NCBI RefSeq assembly: GCF_003355515.1
Contig: NZ_CP031367.1
Span: forward strand, 1,612,001 to 1,676,000
Length of the DNA: 64,000 nt
Direction of reading: 5' to 3'
Source: Aliarcobacter trophiarum LMG 25534
GTDB taxonomy: Bacteria; Campylobacterota; Campylobacteria; Campylobacterales; Arcobacteraceae
Position numbers and translations under genes: made by a program
In this document: positions 1 to 64,000 of the stretch, one piece after another
Layout: each line of letters starts with the position of its first letter
Position numbering within the stretch: the first letter of the stretch is position 1
Notes under the pieces: generated by a model
Seen by the model: the letters and a program-made list of their open reading frames with translations, nothing else
What the model was told of the DNA's origin: nothing
Database searches by the model: none

Positions 1-2436
1 GTTTACAAGTTTAAATTTGATATGGTCATTTTTAAGTTTTGAAACTTTAAATACCAATTCTATATCTTCTATAGTATTTGGGTCTATTTGTTTAAACTTA
101 GCTCTATCTGCAATTTTTAGAAGATTATTTGATAAATCAGAAGCTTCATGAGCTAAATTACTTATTACTCTTGAAGATTGAGCATTTACTTGTGTTACTC
201 TATCTAGGACATTTATTGTATCATTTATTTGAAGTATTCCTATTTCTTCTTCTTTACTCCCTTTTGATACATCTTCTATTAGAACTATTGTCTCATTTAT
301 CCTTTTATTAAGCTCTGTATAGCCATCTTTCATGCTATTTGCTATACCTTTTCCTTCATTTGCTTTTGAAGTTGCTTTCTCTACTATATCTTTTATCTCT
401 TTTGCAGCTTCTGCACTTCTATTTGCCAAATTTCTTACCTCTTGTGCAACAACCGCAAATCCTTTTCCTGCTTCTCCTGCTGTTGCTGCTTCTACTGCTG
501 CATTTAGTGAAAGAATATTCGTTTGAAATGCTATTTGGTCAATTACCTCAATAGCTTCATTTATAGAGCTTACCTCTTTATTTATCTCATCCATTGCAGT
601 ATTTGTTTGAGAGGCTAAACTCTCACCCTGTTTTGAAGATTTTTGAAGCTCATTTGCCAAAATAGACATTTGAGAAGTTTTTTGAACACTTTGTTTTATA
701 ATAGCTGTAATCTCTTCAACTGCAGCTGCCGTTTGCTCCAAAGAAGCAGCTTGTTCATTGGCAGAAGTTGATAATTCTCTTGCTGATTTTGATAGGACTC
801 CTGTATCATTATTTAACTTTGTTCCAGTTGCAACTATCATTGATAAAAATTCAGAAACTGTATGACCTATTAATTGAGTACTAGTTGCTAATGAACTCAT
901 AACGCCATTTACTTTTCCAGTATCAATTTTTGAATCAATTCCTTTGAAGTTTGAGTTTCCATACTCTATTAGTATGTTATTTAGATTTGTTAAATTATCA
1001 TTTGTTCTTTCAATCATATGATTAATAGAATCTCTTAATCTCTGAATTTGTGGATTTGAAGATGTTTTTTCTATCTTATATACATAGAAACCTTGTGAAA
1101 TCTTATCAATTACCTTATCTACATTTTCAATAACTTTTCCATCTTCAATATATCCATCTTTTAATTTTGATATATATGCATTAAAACTATCAACAATTTT
1201 ACCTATCTCATCATCTGATTTTTTAGCTATAGTGCTTGTTTGCTCATTTCCACTTGCAATATCATTTATAGCCCTATCTAACTCATCTAGTGGTTTTATA
1301 ATTCCTCTATTTACAAAGAAATTATAAATAGCAATAGCAATAATTGCTGAAATTAAAGAGAATATAAAAATACTAACTATAATATTTTTTATTTGGTTAT
1401 TTGTATTTTTCTCCATTAAAGCAACTTCTGCTTCAATATCATCTACATAAGCTCCTGTTCCAATTATCCAATCCCATGGAGCAAATCTTTGTACATAAGA
1501 GAATTTAGCCTTTGGATCATTTTTTTTGTCTGGCTTATCCCAATAATATTTTACAAGTCCACCATCTTTTTTCTCATTTGTAATTTTTGACATTTCAACA
1601 AAAAGCTTAGTTCCATAAGGGTCTGCATAAGTGCTTAAATCTGTCCCATTTAATTTAGTATTTGGATGATGTATCATCTTTGGATGGGAATCATTTATCC
1701 AAAAATAGTCCCCATTTGCATATCTCATATCTCCTATTGTTTTCAAAGCTTCTGCTTGTATCTTTGCAGTTGCATTTTCAACATATTCACCAGTTCCAAT
1801 AACCCAATTATAAGGAGTAAATAGCTTTACAAAAGATACTTTAAGTTGTGGAGAATCAAAGCCTGGTTTTGGCCAAACATAATCAATAAATCCCTCTTTG
1901 TCTTTTTTCGCAATATCTGCAAACTCTTTAAAGATTTGTTTACCATTTGGATCTTTATAATCATACATATCTTTATTATTTAATTTTGGATTAATTGGAT
2001 GAATTAAAACAACTGCACTCAAGTCATTTATCCAAAAATAGCCAGTTTTGCCATATCTAGTTGAGTTTACTATAGATTTCAATCTATCTTGTAAAGCCTC
2101 AGCTGAAAGACTATTTTTATACTTTTCATATTCAGCTTCTAAGATAGAAAATAGGAACATTGTCTGTTTTTGAAGCTCCTCTTCAAGTTCTACTTTAACT
2201 TTCTCCACAGAAGTTCTTGCATAATAAGCTTCAACTGTTTTCATTGCTAGTGAAACATAATTTTTAAGCTCTTCCTCTTTTTTTGCATAAGCTTCTTCTT
2301 TGTATTTATTTATAGTATCAGCTGAAAAAGATTTCAGTGAATATATTGAGTCAATAGCAATAATTATAGATATTAAAACAATTGTAGCGATTGATAATAT
2401 TAATAATTTTGCTTTTATAGATATACTTTTTAACAT
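1..2436 (-). CDS. Methyl-accepting chemotaxis protein with tandem Cache sensor (3' end outside window)
   Basis: Membrane chemoreceptor that passes ligand binding to the CheA/CheW array. The frame is open from an ATG at 2436 to the window edge (812 codons, no stop), so the C-terminus is missing. A first TM segment (about residues 8-28) precedes a periplasmic region (about 30-345) with two similar Cache repeats, each carrying a YFWIND motif followed by HP(I/N)xxKL. TM2 lies near 347-372, then a HAMP region and a long helical signalling domain whose hairpin tip (about 632-655) reads [21 protein letters not shown] ribosome binding site lies 8 bases before the ATG. The ligand cannot be read from sequence; Cache domains of this type often bind small organic acids. 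It is monocistronic at its 5' end and lies downstream of recN. Confidence 0.93.
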
Positions 2437-2466
2437 TTTGTAGCTCCAATGCAATAAAATGCTATG

Positions 2467-2472
2467 ATTATA
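2467..2472 (-). promoter_or_regulatory. -10 box (TATAAT) for the chemoreceptor gene
   Basis: On the minus strand a perfect TATAAT lies 30 bases before the chemoreceptor ATG in the 64-base gap after recN. No -35 consensus is visible, as is common for sigma-70 promoters in this phylum. Confidence 0.6.
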
Positions 2473-2500
2473 GCACTTTTTATAGAAAAGCTATATTATT

Positions 2501-4033
2501 TTAAATTTTTAATAAGTTTTTGGCAAAATCTAAAGCTTCATTTGTAACATTTTCCCCACTTATCATTCTTGCTATCTCTTTTACTCTTTGATTATTATCC
2601 AAAATCCTGACAGTTGAATTATTATCTATTTTTTCTACTAAAAAGTGCTGATTTGCACTACTTGCTAACTGTATTTGATGAGAAATTGCAAAAATCTGGT
2701 AATTTTTGCTTAAATTTATAAGAACTTTTGATATAGCTTCACTCTCTTTTCCACTTAAATTTGCATCTATCTCATCTAAAAAAAGTACTCCATTGTCTGC
2801 TATGTCAAACTGGCTAATTGCACTTAGAAGTGCCAATCTTAGTCTATTATACTCTCCACTACTTATAGTTGAAAGAGCAACTCCATTTAGCTCAAATTCA
2901 ACAAAATCAACTCCACTAAAATCCAGTTTTTTATTTTTTAAACTAATTTTTACACTATTTAAATATAAAAATTCCAAATAATAATTAACACTTTTCTCTA
3001 AATTCTCTACACTTTTCTCTCTAAATTCTGAAATTTTACCAGCTAAATTAGTAACTATTTCATTTAACTTACTATAATTTTGTTCTAATTCATCTTTTTT
3101 GTAGCTAATATTATTATAATTTTCAAGCTCTTTTTGTTTTTGCTCTTTGTACTCTAAACACTCTTTTATACTTCCAAATCTTTTTAAAAGTGCTGAGATT
3201 TTTTCTATTCTATTTAAGGTCTCTTCAATATCTATCTCTTCAAGATCACTTAAAGTATCATTTGCTTTTTCTAAGATATTTGTAAACTCATTTATAGCTT
3301 CATCAAAAAAATTTGAATCAACTTCTAAAAGTTCAAGTAGCTCATTTACAGAGCTTACATTTTCAAGAATTATTGAAGCTTTTTTGCTAGCAACTTCTAT
3401 CTTCTCCTTTTTTGCTAAAGCTTTTTTTAGTAAATTTAACTCTTCATACTCATTCTCTTTTGGGTTAATCTCTTCAATTTTTGCTATCTCAAATCTTGCA
3501 AACTCTTTTAAATCTTCTAAATTCTTCTCATCTTCTTTTAATTTTGCTAAGCTTTTTTCAGTTTCAATAAACTCTTTATATCTTGTATCAAAATCTGTTT
3601 TTATACCTTTAAACTCTGTAAAATTTTTATTTGCATATCTATCTAAGAATTCAATCAAAGTTTCACTTTTAAAATCACTTGTATCTCTAAGGCTTAAGTA
3701 TTTTATCAAGCTATTTGATACTTCACCCAATGTTTTTTTTGATAAAGATTGACTATTTAAAAAATATCTAGTTTTCTCTTTTTTGATAGCTTTTATTATA
3801 ATATCTTCTTCAAAACTTATATCAAACTCTTCATTTTTTACTCTTGAGTCGTTTAAATTAATTTCAGCAATTTCAGATTTTACATCTTCTAAACCAAATA
3901 TTGCCAGTATCTCTCTCATAAGTATTGATTTTCCAGCCCCACTAGGACCTGTAAAAATATTTAATCCACCATTAAACTCTAACTCCACCTCTTGAAAAGA
4001 GAGGCAGTTTTTTATATATAATCTAGTTATCAA
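2501..4033 (-). CDS. recN: DNA repair protein RecN
   Basis: SMC-like ATPase that acts in double-strand break repair. The N-terminal half-ATPase has the Walker A motif GPSGAGKS (residues 29-36). A long, charged coiled-coil middle (about 150-360) follows, then the ABC-type signature ISSGEYNRLRLAL (about 389-401) and Walker B VLFLDEIDANLSG. At 510 residues it is slightly shorter than the E. coli protein (about 550), mainly in the coiled coil. The start is TTG at 4033, one base after the nadK stop; its ribosome binding site GGGGA is inside the end of nadK, so the two genes are translationally linked. No clear terminator follows before the chemoreceptor promoter. Confidence 0.95.
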   Translation of the reverse strand: MITRLYIKNCLSFQEVELEFNGGLNIFTGPSGAGKSILMREILAIFGLEDVKSEIAEINLNDSRVKNEEFDISFEEDIIIKAIKKEKTRYFLNSQSLSKKTLGEVSNSLIKYLSLRDTSDFKSETLIEFLDRYANKNFTEFKGIKTDFDTRYKEFIETEKSLAKLKEDEKNLEDLKEFARFEIAKIEEINPKENEYEELNLLKKALAKKEKIEVASKKASIILENVSSVNELLELLEVDSNFFDEAINEFTNILEKANDTLSDLEEIDIEETLNRIEKISALLKRFGSIKECLEYKEQKQKELENYNNISYKKDELEQNYSKLNEIVTNLAGKISEFREKSVENLEKSVNYYLEFLYLNSVKISLKNKKLDFSGVDFVEFELNGVALSTISSGEYNRLRLALLSAISQFDIADNGVLFLDEIDANLSGKESEAISKVLINLSKNYQIFAISHQIQLASSANQHFLVEKIDNNSTVRILDNNQRVKEIARMISGENVTNEALDFAKNLLKI

Positions 4034-4034
4034 A

Positions 4035-4898
4035 CTAATTTCCCCATCTTAATTTTTCACTTAACACTTCAAAATAGTCTCTACTACATCTATGAAGCAT
4101 TAAAGCTTTTTGTTCTGATATTTTAATACTTATTAATTCATCTTCTTTTAACTCATACAGTTCTTGTCCATCAACTATTACAGCTGCTTTATCATTTGGC
4201 GTTTTAAACTCTATTTCAAAATCAACAGGTACTACTATTGGTCTTTGAGTAAGTGAATGTGCAGCAACTGGAGTTAAAATAAAAGCATTTGTGAGTGGAT
4301 GTACGATTGGACCACCAGCTGAGAGATTATAAGCAGTTGAACCACTAGGAGTTGCTACAATTAAACCATCTCCAAAATATGTATTAAAGGCTTTATTATC
4401 AATTTTTGCTCTAATTTCAAGCATACTTGAAAGGTTTTTTCTAGCAATTACTAAATCATTAAATGCCATAATTTTTTCACCATTTATTGTGGCTTCTATC
4501 ATCATTCTTGGACTTATTGTGTAGTTATTTTTTATTAAATCCTCTATAAAATTCTCTAACTCTTCAAGTTTTATATCTGTTAAAAAACCTAAAGTTCCTA
4601 AATTTATCCCTAAAACTGGAAGATTATATCCAATAGATTTCCTTACAACTCCTATTAAAGTTCCATCTCCACCAACACTTATTAAGAAATCAATATTTTT
4701 ACAAAGAGTATCAAAATTAATTCCACTCTTATCTATCATATTTGCACTATTTTCTTCTAAAAGTACATTTATACTATTTTCTTTAAATAGCCTCTCTATT
4801 TTTAGATATGCCTCTTTTAGGTTTGGACTTTGTGGTCTTAAAACTACTCCAATATTCTCTATTTTTTCTAGGTGCTTATAGCTTTCTTCTAATCTCAA
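4035..4898 (-). CDS. nadK: NAD kinase
   Basis: Phosphorylates NAD to NADP using ATP or polyphosphate; cytoplasmic. The diagnostic GGDGT motif is at residues 76-80, NLGTLGF at 99-105, and the conserved PSGSTAYNLSAGGP loop follows near 180-195. Length 287 is normal. The start is TTG at 4898 with GAGG six bases upstream. It begins after the fusA terminator, so it has its own promoter, and it is followed by recN with a one-base gap. The nadK-recN pair is a common arrangement in Campylobacterota and beyond. Confidence 0.96.
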   Translation of the reverse strand: MRLEESYKHLEKIENIGVVLRPQSPNLKEAYLKIERLFKENSINVLLEENSANMIDKSGINFDTLCKNIDFLISVGGDGTLIGVVRKSIGYNLPVLGINLGTLGFLTDIKLEELENFIEDLIKNNYTISPRMMIEATINGEKIMAFNDLVIARKNLSSMLEIRAKIDNKAFNTYFGDGLIVATPSGSTAYNLSAGGPIVHPLTNAFILTPVAAHSLTQRPIVVPVDFEIEFKTPNDKAAVIVDGQELYELKEDELISIKISEQKALMLHRCSRDYFEVLSEKLRWGN

Positions 4899-4960
4899 AG
4901 AATCCTCTTTTCTTAAATTTAAACAAAAGTATTCTACAACATCTCTTGTATAAACCTAAT

Positions 4961-4990
4961 AAAAAAGGGAAGCATGAAATCACACTTCCC
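4961..4990 (-). terminator. Rho-independent terminator of the rpsL-rpsG-fusA operon
   Basis: Minus-strand hairpin with stem GGGAAG/CTTCCC (4985-4990 with 4967-4972), extended by wobble pairs and followed by six T residues (4961-4966). It lies 27 bases past the fusA stop. Confidence 0.85.
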
Positions 4991-5017
4991 CTTAAATTTA
5001 AAATTTGTAAATACTAT

Positions 5018-7126
5018 TTACCCATTTCTTTTTTTCATAATCTCTTCAGAAACATTTCTAGGAACCTCTTGGTATGAGTCAAACAACATAGAGTAAGTTG
5101 CTCTTCCTTGAGACATAGATCTTAAATCTGTTGAGTAACCAAATAGTTCAGATAATGGAATCATAGCAGTTACAAGTTTGATACCAGCTCTATCATCCAT
5201 AGATTGAACTTGTCCTCTTCTTTTATTACAATCACCAATTACATCTCCCATGTACTCTTCTGGAGTTTCAATTTCAACTTTCATAATTGGCTCAAGTAAA
5301 ACTGCACCAGCAGCTGCACTTCTACACCCTTGTTTGAATCCCATTGAAGCAGCTAATTTAAATGCCATTTCAGATGAGTCAACTTCATGGTAGCTTCCAT
5401 CATAAAGTGTAACTTCAATATCAACCATTGGATAACCAGCTAAAATACCACCTTGCATCGCTTCAAAACAACCTTTTTCAACAGCAGGAACATACTCTTT
5501 TGGAACAACCCCACCTTTAATATCATTATTAAATTTGAATGTTGGTTCACTTCCAGCTTCCATTGGTTTAATCTCTAAGTAAACATGTCCATATTGACCT
5601 TTACCTCCAGATTGTTTTGCATATTTATACTCTTGCTTAACAGCATTTCTAATAGTTTCTCTATATGCAACTTGAGGAGCCCCTACTTCTGCTTCAACTT
5701 TGAACTCTCTTTTCATTCTATCTACAAGAATTTCAAGGTGTAACTCACCCATTCCTGAAATAATAGTTTGTCCAGTCTCTTCATCAGTATTTACTCTAAA
5801 TGATGGATCTTCTTCTGCTAATTTCCCTAAAGCAATACCCATTTTTTCTTGGTCAGCTTTTGTTTTTGGCTCAACAGCAACAGAGATAACAGGATCTGGG
5901 AAATCCATTCTTTCTAAGATTACAGGATCTTTTTCACTAGCAAGTGTATCACCTGTGATTGTATCTTTAAGACCAACAACTGCACCAATTTCACCAGCAT
6001 AAAGTTCTTTAACTTCTTCTCTTGAGTTTGCATGCATTTTAAGTAATCTTCCGATTCTCTCTTTTTTCATTTTTGTAGAGTTTAGTACATAAGTTCCAGA
6101 CTCTAGAATTCCTCTATAAACTCTTGTAAATGTTAATTGTCCAACAAATGGGTCAGTCATAATTTTAAATGCAAGGGCAGCAACTTCACCTTTATCAGTT
6201 GAAGGAACAAGTACAGCCTCTCCATCTTGAGTTTCACCTTTAATATCAGCAACTTCTGTTGGTGCTGGTAAATACATAGCAACTGCATCAAGAAGTGGTT
6301 GAATTCCTTTATTTTTAAATGATGTTCCACAAACCATTGGAGTTATCTCCATAGCTAAACATCTTTTTTTAATTCCAGACACAATCTCTTCTTCAGTTAA
6401 TTCAACACCTTCAAGATATTTATCCATAAGCTCATCACTTGATTCAGAAGCAGCTTCAACAAGTTTTTCTCTATACTCAGCAGCCATATCAGCTAAATCA
6501 GCTGGAATCTCTTCAATTTTATACATTTCACCAGCTTGAGCATCTAATGTATAAGTATAAGCTTTCATCTTTACTAAATCAATCATTCCTCTAAATTGGT
6601 CTTCAGCACCAATTGGAATTTGAAGAGGAACTGGATTAGCTTTTAATCTATCTCTTACTTGAGCCATAACATTTAAAAAGTTTGCACCAGTTCTATCCAT
6701 TTTATTTACATAGATAATTCTAGGAACTCCATATTTATTTGCTTGTCTCCAAACAGTCTCAGATTGTGGTTGAACTCCACCAACTGAACAAAATACTGCA
6801 ACAGCACCATCAAGAACCCTCATTGATCTCTCAACTTCAATAGTAAAATCAACGTGACCTGGAGTATCAATAATGTTTATTTGTAACTGCTCATTTGTTT
6901 TTGGATGATTCCAAAAACATGTTGTTGCAGCAGAAGTAATTGTAATACCTCTTTCTTGCTCTTGCTCCATCCAGTCCATTGTTGCAGTACCTTCATGAGT
7001 CTCACCAATTTTATGAGAAATACCTGTATAAAAAAGGATTCTCTCTGTACTTGTTGTTTTTCCAGCATCGATATGAGCTGCAATTCCTATGTTTCTTACT
7101 CTATTTAAGGGTACTTTTCTTGCCAT
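5018..7126 (-). CDS. fusA: Elongation factor G
   Basis: Ribosomal translocase GTPase. At 702 residues it is full length, with P-loop AHIDAGKT (17-24), DTPGHVDF (near 88-95), NKMDR, and the domain IV and V segments [15 protein letters not shown] and [16 protein letters not shown]. It is the last gene of rpsL-rpsG-fusA, nine bases after rpsG, and is followed by a strong terminator. The start is ATG at 7126, a few bases after the rpsG stop. No truncation or odd composition is seen. Confidence 0.98.
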
Positions 7127-7135
7127 AATTTTTTC

Positions 7136-7606
<471 letters not shown>

Positions 7607-7618
7607 CTATCCTTCTAC

Positions 7619-7999
7619 TTATTTTTTAGCTTTTGGTCTTTTTGTACCATACTTAGATCTAGATACAGTTCTGTTGTTAACTCCAGCTGAATCTAACGCA
7701 CCTCTTACAATGTGGTATTTAACCCCAGGTAAATCTTTTACTCTTCCCCCTCTTACTAACACTATTGAGTGTTCTTGAAGGTTATGTCCCTCTCCACCGA
7801 TATATGAAATAACTTCAAATCCAGTTGTTAATCTAACTTTTGCAACTTTTCTTAAAGCCGAGTTAGGTTTTTTTGGAGTTGTTGTATATACTCTTGTACA
7901 TACTCCTCTTCTTTGTGGACATTTTTTAAGAGCTGGTGATTTTGATTTCTCAACCACTTTTTTTCGCTCTTTTCTTACAAGCTGTTGTATTGTAGGCAT
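7619..7999 (-). CDS. rpsL: 30S ribosomal protein S12
   Basis: Decoding-centre protein of the small subunit, 126 residues, beginning [10 protein letters not shown]. The two lysines whose replacement classically gives streptomycin resistance are both present (in [12 protein letters not shown] and [12 protein letters not shown]), so those positions look wild type. ATG start with GGAAAG upstream. It is the first gene of rpsL-rpsG-fusA. The rpoBC genes are not directly upstream; a TonB receptor gene is there instead. Confidence 0.98.
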
Positions 8000-8058
8000 T
8001 TCTTTCCTTTATAATATTTGGTTTGAGTAGTTATAGCCCCACTCATGCTTCTCGTAAT

Positions 8059-8076
8059 CTTCAAAATATTTTGAAG
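8059..8076 (-). promoter_or_regulatory. Perfect 18-bp palindrome in the rpsL leader
   Basis: The sequence CTTCAAAATATTTTGAAG lies in the roughly 120-base untranslated leader of rpsL, between the promoter and the start codon. It could be a protein operator or fold as a hairpin in the mRNA. No match to a known ribosomal-protein autoregulatory site is claimed. Confidence 0.4.
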
Positions 8077-8127
8077 CGATACTACCATTCTAGGAAACTA
8101 CTGTAGTGTTTTCTAAAAAAGTTTTGC

Positions 8128-8133
8128 ATTATA
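8128..8133 (-). promoter_or_regulatory. -10 box (TATAAT) for rpsL-rpsG-fusA
   Basis: Perfect TATAAT on the minus strand, 128 bases before the rpsL ATG and within an AT-rich upstream stretch. It is the best promoter candidate in the gap between the TonB receptor stop and rpsL. Confidence 0.6.
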
Positions 8134-8189
8134 TCTAAATATATTTAAGTTTTGCTTTATTACTCTACCTTTAGCACATTTTATTTTAT

Positions 8190-10259
8190 TTAGAATCTAG
8201 CTTTAACTCCTGCAAAATAGTATGTTCCTACATTTATATCAGCATTTGTATCTACTTTTTGGTTAAATATATTATCAACTCCACCATATAATGTAAAAAT
8301 CTTATTTATATCGTAAGAAAGCCCCAAATCAACTAAAGTATAATCATCTATCTTCTCTTTATTTTGAGCATCTTCATACTGTTTTCCAATATATCTAATA
8401 TTTATATTTGATTTTAAAGGTTCTATTATTTTGTAACTAAGATTTAAAGCTGCACTTATACTAGGAGTAAATGTAAGTTCTTTATTTGTACTTTTATCTT
8501 TTGTATCAAGATATGTAAGATTAAAACTACTTTCAAAACTATTTGTAAACTTATAATCCAAATTTAACTCTAGCCCATTTATATTTACTTTATCTAAATT
8601 TTCACTAGTATAATATTTAGTCCCACCAGTTCCATATGCTTTTAAATCTATTTTATTTTTAATATCTGTTCTAAAAATTACAAATTCACTAATAAAACCA
8701 TTGAAATTATTTTCATAAGCTATCTCATAGCTATTTGACTCTTCTGGCTTTAAATCATAAGAGTTCGTTTTAAATGGTGGGAAAATAACATCTGCTCCAT
8801 ATCTTTTTCCATCTTTGTAAAGTGGACTTACTACATAAAGTTCTGCAATATCAGGACTTCTATAACCTTGAGAAAAGTTTGCTCTTATTTTATTGTTTTC
8901 TCCTAGTTTTTGCACAACTCCTGCTTGAAATGTTGTTTTATTATTTGCATTTGAGATATCATCATATCTTACTCCAACAGTTGCATTTAAGCTATCAGTA
9001 AACTCTATCTCATCTTGCAAATATATAGCTTTATACTCTATTTCTTTTCTAACAAATTCACTAGATTGTGGATTTTTATTAATTGCTGCACTATCTCTTC
9101 TCTCTTTTCTATAATCAAGCCCAAAAGTAAGTAAATTTGAGTTATTCAAAGAGTAAGTTGTAATACTTTCTACATCATCAATTCTTACATTTGCACTAAA
9201 TTTCTTACTTACAGCACTATCAAAATTTATAGCCTTTGTCTCATTTCTTTTTTTATATATAGATGTATAATATCTCAATGTTGTGCTTAAATCATCACTT
9301 ATATCATATTTTACAAATATCGAACTATCATATCTATGATTTTTATCTTTTGAGTTTATCGGCGTATTCAAAACCATTCCATTTTGACCTATTTGTTGAG
9401 AACTTCCTATATAATCTCCTTCTCTATCTTCATTGAAATAGTTAACATCAGCTCCTAAAGTTAAGCTGTCTGTAACATTTTTTTCCAAAGCAACTCCCAC
9501 ACTATTTAGAGTTGAACTATCTCCATAGCTTACTCCTAAAACTCCACTTTTACCATTTTGAGAATGTTGTGGAATAGGAGTTCCATTTTGTGGGTTTATT
9601 ACCTTTTGAGAATAATTTTTATCTTTTTTAAATGAAGATGTATCTAAAGTAGAAGCATAAACCTTATATTTATAACCATCTATATTCCCCATTGTTGTAA
9701 AATTTGCATTTTTTTGTCTAGCTTTTGAATAAGCATTTGAACCATATTTTAAATCAATAGTGGTATAGTTTCTATCTTTTAAATCTCTCTTTGTAATAAT
9801 ATTTATAACTCCACCAATAGCATCACTCCCATAAAGTGTACTCATAGAACCCTTTACAATTTCAATTCTTTCAATCATTGAAGTTGGAATTCTATTCATC
9901 TCATACGGTTGTTCCGTCTCTCCACTTAATCTTTTTCCATCAAGCAGTATCAAAGTTCCATTTGGACTAACTCCTCTTATAGAAACAGAACCTTTTGATG
10001 CTGAGCTTGGATGTGGAAATCTTCCTAATTGTACATTTATAGATGGAACTTTTTCTAACACTTCTCCAATGGTTGTAGCACCAACTTTTTCTATATCCTC
10101 TTTTGTAATAATTACAGTAGATGCACTAACACCGTCTATACTCTTTTCAGTTTTTGTTGCTGTTGTAATTTTTACTTCATCTAACCTTACTTCAGTAGCA
10201 TTTAAGCTCTCTAAAACAATAAACGAAACGAAACTAGAAACAATAATTCGCTTTTTCAA
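8190..10259 (-). CDS. TonB-dependent outer-membrane receptor (CirA-like)
   Basis: Energised outer-membrane importer, probably for an iron chelate. A signal peptide (cleavage likely after LNA, residue 21) is followed by a TonB box-like segment LDEVKITTAT, a plug domain with VGATTIGEVLEKVPSINV and SIRGVSPNGTLILLDGKRL, and a beta-barrel ending in the usual terminal Phe (GVKARF). At 689 residues it has normal length for the siderophore/colicin I receptor group. The start is TTG at 10259 with AGGA upstream. The promoter has a Fur-like box over the -10 region and an FNR-like box near -41.5, suggesting joint control by iron and by a redox or respiratory signal. The ligand is not predictable. No exbB, exbD or tonB gene is in the window. 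Confidence 0.93.
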   Translation of the reverse strand: MKKRIIVSSFVSFIVLESLNATEVRLDEVKITTATKTEKSIDGVSASTVIITKEDIEKVGATTIGEVLEKVPSINVQLGRFPHPSSASKGSVSIRGVSPNGTLILLDGKRLSGETEQPYEMNRIPTSMIERIEIVKGSMSTLYGSDAIGGVINIITKRDLKDRNYTTIDLKYGSNAYSKARQKNANFTTMGNIDGYKYKVYASTLDTSSFKKDKNYSQKVINPQNGTPIPQHSQNGKSGVLGVSYGDSSTLNSVGVALEKNVTDSLTLGADVNYFNEDREGDYIGSSQQIGQNGMVLNTPINSKDKNHRYDSSIFVKYDISDDLSTTLRYYTSIYKKRNETKAINFDSAVSKKFSANVRIDDVESITTYSLNNSNLLTFGLDYRKERRDSAAINKNPQSSEFVRKEIEYKAIYLQDEIEFTDSLNATVGVRYDDISNANNKTTFQAGVVQKLGENNKIRANFSQGYRSPDIAELYVVSPLYKDGKRYGADVIFPPFKTNSYDLKPEESNSYEIAYENNFNGFISEFVIFRTDIKNKIDLKAYGTGGTKYYTSENLDKVNINGLELNLDYKFTNSFESSFNLTYLDTKDKSTNKELTFTPSISAALNLSYKIIEPLKSNINIRYIGKQYEDAQNKEKIDDYTLVDLGLSYDINKIFTLYGGVDNIFNQKVDTNADINVGTYYFAGVKARF

Positions 10260-10272
10260 TTTTAATCCTTTT

Positions 10273-10291
10273 AATAATGATAATTTGTATC
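10273..10291. promoter_or_regulatory. Fur-box-like operator of the TonB receptor
   Basis: AATAATGATAATTTGTATC matches 15 of 19 positions of the classical GATAATGATAATCATTATC consensus and contains a 7-1-7 inverted repeat (TGATAAT T TGTATCA, 10278-10292). It overlaps the -10 box and the probable transcription start, a typical place for iron-dependent repression. Confidence 0.65.
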
Positions 10292-10330
10292 ATAATAGAT
10301 AAGATATTGTATTTTCTTGATTTATATCAA
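10289..10330 (-). promoter_or_regulatory. Promoter with FNR-like box for the TonB receptor
   Basis: TTGATTTATATCAA (10317-10330) is a perfect TTGAT-N4-ATCAA palindrome. The minus-strand -10 candidate TATGAT (10294-10289) begins 29.5 bases from its centre, placing the centre near -41.5. The napA and petA promoters here have the same geometry. Confidence 0.6.
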
Positions 10331-10475
10331 CAATTTAATATATTTTTCTAGTTTATTTTCTTCATAAATAAGATATCTTGTAATTTAAATATAATTGTAG
10401 GTTGTAAAAGTCGAAGAAGAGGTATATAGTTTGATAAAATAAGAATATATTTTAAAAGAGAGGATTGTAGGGAAT

Positions 10476-10524
10476 AAAAAAGCTTACCTTGAATTACTAA
10501 GAAAGAGTAAAAGAAGGTAAGCTT
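10476..10524 (-). terminator. Terminator of the rRNA operon
   Basis: An 11-bp perfect stem, AAGCTTACCTT (10480-10490) with AAGGTAAGCTT (10514-10524), is followed on the minus strand by a run of T residues. It lies just past the 5S gene. Confidence 0.9.
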
Positions 10525-10548
10525 ATTGTAAAAGTTAAAAACTCAATA

Positions 10549-10667
10549 AGCTGGCGGCGACCTACGTTTCCACAGGGGGACCCTGCAGTATTATCGGCGA
10601 TGAAGTGCTTGACTACCAGGTTCGGAATGGGGCTGGGTATTTCCACTTCTCTTTAACCACCAGCAAA
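10549..10667 (-). rRNA. rrf: 5S ribosomal RNA
   Basis: The minus strand begins with TTTGCTGGTGGTTAAAGAG and ends with GTCGCCGCCAGC; these ends pair as the terminal helix. The conserved internal stretch CCCATTCCGAACCTGG is present. The ends are estimated to within a few bases. It is the last gene of the rRNA operon, before a strong terminator. Confidence 0.93.
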
Positions 10668-10790
10668 TTTGAGTGCTAAAAGCTTGAGATAAACTCTTAA
10701 CACTCAAATTGCGAGATTGAGAAATTTAATGCTAAAGTCTTTTTTGTATATCTATATATATTCAACACATATTAAACATAATAAATATGC

Positions 10791-10814
10791 TTAATAAGAT
10801 AGTAAACCAAAGAA
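10791..10814 (-). other. 3' arm of the pre-23S rRNA processing stem
   Basis: The 24 bases here are an inverted copy (one bulge) of 13822-13844 upstream of 23S. In the transcript the two arms pair and bring the ends of 23S together, the usual RNase III substrate. Confidence 0.75.
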
Positions 10815-10829
10815 AAATTGTTAAAAATA

Positions 10830-13733
<2,904 letters not shown>

Positions 13734-14109
13734 TTAAAATCTAATAAAATCTTACAACTTTATTTAGATTAGTTTTTCTTGCCTATAAATATAATTCCTT
13801 ATATTTATAAATTTGATAATATTCTTTGGCTACTATCTTATTAAACATAAAGTCTAATAATTTAGTTGTGTTATCTATAGTTAAATTTAATTATTACATT
13901 AAATCTTAGATATGAAATTTTTTTATTTAAAATTAAATACTTCTATTTAACTTTACGAAAAAATTTTAAAGACTTTAACATTATATTTTTAAATATCTTG
14001 CTACTTCAAATAACTAAAGTTATCTCAAGGTAACGCTTTCTGATTAAAACCAGATATAAACTCTTATTTATAAAAGCTTATATCTAACTTCTCTTTCTTT
14101 ATCTCTATA
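13734..14109 (-). other. Spacer between tRNA-Ala and 23S rRNA
   Basis: A 376-base AT-rich transcribed spacer. Apart from the 5' arm of the 23S processing stem (13822-13844) I see no gene or promoter in it. Confidence 0.8.
13822..13844 (-). other. 5' arm of the pre-23S rRNA processing stem
   Basis: Pairs with 10791-10814 over about 23 bases with a single bulge, flanking the 23S gene on its 5' side. Confidence 0.75.
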
Positions 14110-14185
14110 TGGTGGAGAATAGCGGGATCGAACCGCTGACCTCCTGCGTGCAAAGCAGGCGCTCTCCCAGCTGAGCTAATTCCCC
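14110..14185 (-). tRNA. tRNA-Ala (anticodon TGC)
   Basis: 76-base cloverleaf with encoded CCA. The acceptor stem GGGGAAT/ATTCTCC includes the G3-U70 pair that marks alanine tRNAs. The anticodon loop is in CTGCTTTGCACGCAGG and the T loop is GGTTCGATCC. It is the second tRNA in the 16S-23S spacer. Confidence 0.98.
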
Positions 14186-14194
14186 ATAATAATC

Positions 14195-14271
14195 TGGTGG
14201 GCCTATCAGGACTTGAACCTGAGACCTCACGATTATCAGTCGAGCGCTCTAGCCAGCTGAGCTATAGGCCC
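14195..14271 (-). tRNA. tRNA-Ile (anticodon GAT)
   Basis: 77-base cloverleaf with encoded CCA. The acceptor stem is GGGCCTA/TAGGCCC, the anticodon loop is CTGATAA and the T loop is GGTTCAAGTCC. It is the first tRNA after 16S, nine bases from tRNA-Ala. Confidence 0.98.
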
Positions 14272-14303
14272 CATATTTACCTATAAATTATCTGTTGTTC
14301 TTC

Positions 14304-14344
14304 AAATAATCTTTACAAACTAAATATATGTTGTTAAAAGTAAG
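14304..14344 (-). other. 3' arm of the pre-16S rRNA processing stem
   Basis: About 41 bases that form a near-perfect inverted repeat with 16059-16101 upstream of 16S. Both copies share AATCTTT, AAACTAAATAT and TTGTTAAAAGTAA blocks. Confidence 0.75.
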
Positions 14345-14396
14345 TTTCTTTATTCATTTTTTATATTAAGAACCAAATCTTAATATTTTTTCTTTG

Positions 14397-15914
<1,518 letters not shown>

Positions 15915-16058
15915 TTTTTTGATTAAATCTAATTTAATCTTTATGTAGTAGTTGAATCTGACTTTTTTGTTTTTAATTACTTAATTACAAAATTATCACT
16001 CAAATTTATAGACAAGTTAATAAATACTCTTCAATATTTATCTCTTGTTCAATTTTTT

Positions 16059-16101
16059 TTACTTTTAACAATCATGATATTTAGTTTACAAAGATTACTT
16101 C
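16059..16101 (-). other. 5' arm of the pre-16S rRNA processing stem
   Basis: Pairs with 14304-14344 across 16S over about 40 bases with a few mismatches and a 2-base bulge. Confidence 0.75.
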
Positions 16102-16120
16102 ATTAAACTCTCAATATCTC

Positions 16121-16133
16121 TTTTAAAGAACTC
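16121..16133 (-). promoter_or_regulatory. boxA-like antitermination element
   Basis: Minus-strand AGTTCTTTAAAAG in the rRNA leader resembles the NusB/S10 boxA core (TGCTCTTTAACA) and lies about 25-37 bases after the probable transcription start. Confidence 0.5.
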
Positions 16134-16164
16134 TAATCTAACCCCTCGGTCAAATTGGACGGGA

Positions 16165-16193
16165 ATTATAGTGCCTTTTTTCCTCTTTGTCAA
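16165..16193 (-). promoter_or_regulatory. Consensus sigma-70 promoter of the rRNA operon
   Basis: Perfect TTGACA (16193-16188) and perfect TATAAT (16170-16165) with a 17-base spacer. A GC-rich discriminator (CCCGTCC) follows the -10, as in stringently controlled stable RNA promoters. This is the only full two-box consensus promoter I see in the window. Confidence 0.92.
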
Positions 16194-16340
16194 GAGCTTA
16201 TCACTTAATATACGCTTAAATTCTGAATTTTATAGCTTTTTTAATTCTTTTCTCTTCTTAATGTCGTATTTTTGGGGTTTTTAAAATTATCTGTAGTTTT
16301 TTTATTGCTTAATTTTGCTTAATTGGTTTTTATAAGAAAT

Positions 16341-16357
16341 TTGGACTTTTTGTCCAA
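16341..16357 (-). terminator. Possible weak terminator after the cytochrome c lipoprotein gene
   Basis: TTGGAC-AAAAA-GTCCAA hairpin on the minus strand, seven bases past the stop codon, followed by only an interrupted T stretch. Confidence 0.35.
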
Positions 16358-16363
16358 CTTCCT

Positions 16364-16837
16364 TTAAAGTTTTGAAATATAATCTGCTAGAATTTCAATT
16401 TCTTCTGGTGTTTTTGTCTCAACATGAGTTTTCATAAGATTTTTCATAACTCCACCATAAGTTCCATCTTTATAACCATTTAAAGCTTTTATAACTCTAT
16501 TTTTATCCCAACCTGTAATTGCTTGAGATTTACCTAAAGCCTCTTTTTCACCTTTTAATCCATGGCAAGATGCACATGTTTTAAATAGAGCTTCACCACT
16601 TAGTTCAGTTGTCGCAACTTCTACTACTTGTTTTGGCTCTTCAACTTTTGGTTCAACCTTTACTTCAGTTTTTTTCTCTTCTACTTTAACTTCTGGTTTT
16701 ACCTCTTCAGGCTTTTTTTCAACTTCTTGTGTAACTTCTTGTTTTGAAGGCACTTGCTCTTTTATCTCTTTTTTATCTTCTGTACAACCAATAAATAGTA
16801 ATAATGAAGTTGCTGCTACTATAAGACCTTTTTTCAT
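16364..16837 (-). CDS. Lipoprotein monohaem cytochrome c
   Basis: Periplasmic membrane-anchored electron carrier. The signal peptide ends in a lipobox LFIGC (Cys18). A low-complexity linker of Lys, Glu, Val and Pro (about 20-72) follows, then one class I cytochrome c domain with haem motif CASCH (88-92) and a likely axial Met near 131-135. The C-terminus EEIEILADYISKL is typical of small c-553-like cytochromes. The tether probably lets the haem domain reach between membrane complexes; petABC, also in the window, is a possible partner but is not adjacent. ATG start with AAGGG upstream; a TACAAT -10 candidate lies in the 62-base gap after clpA. Confidence 0.9.
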   Translation of the reverse strand: MKKGLIVAATSLLLFIGCTEDKKEIKEQVPSKQEVTQEVEKKPEEVKPEVKVEEKKTEVKVEPKVEEPKQVVEVATTELSGEALFKTCASCHGLKGEKEALGKSQAITGWDKNRVIKALNGYKDGTYGGVMKNLMKTHVETKTPEEIEILADYISKL

Positions 16838-16899
16838 TTCATCCCTTTTTTTTAAATATTCTTTTGAAATTGTATCAAATTGATTGTAAAATAATTGTG

Positions 16900-19092
16900 T
16901 TATTCATAGATAAAAACAAATTCACTCTTAAAATCTATCTTTACAACTCCACCATTTTTAAGCTTTCCAAATAAGATTTCATCTGTAAGAGGCTCTTTTA
17001 TTTTTGTCGCAATTACTCTATTTAATGGTCTAGCTCCCATAGTTTTATCATAACCTAACTTTGCTAATTCATCTTTTGCTTTTTTTGTTATCTCAATTTT
17101 AATTTTTTTATTTTCAAGTTGTATCTCTAAATCTTCTATAAATTTTCCTACAACTTTTGAGACAATATCAAGGCTAAGACTATCAAAACTAACGATACTA
17201 TCAAGTCTATTTCTAAATTCAGGTGCAAAAAATCTATTTATTGCCCTATTCTCATTTAGCTTCTCATTTTTTGCAAACCCCATAACATTTGCTTCAGCTA
17301 CTCCTAAATTTGAAGTCATTATCAAAATAACATTTTGGAAATCTGCTTTATTTCCACTATTATCTGTCAGTTCTGCATTATCCATAACTTGAAGTAAAAT
17401 TGACATCAAATCAGGATGAGCTTTTTCTATCTCATCAAGAAGCAATACTGTATGTGGATGTTTCCTTATACTTTCAGTCAAAAGTCCACCTTGTTCAAAT
17501 CCAATATACCCAGCTGGTGCCCCTATAAGTCTTGAAATAGCATGAGCTTCCATATATTCACTCATATCAAATCTCTCAAAATGAATTCCCATTTGTAAAG
17601 CCAACTCTTTTGCTACCTCTGTTTTTCCAACTCCTGTTGGTCCAGTAAATAGAAAGCTTCCTATTGGTTTTTTATCAACTCCTAAACCTGCTTTATTTAT
17701 CTTTATAGCTTTTACTATTTGCTGTACTGCACTATCTTGTCCAAAAACTCTTTTTTTCATATTTTTTTCAAGGCTTTTTAGTAAAGATAAATCTGACTTT
17801 GTTGCACTTTTTGGTGGAATTTGTGCTATTTTAGAGATAGTTAGTTCTATATCTTTTTCATCTATTAATATCTCTTTAGCATCTTTTTTATTTATCTTTT
17901 TACTAGCAGCAACCTCATCTATTACATCTATTGCACTATCTGGAAGAAATTTATCATTGATATATTTTTTACTAAGTTCAACTGCACTTATTATGGCTTT
18001 TTTAGAGTATTTTACACCATGGTATTTTTCATACTCCCCTTTTAATCCATCTAAAATAGTTATTGCATCTTCGATACTAGGCTCTTTTATATCAACTTTT
18101 GCAAACCTTCTATTAAGAGCCTTATCTTTTGAAAAGTCATTTCTATACTCAGCAAAAGTTGTGGCTCCAATACATTTTAAACTTCCATTTGCTAAAAGTG
18201 GTTTTAATATATTTGAAGCATCCATAGCACTTCCACCAACACTTCCAGCTCCTACAATTGTGTGAATTTCATCTATAAACAGTATTGCATTTGGAATTTT
18301 AATTATCTCTTTTAAGAGTGATTTTAGTTTTTTCTCAAAATCTCCTCTATATTTAGTTCCAGCTAACATTGAACCCATATCTAGTGAAAATAGTTGTGAA
18401 TCTTTTAAAAACTCTGGAACTTCACCATTTGCTATTTTCAATGCCAAACCTTCAGCAATTGCAGTTTTTCCAACTCCTGGCTCTCCAACTAAAAGAGGAT
18501 TATTCTTTTTTCTTCTTCCTAAAATCTCAATAACTCTTGATAACTCACTATCTCTTCCAATTACTGGGTCTATTTTTTGATTTTTTGCTAAATTTACTAA
18601 TTCACTAGAGTTCTCTTCTAATACCTTGTCATTTTTCTCTTTTTGCTCTTTTGTATCTGTTTCTTCATCATCTTTATGAGAAATCTCTTCTAAAATATCA
18701 ACTCTTTGAATTCCCAATTTCTTTAGTAAATATGTAGCATAGGCTTTTTCATCTTTTAATATTGCTACAAACATATCTTCAACATTTGCTTTTGTTTTTC
18801 CACTACTTTGAGTATGAGCTATCATATATTCAATAGTTGAAGAGAGAGCTATTGTCTCTATTGGTTCATCACTAAAACCATCTGGAAGCATTGGAGTATT
18901 TGCCTCTATATAGGTTTTTAAATCATCAAACAAAGCTTTTGTATCAACTCCTAAATCTATAAACATATCCTCTATTGTTGTGCTATTTATAAGCATCAAA
19001 AAAATATGTTCTAATGTCAAATATTCATGTTTATTTGTTTTTGCATAACTTATTGCTTGTGCAAAAATATGTCTTAATTCTTTACTTATCAT
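16900..19092 (-). CDS. clpA: ATP-dependent Clp protease ATP-binding subunit ClpA
   Basis: AAA+ unfoldase that feeds substrates to ClpP. N-terminal Clp repeat domain (1-140), then two AAA modules: Walker A GEPGVGKT (203-210) with Walker B LFIDE (271-275), and Walker A TGPTGVGKT (483-491) with LLLDEIEKAHPD. An MGF tripeptide in the loop after IMTSNLG would be the ClpP-docking motif. At 730 residues it is close to E. coli ClpA (758). It starts three bases after the clpS stop, so the adaptor and unfoldase are co-transcribed. clpP is not in the window. Confidence 0.96.
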   Translation of the reverse strand: MISKELRHIFAQAISYAKTNKHEYLTLEHIFLMLINSTTIEDMFIDLGVDTKALFDDLKTYIEANTPMLPDGFSDEPIETIALSSTIEYMIAHTQSSGKTKANVEDMFVAILKDEKAYATYLLKKLGIQRVDILEEISHKDDEETDTKEQKEKNDKVLEENSSELVNLAKNQKIDPVIGRDSELSRVIEILGRRKKNNPLLVGEPGVGKTAIAEGLALKIANGEVPEFLKDSQLFSLDMGSMLAGTKYRGDFEKKLKSLLKEIIKIPNAILFIDEIHTIVGAGSVGGSAMDASNILKPLLANGSLKCIGATTFAEYRNDFSKDKALNRRFAKVDIKEPSIEDAITILDGLKGEYEKYHGVKYSKKAIISAVELSKKYINDKFLPDSAIDVIDEVAASKKINKKDAKEILIDEKDIELTISKIAQIPPKSATKSDLSLLKSLEKNMKKRVFGQDSAVQQIVKAIKINKAGLGVDKKPIGSFLFTGPTGVGKTEVAKELALQMGIHFERFDMSEYMEAHAISRLIGAPAGYIGFEQGGLLTESIRKHPHTVLLLDEIEKAHPDLMSILLQVMDNAELTDNSGNKADFQNVILIMTSNLGVAEANVMGFAKNEKLNENRAINRFFAPEFRNRLDSIVSFDSLSLDIVSKVVGKFIEDLEIQLENKKIKIEITKKAKDELAKLGYDKTMGARPLNRVIATKIKEPLTDEILFGKLKNGGVVKIDFKSEFVFIYE

Positions 19093-19095
19093 CTC

Positions 19096-19395
19096 TTACT
19101 CTTCTTCCATAACAGCTTTTAAAGGAAAACCTTTCTCTCTAGCCATATTTTTTACTTGTGCCACTTTTGTAGAAGCAATTTCAAAGCTATAAACTCCACA
19201 AAGCCCTTTTTGGTTATTGTGAACATCTAGCATTATAGCTTCTGCTTCACTTGTGTTTTTTCTAAATACTTTTACCAAAACCTCTATTACAAAATCCATA
19301 GTAGAGTAGTCATCATTTAGTAAAAAAACATTGTATTTTTTTGGTTCAACTACCTCTAAATCTTCATTTAACTCAATTTCTATCTCATTACTCAC
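19096..19395 (-). CDS. clpS: ClpA adaptor protein ClpS
   Basis: Small adaptor that brings N-degron substrates to ClpA. The 99-residue protein has an acidic N-terminal extension and the ClpS core: VFLLNDDYSTMDFVIEVL, FRKNTSEAEAIMLDVH and GLCGVYSFEIA. The start is GTG at 19395 with AAGGA seven bases upstream. It is the first gene of clpS-clpA and is divergent from bioD, with under 90 bases between the two starts. Confidence 0.95.
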   Translation of the reverse strand: MSNEIEIELNEDLEVVEPKKYNVFLLNDDYSTMDFVIEVLVKVFRKNTSEAEAIMLDVHNNQKGLCGVYSFEIASTKVAQVKNMAREKGFPLKAVMEEE

Positions 19396-19482
19396 TAAAA
19401 AATCCTTAAAACTATTAATATATTAATTATGATAATATCACTTTTTAAAAAAACCAAATATTATATCAAAAAAGAGATTATT

Positions 19483-20121
19483 ATGAAAATCAACCCAAAT
19501 GATTATGTAGGAAAAGCGATATTTATAACAGCAACTAACACAAATGTAGGTAAAACCTATGCTAGTGAAGTTTTTTTAAAATATTTTGCAAAACAGGGTT
19601 TGAAAGTTGGATATTTTAAACCAATTGAGACAGGAGTAGAAAACAACTCTCCTCTTGATGGAGTAAAAATGTTTGAACTTGTAAAAAAACTAAATCCTAA
19701 TTTTTTAAAACTTACTATAAATGATATTGTTCCTTACCAATTTACTCTTCCTGCTTCTCCTTATGTTGCAAAACAAAACACCTTTTTAGATATTGATTTT
19801 TTGATAGAGAAGAAAGAGTATTTACAAACTTTGTGCGATATTTTGATTATTGAAGGAGCTGGTGGCTTGATGGTTCCTATTAAAAAAGATTTTTTTATGA
19901 TTGATTTTATAAAAGAGCTAAGAGTTAAAACATTTTTGATAACTTCTTCAAAACTAGGATCTATAAATGATACCTTACTTTCACATGAAGCTTTAAAAAA
20001 TAGAGAACTAGATTTTGACTTTTTTATAAATTTGTATGAAGATAAAGATAGTTTTGAAGAGGTTTCAAAACCATTTTTAAAAGATTATTTTGGTGAATTG
20101 AAGTTTTTACAGGATTTATAG
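19483..20121 (+). CDS. bioD: Dethiobiotin synthetase
   Basis: Closes the ureido ring of dethiobiotin from 7,8-diaminopelargonate, CO2 and ATP, the penultimate step of biotin synthesis. P-loop TNTNVGKT at residues 18-25, IIEGAGGLMVP in the middle, and the substrate-binding PIETG near 45; 212 residues. I chose the ATG at 19483 rather than the in-frame ATG at 19429: the latter would put 18 lysine-rich residues before the conserved start and leave only 33 bases for the divergent promoters. No other bio gene is adjacent. A terminator follows immediately. Confidence 0.94.
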   Translation: MKINPNDYVGKAIFITATNTNVGKTYASEVFLKYFAKQGLKVGYFKPIETGVENNSPLDGVKMFELVKKLNPNFLKLTINDIVPYQFTLPASPYVAKQNTFLDIDFLIEKKEYLQTLCDILIIEGAGGLMVPIKKDFFMIDFIKELRVKTFLITSSKLGSINDTLLSHEALKNRELDFDFFINLYEDKDSFEEVSKPFLKDYFGELKFLQDL

Positions 20122-20124
20122 AAC

Positions 20125-20152
20125 ATAGAGTTTAAGGCTCTATCTCTTTTTT
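20125..20152 (+). terminator. Terminator of bioD
   Basis: ATAGAG (20125-20130) pairs with CTCTAT (20138-20143) across a 7-base loop; a CTC and then six T residues follow. It begins three bases after the bioD stop. Confidence 0.75.
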
Positions 20153-20174
20153 AATTTATTATTTAAATTTAATC

Positions 20175-20363
20175 CTATTTTTTATCATTTAATCCTTCAA
20201 ATATTTTTTTAAGCTCAATTGCATTTTCTTCAGCTTTCTTTATAGCATCTTCAATAGCAAAACCTTGAATTATAATTTTATAAAGATTTGGTTTATTCTT
20301 CCTCCAATTTCTCAAAGTTTTAACATCTATATTTAAAAATCCCGCCATATCTCTTTGTGTCAT
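20175..20363 (-). CDS. Small helix-turn-helix protein
   Basis: A 62-residue protein, MTQRDMAGFLNIDVKTLRNW at its start, which fits a compact helix-turn-helix of the kind found in short Xre-like or phage-type DNA-binding proteins; the rest is a charged helix rich in Glu and Lys. An AAAAGG ribosome binding site six bases before the ATG supports translation. It is divergent from the SGNH hydrolase gene, with 152 bases between starts, so it could regulate that gene or itself. No toxin partner is visible. Function unknown. Confidence 0.7.
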   Translation of the reverse strand: MTQRDMAGFLNIDVKTLRNWRKNKPNLYKIIIQGFAIEDAIKKAEENAIELKKIFEGLNDKK

Positions 20364-20515
20364 TTTTTACCTTTTTTATAGAAAAATACAAGAGTTTCTT
20401 TTTATATTCAACAAGGAACAAATACCCTCTTTATTTCAAAAAAATGAACTTATTTCCCTTTTTAATTCTTTATGAGGTATTATTTCCCCATAAAATTAAT
20501 TTAAAAGGTAACATA

Positions 20516-21232
20516 ATGTTAAAAAAGTCTTTTTTACTTATATTTATTGGAGGAATTTCTTATTTTTTTGGAGCATTAACGGTTCAATATAAATTATTTC
20601 CATTTAGCGAAATAGTTAAAATAAGAAATTATGTTAAAGAAAATAGTAATCTTATAAATTATAGCCCTTATTATTTAAGTAAAGTTTCCCAATTTAATGA
20701 ATTAAAAAATAGTAATGATTTTTCAATTATTATGATTGGTGATTCAATTACAGATGGAGCAGAATGGTATGAATTATTAAAGAATAATGAAGTCCAAAAT
20801 AGAGGTATTGGAGGAGATACAACAAATGGAGTTTTAGATAGATTAGATACTATAAATAAATCTATTAAAAAAGCATTCATTATGATAGGAATAAACGATA
20901 TAGCTGGATACAAAGAAGTTGATGAAATTTATAATAACTATACAAAAATTTTAGAAAATTTAGAAAAAAAGAATATTAAAGTATATATTCAATCAGTTTT
21001 ATTTGTAGGAACAAATTATCCAAACTCTGTTCATTTTAATAAAGAAGTAAAAAATTTAAATAAAAAACTTGAGAAAATGGCAAAGGATAAAAATATAGAC
21101 TTTATTGATTTAAATTATATTTTTGCTCCTAATAATTATTTAAAAAGAATATATACTGATGATGAAATACATCTAAATGGAAAAGCATATATTTTGTGGG
21201 CAAATGAAATTCAAAAATATATATTGGAATAA
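20516..21232 (+). CDS. Membrane-anchored SGNH/GDSL-family hydrolase
   Basis: Probable exported esterase or acetylhydrolase. An N-terminal hydrophobic segment (about 5-22) is a signal anchor. The four SGNH blocks are complete: GDSITDG with nucleophile Ser77, GIGGDT (Gly100), IGINDI (Asn127) and DDEIHLNG with Asp216 and His219. 238 residues. I chose the ATG at 20516 because AAAAGG lies eight bases upstream and the protein then begins with the signal anchor; an in-frame ATG at 20357 adds 53 residues without a ribosome binding site. The substrate is unknown; acetylated glycans or lipids are plausible. The gene looks more AT-rich than its neighbours and stands alone between terminators, so transfer is possible. 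Confidence 0.88.
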   Translation: MLKKSFLLIFIGGISYFFGALTVQYKLFPFSEIVKIRNYVKENSNLINYSPYYLSKVSQFNELKNSNDFSIIMIGDSITDGAEWYELLKNNEVQNRGIGGDTTNGVLDRLDTINKSIKKAFIMIGINDIAGYKEVDEIYNNYTKILENLEKKNIKVYIQSVLFVGTNYPNSVHFNKEVKNLNKKLEKMAKDKNIDFIDLNYIFAPNNYLKRIYTDDEIHLNGKAYILWANEIQKYILE

Positions 21233-21282
21233 AATAAATCAAAAATTGCATAAATGGACTATAAAGATTAAACTATTTTTTT

Positions 21283-21317
21283 GAAAGAACTCCAAATTAT
21301 AGTTCTTTCATTTTTTT
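21283..21317 (+). terminator. Terminator of the SGNH hydrolase gene
   Basis: Nine-base perfect stem GAAAGAACT (21283-21291) with AGTTCTTTC (21301-21309), then A and seven T residues. Confidence 0.88.
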
Positions 21318-21475
21318 ATAAAATCTCAATTATTATAATAAGCTTAAAAATATTTTCTATTTCAAAACATATAAATTGATTTCATTTTAAATTGTGTATA
21401 ACTTCACTATTAGTTTTTTATGTAATAATTTCATTTCGTAAAAAATCAAAAGAAATTTAAAGAAAGGTTGAAAAT

Positions 21476-22609
21476 ATGATGACTTCTGCGATAGATTTAT
21501 CAAAACTTACAGCAAAAGATGACTTAACTCCAGTTCTTGGTGGTTATTGGCCAGGGATTCAAATTTATTATCCCCCTATAAAGTTTAATCCTCTAGATGG
21601 TTCTTATGAGAGTATAGAACAAGCGAAATTAAGACTTCAAAAACATGCTTATAATACAAGAGCTCACACAGTTCTATTTGACTTAGAAGATGGATGTAGA
21701 CAAAAAGCTATGAGTAGAGAGCTTTTAATTCAAGAGTTACCAAAATTTCCAGAAAGAGAGTTTCAAATAGCTATTAGAATAAACCCTTTTAGAACTGAAG
21801 AGTATGAAGAGGATTTAAAAATGCTTAAACAAATTCATCAATATATAGATGTAATTGTTTTAGCAAAAGCTGGAGAAGTTTATGGAAGTGCTGAGATTAG
21901 AGATTTATCATCTTGGCTTATCTCTATTGGAAGTAATCTTACAATTCAACCAATCGTTGAACACCCAAAATCTTTAAAAATTGCTGATAGATTAATGGAG
22001 TACTCAACTGTAAAACATATTGTATTTGGAATTCATGACTTTTCAAAAGCTATGGCATATAAAATCACTCCAAAAAATTGGATTGATGAACTTGAAACTT
22101 ACTTTGATATGCTAACACTTGAAGCAAGAATTAAAGGAAAAGGGGTAATTGGTGGAGTTGAAGTTATGCTTACACCACACTCACTACCAAGTAGTTGTGT
22201 TGAGAAAAAAGATATTAGAAGATGGTTAGATTTACATGGTGATGAAGCTAGTAAATATGTATATTCACATGCTTTAAGAGAGAGTTCTATGGGATTAACA
22301 GGTAAACAAGTAATAACACCAAATCATATTAATATCTGTAAAGTTGCATTTACTCCTAGTCCAAATGAGATAGCAAAAGATGTATCTATCTTAAAAGCAG
22401 CTCTTGAAGCTGATGCACTTTTAAGTGGAGCAATTAGATATGAGGGTGAAATGCTTGATCCTCCAATGTTTGGTAAATCTTTACAAAATATTTTAAGAGC
22501 TTATGCACTTAAGAGTTTAACAAAAGAGGACGAGCTTTTTGCTCTTTCAGTATTAAATAAAATGCCTATTAATACATTTAAAGAAAACTGGCCATATGGT
22601 CAATTATAA
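21476..22609 (+). CDS. HpcH/HpaI aldolase / citrate lyase (CitE) family protein
   Basis: CitE-like TIM-barrel enzymes cleave or form acyl-CoA esters such as malyl-CoA and citramalyl-CoA, or hydrolyse them. The family residues are intact: FDLEDG (69-73), Arg101 in IRIN, metal ligand Glu162 (IVEHP) and metal ligand Asp188 (GIHDFS). 377 residues, with an N-terminal extension and a C-terminal lid (KMPINTFKENW). First gene of a four-gene unit; AAGG lies eight bases before the ATG at 21476, and a second ATG follows directly. The next gene is 18 bases downstream. It could be a lyase, a thioesterase or a malate-synthase-like enzyme. Confidence 0.87.
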   Translation: MMTSAIDLSKLTAKDDLTPVLGGYWPGIQIYYPPIKFNPLDGSYESIEQAKLRLQKHAYNTRAHTVLFDLEDGCRQKAMSRELLIQELPKFPEREFQIAIRINPFRTEEYEEDLKMLKQIHQYIDVIVLAKAGEVYGSAEIRDLSSWLISIGSNLTIQPIVEHPKSLKIADRLMEYSTVKHIVFGIHDFSKAMAYKITPKNWIDELETYFDMLTLEARIKGKGVIGGVEVMLTPHSLPSSCVEKKDIRRWLDLHGDEASKYVYSHALRESSMGLTGKQVITPNHINICKVAFTPSPNEIAKDVSILKAALEADALLSGAIRYEGEMLDPPMFGKSLQNILRAYALKSLTKEDELFALSVLNKMPINTFKENWPYGQL

Positions 22610-22627
22610 TAATCATAGGAGATTAAA

Positions 22628-25150
22628 ATGAGTCAAACAGTAAAATTAGATATACCTGAATTTTTAAATATTGGAGTCGCTTGTACATCTGCTTGGGTTG
22701 GTACAGCAAAAGAAGATAATGTTGCTATGATTATTGAAGATGATAAACTAGGAACTGATACAGTAACTTATAAAGATTTAGCAACAAAATCAGATCAAGT
22801 TTCAAACTTCTTTACAAACAAAATTGGTCTAAAGCCTAGAGATAGAGTTTTAGTTTGTCTTAAAAACTCTTTAGCATACCCAATATCATTTTTTGGAGTT
22901 ATGAAAGGTGGAATGATTGCAGTTCCTACTTCAACACTTTTAAGTGGTAGTGAAGTTAAATATTTAGCTGAAGATTCTCAAGCAAAAGCAATAGTTTTAT
23001 CTGCTTCTATGTTTGAAAACCTAGTTCCATATTTAGAAAACTTAGATAATTTAAAAACAATAGTTGTAGCAGGAATTGATAGTGTTGAAAATCTAAATAA
23101 ACCAAAAGATATAGAGGTTTTTGCACTAAATGAGATTTTTGAAAAATGTGAAAAAAGTGCAAATCACTACAATTCAAAATCAGGAGAACCTGCATATTTA
23201 GTATATACATCTGGAACAACTGGTTATCCAAAAGGAGTTTTACACTCTCATAGATCACTAATTGGAAGAAAACCAGCAACAGATTTTTGGTTTGATTTTA
23301 AAGAGAATGATAGAATTATGCACTCTGGGAAATTTAACTGGACTTATGTATTAGGTTCAGCTTTAATGGATCCACTATTTAACGGTCACACAGTTATTGC
23401 TTATGAAGGTTCAAATGATGCTTCAACATGGATTAATCTAATCAAAAAACATAACTGTACAATTTTTATTGGAGTTCCAACTATTTATAGACAAATTATC
23501 CAAAAAACAGACTTTACACTAGATGATTGTCCAAGTTTAAGATATTGTATGAGTGCTGGAGAGCATTTAAGTGATGAGATGTTGGGGCTTTGGAGAGATA
23601 GATTTAAACAAGATATTTTTGAAGCAATTGGTATGAGTGAGTGTTCATACTATATTTCACACTCAAAAAACAATCCAATAAGACCAGGAAGTGCCGGTTT
23701 CCCACAACCAGGACATATTGTAAAACTATTAAATCCAGAGACACTTGAAGAAGTTGGTATTGAAGAAGAAGGTATGATTTGTATAGGAGAAGATGATCCC
23801 GGACTATTTTTAGAGTATTGGCAACTAGAAGAAGAGACTTTAAAAGCAAAACATGATGGATATTTCTTTACAGGTGATTATGCAAGAAAAGATAAAGATG
23901 GATATATCTGGTTTATCGGTAGAAAAGATGATATTATCAACACTTTTGGATTTAGAGTAAGTCCACATGAAATTGAAAGAGTTGTAAAAACTCATCCTGA
24001 TGTTGCTGATTGTGTTGCTTTTGGTCTTGATATTGAAAAAGAGAAAACAATTGTTGCAATTGCTGTTGTTGGGCACTCTACACTAAGTAAAGAGCAAGAG
24101 CAAAATATTTTAAAATTTGCTCAAAACAATCTTGCAAAATACAAAGCTCCAAAAGAGATCTTTACAATGAGTGATTATCCTAGAACAAAAAATGGAAAAG
24201 TTCTTAGAAAACAGCTTGTAAAAGATCTACATGAACAATATTTTGCAATAGTAAAAGGTGAAGAGATAGTTGAATACAAAGCTAGAAGATCAATGCTACT
24301 AGTTCCTGCATATAACAAACACAATGTAGAAAAAGCTAGAACTGTTCTTGCTGATACACTTATTTTCGATTTAGAAGCTATCTTAGAAGACCAAAGAGAG
24401 ATTGCAAGAGAGACTTTAAGAGAGGTTTATAAAGAGGGTGGAACTAAATTTGGAGAGAGTGAAAGAGTATTAAGAATAAACAATCTAGGAAGTGAAGATT
24501 TGAAAAAAGATTTAGCTTTAGCAAAAGATATAGAGCTAGATGGTTTACTATTCTCTAAAATTGATAAAAAAGAGGATGTATTAGAGGCCGTTAAACTTAT
24601 AGAAGCTGTTAATCCAAACTTAACTTTGATGATTATGATTGAAACTCCACTATCTGTTTTAAATATTCAAGAGATTTGTGCAGCTAGTTCAAAAGTTGAA
24701 GTTGTAGTTGTTGGTTCAAATAAACTTGCAAATAGACTTCAAATTGATATTAAAAGAGGTTCAAAAGCTATTGTTACATATTTAGCTCAAATTGCACTTG
24801 CTTCAAAAGCTTATAATAAAACTGTAATAGATGGTCCACACTTTGATGTTTTAGATGAATTTGCTTGTGAAGACTCTACAAAAGATGCATTTAATCTAGG
24901 ATTTGATGGAAAATCACTTATCCATCCAATTCAAATTGAGTATATAAATGATATTTTCACTCCAAAACAAGCGGAAGTTGAAGATTATGAAGAGATGATA
25001 AGAAGATATGAAGATGCGAATAAACAAGGTAAAGAGGTAATTATGTACAATAATAAACTTGTTGATTCTTCAAGAATAGCTTGGGCTAGAAAAATGATTA
25101 AACTTTATGAGACTTATAAAGCTCTTGGTCAAAATTTATTTGGTAAATAA
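22628..25150 (+). CDS. Acyl-CoA synthetase fused to a degenerate CitE-like domain
   Basis: 840 residues in two parts. Residues 1-540 form an AMP-forming acyl-CoA synthetase: P-loop YTSGTTGYPKG (193-203), motif AIGMSE (333-338), TGDYARKDKDGYIWFIGR (415-432) and the C-terminal catalytic Lys524 in KNGKVLRKQL. Residues 553-840 form a CitE-like domain starting RRSMLLVPAYN and including RINNL, MIETPLSVLN, VIDGPHFD and GFDGKSLIHP. It keeps metal ligand Glu672, but the family Asp after it is Lys699 (GSNKL), and the DLEDA motif reads DLEAI (581-585). The second domain is therefore probably not a metal-dependent lyase and may be structural or regulatory. It lies inside a CoA-ester operon, with GGAG before the ATG. 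The substrate may be a dicarboxylate such as mesaconate. Confidence 0.88.
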   Translation: MSQTVKLDIPEFLNIGVACTSAWVGTAKEDNVAMIIEDDKLGTDTVTYKDLATKSDQVSNFFTNKIGLKPRDRVLVCLKNSLAYPISFFGVMKGGMIAVPTSTLLSGSEVKYLAEDSQAKAIVLSASMFENLVPYLENLDNLKTIVVAGIDSVENLNKPKDIEVFALNEIFEKCEKSANHYNSKSGEPAYLVYTSGTTGYPKGVLHSHRSLIGRKPATDFWFDFKENDRIMHSGKFNWTYVLGSALMDPLFNGHTVIAYEGSNDASTWINLIKKHNCTIFIGVPTIYRQIIQKTDFTLDDCPSLRYCMSAGEHLSDEMLGLWRDRFKQDIFEAIGMSECSYYISHSKNNPIRPGSAGFPQPGHIVKLLNPETLEEVGIEEEGMICIGEDDPGLFLEYWQLEEETLKAKHDGYFFTGDYARKDKDGYIWFIGRKDDIINTFGFRVSPHEIERVVKTHPDVADCVAFGLDIEKEKTIVAIAVVGHSTLSKEQEQNILKFAQNNLAKYKAPKEIFTMSDYPRTKNGKVLRKQLVKDLHEQYFAIVKGEEIVEYKARRSMLLVPAYNKHNVEKARTVLADTLIFDLEAILEDQREIARETLREVYKEGGTKFGESERVLRINNLGSEDLKKDLALAKDIELDGLLFSKIDKKEDVLEAVKLIEAVNPNLTLMIMIETPLSVLNIQEICAASSKVEVVVVGSNKLANRLQIDIKRGSKAIVTYLAQIALASKAYNKTVIDGPHFDVLDEFACEDSTKDAFNLGFDGKSLIHPIQIEYINDIFTPKQAEVEDYEEMIRRYEDANKQGKEVIMYNNKLVDSSRIAWARKMIKLYETYKALGQNLFGK

Positions 25151-25159
25151 GGAGTTTTC

Positions 25160-26245
25160 TTGTCAAAGATTAGTAATAAAATAAATTTTGGTAACTATTT
25201 TGAAGATTTCTCTATTGGTCAAAAAATAGTTCATCCACTTCCACGAACTATTAGCGAAGGTGATGTATCTTTATACATAGCCTTTACTGGAAGTAGATTC
25301 TCTCTACATTCAAGTGATATTGTGGCAAAAGAGATGGGATATAATAAAAGACCAATTGATGATATTTTAATGTTTCATTTAACATTTGGAAAATCTGTTC
25401 AAGATATATCTTTAAATGCAATTGCAAATTTAGGATATGCTGAAGTATCTTTTGTAAATCCTGTTTATGTTGGAGATACAGTTAGTATGACTTCATCTGT
25501 AATTGGACTAAAAGAGAACTCAAATGGAAAGAGTGGAGTTGTTTATGTTCACTCTATTGGAGTAAATCAAGATGGGAATGAGGTTTTAAACTTCAAAAGA
25601 TGGGTTATGGTTCACAAAAAAGACCACTCTATAAAAAGTGATATAAATGTTGTTCCTACTTTTGAAAAAAGTGCCCCAATAAATATTGTAAATATTCCAA
25701 CTATTAAAAAAGTTGATACAGATGCAAGTGGTGGAGAGTTTTTCTTTGAAGATTATGAAGTAGGAGAGAGACTTAATCATCCTGAAGGAATTACTATTGA
25801 TAATAGTGATCATACCCTTGCAACAAAACTTTACCAAAACAATGCAAAGGTACATTTCAATGACCATATGATGAAATCAACTCCTATGGGTCAAAGACTT
25901 ATGTATGGTGGAATTATTATCTCAATAGCACGAGCAATCTCACATAATGGGCTTTTTAATGCTCAGTGGGTATATGCAATAAATAGTGGAAGCCATAGTA
26001 ATCCTACATATGCTGGAGATACTATTTATGCTTACACTGAAATTTTAGAGAAGATTGAGGTAAATAGAGATGATATTGCTCTTTTAAGAGTAAGAACAAT
26101 TGCACTTAAAAATCAAAATCCAAAAGAGATAGAAAATCCAAAAGAGATAGAAAATGCAAAAGGTGAAGATGGAAAGTATCTTCCAAATGTAGTTTTAGAT
26201 TTAGATTACACAGTTGTAATCCCAAAAAAATCAACAAAAAAATAA
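25160..26245 (+). CDS. Double hot-dog MaoC-family hydratase (mesaconyl-CoA hydratase-like)
   Basis: 361 residues made of two hot-dog domains, about 10-160 and 190-355. The length and double domain match the mesaconyl-CoA hydratase (beta-methylmalyl-CoA dehydratase) group, which interconverts mesaconyl-CoA and methylmalyl-CoA. Features include PLPRTISEGDVSLYIAFTG, EVSFVNPVYVGDTV, HFNDHMMK and the second-domain NSGSHSNPTYAGDTIYA. The start is TTG at 25160 with AAGGAG seven bases upstream, nine bases after the synthetase stop. An 18-bp tandem duplication near the C-terminus adds a second NPKEIE unit. Itaconyl-CoA hydratase is an alternative. Confidence 0.86.
   Translation: MSKISNKINFGNYFEDFSIGQKIVHPLPRTISEGDVSLYIAFTGSRFSLHSSDIVAKEMGYNKRPIDDILMFHLTFGKSVQDISLNAIANLGYAEVSFVNPVYVGDTVSMTSSVIGLKENSNGKSGVVYVHSIGVNQDGNEVLNFKRWVMVHKKDHSIKSDINVVPTFEKSAPINIVNIPTIKKVDTDASGGEFFFEDYEVGERLNHPEGITIDNSDHTLATKLYQNNAKVHFNDHMMKSTPMGQRLMYGGIIISIARAISHNGLFNAQWVYAINSGSHSNPTYAGDTIYAYTEILEKIEVNRDDIALLRVRTIALKNQNPKEIENPKEIENAKGEDGKYLPNVVLDLDYTVVIPKKSTKK
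26115..26150 (+). repeat. 18-bp tandem duplication inside the MaoC-family gene
   Basis: AAAATCCAAAAGAGATAG occurs twice in direct succession, followed by a decayed partial third copy. It keeps the frame and encodes NPKEIE twice in a surface loop. Confidence 0.9.
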
Positions 26246-26273
26246 AAATTTAATTTAATAAAAAGGAAAAAAA

Positions 26274-27257
26274 ATGACACACCCAAAAGAAGCTTTATTT
26301 GAATCTGGTAAATCTTTACCAATTATTCCAACTTGTGAACACTTTGCAGGAAGCGAAAAGCTAATCCTAAAAGGTTTTGAAATGCAAAAAAAACTAGGAC
26401 CTGTTTTTGATATTACTTGTGATTGTGAAGATGGTGCAGAAACTGGTAAAGAAGTTGAACATGCTCAAATGATTGTAAGAGTTGTAAACTCTGCTGAAAA
26501 CCCATATAAAATGGCAGGTACAAGAATTCATGACCACTCTCATCCAGATTGGAGACAAGATGTTGATATTTTAGTAGCTGGTGCTGGAGAAAATTTAGCA
26601 TATATTACACTTCCTAAATCAACTTGTTATGAAGATGCAAAAACTCAAATTGAGTATATTCAAGCTGTTGCAAAAAAAGCTGGAATTAAAAGAGAGATTC
26701 CAATTCATATCTTAATAGAAACTCACGGAGCTCTACAAGATGTTGAAAAATTAGCAACTCTTCCTTGGCTACAAGTACTTGATTTTGGTTTAATGGACTT
26801 TGTAAGTGGTTATCAAGGAGCTATTCCTGCAATAAATATGAGAAGTCCTGGACAATTTGAGCACAGACTTATTGGTGCTGCAAAAGCAAGAGTTGCACAA
26901 GCTGCTATTCAAAATTGTGTAATTCCTTGTCATAATGTAACACTTGATCTTAAAAATCCATACCAAACATATAAAGATGCTGAAAGAGCTAGAAATGAGT
27001 TTGGATTTATGAGAATGTGGTCAATTTACCCAACACAAGTTCAAGCAATTGTAGATGCTATGAAACCAGACTTTACAGAACTTGAAGCTGCACAAAATAT
27101 CCTAATCAAAGCTCAAGATGCTGAGTGGGGACCAATCCAATATGATGGTGAGTTACACGATAGAGCAACTTATAGATATTTTTGGGAATTAGTTCAAAGA
27201 GCTAAATACTCAGGAGCAAAACTTCAAGATATAGTTGAGCAAAGATTTTTTGCTTAA
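26274..27257 (+). CDS. CitE-family CoA-ester lyase (malyl-CoA / methylmalyl-CoA lyase-like)
   Basis: 327 residues, the usual size for malyl-CoA lyases. Conserved residues are intact: DCEDG (50-54), Arg84 in AGTRIHD, Glu149 (ILIETHGAL) and Asp175 (FGLMDFVSG). The C-terminal SIYPTQVQAIVDAM is the CoA-binding side. It is the last gene of the unit, 28 bases after the hydratase, with AAAAAGGAAAA before the ATG and a strong terminator after the stop. The likely role is cleavage of methylmalyl-CoA to glyoxylate and propionyl-CoA, or of malyl-CoA to glyoxylate and acetyl-CoA. Exact specificity is not decidable from sequence. Confidence 0.87.
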   Translation: MTHPKEALFESGKSLPIIPTCEHFAGSEKLILKGFEMQKKLGPVFDITCDCEDGAETGKEVEHAQMIVRVVNSAENPYKMAGTRIHDHSHPDWRQDVDILVAGAGENLAYITLPKSTCYEDAKTQIEYIQAVAKKAGIKREIPIHILIETHGALQDVEKLATLPWLQVLDFGLMDFVSGYQGAIPAINMRSPGQFEHRLIGAAKARVAQAAIQNCVIPCHNVTLDLKNPYQTYKDAERARNEFGFMRMWSIYPTQVQAIVDAMKPDFTELEAAQNILIKAQDAEWGPIQYDGELHDRATYRYFWELVQRAKYSGAKLQDIVEQRFFA

Positions 27258-27273
27258 TCTTTAAAGTTTTTGG

Positions 27274-27303
27274 AAGCTACTCTTTTTAAGGGTAGCTTTT
27301 TTT
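27274..27303 (+). terminator. Terminator of the CoA-ester operon
   Basis: AAGCTAC (27274-27280) pairs with GTAGCTT (27292-27298) with inner wobble pairs, followed by T residues. It separates the operon from fumarase. Confidence 0.85.
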
Positions 27304-27379
27304 ATTTCAAAACTAAACAATTTAAAATAATTTTATAGATTTACTCCCATATAAAAGCAAAATTTATAAAGGGCATTGA

Positions 27380-27385
27380 TATAAT
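27380..27385 (+). promoter_or_regulatory. -10 box (TATAAT) for fumarase
   Basis: Perfect TATAAT 31 bases before the fumarase ATG, after the preceding terminator. Confidence 0.6.
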
Positions 27386-27416
27386 TTTAGAATTTCTAAA
27401 AAATAAAGGAAAAACT

Positions 27417-28916
27417 ATGAGTAAAAAGATCACAGAACAAGATATTATTGATTCAGTTGCAAGTGCCTGTCAATTTATCTCGTTTTATCATCCAGAAGAT
27501 TTTGTAAAAGGTATGGTTGAAGCATATGAAAATGAGAAAAGCGATGCTGCTAAAAATGCAATTGGGCAAATATTAATAAACTCAAAAATGTGTGCTATGG
27601 GTCATAGACCATTATGCCAAGATACAGGAAGTGTTAATATTTTTGTAAAAGTTGGTTTAAAAGCTAACTTAGATATTACAAAAAATTTAGAAGATTTATT
27701 AAATGAAGGTGTAGCAAAAGGTTATACTGATCCTGATAATACTCTTAGATATTCAGTTGTAGCAGATCCTGCAGGAAAAAGAGTAAATACAAAAAATAAT
27801 ACACCAGCAGTAATTCATGTAAGTGTTGATAACTCTGATAGACTTGATATTACAGTTGCAGCAAAAGGTGGAGGAAGTGAAAATAAATCTAAATTTGCTG
27901 TTTTAAATCCTAGTGATAGTATTTATGATTGGGTTATGGCAAATGTAAAAGATATGGGTGCAGGATGGTGTCCTCCTGGAATTTTAGGAATTGGAATTGG
28001 TGGAAATCCTGAAAAATCAATGCTTTTAGCAAAAGAGTCTTTAATGGGACATGTTGATATCCACGAACTAAAAGCAAGAGGTCCACAAAATCCACTTGAA
28101 GAGTTAAGACTAAAACTTTATGAAGATATAAACAAACTAGGAATTGGAGCTCAAGGTCTTGGTGGTCTTACAACAGTTTTAGATGTTAAAATCTTAGATT
28201 ATCCTTGTCATGCTGCTTCTTTACCTGTTGCTATGATTCCAAACTGTGCAGCAACAAGACATATTCATTTTGAACTAAATGGAAATGGACCAGCTAAGTT
28301 TAATAAACCTGATTTAGACCTTTGGCCAGATATTAAACTTCCAATGGACACAATTAAAAGAGTAAATATTGAAGATTTAACAAAAGAGAATTTATCTCAA
28401 TTTAAATCAGGAGATACACTTTTACTTTCTGGAAAAATATTAACTGCTAGAGATGCTGCTCATAAAAAAATAGTTGAGTATAAAAATGCTGGAAAACCAC
28501 TTCCAAATGGAGTTGATTTAAAAGATAAATTTATCTACTATGTAGGTCCGGTTGATCCTGTTAAAGGTGAAGTTGTAGGACCAGCAGGACCAACAACATC
28601 TACAAGAATGGATAAATTTACAAAAGATATGATGGAAATTGGTATTATGGGAATGATTGGAAAAGGTGAGAGAAAACAACCAACAATTGATTTAATAAAA
28701 GATTATAAATCTATCTATCTTATTGCAACTGGTGGTGCTGCTTACTTAATCGCTCAATCAATTAAAGGTGCAAAAACTCTAGCATTTGAAGAGCTAGGAA
28801 TGGAAGCTATTTATGAGTTTGAAGTAAAAGATATGCCTGTAACTGTTGCTGTTGATACAGAAGGTAACTCTATTCATACAACAGGACCTGCAAAATGGAG
28901 AACTATTAATAAGTAA
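27417..28916 (+). CDS. fumA: Class I fumarate hydratase (single-chain, Fe-S)
   Basis: Oxygen-sensitive [4Fe-4S] hydro-lyase that interconverts fumarate and malate. At 499 residues it contains both the alpha and beta parts in one chain. The three cluster cysteines are Cys67 (PLCQDTG), Cys185 (GWCPPG) and Cys277 (IPNCAATRH); the C-terminal part has GPTTSTRMD and ATGGAAYL. Enzymes of this class can also hydrate mesaconate to citramalate, which matters because the operon just upstream looks built for mesaconyl-CoA chemistry. It has its own promoter, so any link is by neighbourhood. ATG start with AAAGGAAAA upstream. Confidence 0.95.
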   Translation: MSKKITEQDIIDSVASACQFISFYHPEDFVKGMVEAYENEKSDAAKNAIGQILINSKMCAMGHRPLCQDTGSVNIFVKVGLKANLDITKNLEDLLNEGVAKGYTDPDNTLRYSVVADPAGKRVNTKNNTPAVIHVSVDNSDRLDITVAAKGGGSENKSKFAVLNPSDSIYDWVMANVKDMGAGWCPPGILGIGIGGNPEKSMLLAKESLMGHVDIHELKARGPQNPLEELRLKLYEDINKLGIGAQGLGGLTTVLDVKILDYPCHAASLPVAMIPNCAATRHIHFELNGNGPAKFNKPDLDLWPDIKLPMDTIKRVNIEDLTKENLSQFKSGDTLLLSGKILTARDAAHKKIVEYKNAGKPLPNGVDLKDKFIYYVGPVDPVKGEVVGPAGPTTSTRMDKFTKDMMEIGIMGMIGKGERKQPTIDLIKDYKSIYLIATGGAAYLIAQSIKGAKTLAFEELGMEAIYEFEVKDMPVTVAVDTEGNSIHTTGPAKWRTINK

Positions 28917-28920
28917 ACTT

Positions 28921-28955
28921 ATATTCTATAAGGAGGAAATCTCTTTATAGAATAT
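28921..28955 (+). terminator. Strong 15-bp hairpin after fumarase
   Basis: ATATTCTATAAGGAG pairs with CTCTTTATAGAATAT (one G-U pair) around a GAAAT loop, five bases past the stop. The following T stretch is broken, so it may act as a terminator or as an mRNA-stabilising 3' end. Confidence 0.6.
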
Positions 28956-29060
28956 TTCTTAAATCATTCTTAACTCTTTAAACTATATCTCATTTTTGAC
29001 TTTTATCATAAAAATTTCTGATACCATTTCAGTTTAAAAAAATAATAGGACTATATTATT

Positions 29061-29897
29061 ATGAATTTATTAGAAGATTTAAAAGATTATTTAGGATTTG
29101 CAGTTGCCGGAAACTTTGCAAATCATTTAGGAGAAGCTGGAGAAGCGGATGAGTTTTCTATTATAGAGACAAAAGAAAAAGATGCTCCAAAGGGTATGTT
29201 CCCTTTTTATATAAAAGGTCATGATAGTTTTCTAGGAACTTACCCTATTTGTGATGAAGTTATTTTAACTCATGGAAGAGAGTGTGATAATCTTCAAGTT
29301 GAAGCAGAAGTAGCTTTAATTTGTGATTTTGTATATGAAAGCGAAAAAATAGTAGATATTATTCCCAAATACTTTACAGCATTCAATGATTGCTCTATTC
29401 GAGTTCAAGATGGTAGCAAACTTAGTACAAAGAAGAACTGGGGAACAAATACAAAAGGAATTTCACAAGACATTATAGCTATTGATAACTTTAGTGAAAA
29501 TGGAGTTTTAGGTAAATATCATATCTCTTCATTTATAAAAAGAGATGGTATTGTTTGTGATTATGGAACAACTAGTGCAGTAAAATCTTACAGCTATTTT
29601 TTTGAAAAGCTAAAATACTGGATGATTGATATTTTAAATTGCCAAGAAGATTGTGGACCACTTGAAGAGTTAGGACAATTTCTAAAATATGCTCACAATT
29701 CAAAAGGTATTTTAATAGCTGCAGGTGCAACAGCATATACAGATTTTGGTAAAAAGAACTTTCTAAAAAAAGGTGATGAGATTTTTGTATATGTTTATAA
29801 TGCTCATGCTCATAGTTTTCAAGATATTATGAATGATATGTGTGGAATGGATACATTTTTAGGGCAGTGTTCAAAACTTCACCAAATAGTAAAGTAG
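29061..29897 (+). CDS. DUF5718-like protein, function unknown
   Basis: 278 residues, no signal peptide or TM segment. The start LKDYLGFAVAGNFANHLGEA and the block PKGMFPFYIKGH look like the DUF5718 family of Campylobacterota; that family match is from memory. Parts such as EVALICDFVY, NWGTNTKGIS and LIAAGATAYTDFGKKNFLKKGDEI recall the fumarylacetoacetate hydrolase fold, so an enzymatic role is possible but not shown. Its own promoter probably lies in the 144-base gap after fumarase; AGGA precedes the ATG. It converges on the hemerythrin-PAS gene, and both stop codons lie inside one palindrome. Confidence 0.75.
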   Translation: MNLLEDLKDYLGFAVAGNFANHLGEAGEADEFSIIETKEKDAPKGMFPFYIKGHDSFLGTYPICDEVILTHGRECDNLQVEAEVALICDFVYESEKIVDIIPKYFTAFNDCSIRVQDGSKLSTKKNWGTNTKGISQDIIAIDNFSENGVLGKYHISSFIKRDGIVCDYGTTSAVKSYSYFFEKLKYWMIDILNCQEDCGPLEELGQFLKYAHNSKGILIAAGATAYTDFGKKNFLKKGDEIFVYVYNAHAHSFQDIMNDMCGMDTFLGQCSKLHQIVK

Positions 29898-29915
29898 CAG
29901 ATTATATCTGCTACT
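29893..29915. terminator. 23-bp palindrome containing both stop codons of convergent genes
   Basis: AGTAGCAGAT-TAT-ATCTGCTACT is perfectly symmetric. The plus-strand TAG of the DUF5718-like gene and the minus-strand TAG of the hemerythrin-PAS gene each lie in one arm. The T runs expected of a classical terminator are absent. Confidence 0.5.
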
Positions 29916-30918
29916 CCCAATCTAAAAGTCGTTTCTCTCCTTGTAATGCTCTTATATCTGTAACATCTTGACTCATCTCTATAACACCTCTATAGTTTTT
30001 CTGCTCATCTCTTATGGCAAAATATCTAATATGTACAAATTTTCCTTTAAACGTAATCCAAAAATCAGCCACGTCTTGCCTACCTGCTTTAAACTCTTCA
30101 AGAATTTTTAAAACCTGATCTACACTTTTTGGTGGATGGCAAAATTTAACTTCTCTTCCAATTATTCCAGCACTTCGAGGAAAAACTCTTTCATCTCCAC
30201 GGTTATAAAAGATTACTCTATCATTCTCATCTACATAAGTAATATCAACAGGTAGAAACTTAAATATAAAATTTACCTGCTCAGGAGTTAAATACCCCTC
30301 ATCATAGTGATGTCGCCCTTCAAGAGAAAATGGAAGTTTTCGTCTTTTTTTATCCATACTAGGGTGAATATATTCAGGCTCATTATTTATATCTTCACTC
30401 TTTTTTTCTAAAATTTCTGGATATCTAGGAGGCGGTGTTGTAAACATCCAACCAATTTCACTATCACCTTCATAAAACTCTTCCCAATCTTCATCTTTTA
30501 AGAGTTGTAAAGCATTTGGAAGTAATCTATTCTCTTCTACATTTATTAAGTGTATTAAATTATTATATACATTTGTAGTTTTCTCTATAATATTTTCAAA
30601 CTCTTTTGCTTCAATACAGGCTCTTGTATCCTTGATTATTGCTCTTATATCATCATGAAAAGACCACATTCCTTGAGAAGGACCAGTCCAACCATATTTT
30701 TCAAGATAAGGAAAAAGTTGGTTCTCTTTTCTTGCAAAGTGTTTTTCAACTTCACAAATTTGGTTAAAAATATTATAAAACTTTTGATAATCCTTTTCTG
30801 GGTCTGTTTTAAAAAGCTCAGAAAATAGCTCTTTTATTAAAATATTTTCTTCTAAATATACACGTACAGGATGTCCTTGTGGGAATTGTTCTATATTATT
30901 AGTTAAATCACTTATCAT
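29911..30918 (-). CDS. Hemerythrin (HHE) and PAS domain protein
   Basis: Cytoplasmic protein of 335 residues. An N-terminal hemerythrin-like di-iron domain (about 10-150) has His16, His60 with Glu65, His88, and His123 with Glu128/129. A C-terminal PAS domain (about 205-330) includes DITYVDENDRVIFYNRG and ends GVIEMSQDVTDI. The arrangement resembles DUF438/PAS proteins that respond to O2, NO or redox state. No kinase, GGDEF or HTH output is present, so signalling would need a partner. ATG start after AAAGGAT. Its promoter has an FNR-like site (9 of 10 positions) with the same spacing as napA. Confidence 0.85.
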   Translation of the reverse strand: MISDLTNNIEQFPQGHPVRVYLEENILIKELFSELFKTDPEKDYQKFYNIFNQICEVEKHFARKENQLFPYLEKYGWTGPSQGMWSFHDDIRAIIKDTRACIEAKEFENIIEKTTNVYNNLIHLINVEENRLLPNALQLLKDEDWEEFYEGDSEIGWMFTTPPPRYPEILEKKSEDINNEPEYIHPSMDKKRRKLPFSLEGRHHYDEGYLTPEQVNFIFKFLPVDITYVDENDRVIFYNRGDERVFPRSAGIIGREVKFCHPPKSVDQVLKILEEFKAGRQDVADFWITFKGKFVHIRYFAIRDEQKNYRGVIEMSQDVTDIRALQGEKRLLDWE

Positions 30919-30938
30919 CTTTAATCCTTTAGTTTTAT

Positions 30939-30959
30939 ATAGGACAAATATTATCCTAT
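30939..30959. promoter_or_regulatory. ATAGGA-N9-TCCTAT inverted repeat at the hemerythrin-PAS promoter
   Basis: The inverted repeat surrounds the -10 box; a third TCCTAT half-site follows at 30966-30971. It is a possible repressor operator; the binding protein is unknown. Confidence 0.35.
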
Positions 30960-30989
30960 TTAAAATCCTATATTAATGATTTTAGTCAA
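30948..30989 (-). promoter_or_regulatory. FNR-like promoter of the hemerythrin-PAS gene
   Basis: Minus-strand TTGACTAAAATCAT (30989-30976; last base off consensus). The -10 candidate TAATAT (30953-30948) begins 29.5 bases from its centre. The -10 hexamer is identical to that proposed for napA. Confidence 0.5.
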
Positions 30990-31134
30990 GAGTAAACAAA
31001 AAGTTTAAAGTAGATTTTATTTATATTTAACTCCCTATTTTATTAAGAGACTTTCAAAAAATAAAAAATATGAAGAATAAATAAATATTTAAAATAAAAG
31101 TAGCAAGGAGATGATAATATCAAAAAAAAGAGTT

Positions 31135-31158
31135 TTTAGAAGTTTTAAAACTTCTAAA
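31135..31158 (-). terminator. Terminator of the rrf2-DHH-CoA-binding unit
   Basis: 24-base perfect palindrome TTTAGAAGTTTTAAAACTTCTAAA, followed on the minus strand by AACTC and eight T residues. It lies seven bases past the CoA-binding gene stop. Confidence 0.75.
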
Positions 31159-31164
31159 TCCTAC

Positions 31165-31602
31165 TTAATAAATTGCCTTATGCTCAATCTTTGTACACTT
31201 ATTTTGTACAACTTTTAAACCATTATCAAGAGCTTTTTTAGCAGCTTCATTATTTGAAAGCCCTAGTTGAAACCAAACAGTTTTTATATTTTTCTCATTT
31301 TTTAAAGCTACTGCCTCATCTACAACCTTTGCTATAGCATCTGGTTTTCTAAAAATATCAACAATATCAATATCAAAAGGTATTTCAGCCAAACTTCTAT
31401 AAACTTTCTCTCCTAAAATTTCATCCTCTTTTGGATAAATAGGAATAATTTTGAAACCTTTACTTTGTAAATAAGCTGCCACTTTATTTGAAGCTTTTTC
31501 ACTATCTGGTGAAAGACCTACTATTGCAATAGTTTTTGTCTCTTCAAAAATAGCTTTAATCTCATCTTTATTTGAGTTTACTGTTGGAAATTCACACTCC
31601 AT
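31165..31602 (-). CDS. CoA-binding domain protein (YccU-like)
   Basis: 145-residue Rossmann-fold protein of the CoA_binding_2 family: KTIAIVGLSPDSEKASNKVA near the start, then GFKIIPIYPKEDEILGEKVY and VWFQLGLSNNEAAKKALDNG. Members bind CoA and resemble the succinyl-CoA synthetase alpha N-domain, but no catalytic role is established. It is the last gene of the unit with the DHH protein and the Rrf2 regulator, ten bases after the DHH gene. Confidence 0.85.
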   Translation of the reverse strand: MECEFPTVNSNKDEIKAIFEETKTIAIVGLSPDSEKASNKVAAYLQSKGFKIIPIYPKEDEILGEKVYRSLAEIPFDIDIVDIFRKPDAIAKVVDEAVALKNEKNIKTVWFQLGLSNNEAAKKALDNGLKVVQNKCTKIEHKAIY

Positions 31603-31612
31603 CTTCTCTCCT

Positions 31613-32656
31613 TTATTTCAAATTATCCAATTTTTTTTGAATATAAGCTTTTACTTCTTGTAAATTTATTGTATCAACAAAATCATCAAATTTACAACCA
31701 CTTGCATTTACATGCCCTCCACCATTTCCTAACTTAGAGGCTAGTTGTGAAACATCTAGCTTTCCATCAGCTCTAAAAGAGGCATTTCCTTTTCTACTTA
31801 TATCTACAAAAAAATCATAATCACTATTGGCTCTTAAAAAACTATTTGCAGGAATTGAAATAGAACCAAGACAGTAAGTCATAAGTCCTTTTTGACCATT
31901 ATAAAATATAGTTAAATCCTCTTTTATTTTATCTAATGATTTTACCAAATAAGTAGCACTTAGATTGTCCAAAGTATCATCAAAACTATCTTTCAAAAAC
32001 TCTTTTTTTATTGAGTGAATACTATTATCAAAAACTATATGACGATTTTCTAAATTTAAAAATTCTTTTGATTTTTCTAAAATAAAAAATTTATACTCTC
32101 TATCAAGTGAAGAAAAAAGTATTTGATTTATCTCTCTTGCTTTTATAACAGAACTCATCAAAACTTTTCCAAATTCAAAGTTTTCTTTTTCCTTTTCTAG
32201 CCAAATATCAACAGCATTTACACAGTTTATAAGAGCTTCATACTCATTTATATCTTTTGAAAAGTTTTCTACAAGATAGTCAAAAACTATTTTTGTAGCA
32301 CATCTTTTGTCATCCAAAAAATACCAATCATACTTTTCTGCACTTACCTTTCCTGTTATATGATGATCTAAAAGTTGTAAAGTTATATCAAAACCACTAT
32401 CTTTTAGAGTTTTTATCTCTTTATCTAGTTCTATACTCTCTTGAGGATTTAAATTTAAGTCACTTATTAAAAATAGTAGCTTTTCATCTTGATAATTTTT
32501 AATATCAATAATAGCTTGTTTGAGAGCTTGTTTAACTTCTAAACCATAGTTTGCATTGTAAAAGTGCTTCTCTTTAAAAATCTTATTTGTCAGAAATTGA
32601 CAAGTATATCCATCTAAATCTGTATGAGAAATATGAAAAAGTCTTATACTATTCAT
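31613..32656 (-). CDS. DHH/DHHA1 family phosphoesterase
   Basis: 347 residues. The DHH module has HTDLDG (11-16), SDLNLNP and the signature LLDHHITG; the C-terminal DHHA1 part has GNGGGHVNASGC. Such proteins cleave small phosphodiesters (nanoRNA, pAp, cyclic dinucleotides); the domain plan is closest to NrnA-like or oligoribonuclease-like members, but the substrate is uncertain. The start codon overlaps the rrf2 stop as ATGA (32653-32656), giving translational coupling. Confidence 0.87.
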   Translation of the reverse strand: MNSIRLFHISHTDLDGYTCQFLTNKIFKEKHFYNANYGLEVKQALKQAIIDIKNYQDEKLLFLISDLNLNPQESIELDKEIKTLKDSGFDITLQLLDHHITGKVSAEKYDWYFLDDKRCATKIVFDYLVENFSKDINEYEALINCVNAVDIWLEKEKENFEFGKVLMSSVIKAREINQILFSSLDREYKFFILEKSKEFLNLENRHIVFDNSIHSIKKEFLKDSFDDTLDNLSATYLVKSLDKIKEDLTIFYNGQKGLMTYCLGSISIPANSFLRANSDYDFFVDISRKGNASFRADGKLDVSQLASKLGNGGGHVNASGCKFDDFVDTINLQEVKAYIQKKLDNLK

Positions 32657-33051
32657 GCAATATCTTTTAGTGTTAATTTTGCTAAAAAGTCATTTACTTT
32701 AAATTGTAAATTATTTAAAAGTGGCCAAATTGTACAAAGCTTTGCTTTATTGTTTGGACAAGAGCTTATTGCATCTGAACACTCAAAAACCATTGGATTT
32801 TTCTCTTCAGCAGCAACAACAATTTCCAAAATTGTAAGTTCATCTATTGGTTTATTTAAAACAAAACCACCATTTACCCCTCTATGAGATATTACTAAAT
32901 CAGCTTTTGCCAAGCTTTGCATAATTTTTGCTAAAAATGATTTTGAGATTTCTAATTCTTTTGATAAAATATCTACATTTACAGGTTCATTGTGCTTTGA
33001 TATAGAAATCAAAGATAGTAGCGCATATTCACTCTTTTTTGTTAATAACAT
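32653..33051 (-). CDS. Rrf2-family transcriptional regulator
   Basis: 132-residue winged-helix regulator: LTKKSEYALLSLI at the N-terminus, LEISKSFLAKIMQSL as recognition helix, SHRGVNGGFVL as wing. Three cysteines (91, 98, 106) lie where IscR and NsrR hold an Fe-S cluster, so it may sense iron-sulfur status, NO or oxygen. It heads a unit with the DHH and CoA-binding genes and overlaps the former by four bases. It is separated from rpsO by a strong terminator. Which of IscR, NsrR or another subgroup it belongs to is not clear. Confidence 0.9.
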   Translation of the reverse strand: MLLTKKSEYALLSLISISKHNEPVNVDILSKELEISKSFLAKIMQSLAKADLVISHRGVNGGFVLNKPIDELTILEIVVAAEEKNPMVFECSDAISSCPNNKAKLCTIWPLLNNLQFKVNDFLAKLTLKDIA

Positions 33052-33117
33052 CTTTATATCCTATATAATTTTTATCTATATTGTACAGAAGTTCTTATTA
33101 ATTTAAGTTGGCATAAA

Positions 33118-33150
33118 AAAAGGGATTATGGAAAAACCATAATCCCTTTT
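33118..33150 (-). terminator. Terminator of rpsO
   Basis: 14-bp perfect stem AAAAGGGATTATGG/CCATAATCCCTTTT around a 5-base loop, with a T run on the minus strand. Confidence 0.93.
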
Positions 33151-33168
33151 AAAAACTAGAGTCTAAAC

Positions 33169-33441
33169 TTATTTAGCTCTAATTCCTAAGCTCTCAACTA
33201 CAGATGTAAATCTTGAATAGTCTGATTTTTTTAAGTATGTTAAAAGTTTTTTTCTTTTTCCTACCATTTTAAGTAGTCCAAGTCTTGAAGAGTGGTCTTT
33301 TTTAAACACTTTTAAATGCTCTGTTAAAGTTTTAATTTGTTCACTTAATAGTGCAATTTGAACCTCGGCAGAACCTGTGTCACCATCTTTTCTTCCATAT
33401 TTTGCAACAATACTCGCTTTTAATTCCTGATCTAAAGCCAT
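33169..33441 (-). CDS. rpsO: 30S ribosomal protein S15
   Basis: Binds the central domain of 16S rRNA early in assembly. 90 residues, with [40 protein letters not shown] and the C-terminal [13 protein letters not shown] start behind a strong AGGAGGT ribosome binding site. It is monocistronic, with its own -10 candidate upstream and a strong terminator downstream. Confidence 0.98.
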
Positions 33442-33521
33442 TTTGACCTCCTAATAGGTATAGTTATTTTGTTCTATTTAAAATAGGTGCGAATTCTATA
33501 TAAATTTTGCTTTAATTTTAC

Positions 33522-34493
33522 TTATCCACCAGTTTCATAAAAAGCTCTACTTGATACTTTGTTATCATCTTTAGTTGACCACTTATTTTTTTCTGGCTTA
33601 TTTTGTAAAACTTTTTTCAAAATTTGTGTAGCTTTTTCTATATCATTTGCTCTTATTGCATCTTTTATGCTCATAGCATCTTCAAAATATAAACAAGGTA
33701 TTAAAAACCCTTCTGCCGTTAATCTAATACGATTACATGAAGAACAAAAATCATCCTTATGTGGTTCTATTATACCAAATTCATAGCCATCTTCAAGCAT
33801 ATAATATTGAGCTGGTGAGCTAGTATCTCTTGGAACTTTTTTAATATTTGGATATTTTGTTTTTATAATATTTAAAATCTCATCCGCTTTTAAACCCTTT
33901 GCTCCACTTTTTGCAAAACTATTTTCCATAAACTCTATGTATCGTACAGTAAAGCCCTCTTCTTTACAAAAATCTAAAACATCTATAATATCAATATCAT
34001 TTATATTTTTAAGAGGTACACAATTTATTTTTATTTTAAGCCCAACATTTTTTGCTTTAGAAATTCCATCTAAAACAGTAGGTAAGACATCCTTTTGCGC
34101 TATTTTCATAGCTCTTTCTTGATTTAGTGTATCAAGTGAGATATTTATTCTTTTAAGACCAGAATCTTTTAATTTCTGTGCCATTTGTGGAAGCAAAAAT
34201 CCATTTGTTGTAAGAGCCAAATCTATATCATTTTTATAATCACTTATTAACTTTATAAAATAATCTAAGTCATCTCTTAATAGTGGCTCTCCACCAGTAA
34301 TTCTTACTTTTTTTATACCCTCATCAATACCAATTTTTATAAATTTAAAAAGGTCTTCATAAGATAATAAATTCTCTTTAGGAACCCAAGAAAAAGGTTT
34401 TTCAGGCATACAATATTGACATCTAAAGTTACATCTTTCAGTAACTGATACTCTTAAATAATCATGCTTTCTTCCAAATCCATCTAATAACAT
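33522..34493 (-). CDS. moaA: GTP 3',8-cyclase MoaA
   Basis: Radical SAM enzyme that starts molybdenum cofactor synthesis. N-terminal cluster cysteines 21, 25 and 28 (CNFRCQYC) and C-terminal cluster cysteines 250, 253 and 267 (CSSCNRIRL and GFLIPC). The chain ends in the double Gly typical of MoaA. 323 residues; ATG start. It lies 15 bases after the TrpD2-like gene on the same strand. The cofactor it makes is needed by NapA, encoded 3 kb away. Confidence 0.97.
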
Positions 34494-34508
34494 ATTATAA
34501 ACCCTTTT

Positions 34509-35426
34509 TTAATTTAATCTTTGCCAAGCTTCATCCAAAGAGCTAACTCTTTTAGCAAATAGCAAATACAATGCAACGTTAAACTTAGCCAAATTCAAAA
34601 TCTCATCATCATAATTTTTTAAAATATTTAAGTTATCTTCCAAAGTGATATTTTCAAAAACTTTCGAATAATTAACTCCATAATCTTTTAAACAAAACTC
34701 AAATTCAACAATCTGATCATCTTTTTTTTGCCAAAACTTAGAGTCTTTAAAAACTTCAATATCTCCCTCGGCTCCTCTAACAACTGTAATATCTTTAAAA
34801 TCATCTCTATACATATCAATATATTTTGAGACATAAGGTTTGTGAAAAGCTCCACAAATTCCATACTCACTCAAAGATGGGTTTAAAAGTTTTTCAACTG
34901 TATTAAAGGCTGTTCTTAAGCCAAACTCTCTCCTTAAAGGTGTAAGTTCACTTAACTCTTGCAGATATTCTACTCTATCAAAATAGTGTAAATATTGACC
35001 CTTATCAAATTTTGTAAATATATCTTTTGTACAAATTCCATTTTTTGTTGGTTGAACTAAATCCCCACTAATTACAAGATTTAATCTTCTTACATCACTA
35101 TTTTTTTTGAAAAAACCATCCAAAATATCTTCATATAAAGGAAAGAGATATGGATTTGTATCTCTTCCATCAAAGTTATAGCCTAACATTAAAGAGTCTG
35201 GAACCTCTTTATATTTTATAAAACTATTTAAGGCTTTTATGGCTCCTTTAAACTCTTCTATAGTTTCTAGTTTTACTCTCCATGCAATTAAAAAAGCACC
35301 TATTTGTGCCTGTGTTGGTTCTTTATTTAAAATCTGAGATATAGCTTCAAAACTCTCGTTTAGAGTTAAATCTCTATTTCCTTTAGGTCCAGTCCCCACT
35401 GCTTTTAAAAATATTTTAAAGTCCAT
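34509..35426 (-). CDS. TrpD2/YbiB-like protein of the anthranilate phosphoribosyltransferase fold
   Basis: 305 residues. The N-terminal helical part with LTLNESFEAISQILNKEPTQ matches the family's three-helix domain, and PLRREFGLRTAFNTVEKLLN is the conserved core helix. The PRPP-binding GTGGD loop of true TrpD is absent; in its place the chain reads ISGDLVQPTKNG. It is therefore unlikely to be the tryptophan enzyme and resembles YbiB/TrpD2 proteins, some of which bind nucleic acid. It probably forms a unit with moaA and is divergent from the Crp/Fnr gene. Confidence 0.75.
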   Translation of the reverse strand: MDFKIFLKAVGTGPKGNRDLTLNESFEAISQILNKEPTQAQIGAFLIAWRVKLETIEEFKGAIKALNSFIKYKEVPDSLMLGYNFDGRDTNPYLFPLYEDILDGFFKKNSDVRRLNLVISGDLVQPTKNGICTKDIFTKFDKGQYLHYFDRVEYLQELSELTPLRREFGLRTAFNTVEKLLNPSLSEYGICGAFHKPYVSKYIDMYRDDFKDITVVRGAEGDIEVFKDSKFWQKKDDQIVEFEFCLKDYGVNYSKVFENITLEDNLNILKNYDDEILNLAKFNVALYLLFAKRVSSLDEAWQRLN

Positions 35427-35512
35427 TATATATCCTATTTTATAGCGGTTTTATTATTTATTTTACAAGCTTAATATATACTTGCTTAAACAAAACATTT
35501 GTAGGATAATTT

Positions 35513-36178
35513 ATGACATTGAACCAAAGTATAAAAAGTTTGGATTTTTTTGCAAATCTAGATGATAAGCAAATTGATTTTCTAAGCAATTTCTCCTTTA
35601 TCTCAAAATACGAAAGAGATTCTATTTTATTTTATGAAACAGATTTAAAAACTAATCTTCTTTTTTTAGTAAGAGGTTTAATAAAAGTTTATAAATACGA
35701 TAAATTTGACAATGAAATATTTTTATATCACATACATTCAAACTCTTTAATAAGCGAACTAAGCAATCTAAATACAAACGAAATCTACTGCTTTTCAAAT
35801 GCATCTTTTATGGAAGATTCTATAGTTTTATCTGTAGATTTCCTAAAACTACAAGAACATTTTTTAGATAACAACCTGCTTGTAAAAGAGCTAATGAATT
35901 CTCTACTAAACAAAACTCATCAACTCCAATGTTTAGTAAATAGAGAGTTGGTTTTTGATGCTACTGCAAAAGTTGCTTATATGTTAGTTAGTGATTTAGA
36001 GATGTTTAATAGCTTAAAAAGACAAGATGTTAGTTTTATGCTACATATTCAACCTGAAACTCTATCAAGAGTTTTAAAAAAATTGTCAAGAGATAATATC
36101 ATTGAAGTTGAAAATCAACAAGTTATGATTAAAGATAAAACTGCATTAAACTATATTTTTAAAGGAGTAGGAATATGA
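35513..36178 (+). CDS. Crp/Fnr-family transcriptional regulator
   Basis: 221 residues: a cyclic-nucleotide-binding-type beta-roll (about 15-120), dimer helix, and C-terminal winged helix. The recognition helix PETLSRVLKKL has Glu182, Ser185 and Arg186, the pattern with which FNR-type proteins read TTGA. The N-terminal cysteines of true FNR are missing, so it should not carry an oxygen-labile cluster and is closer to the Dnr/NssR type of nitrogen-oxide regulators. Its stop overlaps the start of the NarX/PilJ-like gene (ATGA), and the nap operon with a TTGAC-N4-GTCAA site follows. It is the best candidate activator of nap. Confidence 0.9.
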   Translation: MTLNQSIKSLDFFANLDDKQIDFLSNFSFISKYERDSILFYETDLKTNLLFLVRGLIKVYKYDKFDNEIFLYHIHSNSLISELSNLNTNEIYCFSNASFMEDSIVLSVDFLKLQEHFLDNNLLVKELMNSLLNKTHQLQCLVNRELVFDATAKVAYMLVSDLEMFNSLKRQDVSFMLHIQPETLSRVLKKLSRDNIIEVENQQVMIKDKTALNYIFKGVGI

Positions 36179-37170
36179 AAAAAAGTACTATTAGCACGAA
36201 AATAAAAGTTATTGGAATACTTTTTGTACTTCTAATGGCAAGCATTGTTGCAACAACTATCTACTTAAATAATAAAAATGAAAAAGATGCAATGATTGTA
36301 AATATCGCTGGGAAACAAAGAATGTTAAGCCAAAATATCTCAAAAAATATATTCTACATATATTTAAACCCAAAATCTTCACAGCAAGAGTTAGATTCTA
36401 GTGTTGAAGAGTTTATTTACAATCTTGAAAGCTTAAAAGGCGGAAATAGTTTATCAAAATTAAAAGAAGCTCCTAATATTCATATAGATAAGCAGATGTT
36501 ACAAGTAGAACTTTTGTGGTCTATTTTTTACAAAAATATAGTTAAGTTTAAAGAGTTAATCTCAAGTAATAAAAATCAAGAAGAGTTAGAAAAGATTGTA
36601 AATATAATATACGAAACAAATCCAAATCTTCTTTATGAAGTAGATGCACTTGTTAGCCTTCATACAATAAATAGTGAACAAAAAATAAAATTATTAAAAA
36701 ATAGTCAATACTTTTTCGCTATTTTAATTCTACTTCTAATTATTTATAGTTTTCTTGAATTAAAAACTATGGAAAAAAATGCCCTAAATTTTCTTGAAGA
36801 ATCAAAAAGAGTTATGGAACAAGATTTAGAAGAGCCCTTAAAGCCTATAAAAATTGAAGCTGAAGGTGAATTAATAGAAGCTTCATATATGTTTAATAGA
36901 TTTTTAAACAAAATAAATAGTGCAATAATAGACTCAAATAGTGCTTTAGAACAATCAAAAAATGCTTCTATAAAATTAGAAGAGATTTCAAATGAATTTG
37001 ATGAAATTATAAATGAACTACAAAATAAAAGTGAAATATCAAAACAGTTAAATAGAAGTGAAGATATTGCAATACAAACACAAGAGCAACTTTTACACTC
37101 TGGTAAAAGATTAAATGAGCTTAAAAATGAGCTTGAAAAGATTATTCTTTTTGTAGAAAAAAAGAGTTGA
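36175..37170 (+). CDS. NarX/PilJ-type sensor protein without output domain
   Basis: 331 residues. TM1 (about 12-30), a periplasmic helical domain with the nitrate-sensor-like motif NIAGKQRMLSQNI (43-55), TM2 (about 184-201), then a HAMP-like and coiled-coil cytoplasmic part (about 202-331). There is no HisKA/HATPase, methyl-accepting or GGDEF domain, so it cannot signal by the usual routes. The four-base overlap with the Crp/Fnr gene and the nap operon 121 bases downstream suggest that it senses nitrate or nitrite for that system, perhaps by binding the regulator. Function unproven. Confidence 0.82.
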   Translation: MKKSTISTKIKVIGILFVLLMASIVATTIYLNNKNEKDAMIVNIAGKQRMLSQNISKNIFYIYLNPKSSQQELDSSVEEFIYNLESLKGGNSLSKLKEAPNIHIDKQMLQVELLWSIFYKNIVKFKELISSNKNQEELEKIVNIIYETNPNLLYEVDALVSLHTINSEQKIKLLKNSQYFFAILILLLIIYSFLELKTMEKNALNFLEESKRVMEQDLEEPLKPIKIEAEGELIEASYMFNRFLNKINSAIIDSNSALEQSKNASIKLEEISNEFDEIINELQNKSEISKQLNRSEDIAIQTQEQLLHSGKRLNELKNELEKIILFVEKKS

Positions 37171-37214
37171 GATTTTACTCAAAAAGATTAATCTTAACTT
37201 AAAAACTTAGGAAT

Positions 37215-37256
37215 TTGACCAATGTCAATTCTTTTATCTCTACTTCTTAGTAATAT
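37215..37256 (+). promoter_or_regulatory. nap promoter with TTGAC-N4-GTCAA operator
   Basis: TTGACCAATGTCAA (37215-37228) is a perfect palindrome of the Crp/Fnr superfamily. The -10 candidate TAATAT (37251-37256) starts 29.5 bases from its centre, which puts the site at about -41.5, the class II activation position. Confidence 0.75.
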
Positions 37257-37291
37257 CTAATTGTTTATAAATTTATTTCAAAGGAGAAGGA

Positions 37292-40102
37292 ATGTCACTT
37301 TCAAGAAGAGATTTTCTAAAAAGTTCAGCAGCAGCAAGTGCGGCAGCAGCCATTGGTATGAGTGTACCAACAGAGCTTCAAGCACAAGCAAATACAGCTG
37401 AAAGTGGTTGGCGTTGGGATAAAGCAGCCTGTAGATTTTGTGGAACAGGTTGTGGAATTATGCTTGCAACAAAAGAGGGAAAAATTGTTGCCGTAAAGGG
37501 TGACCCAGCTGCTCCAGTTAATAGAGGGCTTAACTGTATTAAAGGATATTTTAATGCAAAAATTATGTATGGAGCAGATAGGCTAAAAACTCCACTTTTA
37601 AGAGTAAACAAAAAAGGTGAGTTTGACAAAAAAGGTGAATTTACTCCTATTTCTTGGAAAAGAGCTTTCGATGAGATGGAAAAACACATAAAAGCAGCTT
37701 TAAAAGAGAAAGGTCCAGAAGGAATTGGTGTATTTGGAAGTGGACAATACACTATTATGGAAGGTTATGCAGCTCTTAAAATGATGAAAGCAGGATTTAG
37801 ATCAAATGCAATTGATCCAAATGCAAGACACTGTATGGCTAGTGCTGTTGTTGGTTTTTATCAAACTTTCGGAATAGATGAACCAAGTGGTTGTTATGAT
37901 GATATTGAACTAACAGATACAGTTGTTTGTTGGGGTTCAAATATGGCTGAAATGCACCCTATTTTATGGTCAAGAGTTACTGATAGAAAATTAAGTAATC
38001 CAGATAAAGTAAAAGTAATAAATATTTCAACATATAGACATAGAACTTCTGATATTGCTGATATGGAAATAATTTTCACACCAAATACAGATTTAGCTTT
38101 ATGGAACTATATAGCAAGAGAGATAGTATATAATCGTCCTGAATCAATAGATTGGGATTTTATAAAAGAGAATATAGTATTTGCTGCAAGTCCAGTTAAT
38201 ATTGGTTATGGTATGAGAAGAAGTGATGAGAAATCTATAAAAGATGGAAAATACTCAAGTAAAGAGATGGAGATTGTAAATAAAGAGATGGAAACTATTG
38301 TTTCTGAAACAGAAGCTCCAGCACTTGCACCTTATGGGTATAAAGCTGGTGATAAAATGACTCATAAAAATACAGGTCTTGCTCACTGGGAAATTAGCTT
38401 TGAAGAGTACAAAAAATCTTTAGAGCCTTATACTCTTGATTATGTTGCAAAAATTGCAAAAGGGAATCCTGATGAGGACATTGAAGAGTTTAAGAAAAAA
38501 CTTCAACAACTTGCAAATTGGTATATTGAAAAAGATAGAAAAGTTGTAAGTTTCTGGACGATGGGAATGAACCAACATACACGTGGAACTTGGGTAAATA
38601 CACTATCTTATAATGTTCACTTTTTATTAAATAAACAAGCACATCCAGGAAGTGGAGCATTTTCACTAACAGGACAACCTAGTGCATGTGGAACAGCAAG
38701 AGAAGTAGGAACATTTACACATAGACTTCCAGCTGATATGATGACAGAAAATCCAAAACATAGAGAAATCACTGAAAAAGTATGGAATGTACCACTTGGA
38801 ACATTAAATCCAAAAGGAACTCAACCTTTTATGAAAATCATGAGAGATTTAGAAGATGGAAATATGAAATTTGCTTGGGTAAATGTAAATAATCCTTGGC
38901 AAAATACTGCAAATGCAAACCACTGGTTAAAAGCTGCAAGAGAGATGGATAACTTTATAGTAACTTCAGAAGCATATCCTGGAATATCTGCAAAAGTTTC
39001 AGATTTAATTCTACCTTCAGCAATGATTTATGAAAAATGGGGTGGTTATGGAAATGCAGAAAGAAGAACACAACTATGGAGACAACAAGTTCTTCCAATT
39101 GGTGATTCTATGAGTGATACATGGCAATGGGTTGAATTATCAAAAAGATTTACGGTTAAAGATGTTTGGGGTGAGCAAAGTTTACTTAGCACAAAAGGTG
39201 AAGTAAAACTTCCTAGCATGATTGAAGCAGCAAAAGCTATGGGATATAATGAAAACTCAACAATGTATGATATTTTATTTGCAAATGATAGAGCAAAATC
39301 ATATAAGGCTGATTTAAAAGACCCTATCCAAGCTGGTTATGATAATACAGAAGCATTTGGAGATAGTAGAAATGTACAAGGAAGTGATGGAAAACCATGG
39401 AAAGGGTATGGATTCTTTGTTCAAAAATATCTATTCGAAGAGTATGCAGATTTTGGAAGAGGACACGGACACGATTTAGCAGATTTTGATACTTACCACA
39501 AAGTAAGAGGACTTAAATGGCCAGTTGTTGATGGAAAAGAGACATCATGGAGATTTAATACAAAATATGACCCATATGCAAAAGCTGAAAACCCAAATGG
39601 TAATTTCGCATTTTATGGAACTTTAGCAAAAGAGTTAGCTCAAGGTGATTTAACAGGAATTAAAGATAAAACTAAAAAATCTCTAAAAAATAAAGCAAAA
39701 ATATTTGCACGTCCTTATATGGATCCACCAGAAAAGCCAGATTCTGAGTATCCAGTTTGGCTTAGCACAGGAAGAGTTCTAGAACATTGGCATAGTGGAA
39801 CTATGACTATGAGAGTTCCTGAACTTTATAGAGCAGTTCCAGAAGCACTTTGCTATATGCACCCTGAAGATGCAAATAAATATGGTGTAAAACAAGGTGA
39901 ACTAGCTTGGGTTGAAAGTAGAAGAGGAAAAGTAAAAGCAAGAGTTGAAACAAGAGGAAGAAATAGACCATCAAGAGGATTAGTATATGTTCCTTGGTTT
40001 GATGAAAAAGTGTTTATAAATAAAGTTTGTTTAGATGCAACTTGTCCACAATCAGGACAAACTGACTTCAAAAAATGTGCGGTAAAAGTTTATAAAGCTT
40101 AA
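37292..40102 (+). CDS. napA: Periplasmic nitrate reductase catalytic subunit NapA
   Basis: Reduces nitrate to nitrite in the periplasm at a bis-MGD molybdenum site. Twin-arginine signal SRRDFLK (4-10) with a long Ala-rich h-region. The [4Fe-4S] cysteines are 47, 50, 54 and 82. The Mo-ligand cysteine lies in [13 protein letters not shown], and the C-terminal cofactor domain has [16 protein letters not shown]. At 936 residues it has the longer form typical of Campylobacterota. AAAGGAG precedes the ATG. First gene of napAGHBFLD. The electron route is probably quinol to NapGH to NapB to NapA, since no napC is present. Confidence 0.98.
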
Positions 40103-40113
40103 AAGGTAAATAG

Positions 40114-40920
40114 ATGAATATAGTAAAAAACTATCAAGAAAATAGAAGGAAGTTTCTTCTAAAAAGTGCTAGAACTATTGGTTTAGTAGTTCTTGGTAGT
40201 TTAACATGGAGTGCATATTTAAGTGAAGTAAAAGCTAGTAGTCTAATTTTAAGACCACCAGCTGCCATAAAAGAAGATGATTTTTTGGCTACTTGTATAA
40301 AATGTGGGCTTTGTGTAGAGGCATGTCCTTTTGATACACTAAAATTGGCAAAACCAGGGGATAATTTACCTTTAGGAACTCCTTATTTTGTTCCTAGAGA
40401 TATTCCTTGCTATATGTGTGTTGATATTCCTTGTGTTCCTATTTGTCCAACAGATGCCCTTGATGAAAAAAAGGTCAAAGATGAAAATGGGGCTTTTGAA
40501 ATAAGACAGATGGAAATGGGAGTTGCAGTTGTAGATGTAAAATCTTGTGTAGCTTTTTGGGGAATTCAATGTGATGCATGTTATAGAGCTTGTCCACTTT
40601 TAGGTGAAGCTATAGATATAGTATATGAAAAAAATGAACGAACAGGAAAGCATGCATTTTTAAAACCTGTTGTAGATAGTGATATTTGTACAGGTTGCGG
40701 ACTTTGTGAAAAAGCTTGTATTACTGAAAAACCAGCAATTTTTGTACTTCCTAGAGAAAATGCTTTAGGAAAAGTGGGAGACCACTACATAAAAGGGTGG
40801 GATGAAGCAGATGAGCGAAGAGTAAAAGATGCTTCTGTTGAGATTGGGAAAACAAAAATAAATAAAAAAAGTGCAGTTGAGTCTTTAAATAGTGGTATGG
40901 AGGATTTACTAAATGATTAA
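40114..40920 (+). CDS. napG: Ferredoxin-type protein NapG
   Basis: Periplasmic iron-sulfur protein that passes electrons from NapH towards NapB/NapA. Twin-arginine-like signal NRRKFLLKSARTIG at the N-terminus, then four [4Fe-4S] cysteine clusters: CIKCGLCVEACP, CYMCVDIPCVPICP, CVAFWGIQCDACYRACP and CTGCGLCEKACI. 268 residues. It is 11 bases after napA and overlaps napH by eight bases. Confidence 0.96.
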   Translation: MNIVKNYQENRRKFLLKSARTIGLVVLGSLTWSAYLSEVKASSLILRPPAAIKEDDFLATCIKCGLCVEACPFDTLKLAKPGDNLPLGTPYFVPRDIPCYMCVDIPCVPICPTDALDEKKVKDENGAFEIRQMEMGVAVVDVKSCVAFWGIQCDACYRACPLLGEAIDIVYEKNERTGKHAFLKPVVDSDICTGCGLCEKACITEKPAIFVLPRENALGKVGDHYIKGWDEADERRVKDASVEIGKTKINKKSAVESLNSGMEDLLND

Positions 40921-41719
40921 AAAATATAGATTTTTAATAGCAAGAAGAGTAAGTCAAATCTCTATTATGGCTCTTTATATTGTAGCAAATATTTATGGGA
41001 TAAATATCTTAATGGGTAATTTAAGTACCTCTTTGGTTTTAAATACTATAACATTAAGTGACCCATTTGCAGTAATGCAAATGATTTTTGCAGGAGCTAT
41101 TATCTCTTTCGATATAGCTTTAGGAGCATTTATAGTTGCAATATTCTACTTTACAATAGGTGGAAGGTCATTTTGCTCTTGGGTTTGCCCTGTAAATATT
41201 ATAACTGATAGTGCAAACTATTTAAGAAGAGTTCTAAAATTTGATGAAGTACAAAAAAAACAACCAGCAACTAGAAACTTAAGATATTGGCTGATTTTAA
41301 TTAGTTTTATAATCTCATATTTTATGGGAGTTGCAGCTTTTGAACTTATCTCACCAGTATCTATGGTTCATAGAGGTTTAGTTTTTGGTCTAGGATTTGG
41401 ACTTGCAACAATTATTGTAATATTTTTATTTGATCTATTTGTTTTAAAAAATGGTTGGTGTGGGCATATTTGCCCTCTTGGTGGATTTTATTCACTAATT
41501 GGAAGATTTAGCCTGTTAAGAGTCCATCATAATCATGAAAAATGCACTGCTTGTATGAAGTGTAAAGTTGTATGCCCTGAAATTCAAGTTTTACATATGA
41601 TAGATAAAAGTAGTGAACCTGTTTTACAAGAGTGTACTTCGTGTGCTAGATGTATTGAGGTTTGTGATGATGATGCACTAAATTTCGAATTAAGAAATTA
41701 TATGAAGGAGAAAAAATGA
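40913..41719 (+). CDS. napH: Quinol dehydrogenase membrane component NapH
   Basis: Integral membrane iron-sulfur protein that oxidises menaquinol with NapG. Four TM helices, cytoplasmic CSWVCPVN and CGHICPLGG motifs, and two C-terminal ferredoxin clusters CTACMKCKVVCP and CTSCARCIEVCD. 268 residues. It overlaps napG by eight bases and napB by four (ATGA), so the genes are translationally coupled. Confidence 0.96.
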   Translation: MIKKYRFLIARRVSQISIMALYIVANIYGINILMGNLSTSLVLNTITLSDPFAVMQMIFAGAIISFDIALGAFIVAIFYFTIGGRSFCSWVCPVNIITDSANYLRRVLKFDEVQKKQPATRNLRYWLILISFIISYFMGVAAFELISPVSMVHRGLVFGLGFGLATIIVIFLFDLFVLKNGWCGHICPLGGFYSLIGRFSLLRVHHNHEKCTACMKCKVVCPEIQVLHMIDKSSEPVLQECTSCARCIEVCDDDALNFELRNYMKEKK

Positions 41720-42318
41720 AATTAACAAAATTAGCTTTGAGCCTAGTTGCCATTGCAACTCTTTTTACTTTTGCTTATGCAGCAAACAAGACTATAAAAG
41801 ATGACTCTATTGGTATTAGACAAGGTAGTCTTTTTCAAGAAGATAATGTTGTAGGAGATAAAACTCAATATAATACAGATGCAGCTGGAACTAGTACAAA
41901 AATAGATAGAGCATTTGAAAATGCTCCACCAATGATTTCACATGATACAGAAGGTATGCTTCCAATAACAATAGATAATAACCAATGTATCTCTTGTCAT
42001 GATCCAATGGTTGCTCCTAGTGTGAATGCAACTTCAATTCCGAAATCTCACTTTACAAATTTTAGAGAAGATGTAAGTATTGATAAAAAAGGTGAACTTG
42101 AAAGAGATGGTAAAATTTTAGCAAATAGTAGTGACATAAAAACTATTGTAAAACCACTTGACCATTTATCAAATGCTAGATTTAACTGTTCAGCATGTCA
42201 TGCACCACAATCAGATAGTAAAATTGTTCCAAAAAACAACTTTATCCCTGATTTTAGAGGTACTGATTTGAATAATAAATCAAATCTTATGGACAATGTA
42301 TCAGAGGGTGTTAAATAG
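41716..42318 (+). CDS. napB: Dihaem cytochrome c NapB
   Basis: Electron-transfer subunit that docks on NapA in the periplasm. Cleavable signal peptide (ending near AYA), then two haem motifs CISCH and CSACH with conserved His residues (PPMISHDTEG and FTNFRED regions). 200 residues. It overlaps napH by four bases; its TAG stop shares one base with the GTG start of napF. Confidence 0.96.
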   Translation: MKLTKLALSLVAIATLFTFAYAANKTIKDDSIGIRQGSLFQEDNVVGDKTQYNTDAAGTSTKIDRAFENAPPMISHDTEGMLPITIDNNQCISCHDPMVAPSVNATSIPKSHFTNFREDVSIDKKGELERDGKILANSSDIKTIVKPLDHLSNARFNCSACHAPQSDSKIVPKNNFIPDFRGTDLNNKSNLMDNVSEGVK

Positions 42319-42800
42319 TGCAAAGAAGAGAGCTTTTTAGCTCTCTTTCTAAATCTTTTAAGCAAAAAGATGAATTAAGAGCTATAAGACCACCTTACTT
42401 CAAAGATAGTAATCTTTTTTTGACAAACTGTATTTTATGTAGTTCTAAAGAGTGCGCAGAAGTTTGCCAAGAGAGTATTATAATAATTTTAGATGATGAA
42501 ACACCTAGTTTAGATTTTTCTAAAAGTGGCTGTACATATTGTGATTTATGCGCTATATCTTGTAGTGGTGAAGTTCTAAAAATAGAAGATAAAAAGCAAA
42601 TAGAAGTTAAAATAGAGATAGATATATTAACTTGTCTTTCTTGGCAAAATACAATGTGTTTTTCGTGCAAAGACCCATGTCTTGATAATGCTATTGAATT
42701 TTTAGGAATGTTTAGACCATCTATACAAAATAGCTGTACATCTTGTGGATTTTGTATAAAAGTATGTCCAACAAATGCAATAAAGGTAAAAAACTTATGA
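42318..42800 (+). CDS. napF: Ferredoxin-type protein NapF
   Basis: Cytoplasmic iron-sulfur protein thought to help mature NapA. Four cysteine clusters: CILCSSKECAEVCQ, CTYCDLCAISCS, CLSWQNTMCFSCKDPCLD and CTSCGFCIKVCP. 160 residues. The start is GTG at 42318, sharing a base with the napB stop. It overlaps napL by four bases. No signal peptide, as expected. Confidence 0.94.
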   Translation: MQRRELFSSLSKSFKQKDELRAIRPPYFKDSNLFLTNCILCSSKECAEVCQESIIIILDDETPSLDFSKSGCTYCDLCAISCSGEVLKIEDKKQIEVKIEIDILTCLSWQNTMCFSCKDPCLDNAIEFLGMFRPSIQNSCTSCGFCIKVCPTNAIKVKNL

Positions 42801-43762
42801 AATTAATAAAATATATTTTTATTTTTATTTTAACTCTAAATCTATATTCAAATGATATAAAAGAGCTAAAACCAAAATATAGTTTAAAAGCTAGTGGTGG
42901 AGTTACAAATTTGGTATTAAAAGATAACCTTCTTTTAGCTTCAACAGTAGTTGGAACTATTGATATTTTTGATATAAATAATAAAACTTTATTAAAAAAA
43001 ATAGAATTAGAAAAGATAAAAGATTTTACAAATAAAACAATCAATAGTAAAATTTATAGCACAGATATTATTGATGATAAAATACTAATTTTATCTCAAG
43101 GTGAAAGTGGTGGAAGAGATATTTTTATCTATGAGAATAATAAATTTGAGAATATAATAGATGCGAATGATAGACTTTTCATAGCCTATGCAAAATTTAT
43201 TGATAATGAAAATATAATCTATGCTCTTTTGTCAAATCAGATTTTTATATATAATATAAAAGATAAAAAGATAAAAAAAGAGCTTCAAGTATCTCAATCA
43301 TCTTTTTCACACTTTGTTTTAAATGAGAAAAAAGATACTCTTTTTGTAGCAGATGAGAGTGGAATAATCTCTCAAATAGATATAAAAAACCTACAAAAAA
43401 CAAAAACCTTTAAAGGACAAAATGTTGATAGAGTTTTTCAAGTAGATATAAAAAAAGATACAATTTTAACTGCAGGTCAAGATAGAAGAGCAGCTATTTA
43501 CTCTTTAGGTTTAGAAAAGCCTTACTTTTTATCAACTGATTTTTTAATCTATACAGTAGCTTTAAGCCCTAGTTCAAATAAAGCAGCATTTTGTTTTGAT
43601 GAAAAAAATAGTGTCGCAGTTTTCAATACAGTTACAAAAGAGATTTTATATAAATTAGTAGATAATAAGTCAATTCTGACAAATATCTTATTTTTAAATG
43701 AAGACGAAATTTTTGTTTCAAGTGATGATTTTAATATAAATGTTTACAATTTAAAGGAGTAA
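42797..43762 (+). CDS. napL: NapL, periplasmic beta-propeller-like accessory protein
   Basis: 321 residues with a signal peptide (MKLIKYIFIFILTLNLYS). Repeated blades of the type NLVLKDNLLLASTVVGTIDIFDI and TLFVADESGIISQIDI indicate a WD40-like propeller. NapL occurs only in Campylobacterota nap operons; its exact role in NapA maturation or electron flow is not settled. I chose the ATG at 42797 because it forms an ATGA overlap with the napF stop and begins the signal peptide; the in-frame ATG at 42743 lies inside napF. Confidence 0.9.
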   Translation: MKLIKYIFIFILTLNLYSNDIKELKPKYSLKASGGVTNLVLKDNLLLASTVVGTIDIFDINNKTLLKKIELEKIKDFTNKTINSKIYSTDIIDDKILILSQGESGGRDIFIYENNKFENIIDANDRLFIAYAKFIDNENIIYALLSNQIFIYNIKDKKIKKELQVSQSSFSHFVLNEKKDTLFVADESGIISQIDIKNLQKTKTFKGQNVDRVFQVDIKKDTILTAGQDRRAAIYSLGLEKPYFLSTDFLIYTVALSPSSNKAAFCFDEKNSVAVFNTVTKEILYKLVDNKSILTNILFLNEDEIFVSSDDFNINVYNLKE

Positions 43763-43765
43763 AAA

Positions 43766-44152
43766 ATGAATATTTCAAGTATAGTGGTACAAACTTTACC
43801 AAAATATCTCGATAGTGTAGTAGAAAATCTTAAAAAATCTGGTGTATGTGAGTATCATATGCATGATGAAAAAGGTAGAGTAATTGTTACTATAGAAGGT
43901 GTAAATGTAGAGGAAGAGTTAAAGAAACTTAAAGTAATTGAAGCTATTCCACATATTAGTAGTGCAGATATGCAGATGAGCTATAGCGAGGAGGAATTAT
44001 CAAGTCATATGGAAGTTTTAGAAAATGCTGATTTGGTTCCAAAAGTTTTAACTGATGAAAATATCAAAGTGGAAGATATAGTATATAGAGGCGATTTAAA
44101 GAAAAAAGATTTAATAGGATTTGCCAAAATTTTTGATTCTGCAAATAAATAA
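43766..44152 (+). CDS. napD: NapD chaperone
   Basis: Cytoplasmic chaperone that binds the NapA twin-arginine signal before export. 128 residues with the ferredoxin-like NapD fold: ISSIVVQTLPKYLDSVVENL at the start and VIVTIEGVNVEEELKKLKVIE. The C-terminal extension of about 40 residues is longer than in E. coli NapD (87 residues). Last gene of the nap operon, three bases after napL. No terminator is evident before the next gene. Confidence 0.93.
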   Translation: MNISSIVVQTLPKYLDSVVENLKKSGVCEYHMHDEKGRVIVTIEGVNVEEELKKLKVIEAIPHISSADMQMSYSEEELSSHMEVLENADLVPKVLTDENIKVEDIVYRGDLKKKDLIGFAKIFDSANK

Positions 44153-44198
44153 TAGCTGATATATAAAAATTATTAAATTAAAATTAATCTAATTTTTT

Positions 44199-44248
44199 TA
44201 TGATTTTTGATAAACTCTCCTAAATTATTAATTAATTTAGGGGAACAT
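44199..44248 (+). promoter_or_regulatory. -10 box and hairpin that buries the ribosome binding site of the GGDEF-EAL gene
   Basis: TATGAT (44199-44204) predicts a transcript starting near 44211. TCTCCTAAATTA (44216-44227) then pairs with TAATTTAGGGGA (44233-44244) over 12 positions (one G-U pair) around a 5-base loop. The right arm contains the whole AGGGGA ribosome binding site, four bases before the ATG. Confidence 0.6.
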
Positions 44249-45868
44249 ATGAAAACTCTACTAAGTTCTAAAACTCTTTTAGAATTAATTACCAAACACT
44301 CTCCTGATATGCTCTGGATAAAAGATTTAGAAGGTCGTTATCTATATGCAAATAGTGCTATTTGTAATGGTTTATTAATGGCAAAGCCGGATGAAGTTAT
44401 TGGAAAAACTGATGTTTTTTTTGCATTAAGAGAAAAAGAAAAATATAAAGAGGTAAAAGATTGGCATACCTTTGGAGAATTGTGTACTAATACAGATTTA
44501 GAAACTATAAAAGCCATGAAACCACTAAGATTTTTGGAACATGGAAATATAAAAGGGAAACTAACATATTTTGAAGTAGATAAAGCTCCATTTTTTGACG
44601 AACATAAGAATTTAATAGGAGTTATAGGAACAGCAAGAGATACTACTGAAGCGGTTTTATTAAAAAAGAGAAATAAACATCTTATGTATTTTGATCAACT
44701 TACAACACTTCCAAATAGACAAAAGATAATTTTAGATATTGAAAATAAAAAACCTAACTCTTCTATTGTTTTTAATATTGATAATTTTAAAGAGCTAAAT
44801 AATTTTTTTGGTACACAAAATGCTGATAAAATCTTAAAAGATATAGCCCTAAGATTTATAAAATACAATTATACAACTTATAGAATAGATGGTGATGAGT
44901 TTGCTATCCTATTTTTTGATGACAGAAATCTAGATGAGCTACAAAATGAGGCAAAAAAGATTATAAAGTTATTAGATAGTGAACCTTTTTATATAGAAGA
45001 TAAAACTATTTTAATCACCTTTTCAGTTGGCATTGCAAAAAGTAGTGAAAAACTTTTAACAAAAGTAGATATCGCAGTAAACAATGCAAAAACTTCAAAT
45101 AATCGTATATCTTTATACGAAGAGAGTGAAAATATTGAAGAGAAATACAAAGAAAATATTGAACTTGCAACTAAAATAAAAGAAGCAATTCTAGAAAAAA
45201 GAGTTATTTGTCACTATCAACCTTTACTAGATATTGAAACAAGTGAAATATACTCTTATGATAGTTTAGTAAGAATATTAAATAAAGATGGAACTATAAT
45301 ATCTCCATATAAGTTTTTAGAGTTCTCAAAAAAGATAAAGCTATACTCAAGTATCACAAAGATAGTTATAAGTGAAGCTTGTAAAACATTTCAAAATAGA
45401 GATGAAAAATTCTCTATAAATCTAAGTGTTGATGATATAAAAGATAAAAATACAGTTGAATATATCTTAAAAACTATACAAGATACAAATACAGCTTCAA
45501 GGGTAACTTTTGAAATTCTAGAATCTGAAGGTATTGAGAATTATGAAGAGGTTATCTCATTTATAAATCAAATAAAATATTTGGGAGCTAGGATTGCAAT
45601 AGATGATTTTGGTACAGGATATTCAAACTTCGAGCATCTTCTAAGATTAGATGTTGATTATATAAAAATAGATGGCTCTTTAATTAGAAACATAGTCTCA
45701 GATGATAAACATAAATTAATAGTTGAGACTATTGTAAGTTTTGCAAAAAAAATAGGAATTAAAACAGTTGCTGAATTCGTAAGTGATGATAATATTTTAG
45801 ATATTATAAAAGAGATAGGAATAAGCTGTGCTCAGGGGTATCATATAGGACAACCAAGGCAACTTTGA
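44249..45868 (+). CDS. PAS-GGDEF-EAL protein, both catalytic motifs degenerate
   Basis: 539 residues. A PAS domain (about 8-135) with HSPDMLWIKDLEGRYLYANS, a GGDEF domain (about 145-290) and an EAL domain (about 300-535). The GGDEF motif reads IDGDEF (213-218) and the preceding DxD reads NID. The EAL motif reads YDSLVR (337-342), with Glu replaced by Asp, although IDDFGTGYSN and KIDGSLI are kept. It may be a weak phosphodiesterase or a c-di-GMP receptor. I chose the ATG at 44249 with AGGGGA upstream; the ATG at 44207 would precede the hairpin. The next gene follows after one base. Confidence 0.87.
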   Translation: MKTLLSSKTLLELITKHSPDMLWIKDLEGRYLYANSAICNGLLMAKPDEVIGKTDVFFALREKEKYKEVKDWHTFGELCTNTDLETIKAMKPLRFLEHGNIKGKLTYFEVDKAPFFDEHKNLIGVIGTARDTTEAVLLKKRNKHLMYFDQLTTLPNRQKIILDIENKKPNSSIVFNIDNFKELNNFFGTQNADKILKDIALRFIKYNYTTYRIDGDEFAILFFDDRNLDELQNEAKKIIKLLDSEPFYIEDKTILITFSVGIAKSSEKLLTKVDIAVNNAKTSNNRISLYEESENIEEKYKENIELATKIKEAILEKRVICHYQPLLDIETSEIYSYDSLVRILNKDGTIISPYKFLEFSKKIKLYSSITKIVISEACKTFQNRDEKFSINLSVDDIKDKNTVEYILKTIQDTNTASRVTFEILESEGIENYEEVISFINQIKYLGARIAIDDFGTGYSNFEHLLRLDVDYIKIDGSLIRNIVSDDKHKLIVETIVSFAKKIGIKTVAEFVSDDNILDIIKEIGISCAQGYHIGQPRQL

Positions 45869-45869
45869 T

Positions 45870-46244
45870 ATGAAAAGATTACTATTTATTATTTTATTTT
45901 TTACCTTTTTAAACTCACAAAATATTCAAAAAGCTTTTTTGGTAGCAATTTATGATAAAAACAGAGTTGAAAATGTACAACATAAGATAAAAACAGATTT
46001 TGAATATAAAGGAGAAATCTTTTTTATAGTAGCTATTATAGGTTCTTACAATAAAAATACAAATATTGTTACAAAAATAAATGGTTCAAAAGGTAAGTTA
46101 ATAGATACAAAAGCACTTTACAATAACATAACAAAAAAGATATATGGGTATGAACTAACTTTCAAGCATTTAGATGTAAGAAAAGGTTATTTTGAAATTT
46201 TTATAGATGATAAACTATACGATACAAAGGTTTTTGTAAAATAA
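45870..46244 (+). CDS. Small exported protein of unknown function
   Basis: 124 residues: a signal peptide (MKRLLFIILFFTFLNS) followed by a probable beta-rich domain (EIFFIVAIIGSYNKNTNIVT, KIYGYELTFKHLDV, YFEIFIDDKLYDTKVFVK). I recognise no family. It starts one base after the GGDEF-EAL stop, so the two are surely co-transcribed; it may be a periplasmic partner of a c-di-GMP response. No cysteines for haem or lipid attachment. Confidence 0.72.
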   Translation: MKRLLFIILFFTFLNSQNIQKAFLVAIYDKNRVENVQHKIKTDFEYKGEIFFIVAIIGSYNKNTNIVTKINGSKGKLIDTKALYNNITKKIYGYELTFKHLDVRKGYFEIFIDDKLYDTKVFVK

Positions 46245-46328
46245 TTTTTACCAAACTGTCTGTTTTCTTACAAGTGTAGCATTAAAATAGCAAACTTTAA
46301 GTTTATAAAGTGTACTATTTCATTGATC

Positions 46329-46491
46329 AAGAGGTTTTATCTATAACTTATCTCTCCTTAGTTAAAATGTAGCAATTTTGGATAAAACCTCTTTCAAAGG
46401 TCGTTCTGTTAAATATTAAGTTTATGTAGAATTTTAATTTATTATTTAAAACTTAATTTTAAAGGGGGGGGGTCTCTCAACCCCTTTTTTT
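46329..46491 (+). ncRNA. Candidate structured RNA in a gene-free stretch
   Basis: The 300 bases between the small exported protein and serS hold no plausible gene. On the plus strand there are three successive inverted repeats: AAGAGGTTTTATC (46329-46341) with GATAAAACCTCTT (46381-46393); ATTAAGTTT (46415-46423) with AAACTTAAT (46449-46457); and a terminator at 46461-46491. The first loop contains TCTCCTT, the exact complement of the Shine-Dalgarno core AAGGAGA. A small regulatory RNA or a long 3' UTR would fit. The 5' end is a guess. Confidence 0.4.
46461..46491 (+). terminator. Terminator with a nine-G homopolymer in its stem
   Basis: AAA plus nine G (46464-46472), an 8-base loop, CCCC and seven T residues. 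The G run is longer than the C run, so the helix can slide. G tracts of this length are unstable in Campylobacterota. Confidence 0.75.
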
Positions 46492-46505
46492 CTCCCTTAA
46501 TAATT

Positions 46506-46532
46506 AAAAAAAGTGGTTTTTCCACCTTTTTT
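46506..46532 (-). terminator. Terminator of serS
   Basis: Minus-strand stem AAAAAAGGTGG with CCACTTTTTTT (one G-U pair) around AAAAA, 12 bases past the serS stop. It could also stop plus-strand transcription. Confidence 0.85.
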
Positions 46533-46544
46533 ATACTTTTATAT

Positions 46545-47786
46545 TTATTTAATATATGGTTTCAAGACTTCTGGAATTCTTACACTTCCATCTTCATTTT
46601 GATAATTTTCCATAATTGCTAAAAGTGTTCTTCCAACAGCTAAACTAGAACCATTTAAAGTATGAGCAAAGATATTTTTCTTTTCATCTTTATACCTAAT
46701 TTTTGCTCTTCTTGCTTGAAAATCTCTAGTATTTGAGATACTTGAAATCTCTCTAAATCTATTTTGTCCAGGTAACCAAACTTCCAAATCAATTGTAACT
46801 GCTGCACTAAATCCTAAATCTCCACTACAAAGCTGCACTTTTTGATGACAAAGACCAAGACTAGTTAGTAAATCACTCGCAGTTTGAACCATTTTAGAAA
46901 AAACCTCATCTGAACTTTCCTGAGATGTAATCGCTACCATTTCAACCTTATCAAACTGATGTTGTCTCATAAGTCCTCTTGTATCACGTCCTGCACTTCC
47001 TGCTTCTTTTCTAAAGCAAGGAGTATAAGATGTAAGTAAAATAGGCAATTCACTTTTGTCTAAAATCTCATCATTGTATAGATTTGTCAAAGTAACTTCA
47101 GCTGTTGGGATTAAGTATAAATCCTCACCCTCTATTTTAAACAGATCATCAGCAAACTTAGGAAGTTGCCCTGTTCCTAAAAGAGTATTTGAGTTTGCCA
47201 TAAATGGAACATACCACTCATTAAATCCTCTCTCTCTATTAAAATCAAGCATATAATTAATTAAAGCTCTTTCAAGTCTTGCGCCTTCTCCTTTAAGTGC
47301 TGTAAATCTTGATTTTGCTAGTTTTACACCTCTTTCAAAATCTAGCCAATCGCACTCTAAATCCCAATGCTCTTTAGGGATAAAAGAAAATTCTGGCTTA
47401 ACTCCAACAAGTTCTAAAACCACATTTTCACTCTCATCAGCTCCAAGTGGAACACTATTATCAGGAGTATTTGGTACTCCTAAAATAATAGAGCTTAAAT
47501 CATTTTCTAAATTCCTAACTTCTTCTTCCATATCTTGTTTTTTAATTTTTAAAGCATTAATTTTTGCTTGAAGTTCACTAATATCAAGATTCTCTTTTTT
47601 ATATTTTCCAAACTCTTTTGATAGAACATTTTGAGAAGCTGTTATCTCTTCCATCTCTTGTCTTTTTTGCTTTGTCTTTAGAGCTAAATCTTTTAAACTA
47701 TTTAAAAGTTCATTACTTACACCTTTTTTTTGTAAAGCTTGACTAATCTTTTCAAAATCATTTTGTAGTAGTTTTATATCTATCAT
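46545..47786 (-). CDS. serS: Seryl-tRNA synthetase
   Basis: Class II synthetase that charges tRNA-Ser. N-terminal antiparallel coiled coil (about 25-105), then class II motifs: motif 2 [20 protein letters not shown] and motif 3 [18 protein letters not shown]. 413 residues, normal length. ATG start. Monocistronic, with a TATAAT promoter and a strong terminator. Confidence 0.97.
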
Positions 47787-47813
47787 ATTGTCTCTTTGTC
47801 TAATTTTTTGCCG

Positions 47814-47819
47814 ATTATA
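47814..47819 (-). promoter_or_regulatory. -10 box (TATAAT) for serS
   Basis: Perfect minus-strand TATAAT after a T-rich stretch, 27 bases before the serS ATG. Confidence 0.65.
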
Positions 47820-47978
47820 TCAAAAAAACTCAGCAATAAAACTGAAATAGTTAATATGAAACCAAATTGTATTAAACTAAAATTTTATTTTACGACTTAG
47901 TTTAAATAATTACATCTTCTACTATATGGTCTATAAATAATTTGATAAATTAGGACTTTTAAGATTAATTAAAAAATA

Positions 47979-49235
47979 TTATAAATTTAATTCTAACCTT
48001 GCAATAGCACCACTTTTACCATCTTCTCTATTTTTTATAGAGATTTTTGCATTTAGTGCATCACTTGCTATTTTTGCCAAATACAATCCTAGCCCTACCC
48101 CATTCTCTTTTCCAAGCTTCTTAAATGGGGCAAAAACATCTATATTTTCGTTTATTCCAATTCCTTCATCAATTACACTTAATACTATTTTATTCTCTAT
48201 TTTTTTAAATTTAATTTTTATAGTTTTACCGTTTGGCGTAAATTTTATGGCATTTTGTACAAAATTTTGCAAAATCTGATTAAAAAGTGTCTCTTGAATA
48301 AGAAGTTGAAAACTAGAGACATTTGAGCTAAACTTAATTATAATACTCTTTTTAGAGGCTAACATATTATAATCATTTGTTTTATATTTTATAAACTCTA
48401 CTAAATCAATATTTTTTGGTTGTTCAAATTGGGCACCTTCAGTTCTTCCAATATCTAAGATAGAGCTAATCATAATATTCATTCCATCTATCTCTTTTAT
48501 TGTAAGCTTTATTGCATCTTCATATTGAGAAATTTCTCTAGGTTTTTTAAGCATTAACTCATTTTTTAGTTTCATAACTGCAAGTGGTGTTTTAAGTTCA
48601 TGAGCTATTCCTATATAAAGCTCTTTTTTAAATTTTAAATAAGTTCCTATTCTATTTGTAAGTGAATTTATAGAAGTTGCAAGTGTTAAGAACTCTTGAG
48701 GTAAGCCTTTTGTATCAACTTGTGAAAGAGAGTTTTCATCCATATTTGATAATTTTTTATTAATCCCTATAATTGGTTTTAAAAGTGATTTTGAAACCAC
48801 TAAAGAGTAAATAATCATTAGAATAAAACCTGGAATTGCAAGAGCAAAAAAGTTCTTGATAATAACAGAATATAAAATATCTTTCTCTAAAGTTATATCT
48901 TTTGTAATCTCTAATGTTGCTCCATCATGCATTGGAAACTCTATTTTAATGAAGGCTCTATTTTTATTTACAAATTTAGAAAATTTAAAATTATCTATTT
49001 TTTTGCTTGTAGAAAGTTCTATTATTTGAGAGTGTGAGACTACATTTTGAAACTTATCAAAACGTATATAACCTTTTTCTATCTGTTTTGCTTGAAATAA
49101 TAGGTTATCTTGAAGATTGTCATAAAATGAAACTCTTGAATACTCAAAAAATATAAAGGATAGTATAACAACAAATAAAGAGGTAGCAAATATAAGTTTT
49201 AGATAAAACTCTCTATATATGCTTCTACTCTCCAT
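47979..49235 (-). CDS. Sensor histidine kinase
   Basis: 418 residues. TM1 (about 15-34), a periplasmic sensor (35-125), TM2 (about 127-149), a HAMP-like linker, the phosphoacceptor His212 in AHELKTPLAV, and a HATPase domain with NFVQNAIKF, DEGIGI and GVGLGLYLAK. It lies 17 bases after an HsrA/CosR-type response regulator on the same strand, so it is probably that regulator's cognate kinase. The ligand is unknown. Confidence 0.92.
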   Translation of the reverse strand: MESRSIYREFYLKLIFATSLFVVILSFIFFEYSRVSFYDNLQDNLLFQAKQIEKGYIRFDKFQNVVSHSQIIELSTSKKIDNFKFSKFVNKNRAFIKIEFPMHDGATLEITKDITLEKDILYSVIIKNFFALAIPGFILMIIYSLVVSKSLLKPIIGINKKLSNMDENSLSQVDTKGLPQEFLTLATSINSLTNRIGTYLKFKKELYIGIAHELKTPLAVMKLKNELMLKKPREISQYEDAIKLTIKEIDGMNIMISSILDIGRTEGAQFEQPKNIDLVEFIKYKTNDYNMLASKKSIIIKFSSNVSSFQLLIQETLFNQILQNFVQNAIKFTPNGKTIKIKFKKIENKIVLSVIDEGIGINENIDVFAPFKKLGKENGVGLGLYLAKIASDALNAKISIKNREDGKSGAIARLELNL

Positions 49236-49252
49236 AATAAATTAATTTAATT

Positions 49253-49933
49253 CTATTTTTCTTCTACTTGGTTTGGATAACAGAATCTATAACCTCTTCT
49301 TCTAATTGTCTCAATAGTTGAGATATTTAAAGGTTTATCCATTTTTTGTCTAATTTGATTAATTGCAACTTCAATAACATTTGGAGTCACAAGTTCTGGC
49401 TCTTCCCAAATAGCATCTAGTAATTGCTCTTTACTTACAATTTGATCTCTATGTCGTGCAAGATGAGTTAAAACTTCAAAAGGTTTCCCTTTTAACTCTA
49501 TCTCTTCTCCAGCATATTCAATTTTTTCTTCATCTGGATTAATAATCAAATCATCTATTTCTATAATATTTGTTCCACCAAATCTTAATCGTGCTTCAAT
49601 TCTTGCAAGTAAAATATCAAAATCAAATGGTTTTTTAATAAAATCATCAGCACCTGATTTTAAAGCCTCTATTTCACTCTCTTTATCATCTCTTGCAGAT
49701 ATAATTACAACAGCAGTTCTAGAGCTTCTATTTTTTACAATTTTACAAAGCTCTATTCCATCACCATCTGGTAACATCCAATCTGTTAAAACTAAATCAT
49801 AATTTCTAATATCAATAAAATACTCAGCATCTTTATAATTTTCTGCAGTATCAACTTGATAACCAAAATCAATAAGTCCCTCTTGTAGTGTTCTGTTTAA
49901 AGTAATTTCATCTTCAATAATTAAAATTCTCAT
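49253..49933 (-). CDS. OmpR-family response regulator of the HsrA/CosR type
   Basis: 226 residues. The C-terminal DNA-binding half is almost the HsrA (HP1043) sequence as I recall it: KPFEVLTHLARHRDQIVSKE, LLDAIWEEPE, TPNVIEVAINQIRQKMDKPL and RRRGYRFCYP. Unlike the orphan, non-phosphorylated H. pylori protein, the receiver keeps a canonical site: Glu7 and Asp8, phosphoacceptor Asp51 in LVLTDWMLPDGDG, and Lys101. A histidine kinase gene follows 17 bases downstream. HsrA/CosR are essential regulators of growth and oxidative stress in relatives. A TATACT -10 candidate lies upstream. Confidence 0.92.
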   Translation of the reverse strand: MRILIIEDEITLNRTLQEGLIDFGYQVDTAENYKDAEYFIDIRNYDLVLTDWMLPDGDGIELCKIVKNRSSRTAVVIISARDDKESEIEALKSGADDFIKKPFDFDILLARIEARLRFGGTNIIEIDDLIINPDEEKIEYAGEEIELKGKPFEVLTHLARHRDQIVSKEQLLDAIWEEPELVTPNVIEVAINQIRQKMDKPLNISTIETIRRRGYRFCYPNQVEEK

Positions 49934-50126
49934 AAAAATCCTTAAGTTAAATTTAATCTTAAAATTGCTTGCAAGTATAACACAAATTTTGAAATATTTA
50001 AAGCTTTTTTAAGTTAAATGTTAAATTTCGTAAATATTTTTGGAAAAATTGCAATTTTTTTAAAAAAATAAACTATTTATTAACTCCAAATGGATAAAAT
50101 ACTGCAATTTAATTTTAAGGAATAAA

Positions 50127-50939
50127 ATGAAAAAAATAGTTATGAGCTTTATAGCTTCAATTACTCTAGTTTCTACACTAAATGCAGCAGAGTTTTATGC
50201 TACAGTAGATGGTGATAAAATTACAAAAGATGATATTAATGTTCTTTTGCAAGACCCAAGAATTGATTTTGATAAACTTCCACAAGATGCAAAATCTCAA
50301 ATCCTTGAAGGTGCAATAAATAGAAAATTAATTGCTAAAAAAGCAATTAAGGATGGAATTGAAAAAGATGCTCAATATGTAGAAGCTATAACAAAAATCA
50401 AAGAGGATTTAGCTCTTCAAGTTTGGCAAAAAAAAGAGATTGACAAAATCAAGTTTAGTGATACTGAGAAAAAAGCTTTTTATGATGCAAACAAAGCAAA
50501 ATTTAATATTCCAGAAATGTATGAGGCATTTCATATTCTAGTTAATACAGAAGCTGAAGCAACAGCAGTTATAAAAGAGTTAGAAAAAGCTGCTTTAAAT
50601 GTTAAAGAGACAAAATTTAAAGATTTAGCAAATAGTAAATCAAAAGATGCTACAAATAAAAATGGTGGATATTTAGGTAAATTTGCAGCTGAACAAATGG
50701 TTCCTGAATTTGCAATGGCAGTAAAAGCTCTTCCAAAAGGTGGACACTCTAAAACTCCAACAAAAACTCAATTTGGTTATCATGTAATCTTTGTTAAAGA
50801 TGTTTTCCCTGGTAAGCAACTATCTTTTGATGAAGTAAAAGAGAATATAAATCAAGCTATGATAGGTGAAAAGTTTAATAAAAAAGTTGATGAACTAACA
50901 ACTGAATTAAGAAAAGACGCAAAGATAGTAATTAAATAA
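50127..50939 (+). CDS. peb4: Periplasmic peptidyl-prolyl isomerase, Peb4 type
   Basis: Parvulin-type PPIase and chaperone for outer-membrane proteins. Signal peptide cut after Ala20 (STLNA-AEF), a SurA-like helical N-domain, and a rotamase domain (about 130-235) with AFHILVNTEAEA, GGYLGKF and FGYHVIFV. 270 residues. fba follows nine bases downstream, the same order as in Campylobacter jejuni. Confidence 0.93.
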   Translation: MKKIVMSFIASITLVSTLNAAEFYATVDGDKITKDDINVLLQDPRIDFDKLPQDAKSQILEGAINRKLIAKKAIKDGIEKDAQYVEAITKIKEDLALQVWQKKEIDKIKFSDTEKKAFYDANKAKFNIPEMYEAFHILVNTEAEATAVIKELEKAALNVKETKFKDLANSKSKDATNKNGGYLGKFAAEQMVPEFAMAVKALPKGGHSKTPTKTQFGYHVIFVKDVFPGKQLSFDEVKENINQAMIGEKFNKKVDELTTELRKDAKIVIK

Positions 50940-50948
50940 GGAAAGAAT

Positions 50949-52016
50949 ATGGGTGTTTTAGATGTTGTAAAAGCTGGTGTTCTAACAGGAAGCGAAGCAA
51001 AAAAACTTTTCACTTATGCAAAAGAACAAGGATTCGCAATTCCAGCTGTTAATATTGTAGGAACTGACTCTATAAATGCTGTTTTAGAAGCTGCAGCAAA
51101 GGTAAAATCTCCTGTTATTATTCAGTTCTCAAATGGAGGAGCTGGTTTTTATGCGGGAAAAGGTTTAAAATCTAATGATGCAGCAGTTTTAGGAGCTATT
51201 AGTGGAGCAAAACATGTTCATCTTATGGCAAAAGCTTATGGAATTCCAGTAATTTTACATACAGATCATGCAGCAAAAAAACTTCTTCCTTGGATTGATG
51301 CTCTGTTAGATGCGGGTTCTGATTTTTTTAAAGAGAATAGAAAACCACTTTTTACTTCTCATATGCTTGATCTTAGCGAAGAGAGCTTAGAAGAAAATAT
51401 AGAAATTTGTGTTGAATATTTTAAAAAAATGAATGAAATTGATATGATGATTGAAATTGAGCTAGGAATTACTGGTGGAGAAGAAGATGGAGTTGATAAC
51501 TCAGATGTTGATAATGCACTTTTATATACACAGCCTAGTGAAGTAGCATTTGCTTATGAAAATTTAAGTAAAGTTGGAGAGAATTTTACAATAGCTGCTA
51601 GTTTTGGAAATGTTCATGGTGTTTATAAACCAGGGAATGTAGTACTTAGTCCAAAAATTTTAGATAATTCTCAAAAGTTTATAGAAGAGAAATATAACAC
51701 TTCTAAGAATCCAGTTGATTTTGTATTTCATGGTGGGAGTGGTTCTCTTTTAAGTGAGATTAGAGAAGCTATATCATATGGTGTTATAAAAATGAATATT
51801 GATACAGATACTCAATGGGCATTTTGGGATGGAGTGAGAGCTTATGAAAAAAAACATCATGGCTATTTACAAGGACAAATTGGAAACCCTGAAGGGGAAG
51901 ATAAACCAAATAAAAACTACTATGATCCACGAAAATGGTTAAGATCAGGACAAGAAACAATGATTTCTAGGCTTGAAACTGCTTTTTCAGATCTATTAGC
52001 TTTAAATAAAAACTAA
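50949..52016 (+). CDS. fba: Class II fructose-bisphosphate aldolase
   Basis: Zn-dependent aldolase; here most likely gluconeogenic. Zinc and active-site segments: ILHTDHAAKK, FGNVHGVYKPGNV and VFHGGSGS; 355 residues as in E. coli FbaA. Co-transcribed with peb4 (nine-base gap) and ended by a strong terminator. Confidence 0.97.
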   Translation: MGVLDVVKAGVLTGSEAKKLFTYAKEQGFAIPAVNIVGTDSINAVLEAAAKVKSPVIIQFSNGGAGFYAGKGLKSNDAAVLGAISGAKHVHLMAKAYGIPVILHTDHAAKKLLPWIDALLDAGSDFFKENRKPLFTSHMLDLSEESLEENIEICVEYFKKMNEIDMMIEIELGITGGEEDGVDNSDVDNALLYTQPSEVAFAYENLSKVGENFTIAASFGNVHGVYKPGNVVLSPKILDNSQKFIEEKYNTSKNPVDFVFHGGSGSLLSEIREAISYGVIKMNIDTDTQWAFWDGVRAYEKKHHGYLQGQIGNPEGEDKPNKNYYDPRKWLRSGQETMISRLETAFSDLLALNKN

Positions 52017-52031
52017 AATCAAAAATCTTAT

Positions 52032-52066
52032 AAAAATTGATTAAAACTAGCTTTTAATCAATTTTT
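52032..52066 (+). terminator. Terminator of peb4-fba
   Basis: 15-bp perfect stem AAAAATTGATTAAAA/TTTTAATCAATTTTT around CTAGC, 16 bases past the fba stop. Confidence 0.9.
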
Positions 52067-52105
52067 GCTAAAATATTCTCAAAATTCTCAAAATAAAGAT
52101 AAAAA

Positions 52106-53311
52106 ATGATTACTTTAAATGATATAAAAGATGCTCAAAAAAGGCTAACTGGGACGGTATATAAAACTCCTCTTATGAAAGCTCCTTTTTTAAGCCTTGA
52201 AAAAAATGCTGAAATTTTCTTCAAAGAGGACAATCTTCAAGTAACAGGAAGTTTCAAAATAAGAGGAGCTTTTAATAAAGTTGCTATGCTTGATAATGAA
52301 AAAAAAGCATCTGGTGTAGTAGCTGCAAGTGCTGGAAATCATGCTCAAGGATTAGCATTTGCTGCTTCATATTTTAAATGTCAAGCAACTATTTTTATGC
52401 CAGAAGCAACTCCACTTACAAAAGTTTTAGGAGTAAAATCTTATGGTGCAAATGTTGTTTTAACAGGAGAAAACTTTGATGAAGCCTATGCTAGTGCTAT
52501 AGAGTTTGCAAAAGAAAACAACAAAGAGTTCGTTCACCCATTTGCTGATGATGAAGTAATAGCAGGGCAAGGAACAATCGCATTAGAGATTTTAGATAAA
52601 ATAGCTGATATTGACCAAATAATAGTGCCAATTGGCGGAGGTGGATTAATTGCTGGAGTGGCAATTGCTGCAAAAAGTATAAATCCAAATATAAAAATAA
52701 CTGGTGTTGTAGCAAGTGGTGCAAAAGGTATGAAAGAAAGTTTTGAAGCTAGAGTACCAATTGACTCATCAAGTGTACGAACAATTGCAGATGGAATTGC
52801 CGTAAGAGATGTTACTCCAAAATTACTAGATATTATTTTAGAATATGTTGATGAAATTGTTGAAGTAAGTGATAATGAAACTGCAAATGCAATTTTATTT
52901 TTATTAGAGAGACATAAACTCATGGTTGAAGGAGCAGGAGCTGTTAGTGTTGCTGCTATTATACATGACAAAGTTAGTATTGAAAATAAAAAAGTTTGCG
53001 CAATTGTAAGTGGTGGGAATATTGATGTTACAATGCTCTCAATAATTATTGAAAAAGGTTTAATAAAATCTCATAGAAAGATGAATCTAATAGTAACCTT
53101 AATGGATAAACCAGGAGCTTTAATGCACTTAACTGATATCTTTACAGAGTGTTCTGCAAATATTGTAGAGATTGATTTTGATAGAAATTCTGTAAAATTA
53201 GAGTTTGGTGAAGCTTATGTAACTATTGCATTAGCAACTAAAGGAAAAGAGCATCAAGAACAAATAAGAGAAAATTTGAAACAAAATGGTTATAGATTTA
53301 AACAAATTTAG
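52106..53311 (+). CDS. ilvA: Threonine ammonia-lyase
   Basis: PLP enzyme that converts threonine to 2-oxobutanoate for isoleucine synthesis. PLP lysine Lys51 in GSFKIRGAF, SAGNHAQG, and the phosphate-binding GGGGLIAG; a single C-terminal ACT domain (about 325-401). 401 residues, the shorter form with one ACT domain. Own promoter after the fba terminator. Confidence 0.94.
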   Translation: MITLNDIKDAQKRLTGTVYKTPLMKAPFLSLEKNAEIFFKEDNLQVTGSFKIRGAFNKVAMLDNEKKASGVVAASAGNHAQGLAFAASYFKCQATIFMPEATPLTKVLGVKSYGANVVLTGENFDEAYASAIEFAKENNKEFVHPFADDEVIAGQGTIALEILDKIADIDQIIVPIGGGGLIAGVAIAAKSINPNIKITGVVASGAKGMKESFEARVPIDSSSVRTIADGIAVRDVTPKLLDIILEYVDEIVEVSDNETANAILFLLERHKLMVEGAGAVSVAAIIHDKVSIENKKVCAIVSGGNIDVTMLSIIIEKGLIKSHRKMNLIVTLMDKPGALMHLTDIFTECSANIVEIDFDRNSVKLEFGEAYVTIALATKGKEHQEQIRENLKQNGYRFKQI

Positions 53312-53352
53312 TTTAATTCATTATATTTATAAAGATTTTAGAAAATAAATAT

Positions 53353-53358
53353 TATAAT
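53353..53358 (+). promoter_or_regulatory. -10 box (TATAAT) for atpB
   Basis: Perfect TATAAT 45 bases before the atpB ATG. Confidence 0.6.
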
Positions 53359-53402
53359 CCGCACATAATTTAGTATTTGTAGAAAAAGAAAAAAGGAAGA
53401 AA

Positions 53403-54086
53403 ATGGAAGGAAGATTGTTTACATTCTTAGGAACTATTGGTGGTCACGGGCAAGAGTGGATAATTTTATCTCACTTTGTTTTAGTAATTGGAATTATTTT
53501 TCTAGTTTCTAGAATGGCTACAAGAAAAATGCAACTAGTTCCAACAGGAAGTCAAAATGTTATGGAAGCTTTTGTAGGAGGAATTGTATCAATCGGTACA
53601 GATTCTATGGGAGAAAAAAACTCAAGAATTTATATGCCACTGATTGGTAGTTTAGCTTTAGTTATATTCATTAGTAATATGATGGGTGTAATCCCTGGAT
53701 TTGAAGCACCAACAAGTAATATTAACTTTACTGCTTCTTTAGCTATCATAGTTTTTGTATATTATAACTATTTAGGAATCAAAAAGAATGGTTTTATTAA
53801 CTATTTTAAACACTTTATGGGACCTTTACCAATATTAGCTCCTCTAATGTTCCCTATAGAAATAATTTCTCATTTTTCAAGAATTATTTCACTATCTTTT
53901 AGATTATTTGGATCTGTAAGAGGAGATGATATGTTCTTAATGGTACTTTTAATGCTAGTTCCATGGATTTTACCATTACCAGGGTTTTTCCTTTTAGCAG
54001 TAATGGGTGTTTTACAAGCATTTATTTTTAGTATCCTAACATATGTTTATATTGCTGGATCTATTATGATGGAAGAAGAGCATTAA
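53403..54086 (+). CDS. atpB: ATP synthase F0 subunit a
   Basis: Membrane stator subunit that forms the proton half-channels. 227 residues with five or six TM helices; the essential Arg is in HFSRIISLSFRLFGSVRGDD, and the last helices read LPGFFLLAVMGVLQAFIFS. In Campylobacterota atpB usually stands apart from the other atp genes, as here. A strong terminator follows. Confidence 0.96.
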   Translation: MEGRLFTFLGTIGGHGQEWIILSHFVLVIGIIFLVSRMATRKMQLVPTGSQNVMEAFVGGIVSIGTDSMGEKNSRIYMPLIGSLALVIFISNMMGVIPGFEAPTSNINFTASLAIIVFVYYNYLGIKKNGFINYFKHFMGPLPILAPLMFPIEIISHFSRIISLSFRLFGSVRGDDMFLMVLLMLVPWILPLPGFFLLAVMGVLQAFIFSILTYVYIAGSIMMEEEH

Positions 54087-54111
54087 TAGCTCTCTTAATC
54101 AGTCAAATATA

Positions 54112-54141
54112 GGGAATAAGTTTTTACTTATTCCCTTTTTT
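54112..54141 (+). terminator. Terminator between atpB and the ThiE-like gene
   Basis: GGGAATAAG (54112-54120) pairs with CTTATTCCC (54127-54135), followed by six T residues ending just before the next gene. For that gene it could serve as an attenuator. Confidence 0.9.
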
Positions 54142-54142
54142 A

Positions 54143-54709
54143 TTGGAGAAAAATATAAAATCTTATCTAATATCTGATCCAAATTATTTTTCAAATAACC
54201 CAGAAGAGTTTAAGAAAAAATTAAAAGAAGTTCTAAAAAATCATAAAATTGATTTTGCTTGTTTTAGAGACAAAAGTTCACAAAATATAGAAGAGTTAGC
54301 AAATATATTTTTACAAACTTGTAAAAAATTTAAAGTAAAAAATGTTTTAATTAACTCAAATATCACTTTAGCAATAACACTGAAATTTGATGGAGTTCAT
54401 CTAAATTCACAGCAGTTTGACAAAATAAAAAGTGCAAAAAAATCAAATCTCCTTACAATTATCTCTTGTCATACATTAAAAGAGTTAGAAAATGCAATGC
54501 AAGAAAATATAGATTTTGTAACATACTCTCCAATTTTTGACACTCCAAACAAAGGTGAAGCTAAAGGTACTGAGAAATTAAAAGAAGCTATAAAAAGCTT
54601 CCCAAATCTAAAAATCATTGCACTAGGTGGAATAATCACAAATGAGCAAATACAAGAGATAGAAGAAGCAAATGCCTATGGTTTTGCTTCTATTCGATAT
54701 TTCATTTAA
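54143..54709 (+). CDS. Thiamine-phosphate synthase (ThiE)-like protein, uncertain start
   Basis: About 184-188 residues of a ThiE-type TIM barrel: NVLINSNITLAITLKFDGVH, LNSQQF, ISCHTLKELENAMQENIDFV, YSPIFDTPNKGEAKG and IIALGGI, ending FASIRYF. It may make thiamine phosphate or be a TenI-like relative; it is shorter than typical ThiE (about 210). The start is unclear: a TTG at 54143 has no ribosome binding site, while GGAG (54145-54148) sits six bases before ATA at 54155, which would give MKSYLISD. It begins right after the atpB terminator and overlaps the end of addA by four bases (convergent). Confidence 0.78.
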   Translation: MEKNIKSYLISDPNYFSNNPEEFKKKLKEVLKNHKIDFACFRDKSSQNIEELANIFLQTCKKFKVKNVLINSNITLAITLKFDGVHLNSQQFDKIKSAKKSNLLTIISCHTLKELENAMQENIDFVTYSPIFDTPNKGEAKGTEKLKEAIKSFPNLKIIALGGIITNEQIQEIEEANAYGFASIRYFI

Positions 54710-57435
54710 ATATCTACAAAAAGGATACCTTCCTCTTTTAAATAAATCAAATAGCCATCTACATTATTTGTATTAAAAATTTCACAAATAGCCTTTTTAT
54801 AATACTCTACTTGAGTTTTATGAGAAGATAAAACTTGTGTTGTCGTTTTATAATCAACAATAATAAATCTACCATTTTTATATAAAAGTAAATCTAAAAC
54901 TCTTATCTCTTTATTATAAACTAAAGCTTGTTCATGCACAATTTGGGCATCTTTAATTAAATTTTTGAATTTCTCTTCTTTGATTAAATTTTGAATAAGC
55001 TTTTTTATAGCTAAAAAATCAAGCTCCTCTAAGTAATTGAAATATTTAGTTTTTGACAAATTTAAACTATGTTCTAAATTTTCATCATCAAACTGAATCA
55101 TCATCTCCAAAGTATAGTGAGTAGCTAATCCAAAATATTTTGCTTTTAATATTTCACTATTTGTACTACTTTCATTTGATATTTTAAACTCTTGCTTACC
55201 TAAATCTAAAGATTTATAAGTAATCTCTTGCCTAATCTCTTTTTGTTCTATAACTTGGCTAGAGATTAAATTTCCACTCTTAAATGTAGTTAAATTTAAT
55301 ATATCAAATACACTATTTTTCTCTTTTTTAAAGATAATTAAATTATTTTTAGCTCGTGTTAGTGCTACATAAAGAACATTTTTTTCATCATCAAGATTTA
55401 AGCTTTTCTCTTTTTCTAGAGCTTTTTTATAACTCTCATCAAAACTCTCATAAGCAGAAATTTTATAGTAGATATTTTTTAAGTTAATATCTTCATAATC
55501 AAATAGAAGTGAGCTTTTATCATGATTCTTCCTCTTTATTCTATCAATTAAAATTGTTGTATGAAACTCTAAGCCTTTTGATTTAAAAATGGTAAGTATT
55601 TGAAGACCAGAATTTTCAATATTTTCAATACTAATATCCAATTTATCAATCTCATAAACAAAATCAACAATATTTGAATAATTATCTAATTGCTCTATTA
55701 ATTTTATAATATTTTCATCAATAATATCAAAATAACTAGCAACAAGATATAAGACTTTTTCTACACTAAACTCATTTAAATCAATATCAAGTAAAAACTC
55801 ACTATCTATCTCTTTTCCAATAAGAACATTAAAATTCTCCTTATATATACTCTCTTTAAAATAGAGATATTTTATAGCATTTATAAGTGCTTTTACATTT
55901 TGTTGATTAATTAATTTAGAACTCATATCAGTTCTTATTTTTAGATTTGGCAAACTCTCTTTTAAATAGTAAAAGAGCTCTAAAACATCACTATTTGTAT
56001 AACATAAAATTGCGATATCTTCTGCATTTATTCCACTTTCTAATAGCTCTTTTATTTTATTTACAATACCTAAAAACTTATCTTCACTTTGTAAATTTAT
56101 ATCTTCTATAAGCTCAACAAATCCATCTTTTCTAACACTCATTTGTGAAATATAATCATAGTTTGAAAGGTTTAAAAAAGTATTATTTACAAAATCAATA
56201 ATATTTTTACTAGAACGATAGTTTGTATTTAAGTTTTCAAGTTTAATTATATGATTCTGCTCTAAAACATAATCAAAAAGTTCCCTCTTCCCTCCACGAA
56301 ACCTGTAAATACTCTGTTTTGGATCACCAACATAGAAAAATGTTTTAAATTTTTCACTATCTCCTGATATAAGCTCATCAATCAAAGGCTTCAAAATCTT
56401 ATACTGTAAAATAGAAGTATCTTGGAACTCATCTATTAAAATATGATTATAATTACTATCGAGCCTAAAATATAGGAAATCCTTATTAATTTTATTATTT
56501 AGAAGTTCATAAACTAAATTTGAAATATCATTAAACTCAAAGTAATTCTTATCTATATTAAAACTCTTTTTGAACTCTTTAAAATTTATATAAAGCTTAA
56601 AAATCTTATTTAAACTATATGTCGCTCTTAATTTGTAGTAATTTGAAAAACTCTCTTTTAGCTCTAAAAAAACACTATTTATCTCATCATTTGCACATTT
56701 TTTAAAATATGAATAATCATAAATTGTCTCTTTTTCTATCCATGTATTTGAAAAAAGTTCATCAAAATTTGTAAAATTCACAGCTTTAATTGCACTGTTA
56801 CTTGCTTCTTTACAGTTTAAAATATGCTCTTTTATCTTATAAGCTTTTTCTAAAATATCATTTTTTATTAGATTAAGTAGCTTTGCATCTATTTCAACAG
56901 GATTTATATTTTCATTTTTTTCAATCAAACTTTTAAATAGTTCAAAAATGGAGTTAAATTTTTTCTTCTCATATAAAGAGAATTCAACTAAATCTTTAAA
57001 TCTATTTTCATCTAGGCTTTGCAAAAATTTATAACTCAAAATCTCCATATCATCATTTAGAATTTTGAAATCATCACTTATTCCAATATATCCACAAAAC
57101 TCTCGTAAAATCTTATTTACAAACTTATCAATAGTAAATATACTTGAACTATCATTTATAAAAAGTTTTATAAGAAATGATTTTTTTCCTAAAATCTGCT
57201 CTTTTGTAAAGTTTGAAACTCTTACAATTTCACTTAAATATGCTTCATCATCTCCTAAAGTTTGTAAAGTTTTAAAGACTCTTTGGCTCATCTCAAGAGC
57301 TGCTTTATTTGTAAAAGTTAAAGTTAAAATTTCACTAGGTTTTGCTCCTAAAAGAAGTAAACTAATATACCTTACTGTTAATGCAAAAGTTTTTCCACTT
57401 CCTGCACTTGCTTTTAATGCTAAATATTTTTCCAT
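54706..57435 (-). CDS. addA: AddA-type helicase-nuclease (RecB-like)
   Basis: 909 residues. UvrD-type superfamily 1 helicase motifs: Walker A SAGSGKT (10-16), ILTLTFTNKAALEMSQRV, LIDEFQDTS, VGDPKQSIYRFRGG, LNTNYRSS and LYVALTRAKNNLII. A C-terminal RecB-family nuclease motif has Asp848 and DYK at 861-863. This matches the AddA proteins of Helicobacter and Campylobacter that process double-strand breaks with AddB. addB is not adjacent. It is divergent from argB and convergent with the ThiE-like gene. Confidence 0.93.
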   Translation of the reverse strand: MEKYLALKASAGSGKTFALTVRYISLLLLGAKPSEILTLTFTNKAALEMSQRVFKTLQTLGDDEAYLSEIVRVSNFTKEQILGKKSFLIKLFINDSSSIFTIDKFVNKILREFCGYIGISDDFKILNDDMEILSYKFLQSLDENRFKDLVEFSLYEKKKFNSIFELFKSLIEKNENINPVEIDAKLLNLIKNDILEKAYKIKEHILNCKEASNSAIKAVNFTNFDELFSNTWIEKETIYDYSYFKKCANDEINSVFLELKESFSNYYKLRATYSLNKIFKLYINFKEFKKSFNIDKNYFEFNDISNLVYELLNNKINKDFLYFRLDSNYNHILIDEFQDTSILQYKILKPLIDELISGDSEKFKTFFYVGDPKQSIYRFRGGKRELFDYVLEQNHIIKLENLNTNYRSSKNIIDFVNNTFLNLSNYDYISQMSVRKDGFVELIEDINLQSEDKFLGIVNKIKELLESGINAEDIAILCYTNSDVLELFYYLKESLPNLKIRTDMSSKLINQQNVKALINAIKYLYFKESIYKENFNVLIGKEIDSEFLLDIDLNEFSVEKVLYLVASYFDIIDENIIKLIEQLDNYSNIVDFVYEIDKLDISIENIENSGLQILTIFKSKGLEFHTTILIDRIKRKNHDKSSLLFDYEDINLKNIYYKISAYESFDESYKKALEKEKSLNLDDEKNVLYVALTRAKNNLIIFKKEKNSVFDILNLTTFKSGNLISSQVIEQKEIRQEITYKSLDLGKQEFKISNESSTNSEILKAKYFGLATHYTLEMMIQFDDENLEHSLNLSKTKYFNYLEELDFLAIKKLIQNLIKEEKFKNLIKDAQIVHEQALVYNKEIRVLDLLLYKNGRFIIVDYKTTTQVLSSHKTQVEYYKKAICEIFNTNNVDGYLIYLKEEGILFVDI

Positions 57436-57477
57436 ATAAAGATTTTACTATATTTCATTTTAAAAGAGATTTTTAGA

Positions 57478-57483
57478 TATAAT
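57478..57483 (+). promoter_or_regulatory. -10 box (TATAAT) for argB-thrC
   Basis: Perfect TATAAT 31 bases before the argB ATG, in the 79-base gap divergent from addA. Confidence 0.65.
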
Positions 57484-57514
57484 CAAAGCTTTAAAATTTA
57501 CAAGGATATTTTGT

Positions 57515-58414
57515 ATGGCACAAATAAATTCAAAAGTTCAAACTTTAATAGATGCTATTCCATATTTTAAAAAATTTTATGGAAAAACAATAGTTATAAA
57601 ATATGGTGGAAGTGCTCAAACAAGCGATGATTTAAAAGAGAAATTTGCTCAGGATATAGTTTTATTAACACTTTTAGGAATAAAACCTATAGTTGTTCAT
57701 GGTGGAGGGGCAAGAATTACAGAACTTTTAACAAAACTTGAGATTCCTTCTCATTTTGTAGATGGTTATAGAGTCACTTGTAAAGAGAGTATGAAAGTTG
57801 TTGAAATGGTTCTAAGTGGAGAGATAAATAAAAATCTTGCTTCACTTTTAAATCATCATGGGGCAAAAGCTATTGGAATATCTGGAAAAGATAGTGGAAT
57901 AATCAAAGCTGTTCCAAAAGATGGTGGAAAATTTGGTTATACAGGTGATATTACAGAAGTAAATGGAGATATAATCAACAATCTAATAAAAGAGGGGTTT
58001 ATTCCAGTAATTGCACCTATTGCAAACGGAGATGAACCAAACCATCCAGGTTACAATATAAATGCAGATGTTGCAGCTTGTGAAATAGCAATGGCAGTAA
58101 AAGCCCAAAAAGTTATCTTTTTAACTGATACAATAGGAGTTTTAAATAAGCAAGGAGAGCTAATCCAAACTTTAGATAAAGCAAATGTTGAGATGTTTAA
58201 AAAAGATGGAACAATTGCTGGTGGAATGATTCCAAAAGTTGATTCTTGTATAGAAGCAATTCATAATGGAGTGAATAAAGCTCATATAATTGATGGGAGA
58301 GTTGAACACTCAATATTACTTGAGCTTTTTACAAGCGATGGTATAGGAACACAATTTATAAGAGTTGATAATCCAAATAATGGAATTGATATAGAAAAGT
58401 TACTTAATAGTTAG
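57515..58414 (+). CDS. argB: Acetylglutamate kinase
   Basis: Second step of arginine synthesis. Amino-acid kinase fold with IVIKYGGSAQ, VVHGGGARI, EMVLSGEINKNLASLL, INADVAACEIA and GMIPKVDSC. 299 residues, the length of the hexameric, arginine-regulated type, with an extended N-terminus. ATG start after AAGGA; thrC follows eight bases downstream. Confidence 0.97.
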   Translation: MAQINSKVQTLIDAIPYFKKFYGKTIVIKYGGSAQTSDDLKEKFAQDIVLLTLLGIKPIVVHGGGARITELLTKLEIPSHFVDGYRVTCKESMKVVEMVLSGEINKNLASLLNHHGAKAIGISGKDSGIIKAVPKDGGKFGYTGDITEVNGDIINNLIKEGFIPVIAPIANGDEPNHPGYNINADVAACEIAMAVKAQKVIFLTDTIGVLNKQGELIQTLDKANVEMFKKDGTIAGGMIPKVDSCIEAIHNGVNKAHIIDGRVEHSILLELFTSDGIGTQFIRVDNPNNGIDIEKLLNS

Positions 58415-58422
58415 GAGAAGAT

Positions 58423-59904
58423 ATGAGTTTTGTAGAGACAAGAGGAAATGATGGAATTAAACCTATTGAAGTTTCATTTAGTGAAGCTATTTTAAATCCA
58501 AGTAGCTCTTTTGGTGGGCTTTATGTACCAAAAACTTTACCAAATCTAGGTGAAGATTTTATAGAAAAGTATTTAAATAAAAGCTATAAAGAGTTAGCAT
58601 TTGATATCTTAAAAGCATTTAAAATTGATATCGATGATAATGAAATTCAAAAAGCACTAGATTTATATGATAATTTTGATAATCCAAATAACCCAAGCCC
58701 AGTAGTAAAAGTAAAAGATGATTTATATGTAAATGAACAATATCATGGTCCAACAAGAGCCTTTAAAGACATGGCACTTCAACCATTTGGAAGTATATTT
58801 AGCTCTATTGCTCAAAAAAAAGATGAGAAATATTTAATTCTTGCAGCAACAAGCGGAGATACTGGACCAGCTGCTTTAGATACATTTAGAGATAAAAAAA
58901 ACATAGAAGTTGTTTGTCTATATCCAGATGGTGGAACAAGTGATGTTCAAAGACTACAAATGGTTTGCGATAGTGGAAAAAACTTAAAAGTTTTAGGAAT
59001 AAAAGGAAACTTTGATGATGCACAAAATGCTTTGAAAAATCTTTTAGCTTCAAATAGTTTTAAAGAAGAGTTGAAAAAAGAGAATATTAATCTTAGTGCA
59101 GCAAATAGTGTAAACTTTGGAAGAATTATTTTTCAAATTATCTACCATTTTTGGTCATACTTAGAGTTAGTTAGACAAAATGCTATTAAAAATGGAGAAA
59201 AAATCTATTTAATAGTTCCTAGTGGAAATTTTGGAAATGTTTTAGGAGCTTATTATGCACAAAAAATGGGTTTACAAATAGAGAAACTTTTAGTTGCTTC
59301 AAATGAGAATAATATATTAACAGAGTGGATAAATACTGGTATTTACGATATTAGAGAAAAGAGTCTAAAATTAACAAAATCTCCAGCTATGGATATCTTA
59401 AAATCTTCAAATATTGAAAGAGTTATTTATGACCTTTTTGGAAGTGCTAGAACAAAAGAGTTAATGGAAGATTTAAACAAAAACAGTAGATTTGAAATGA
59501 GCAAGGATGAGACAAAAGAGTTGCAGAAATATTTTAGTGCTACTTTTAGTAACGATATATTTGGTAAAAAAACTATAAAAGAGTTTTTAGATAATGGCTA
59601 TTTGATGGATCCACACACAGCGACTTGTATAAAAGCATATAATGATTTAAGAAACAAAGTTCTTAAAACTGTTATTTATTCAACTGCTGAATGGACAAAA
59701 TTTTCTCCAACAGTTTTAAATTCACTAAATGAAAATAGTACAAAATATAGTGATAAAGAGGCATTAGATGAGATTAGTTCTAAATTTGGAGCAAATTTAC
59801 CAAATAGTATAAAAAAACTATTTTCATCACAAATTGTACATGATTCAATTATAGAGAAAGAAAATATTGAATCAGAAATTATTAAGTTTATTAGAAAGTC
59901 ATAA
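58423..59904 (+). CDS. thrC: Threonine synthase
   Basis: PLP enzyme that converts O-phosphohomoserine to threonine. N-terminal VETRGNDGIKPIEVSFSEAI, PLP lysine Lys115 in TRAFKDMALQ, TSGDTGPAAL and PSGNFGNVLGAYYAQ. 493 residues, the longer class of this enzyme. Pairs with argB in one unit (GGAG before the ATG). Confidence 0.97.
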   Translation: MSFVETRGNDGIKPIEVSFSEAILNPSSSFGGLYVPKTLPNLGEDFIEKYLNKSYKELAFDILKAFKIDIDDNEIQKALDLYDNFDNPNNPSPVVKVKDDLYVNEQYHGPTRAFKDMALQPFGSIFSSIAQKKDEKYLILAATSGDTGPAALDTFRDKKNIEVVCLYPDGGTSDVQRLQMVCDSGKNLKVLGIKGNFDDAQNALKNLLASNSFKEELKKENINLSAANSVNFGRIIFQIIYHFWSYLELVRQNAIKNGEKIYLIVPSGNFGNVLGAYYAQKMGLQIEKLLVASNENNILTEWINTGIYDIREKSLKLTKSPAMDILKSSNIERVIYDLFGSARTKELMEDLNKNSRFEMSKDETKELQKYFSATFSNDIFGKKTIKEFLDNGYLMDPHTATCIKAYNDLRNKVLKTVIYSTAEWTKFSPTVLNSLNENSTKYSDKEALDEISSKFGANLPNSIKKLFSSQIVHDSIIEKENIESEIIKFIRKS

Positions 59905-59984
59905 GATTTTCTAATACTTATCAAAAAAATCACTCTTAAAAAACTTCTATTTTTATACATTTCATTAATCTTTCATTTATAAAA

Positions 59985-60026
59985 TTGACCAAAATCAATA
60001 ACTATTAAGTATCTTTATAATAAAAT
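59985..60026 (+). promoter_or_regulatory. FNR-like promoter of petABC
   Basis: TTGACCAAAATCAA (59985-59998). The -10 candidate TAAAAT (60021-60026) begins 29.5 bases from its centre, the same spacing as napA. An overlapping TATAAT at 60016-60021 would place it five bases closer. Confidence 0.5.
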
Positions 60027-60062
60027 CGAAGTTATTCTAATTTTAAAAAAAGGAAGCCAAAT

Positions 60063-60563
60063 ATGTCTAATAATACAAATAGACGAGATTTTATTGGCTA
60101 CTCATTTGCAGCAGTTGCTGCAGTTGGAGGAGCCGCATCTTTGTATGGTATGAAGCAGGTATGGGATCCACTTCCTAGCGTTCTAGCTGGTGGATTTACA
60201 ACTATTGATTTAACTGCATTAAAAGCAGGAGAACCAGAGACTTTTACATGGAGGGGTAAACCTATCTTTGTTTTAAAGAAAAGTAGTGATATGGATGATA
60301 GTACTAGAGACTTAATAGTAGGAAGCGATAGATATACTGTTGCAATTGGTCTTTGTACACATCTAGGGTGTATTCCAGCTTGGAAAAAAGGTACATGGAA
60401 ATGCGCCTGTCATGGTGGAGAATTCGATGCAAGTGGTCATCAAACTTTTGGACCACCACCTAGACCTCTTGATTTACCTCCATTTGAAGTAAAAGAGAAT
60501 ACGATTGTTCTAGGAAACGAAGGACCTGAGTATCAAAAAATTGCACAAACACTAAAAGCATAA
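60063..60563 (+). CDS. petA: Rieske iron-sulfur subunit of cytochrome bc1
   Basis: High-potential [2Fe-2S] subunit of quinol-cytochrome c reductase. Twin-arginine signal anchor (NRRDFIGYSFAAVAAVGG), then the Rieske domain: ligands Cys98 and His100 (CTHLGC), Cys114 and His117 (CACHGG), with disulfide partners Cys103 and Cys116. 166 residues. First gene of petABC. Confidence 0.97.
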   Translation: MSNNTNRRDFIGYSFAAVAAVGGAASLYGMKQVWDPLPSVLAGGFTTIDLTALKAGEPETFTWRGKPIFVLKKSSDMDDSTRDLIVGSDRYTVAIGLCTHLGCIPAWKKGTWKCACHGGEFDASGHQTFGPPPRPLDLPPFEVKENTIVLGNEGPEYQKIAQTLKA

Positions 60564-60574
60564 GGAGGCAATAG

Positions 60575-61819
60575 ATGGCACAATTTGAAAAAGCTAACTC
60601 TGTTGGCGAGTGGTTAGACCAAAGATTAAATATTAAAACATTTAATAAGGTTATGATGACTGAATATTGGATTCCAAAAGATATTAATTTCCTATGGGCA
60701 ATGGGTGTATTACTTGCGACTACATTTGGTATTTTAATTATCTCTGGACTATTTTTAATGATGTACTACAAACCAGATATTAAACTTGCATTTGATAGTG
60801 TAAACTATACAATTATGCAAGAAGTTGCATTTGGTTGGTTATTTAGACATATTCATGGTGTTGCAGCATCAGTTGTTTTCTTGATTATCTATATTCATAT
60901 GCTTACTGGAATTTATTATGGTTCATATAAGCAAGGAAGAGAGATGATTTGGATCTCAGGAATGTTACTATTTGTTACATTTAGTGCTGCTGGTTTCTCT
61001 GGTTATATGCTTCCTTGGGGACAAATGTCTTATTGGGCTGCTATGGTTATTACAAACTTATTTGGTGGAGTTCCTGTTATTGGAGATGCACTAGTTGTTT
61101 GGATTAGAGGAGATTTTAATGTTGCTGATGCAACACTTACAAGATTCTTTATGCTTCATGTATTCTTACTTCCAATAGTTATTATGGGTCTTATTGGTTT
61201 ACACTTCTACACATTAAGAATTCCTCACGTAAATAATCAATCTTCTGAAGATATTGATTTTGATGCTGAAGCTGAAAAATATTTAAGTGGAAACAAAAAA
61301 GAGTCAAAAGTTATTCCTTTCTGGCCTATCTTTATCTCAAAAGATTTAGCAGTTCTTGGAGTATTCCTAATATTCTATTTCTATTTAGTATTCTTCCATT
61401 ATAGCTTTGCGATGGATCCAGTAAACTTTGATCCAGCAGATCCAATGGTAACACCTGCTCATATCTACCCTGAGTGGTATTTCTTATGGTCATATGAAGT
61501 ATTAAGAGGTTTCTTCTTTGATATTGCAGGAATTAAAGCATTTGATATTGGTCTAATAGCATTTGCATTTGCGAATGGTATATTCTTTGTTTTACCTTGG
61601 CTAGATAGAGATAGCAAAATTTTACCAGCTCACAAAAGACCACTATTTTTTATTTGGTTCTGGTTATTAGTTGTAGATTTAATAGTATTAACTGTTTATG
61701 GAAAACTCCCTCCAACAGGTACAAATGCTTGGGTAGGTTTCTTTGCTGCAGTAGCATTTATACTACTATTTGTTCTACTTCCAGTTATTACAAAACTTGA
61801 TCAAAAAAGAAGAGGATAA
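60575..61819 (+). CDS. petB: Cytochrome b subunit of cytochrome bc1
   Basis: Membrane subunit with both quinone sites and two b haems. 414 residues, eight or nine TM helices, so the full b-type rather than the split b6/IV form. Conserved GWLFRHIHGVAAS, SGYMLPWGQMSYWAA, FMLHVFLLPIVIMGLIGLHF and the Qo motif YPEWYFLW. AAGGAGG precedes the ATG; 11 bases after petA. Confidence 0.97.
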   Translation: MAQFEKANSVGEWLDQRLNIKTFNKVMMTEYWIPKDINFLWAMGVLLATTFGILIISGLFLMMYYKPDIKLAFDSVNYTIMQEVAFGWLFRHIHGVAASVVFLIIYIHMLTGIYYGSYKQGREMIWISGMLLFVTFSAAGFSGYMLPWGQMSYWAAMVITNLFGGVPVIGDALVVWIRGDFNVADATLTRFFMLHVFLLPIVIMGLIGLHFYTLRIPHVNNQSSEDIDFDAEAEKYLSGNKKESKVIPFWPIFISKDLAVLGVFLIFYFYLVFFHYSFAMDPVNFDPADPMVTPAHIYPEWYFLWSYEVLRGFFFDIAGIKAFDIGLIAFAFANGIFFVLPWLDRDSKILPAHKRPLFFIWFWLLVVDLIVLTVYGKLPPTGTNAWVGFFAAVAFILLFVLLPVITKLDQKRRG

Positions 61820-61822
61820 AAG

Positions 61823-62854
61823 ATGAGAGAATTAAAAATTTTAGCAGTAGTAGTAGTATTAACTCTTATTACTTACTGGGGAGTTGAGCCATTTGCTCAC
61901 TCACAAATGCATCCACAAGTTGATCCTGTAAACTACAACTTTGAAGAAGCTGATAGAGCTACTTCAAAAGAGGCAGTTGAAAAGGCTACTAAAGCTTTAG
62001 CTGAAGCTGAAAAAAAAGCAGATGAAAAAGCTATAAAAGGTGCAAAAACTGATTTAGAAGCAGCTCAAACTTTTGAAAAAACTATAAATGAGTTTTGGGA
62101 TGCAAATAAAGAAGCAATAGCAGCAACACCAAATGTTGCAAATGGTGAAGCATTAGTAACAGCAAACTGTACAGCTTGTCATAGTATTGAATCAAAAGGT
62201 TTTCCAAAAATTATGGATGATGCAACAGCAGCTGGTGCTTATGGTGTTTCAACTCCTGATTTAGGAAGTTCTGGAAAAATATATTCAAAAGAGTACTTAG
62301 TAGCATTTATTAAAAATCCAGCTTTAGGTTCAAAGGTTTCTCATAAGTTTACAGATGGAAGAGTTCATCCAATGCCAGCTTATGAACTAATGAACACTCC
62401 ACAAGAGATAGCTGATATGGTTGCTTACTTACAATCAATTGCTCCAAAAGAGATGACAAATAAAGAGGTATTTGTTGATGCTTGTCAAAGATGTCATGGT
62501 TTAAAATATGCTGATATGCAAAAAAGAACTATGGGTGCTTTCTCACCAGCTGATGATATTACAAAATATATGGGAAAACTTCCACCTGATTTATCTCAAT
62601 ATATTATTAGTAGAGGAGAGGATTCTTTAGGTAAATTTATAAATGATCCACAAAAACTACTTGAAGGTACAGCAATGCCTAGAGTTGGTTTAAACCAAGA
62701 GTCTCAAGCTCAAGTTATAAAATACCTTGAAGAAGTTGGAGATTCTAAAAAAGCACAAAGAGAAGAGTTAGGACCAAAATTCTTAATCTATCTAGTGATT
62801 TTTGCAATATTTGCATTCTTATGGAAAGCAAGCCAATGGAGAGATATTCACTAA
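61823..62854 (+). CDS. petC: Dihaem cytochrome c subunit of cytochrome bc1
   Basis: 343 residues. N-terminal signal or TM segment, an Ala/Lys/Glu-rich coiled-coil insert (about 43-95), two cytochrome c domains with CTACH (116-120) and CQRCH (221-225), and a C-terminal TM anchor (about 318-336). Campylobacterota use this dihaem subunit in place of classical cytochrome c1. Three bases after petB; a terminator follows. Confidence 0.95.
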   Translation: MRELKILAVVVVLTLITYWGVEPFAHSQMHPQVDPVNYNFEEADRATSKEAVEKATKALAEAEKKADEKAIKGAKTDLEAAQTFEKTINEFWDANKEAIAATPNVANGEALVTANCTACHSIESKGFPKIMDDATAAGAYGVSTPDLGSSGKIYSKEYLVAFIKNPALGSKVSHKFTDGRVHPMPAYELMNTPQEIADMVAYLQSIAPKEMTNKEVFVDACQRCHGLKYADMQKRTMGAFSPADDITKYMGKLPPDLSQYIISRGEDSLGKFINDPQKLLEGTAMPRVGLNQESQAQVIKYLEEVGDSKKAQREELGPKFLIYLVIFAIFAFLWKASQWRDIH

Positions 62855-62874
62855 GAATATATCTTAAAAAATTT

Positions 62875-62905
62875 AAGCTAGGAGTTTTTACTTCTAGCTT
62901 TTTTT
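62875..62905 (+). terminator. Terminator of petABC
   Basis: AAGCTAGGAG (62875-62884) pairs with CTTCTAGCTT (62891-62900), one G-U pair, then a T run; 20 bases past the petC stop. Confidence 0.9.
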
Positions 62906-62923
62906 ATTTACTGCTTTTAAATC

Positions 62924-63595
62924 TTATAAAATAATCTTTGCACTAGCAGATATAATAGCAGTTTCAGATTTAAGTATTAGATTTGAATCAAATCCAACAA
63001 TAAGGCTATCATTAAAAAGTTCTATCTCTCTTTTAGAAAAACCCCCTTCAGTTCCAATAAGTAAAGTATTAATTTTATCTTTTTTAGTATCAATCATATT
63101 CATTGAAAAATTTAAAATATATGTATCTGGAAAATCTTTTAAAAACTCATCTATACTTTTATAGATATTAAGTTTAATAATACTGCTTCTTCCACATTGA
63201 GAAGAAGAGTTTATCAAAATCTTTTCAAGTTTATCAAAATTTATTTTAAAATTTTTTTGTGAAAAATCACTATAAACAAATGTAATTTTATCAACTCCTA
63301 GCTCATTTAAGCTAGAGATATTTTCATAAATAGTTTTTGGATCAACAACAGACCAAGCAAGATGAAGTTTTTTACTATTTTCAACAACTCTTTTTTCTTC
63401 TTTTAAAAGAGTTAGAAACAAGCTTTTTTTATCAATTTGAGATATTTTGTATAAATATAAAATATCATCTTCTAAATTTCTAAAATATATCTCATCTCCT
63501 ATTTTATGCCGTCTTGCTTTTATTATATAGTTATAGTTCTCATTTTCAACTTTTAAAAACTCATTTTTTGCATTCTTATCATAAATATACTGCAT
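62924..63595 (-). CDS. rsmE: 16S rRNA m3U1498 methyltransferase RsmE
   Basis: SPOUT-class methyltransferase acting on 16S rRNA. N-terminal PUA-like part (HKIGDEIYFRNLEDD), knot motifs LLIGTEGGFSKREIELF and ILKSETAIISASAKI. 223 residues, near the usual length. Its ATG overlaps the stop of the membrane-protein gene by one base (TAATG), so the two are coupled. Confidence 0.93.
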   Translation of the reverse strand: MQYIYDKNAKNEFLKVENENYNYIIKARRHKIGDEIYFRNLEDDILYLYKISQIDKKSLFLTLLKEEKRVVENSKKLHLAWSVVDPKTIYENISSLNELGVDKITFVYSDFSQKNFKINFDKLEKILINSSSQCGRSSIIKLNIYKSIDEFLKDFPDTYILNFSMNMIDTKKDKINTLLIGTEGGFSKREIELFNDSLIVGFDSNLILKSETAIISASAKIIL

Positions 63596-63999
63596 TAAAA
63601 TACTTTACTAACTATATAAATAGCTACTAAAATTGCAATTTCAATAGTATAAACCTTTTTTGCATAAATAAAAAACTCTTCTTGAAGTTCTATATCTGCA
63701 ACTTTTATTACTCTTTGCTTTTTATACCTTTTTATCTCAATTACAAGTAAAAATATTGAAGCTGGTATCATCAAAGCTATTGTAAAACTGAAATGATGAG
63801 AATAAAAGGCAACTATTGTACCAGTATAGATTACTATTGCATTTGCTAAATGGTAAATTGGTGTCATAAATTTTAATCTTTTTGCCAAAGAGATAAAATC
63901 TTTTTTTGTTACAACAGAGTATAGGTTAAAAAGCATAATTGCTAAAAAAATATATATAGCATAAATATGTGTCGATATTGCGTCTTGCATAATGTCCAT
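63595..63999 (-). CDS. Small four-helix membrane protein, function unknown
   Basis: 134 residues if it starts at the ATG at 63999; a second ATG at 63990 (MQDAISTH) is equally possible, and the window edge hides the ribosome binding site. Four hydrophobic helices: about 10-30, 43-66, 70-90 and 115-133. A His in TM1 and the HH pair between TM2 and TM3 might bind metal or haem, but I see no family signature. Coupled to rsmE by a one-base overlap. Confidence 0.7.
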   Translation of the reverse strand: MDIMQDAISTHIYAIYIFLAIMLFNLYSVVTKKDFISLAKRLKFMTPIYHLANAIVIYTGTIVAFYSHHFSFTIALMIPASIFLLVIEIKRYKKQRVIKVADIELQEEFFIYAKKVYTIEIAILVAIYIVSKVF

Positions 64000-64000
64000 A

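Follow-up and report, generated by a model that had tools for sequence, protein, structure and literature searches.

A degenerate CitE domain fused to an acyl-CoA ligase in Aliarcobacter trophiarum: loss of the metal-binding aspartate in fused relatives and a stand-alone degenerate homologue in unfused modules

The window analysed here, a stretch of 64,000 nucleotides from the 1.92 Mb genome of Aliarcobacter trophiarum LMG 25534 (contig NZ_CP031367.1, positions 1,612,001 to 1,676,000), carries a gene module in which an AMP-forming acyl-CoA ligase is joined at its C-terminus to a domain with the predicted fold of CitE and the malyl-CoA lyases (Table 1). The fusion gene lies between CitE-A and a MaoC gene that precedes CitE-B, and this order (CitE-A, fusion, MaoC, CitE-B) is found at 50/50 fused loci, within contig reach; with the same proviso, CitE-A is present in all the fused and unfused modules examined. 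As far as sequence motifs tell, the metal and lid motifs of CitE-A are intact, and both CitE-A and CitE-B retain DLED/DCED, the Arg, the Glu, the metal Asp and the lid Asp, in agreement with the original prediction that the two other CitE paralogues of the operon are intact. CitE-B matches the structures 3QQW (E 1.5e-135) and 3R4I (E 3.5e-98), two very close relatives deposited as putative citrate lyases, and plasmid-borne CitE genes of Cupriavidus are about 60% identical to it. The class I fumarase gene is an accessory that adjoins the module in only part of the lineage and is not adjacent in the gammaproteobacterial loci. A DUF5718 (PF18985) gene lies 3′ of the module (window 29061-29897), as it does in most Arcobacteraceae loci, even those without an adjacent fumarase. 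On the 5′ side, a BioD-like (AAA_26) gene (window 19429-20121), likewise present in most Aliarcobacter-type loci, may be unrelated to the module.

Table 1. Genes, protein regions and active-site positions of the module in the window
Feature	Position in window	Strand	Basis or detail
CitE-A (AB1917-like), CitE-family lyase, 377 aa, first module gene	21476..22609	+	PF03328 30.8 bits; DLEDG, FGIHDF, MLD motifs
Fusion protein, 840 aa	22628-25150	+	AMP-forming acyl-CoA ligase + C-terminal CitE/malyl-CoA-lyase-fold domain
Ligase part of fusion, aa 1-546	22628..24265	+	PF00501 237.6 bits, PF13193 46.6 bits
Degenerate CitE domain of fusion, aa 547-840, TIM barrel + C-terminal lid	24266..25147	+	PF03328; AF2 domain model
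DLEAI, remnant of DLED(A)	24368..24382	+	Alignments; water-holding second Asp missing
Glu672, remaining metal-ligand position	24641..24643	+	Codon GAA
Lys699, position of metal-binding Asp	24722..24724	+	Codon AAA
Asp813, lid Asp, equivalent of Asp299/Asp318 of malyl-CoA lyases	25064..25066	+	Codon GAT
MaoC double hot-dog, mesaconyl-CoA-hydratase-like	25160..26245	+	PF19315 80.4 bits, PF01575 65.8 bits
CitE-B (AB1920-like), CitE-family lyase	26274..27257	+	PF03328 29.5 bits; DCED, FGLMDF, LHD motifs intact
Class I (Fe-S) fumarase-family hydro-lyase, accessory	27417..28916	+	PF05681/PF05683; neighbourhood

In the fusion protein, Pfam places PF00501 at aa 29-398, PF13193 at aa 448-524 and PF03328 at aa 554-767, followed by the lid region up to residue 840. 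Judged from its sequence, the N-terminal part is an intact AMP-forming acyl-CoA ligase: in addition to the domain matches, it contains the P-loop, A8 and A10 lysine motifs (TSGTTGxPKG, GRxDDIINTFGFR and PxTKNGKVLR), all of them kept across 40 orthologues. None of the substrate-specific NCBIfam equivalogs reached its cut-off among the best 25 of 109 families. The C-terminal part scores 100 bits against PF03328, for which the cut-off is 25, and thus belongs to the CitE-like/HpcH-HpaI superfamily. An AF2 model of this domain alone (pLDDT 84.8, pTM 0.77) superposes, lid included, on malyl-CoA lyase 5UGR (VIA Z 32.5) and on CLYBL 5VXC (VIA Z 32.2), over 284 residues in each case. Mean conservation is good in the barrel (75%) and the lid (69%) and poor in the interdomain linker (47%), and the hinge residues F777, T778 and P779 are invariant in the fused family. 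Taken together, the domain model, the structure matches and the conservation point to a predicted fold in which barrel, hinge and lid are intact. The model of the full-length fusion is weak (pTM 0.49) and is therefore not read for the packing of the two domains.

It has been established that, in the malyl-CoA lyase of Rhodobacter sphaeroides, Glu141 and Asp168 bind Mg2+, that Glu44 and Asp45 of the DLED motif of malyl-CoA lyases hold the Mg2+ waters, and that Arg76 and the lid Asp299 act in catalysis; Glu141, Asp168, Glu44 and Asp45 have been termed absolutely conserved (PMC3832036). The fused domain keeps only part of this set. The codons confirm both residues, and the alignment (GSNKL against GTNDL, GAEDF and FGxxD) puts Lys699 on the metal Asp, at the Asp168 site, and Glu672 on the metal Glu. 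These assignments bear out the original prediction, according to which the CitE sequence was retained, Glu672 included, with a lysine replacing the metal-binding Asp. Hence the pair of metal ligands found in catalytic CitE-like lyases is reduced to Glu672, while the catalytic Arg and the lid Asp are present as Arg616 and Asp813. The lid Glu that marks the malyl-CoA thioesterase subgroup (Mcl2) is absent, Asp813 being found in all fused sequences. The proposed exchange of DLEDA for DLEAI is a real change of the motif, better read as DLE[D]AI, the loss of one residue and not a swap: DLE-AI is one residue shorter than DLEDAV in this and the other fused orthologues, so that the second Asp (equivalent to Asp45) looks deleted, although the gap at that very position is the aligner's placement in mixed alignments. 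All 27 other CitE homologues in the tree have Asp at position 699, Glu at 672 and DLED or DMED.

Scanning 84,980 species genomes recovered 50 fused loci, of which one is truncated by a contig end; as the scan relies on short conserved words that distant homologues can escape, 50 is a lower bound. The loci occur in Arcobacteraceae, Sulfurospirillaceae and some gammaproteobacterial MAGs, and together with the window they provide 51 fused sequences. Among the aligned loci, the fused gene most resembles that of an Aliarcobacter MAG (L091; 92% across the whole protein). In a first sample of 35 orthologues from the genus and family, Lys699 was present in 34, the exception having Asn together with a change of Glu672 to Asp. 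Among the 51 sequences, position 699 is K in 30, N in 9, T in 8, R in 2 and S and Q in 1 each, with Ala in one further genome; neither Asp nor Glu occurs there in any of the 51, so the observation of Lys699 is not due to chance. Residue 699 has changed at least 7 times in a tree that comprises 19 fused sequences. The absence of Asp combined with such varied residues indicates that the loss of the metal Asp is a family trait and lysine one of several outcomes. The orthologue alignment that the original prediction called for thus finds the loss of Asp conserved and Lys itself to be the rule in Arcobacteraceae only. A strain-specific change at Lys699 is discarded by the same counts, and the special role proposed for the lysine in the metal pocket is not supported; a lysine required as a substitute for the metal is discarded for the family.

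The other positions of the pocket have followed different courses. Asp813 is invariant (51/51), Glu583 is found in 48/51 rows, and Asn698 is invariant among 40 sequences. Position 672 is E in 43, D in 6, A in 1 and Q in 1, while position 616 is R in 44 and K in 6 of the 50 rows that cover the site. The second Asp of DLED is absent from every fused sequence covering the motif, and position 644, a Lys in typical CitE proteins, is variable among the fused family, which shows that the pocket itself has drifted. The CitE domain is nevertheless under purifying selection. Its dN/dS in close pairs is 0.05-0.13, with 0.03-0.11 for the ligase part, and its frame is open in every complete orthologue; the invariance of Asp813 and the ligase-like dN/dS indicate that the domain is not decaying. 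The fused copies from MAGs labelled as Gammaproteobacteria (L130, L131, L133, L134, L137, L140) cluster inside the fused set, a pattern that, barring binning errors, suggests gene transfer between phyla.

The origin of the fused domain can be approached through modules in which ligase and CitE homologue are separate. A search for CitE-A in 369 genomes from the class of one gammaproteobacterial carrier returned exactly 6 carriers; one has the fusion, and in the other five the locus encodes the ligase (53-58% identity) separately from a CitE homologue; a search of one gammaproteobacterial order added 8 further carriers, all of them unfused. Each of the resulting 13 unfused modules from sampled gammaproteobacterial genomes (L185-L187, L189, L190, L220-L227) has a stand-alone degenerate CitE homologue, here termed P, alongside the ligase; in L185 the start of P (6737) falls within the ligase stop codon, which ends at 6740. 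All 13 P proteins have Gly or His in place of the DLED Glu, and Glu or Gln at the lid position. The extent of the loss differs among them: in three, Asn replaces the metal Asp, while the other ten retain both direct metal ligands (Glu and Asp) and lack second-shell residues only. In the tree, fused domains, unfused P and the intact outsider L188 form one clade (support 100/99), in which the fused group sits on a long branch and its nearest unfused sister is weakly placed (84/60). The presence of a degenerate CitE in unfused operons argues that the fused domain descends from a conserved degenerate CitE partner belonging to a putative propionate/C5-dicarboxyl-CoA module, and that it is tied to the ligase and the module and not to the lysine. 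In L185, ORFs resembling phosphate acetyltransferase and acetate kinase by eye lie 3′ of the unfused module (L185:9087-12376), a possible outlet for acetyl-CoA.

The next relatives of the P clade carry a GTSDL/GTNDL motif and a lid Glu. One of these lid-Glu relatives, L146 of Ruegeria TM1040, adjoins mdh, a MaoC gene and sdh, presumably the same setting as that of R. sphaeroides Mcl2. A lid Glu instead of Asp has been described as a trait of the malyl-CoA-thioesterase subgroup (PMC3832036), and on this basis the group of L146 and L191 may consist of thioesterases.

Regarding the pathway, the A. butzleri genome paper contains a proposal for this cluster in which glyoxylate and propionyl-CoA are interconverted with pyruvate and acetyl-CoA via mesaconyl-CoA; in that scheme mesaconate is the substrate of the ligase, and the fumarase converts mesaconate to citramalate and back (PMC2147049). 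In one gammaproteobacterial order (L187, L220-L227), the unfused module abuts prpB, prpC and, where the stretch reaches that far, prpD, which suggests a role in propionate metabolism. Malic enzyme is usually found at these prp-adjoining modules, and L187 also has a GntR regulator. The genome of the window gave no match to malate synthase or to family III CoA transferase; the isocitrate lyase family was matched only in part, by a PrpB-like sequence. A glyoxylate-bypass context was discarded on the malate synthase and isocitrate lyase results, as was Mct-type intramolecular CoA transfer on that for the CoA transferase. The absence of matches to malate synthase and CoA transferase would fit a route through free mesaconate or citramalate and the ligase rather than the Mct route.

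With little more than even confidence, we favor a model in which the CitE domain is a non-catalytic, CoA-ester-binding, oligomerizing subunit of the ligase, derived from the degenerate partner P. One copy of a GTSDL/GTNDL protein with a lid Glu, the type of its nearest intact relatives, would have joined a module that is made up of CitE-A, ligase, P, MaoC and CitE-B and handles esters of the propionyl-CoA, mesaconyl-CoA or citramalyl-CoA type. Within the module, P would have lost parts of its Mg2+ site and, in one lineage, become fused to the ligase encoded beside it, turning the association into a covalent one. The present domain would most likely perform no C-C chemistry but retain hinge, lid and CoA-ester pocket; it might bring the ligase together by forming trimers or hexamers of the CitE type, by itself or jointly with CitE-A/B, and hold or sense the CoA-ester product of the ligase. 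In favor of this model are the loss of metal residues throughout the fused family against their retention in the 27 other CitE homologues, the ligase-like dN/dS, the preserved predicted fold, hinge and lid, the constant module order, the degenerate P in all 13 unfused modules, the clade uniting P with the fused domains and the neighboring prp genes. Several observations count against it: the invariance of Asp813, together with the mostly kept Arg616 and Glu672, leaves room for some remaining chemistry; ten of the 13 unfused P proteins still have their direct metal ligands; the pocket has drifted at position 644; and the nearest unfused sister is weakly placed.

The first of these observations leads to an alternative that we regard as rather unlikely, namely that the domain is catalytic and performs an altered, metal-independent chemistry on the ligase product (as a CoA-thioester hydrolase, an enolizer or in acyl-CoA editing) via Asp813, Arg616 and Glu672. 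The occurrence of Arg or Lys at 616 in all covering rows, the strong purifying selection, the lid Glu of the nearest intact relatives and the surroundings of L146 speak for it. On the other hand, the characterized CitE-like enzymes depend on Mg or Mn (PMC3832036), the occasional D, A or Q at 672 and the free variation at 699 are unlike a re-tooled catalytic site, and the lid position is Glu or Gln in unfused P. A domain serving solely as a scaffold, which would oligomerize or tether the ligase and dock it to CitE-A/CitE-B for channeling without binding CoA esters, seems to us decidedly unlikely. It would agree with the trimers or hexamers formed by CitE-like enzymes, in which the lids of malyl-CoA lyases close the pocket of the neighboring subunit (PMC3832036), and with the physical contact suggested by the invariant gene order and the gene fusion, but the former active-site strands (GSN-L, IHPxQ, DGP) and the lid Asp are conserved beyond what a surface scaffold needs. 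Much less credible is a slow genuine lyase with its metal bound through Glu583, Glu672 and Asn698: these positions are largely kept (Glu or Asp at 672 in 49/51), but Lys or Arg at 699 would occupy the pocket in 32/51 sequences and the second DLED Asp is gone. Finally, that the domain is a decaying, functionless tail can be practically dismissed. Its protein-level evolution is somewhat faster than that of the ligase domain (identity to L035 of 55.7% against 73.5%), but besides its open frames and ligase-like dN/dS it has been kept in two phyla and exists also as a separate gene. We give a low probability to a further reading, in which a metal-free CitE-fold domain acts on the ligase product by a novel CoA-ester reaction, or by gating, within a propionate/glyoxylate-to-pyruvate module; if true, it would be the first CitE-family pseudoenzyme or re-tooled enzyme serving as a ligase subunit.

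The cluster and the fusion have been known since 2007: ab1917-ab1921 of A. butzleri RM4018 form the same cluster, including the acetyl-CoA-synthetase/CitE fusion AB1918, whose CitE domain Miller et al. count among the possible malyl-CoA lyases (PMC2147049). The broken metal site and the unfused gammaproteobacterial form seen here go unmentioned in the available part of that account (PMC2147049), and our search found no other publication on such a ligase-CitE fusion or pseudo-CitE. Within the literature searched, it is new that the metal site has been lost throughout the family, that this loss does not depend on the lysine, that the domain is under purifying selection, that an unfused degenerate form exists and that the module is linked to prpBCD. 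A scan of viral contigs gave no relatives; phage relatives were likewise discarded, since phage records match part of the query at most, the top ones only in the ligase half. Plasmid records returned only distant CitE matches, and AB1920-like plasmid genes have unrelated surroundings, except for one beside mch and a gene annotated as a racemase; one Sphingobium homologue of CitE-B is located beside mch.

These comparisons matter because a CitE fold has been kept under strong selection after the loss of metal residues in a whole lineage, in two phyla and in both separate and fused form, departing from the absolute conservation ascribed to the metal residues of CitE-like proteins (PMC3832036). 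Genome annotation would overcount the active lyases of the pathway, and since the five-part module is tied to methylcitrate genes, the part in propionate metabolism that is proposed for it can be tested. Compared with the malyl-CoA/beta-methylmalyl-CoA lyases and CLYBL (5UGR, 4L9Y, 5VXC), the predicted model of the fused domain shares the TIM-barrel and lid fold (Z 31-32) and the positions of the metal Glu and lid Asp, whereas it lacks the metal Asp and the second DLED Asp and is joined to a ligase. The lid-Glu CitE-like proteins (L146, L191) are its nearest intact relatives by both profile score and tree, their GTND/GTSDL aligning with GSNKL of the fused domain; they have a full metal site and a lid Glu, whereas in the fused domain the lid residue is Asp and the metal Asp is missing. 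The unfused gammaproteobacterial module, in turn, resembles the fused one in that a single locus holds homologues of CitE-A, the ligase, P, MaoC and CitE-B, and differs in that ligase and P are separate and in that P, with a lid Glu/Gln, has mostly kept the metal Asp and lost the DLED Glu. Intact, unfused degenerate and fused degenerate forms thereby constitute a natural series in which the change from enzyme to subunit can be tested.

Follow-up and report, generated by a model that had tools for sequence, protein, structure and literature searches.

A closely related system has been described in Wolinella succinogenes, where the nap, nrf and nos genes are induced by nitrate, NO and N2O via three Crp/Fnr proteins (PMC8139620), and where NssA mediates the response to nitrate (PMC6682613). 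The published Nss consensus is TTGA-N6-TCAA. W. succinogenes responds to nitrate and not to nitrite (PMC8139620), and the same is seen for McpN of Pseudomonas aeruginosa, the protein for which the N-box, [IVL]-[ND]-x-A-G-x-Q-R-M-L-[ST]-Q, was defined (PMC6381276). According to a review from 2021, the sensing of the nitrate, NO and N2O signals, including that of NssA, was still to be understood (PMC8139620). Nap works in the periplasm, so that any soluble factor would depend on a transmembrane protein to inform it. The two-gene unit described here, as judged from its sequence and that of its relatives, probably provides the nitrate switch so far missing for the nap genes. The pair is a concrete candidate for nitrate sensing by NssA and is widespread in Campylobacterales.

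The window, a stretch of 64,000 nucleotides from Aliarcobacter trophiarum LMG 25534 (nearest named relatives found: Arcobacter cryaerophilus, 88%, and A. vandammei, 74%), carries an apparent NssA-type Crp/Fnr regulator gene at 35513..36178 on the plus strand (221 aa), and immediately after it, at 36175..37170 on the same strand, the gene, with an ATG start, of a 331-aa PilJ/NarQ-type membrane sensor, which has two transmembrane segments and lacks any known output domain. The stop of the first gene and the start of the second share a 4-base ATGA overlap. The proposed target follows at 37292..44152 (plus strand), where napA begins at 37292 and, judging from the ORF translations, is succeeded by napG, H, B, F, L and D-like ORFs; the names follow the Campylobacterota nap gene order and homology between the loci. 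This gene order, overlap included, had been given in the sequence-only reading, and its coordinates turned out to be exact. Between the sensor and napA there is an Nss-type operator, TTGACCAATGTCAA, at 37215..37228 (plus strand), -77 to -64 bp relative to napA. It fits the consensus exactly and is also the sole exact match to TTGAC-N4-GTCAA in the window. Directly 3' of napD lies a large ORF (44207-45868) with PAS-GGDEF-EAL-like sequence, a possible link between cyclic-di-GMP and nitrate respiration.

The sensor contains a PilJ domain (PF13675, E=1.5e-17, residues 30-136) and, in its hydropathy profile, two hydrophobic segments at about residues 8-30 and 177-197, in agreement with the two TM helices proposed earlier. 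The AGKQRMLSQ motif that had been noticed in the sequence-only reading is part of a complete N-box: VNIAGKQRMLSQ, residues 42-53 (36298..36333, plus strand), agrees with the McpN definition at all positions and includes G46 and R49 of the G-x-x-R known from NarX and NarQ. From this motif it is inferred that the sensor binds nitrate in the periplasm. Output domains were searched for in Pfam and NCBIfam, and none was found in the window protein or in 36 diverse homologues, among which HisKA, HATPase and MCP signalling domains are also absent; the description of a sensor with no output domain has thus been borne out. Longer forms with two PilJ domains also occur (about 440-470 aa), each with two N-box-like motifs. 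Five further proteins (L164-L168, e.g. L164:6333-8015) of about 560 aa have four tandem PilJ domains and lack the cytoplasmic part of the sensor; their neighbourhoods are operon-like, with small unidentified ORFs, and distant from Crp genes.

To the picture of the cytoplasmic part as only a coiled coil, something has to be added. An AF2 model of the sensor was made from the 36 homologues (pLDDT 83.8, pTM 0.54) and shows helices at residues 6-64, 71-87, 102-131, 135-214, 231-282 and 286-330, the last two of which pair as a hairpin. The top structural matches in PDB were NarQ fragments and McpN, and the NarQ sensor-TM-HAMP chains superposed on residues 1-251 with a Z of about 15 (222 residues, rmsd 3.8). 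Pfam HAMP was not detected, but the NarQ match covers the corresponding region of the model, and a HAMP-like segment is tentatively placed at residues ~199-251 (36769..36927, plus strand). The superposition suggests that the sensor is NarQ-like through this segment, and that thereafter some 80 residues forming a helical hairpin (residues ~252-331, 36928..37167, plus strand) take the place of the kinase parts. In an alignment of about 129 homologues, E296 and I300 in the hairpin are invariant, and D297 (95%), E304 (92%) and L320 (97%) nearly so. The lack of an enzymatic domain together with this conserved motif is best explained if the hairpin is a docking surface, and we infer that the motif, E296-D-x-x-I-x-x-x-E304, may dock the Crp/Fnr partner. 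It was also considered that the output element might be combined with other sensor domains, which was rejected, as the two best non-PilJ matches (L162 and L163) are ordinary MCPs.

The Crp/Fnr partner matches HTH_Crp_2 above the cut-off (E=6.9e-9) and cNMP_binding slightly below the curated cut-off (E=1.6e-5), and its AF2 model has the CRP/FNR fold (pLDDT 90.9). The genome used for comparison, a member of our phylum sample (G612), was identified as W. succinogenes DSM 1740. Its NrfA is identical across 507 residues to PDB 1FS9, the NrfA of W. succinogenes. The genome encodes three Crps of this type: a nap-adjacent one, followed by a 460-aa double-PilJ sensor, and two without a sensor, one at 1141917 and one adjacent to nosZ. 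In this genome (L191:9522-13425) an inverted, insertion-element-like ORF of about 396 aa splits nosZ in two. The assignment of NssA in Wolinella rests on a pattern of identities and not on a locus tag. The nap-adjacent Crp of Nitrosophilus labii has been reported as 44.8, 29.2 and 26.1% identical to NssA, NssB and NssC, and its nor-adjacent Crp as 33.3, 50.0 and 28.2% identical. The Crps of comparable genomes in one of our family groups (f18) gave about 46, 28 and 25%, and 33, 50 and 26%, against the nap-adjacent, 1141917 and nosZ-adjacent Crps of Wolinella, and the matching patterns imply that the nap-adjacent protein is NssA and that the two Crps lacking a sensor correspond to NssB (NO) and NssC (N2O). 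The window Crp is 43, 30 and 22% identical to NssA, NssB and NssC, and it is an apparent NssA orthologue, being nearest to NssA, linked to nap and having an Nss box at its target. The genome of the window encodes a second Crp, which resembles NssB (42%) and lacks a sensor.

Among the 129 Crps that are coupled to a sensor, no Cys or His is invariant, neither the Fe-S cysteines of FNR proper nor any other, which implies that they hold no FNR cluster and no obvious haem ligand. N166 (100%) and R144 (94%) are conserved in the coupled Crps and rare among the uncoupled ones. With the pair profile, among the Crps in the loci, the coupled ones scored at least 192.8 bits and the uncoupled at most 180.9, apart from six exceptions. 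Four of these stand beside truncated or frameshifted sensors, and the other two were found among 33 genomes chosen for having no sensor. Of those, 24 had some Crp of the superfamily, and only the two in question, G135 and G069, had one of NssA-like strength (E below 1e-60). In both, this Crp adjoins napA, which means that an NssA-like Crp can exist alone.

The sensor is present in 86 of 104 Arcobacteraceae genomes. An order-wide search gave matches in 207 of 399 genomes, which is an upper bound since weak PilJ matches were counted. Neighbourhoods were inspected in 12 family groups of a single order (Campylobacterales), and 129 of 131 distinct sensor homologues, from all 12 families, had a Crp/Fnr gene immediately upstream on the same strand. 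One of the two unpaired sensors is at a contig edge and the other is a weak, short PilJ protein. Such recurrence is not due to chance, but the lineages are not independent, as all the pair loci come from one order; in the phylum sample too, among the matches listed, all were within this order. The spacing within the pair was most often -4 (52 of the 120 pairs of an earlier set), with -8 next (16). The genes flanking the pair vary, most often nap and otherwise nosZ, nrfHA, nor, moaA or none of these. Exact Nss boxes were found upstream of napA at 43 of 55 loci and upstream of nosZ at 21 of 31, where shuffled sequences would give 0.7 and 0.3. PilJ proteins with known outputs, a histidine kinase (L114) and a GGDEF protein (L126), have no Crp neighbour. 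The latter, a PilJ-GGDEF protein at L126:6800-7873 (minus strand), belongs to the same genome as the window and represents a second PilJ-type input, with a diguanylate cyclase output. At four loci (L057, L058, L088 and L090), an NssA-like Crp and the sensor are followed by a second, more distant Crp, upstream of nor genes. NrfA matches in ten Arcobacteraceae genomes (G061, G035, G055, G011, G026, G014, G030, G080, G013 and G003) contained one or two internal TAA, perhaps from the alignment running beyond the true stop.

A second Crp-sensor pair was observed immediately upstream of nosZ (L048, L063, L067-L080, L083-L085 and L107-L109). The sensors of these pairs have another conserved motif in place of the N-box, I-N-x-Q-K-x-F-T-Q-E-I-S-K-N-I-F-Y, and they carry K where the nitrate R would stand, as in the NarQ R50K apo crystal (PDB 5jeq). 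Of 51 nap-linked sensors, 50 retain the nitrate G and R, and of 24 nosZ-linked ones 23 have lost them (Fisher p=5e-17, a value that overstates independence, as nearly all nos-type sensors belong to a single clade). The nosZ exception, L181 (7087-8082), is a nap-type sensor gene that is frameshifted, with its Crp intact. In separate trees, the nosZ-type sensors and the nosZ-type Crps each form nearly one clade, and it is therefore likely that the pair was duplicated as a unit and that the ligand site of one copy was changed. The signal for the nosZ-linked sensor may be guessed to be N2O. It was considered whether this pair corresponds to NssC of W. succinogenes, which was rejected, since the N2O-linked NssC, beside nosZ in that genome, has no such sensor, and its relationship to the Crp of the pair is only distant.

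The best explanation of the whole is, in our judgement, that a transmembrane receptor controls an NssA-type Crp/Fnr factor by direct contact and that nitrate thereby switches nap; we hold this to be likely, though well short of certain. Since the sensor has no output domain and its partner gene is constant, direct contact explains the data most simply. The sequence-only reading had suggested that nitrate is signalled by a membrane protein to a Crp/Fnr factor, and such a route is well supported on comparative grounds, by the near-invariant pairing, the matching phylogenetic grouping of the partners, the NssA orthology, the Nss boxes before the targets and the fact that the nosZ-linked paralogue has lost the nitrate motif. 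Nitrate, which is reduced by Nap in the periplasm, would bind the dimeric PilJ domain via the N-box, and the signal would pass through TM2 and the HAMP-like segment, as the NarQ fold match suggests, to the hairpin, where the ED-x2-I-x3-E motif would directly contact the regulator. It is conceivable that the hairpin keeps the regulator inactive without nitrate and frees it when nitrate is bound, which we slightly favour over active co-activation. Active NssA would then turn on nap from the TTGA-N6-TCAA box upstream of napA, and the duplicated pair, with its altered ligand site, may play the same role for nosZ with another signal. When coevolution of the Crp with the cytoplasmic sensor part was analysed by mean-field DCA (129 pairs, effective number 86), the couplings came mostly from rare residues and were noise at this depth. 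The broader reading, of a two-protein family in which a receptor without enzymatic output directly controls a Crp/Fnr factor and in which duplication of the pair has retuned it to at least two signals, we consider evenly balanced; the signals would be nitrate before nap and, before nosZ, a different periplasmic one, possibly N2O or one linked to NosZ.

The alternative that survives best, although we think it unlikely, is that the sensor acts indirectly, through an unlinked kinase, a chemotaxis array or a second messenger, with the adjacent Crp acting downstream or in parallel. In its architecture, a HAMP-like segment followed by a helical hairpin is similar to chemoreceptors and kinases, and the sensor profile does match MCPs weakly across TM2, HAMP and the coil, but the signalling domains of MCPs and kinases are missing from all 36 homologues, and the constant neighbour at the 129 loci is a Crp/Fnr gene. 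The genome of the window also encodes one GerE-type HTH protein, but no kinase was seen adjoining its gene. Less probable still is a mixed input, where the Crp itself senses NO, nitrate or a metabolite and the sensor does no more than modulate or localise it, or instead targets the Nap machinery. Relatives of the NssB and NssC types function without a sensor, G135 and G069 have their NssA-like Crp alone, and the best PDB sequence match of the Crp is DNR, a related NO regulator; against this, the coupled Crps share no invariant Cys or His, and Crps of NssA strength nearly always have the sensor directly after them. That the two genes are merely co-transcribed for nitrogen-oxide respiration, with no action on each other, is very improbable, for even if adjacency alone is no proof of interaction and the loci are all from one order, the pair persists while both flanks change, and the trees of the two partners, built separately, both group the nosZ-linked copy, as would follow from duplication of the whole pair.

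The literature search, made without the 2016 Nss paper, found no description of the sensor or of its link to NssA. The sensor domain and the regulator are both from known families, and it is their arrangement, a receptor acting on a Crp/Fnr factor, that appears to be undescribed in the literature searched. In W. succinogenes, NssA resembles the window Crp in sequence, box, nap linkage and adjoining PilJ sensor, but the sensor beside it has two PilJ domains, unlike that of the window. In systems of the FecR/FecI type, a membrane protein with periplasmic input is encoded alongside the soluble transcription factor that it appears to control by contact. The pair described here likewise combines periplasmic input with a co-encoded soluble transcription factor, but has neither a sigma factor nor an outer-membrane receptor, and the proteins are unrelated. 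With McpN the sensor shares the exact N-box and the fold of the PilJ domain, but lacks the MCP signalling domain, and is by its domain content no chemotaxis receptor. NarQ and NarX of E. coli are like the sensor in their PilJ-type four-helix periplasmic domain with G-x-x-R, their two TMs and, as the fold match suggests, their HAMP-like segment. Unlike them, the sensor has no HisKA or HATPase, and its partner is a Crp/Fnr protein and not a response regulator, which, if our reading is true, would mean that a HAMP-type receptor has been wired to a Crp/Fnr factor in place of a kinase.
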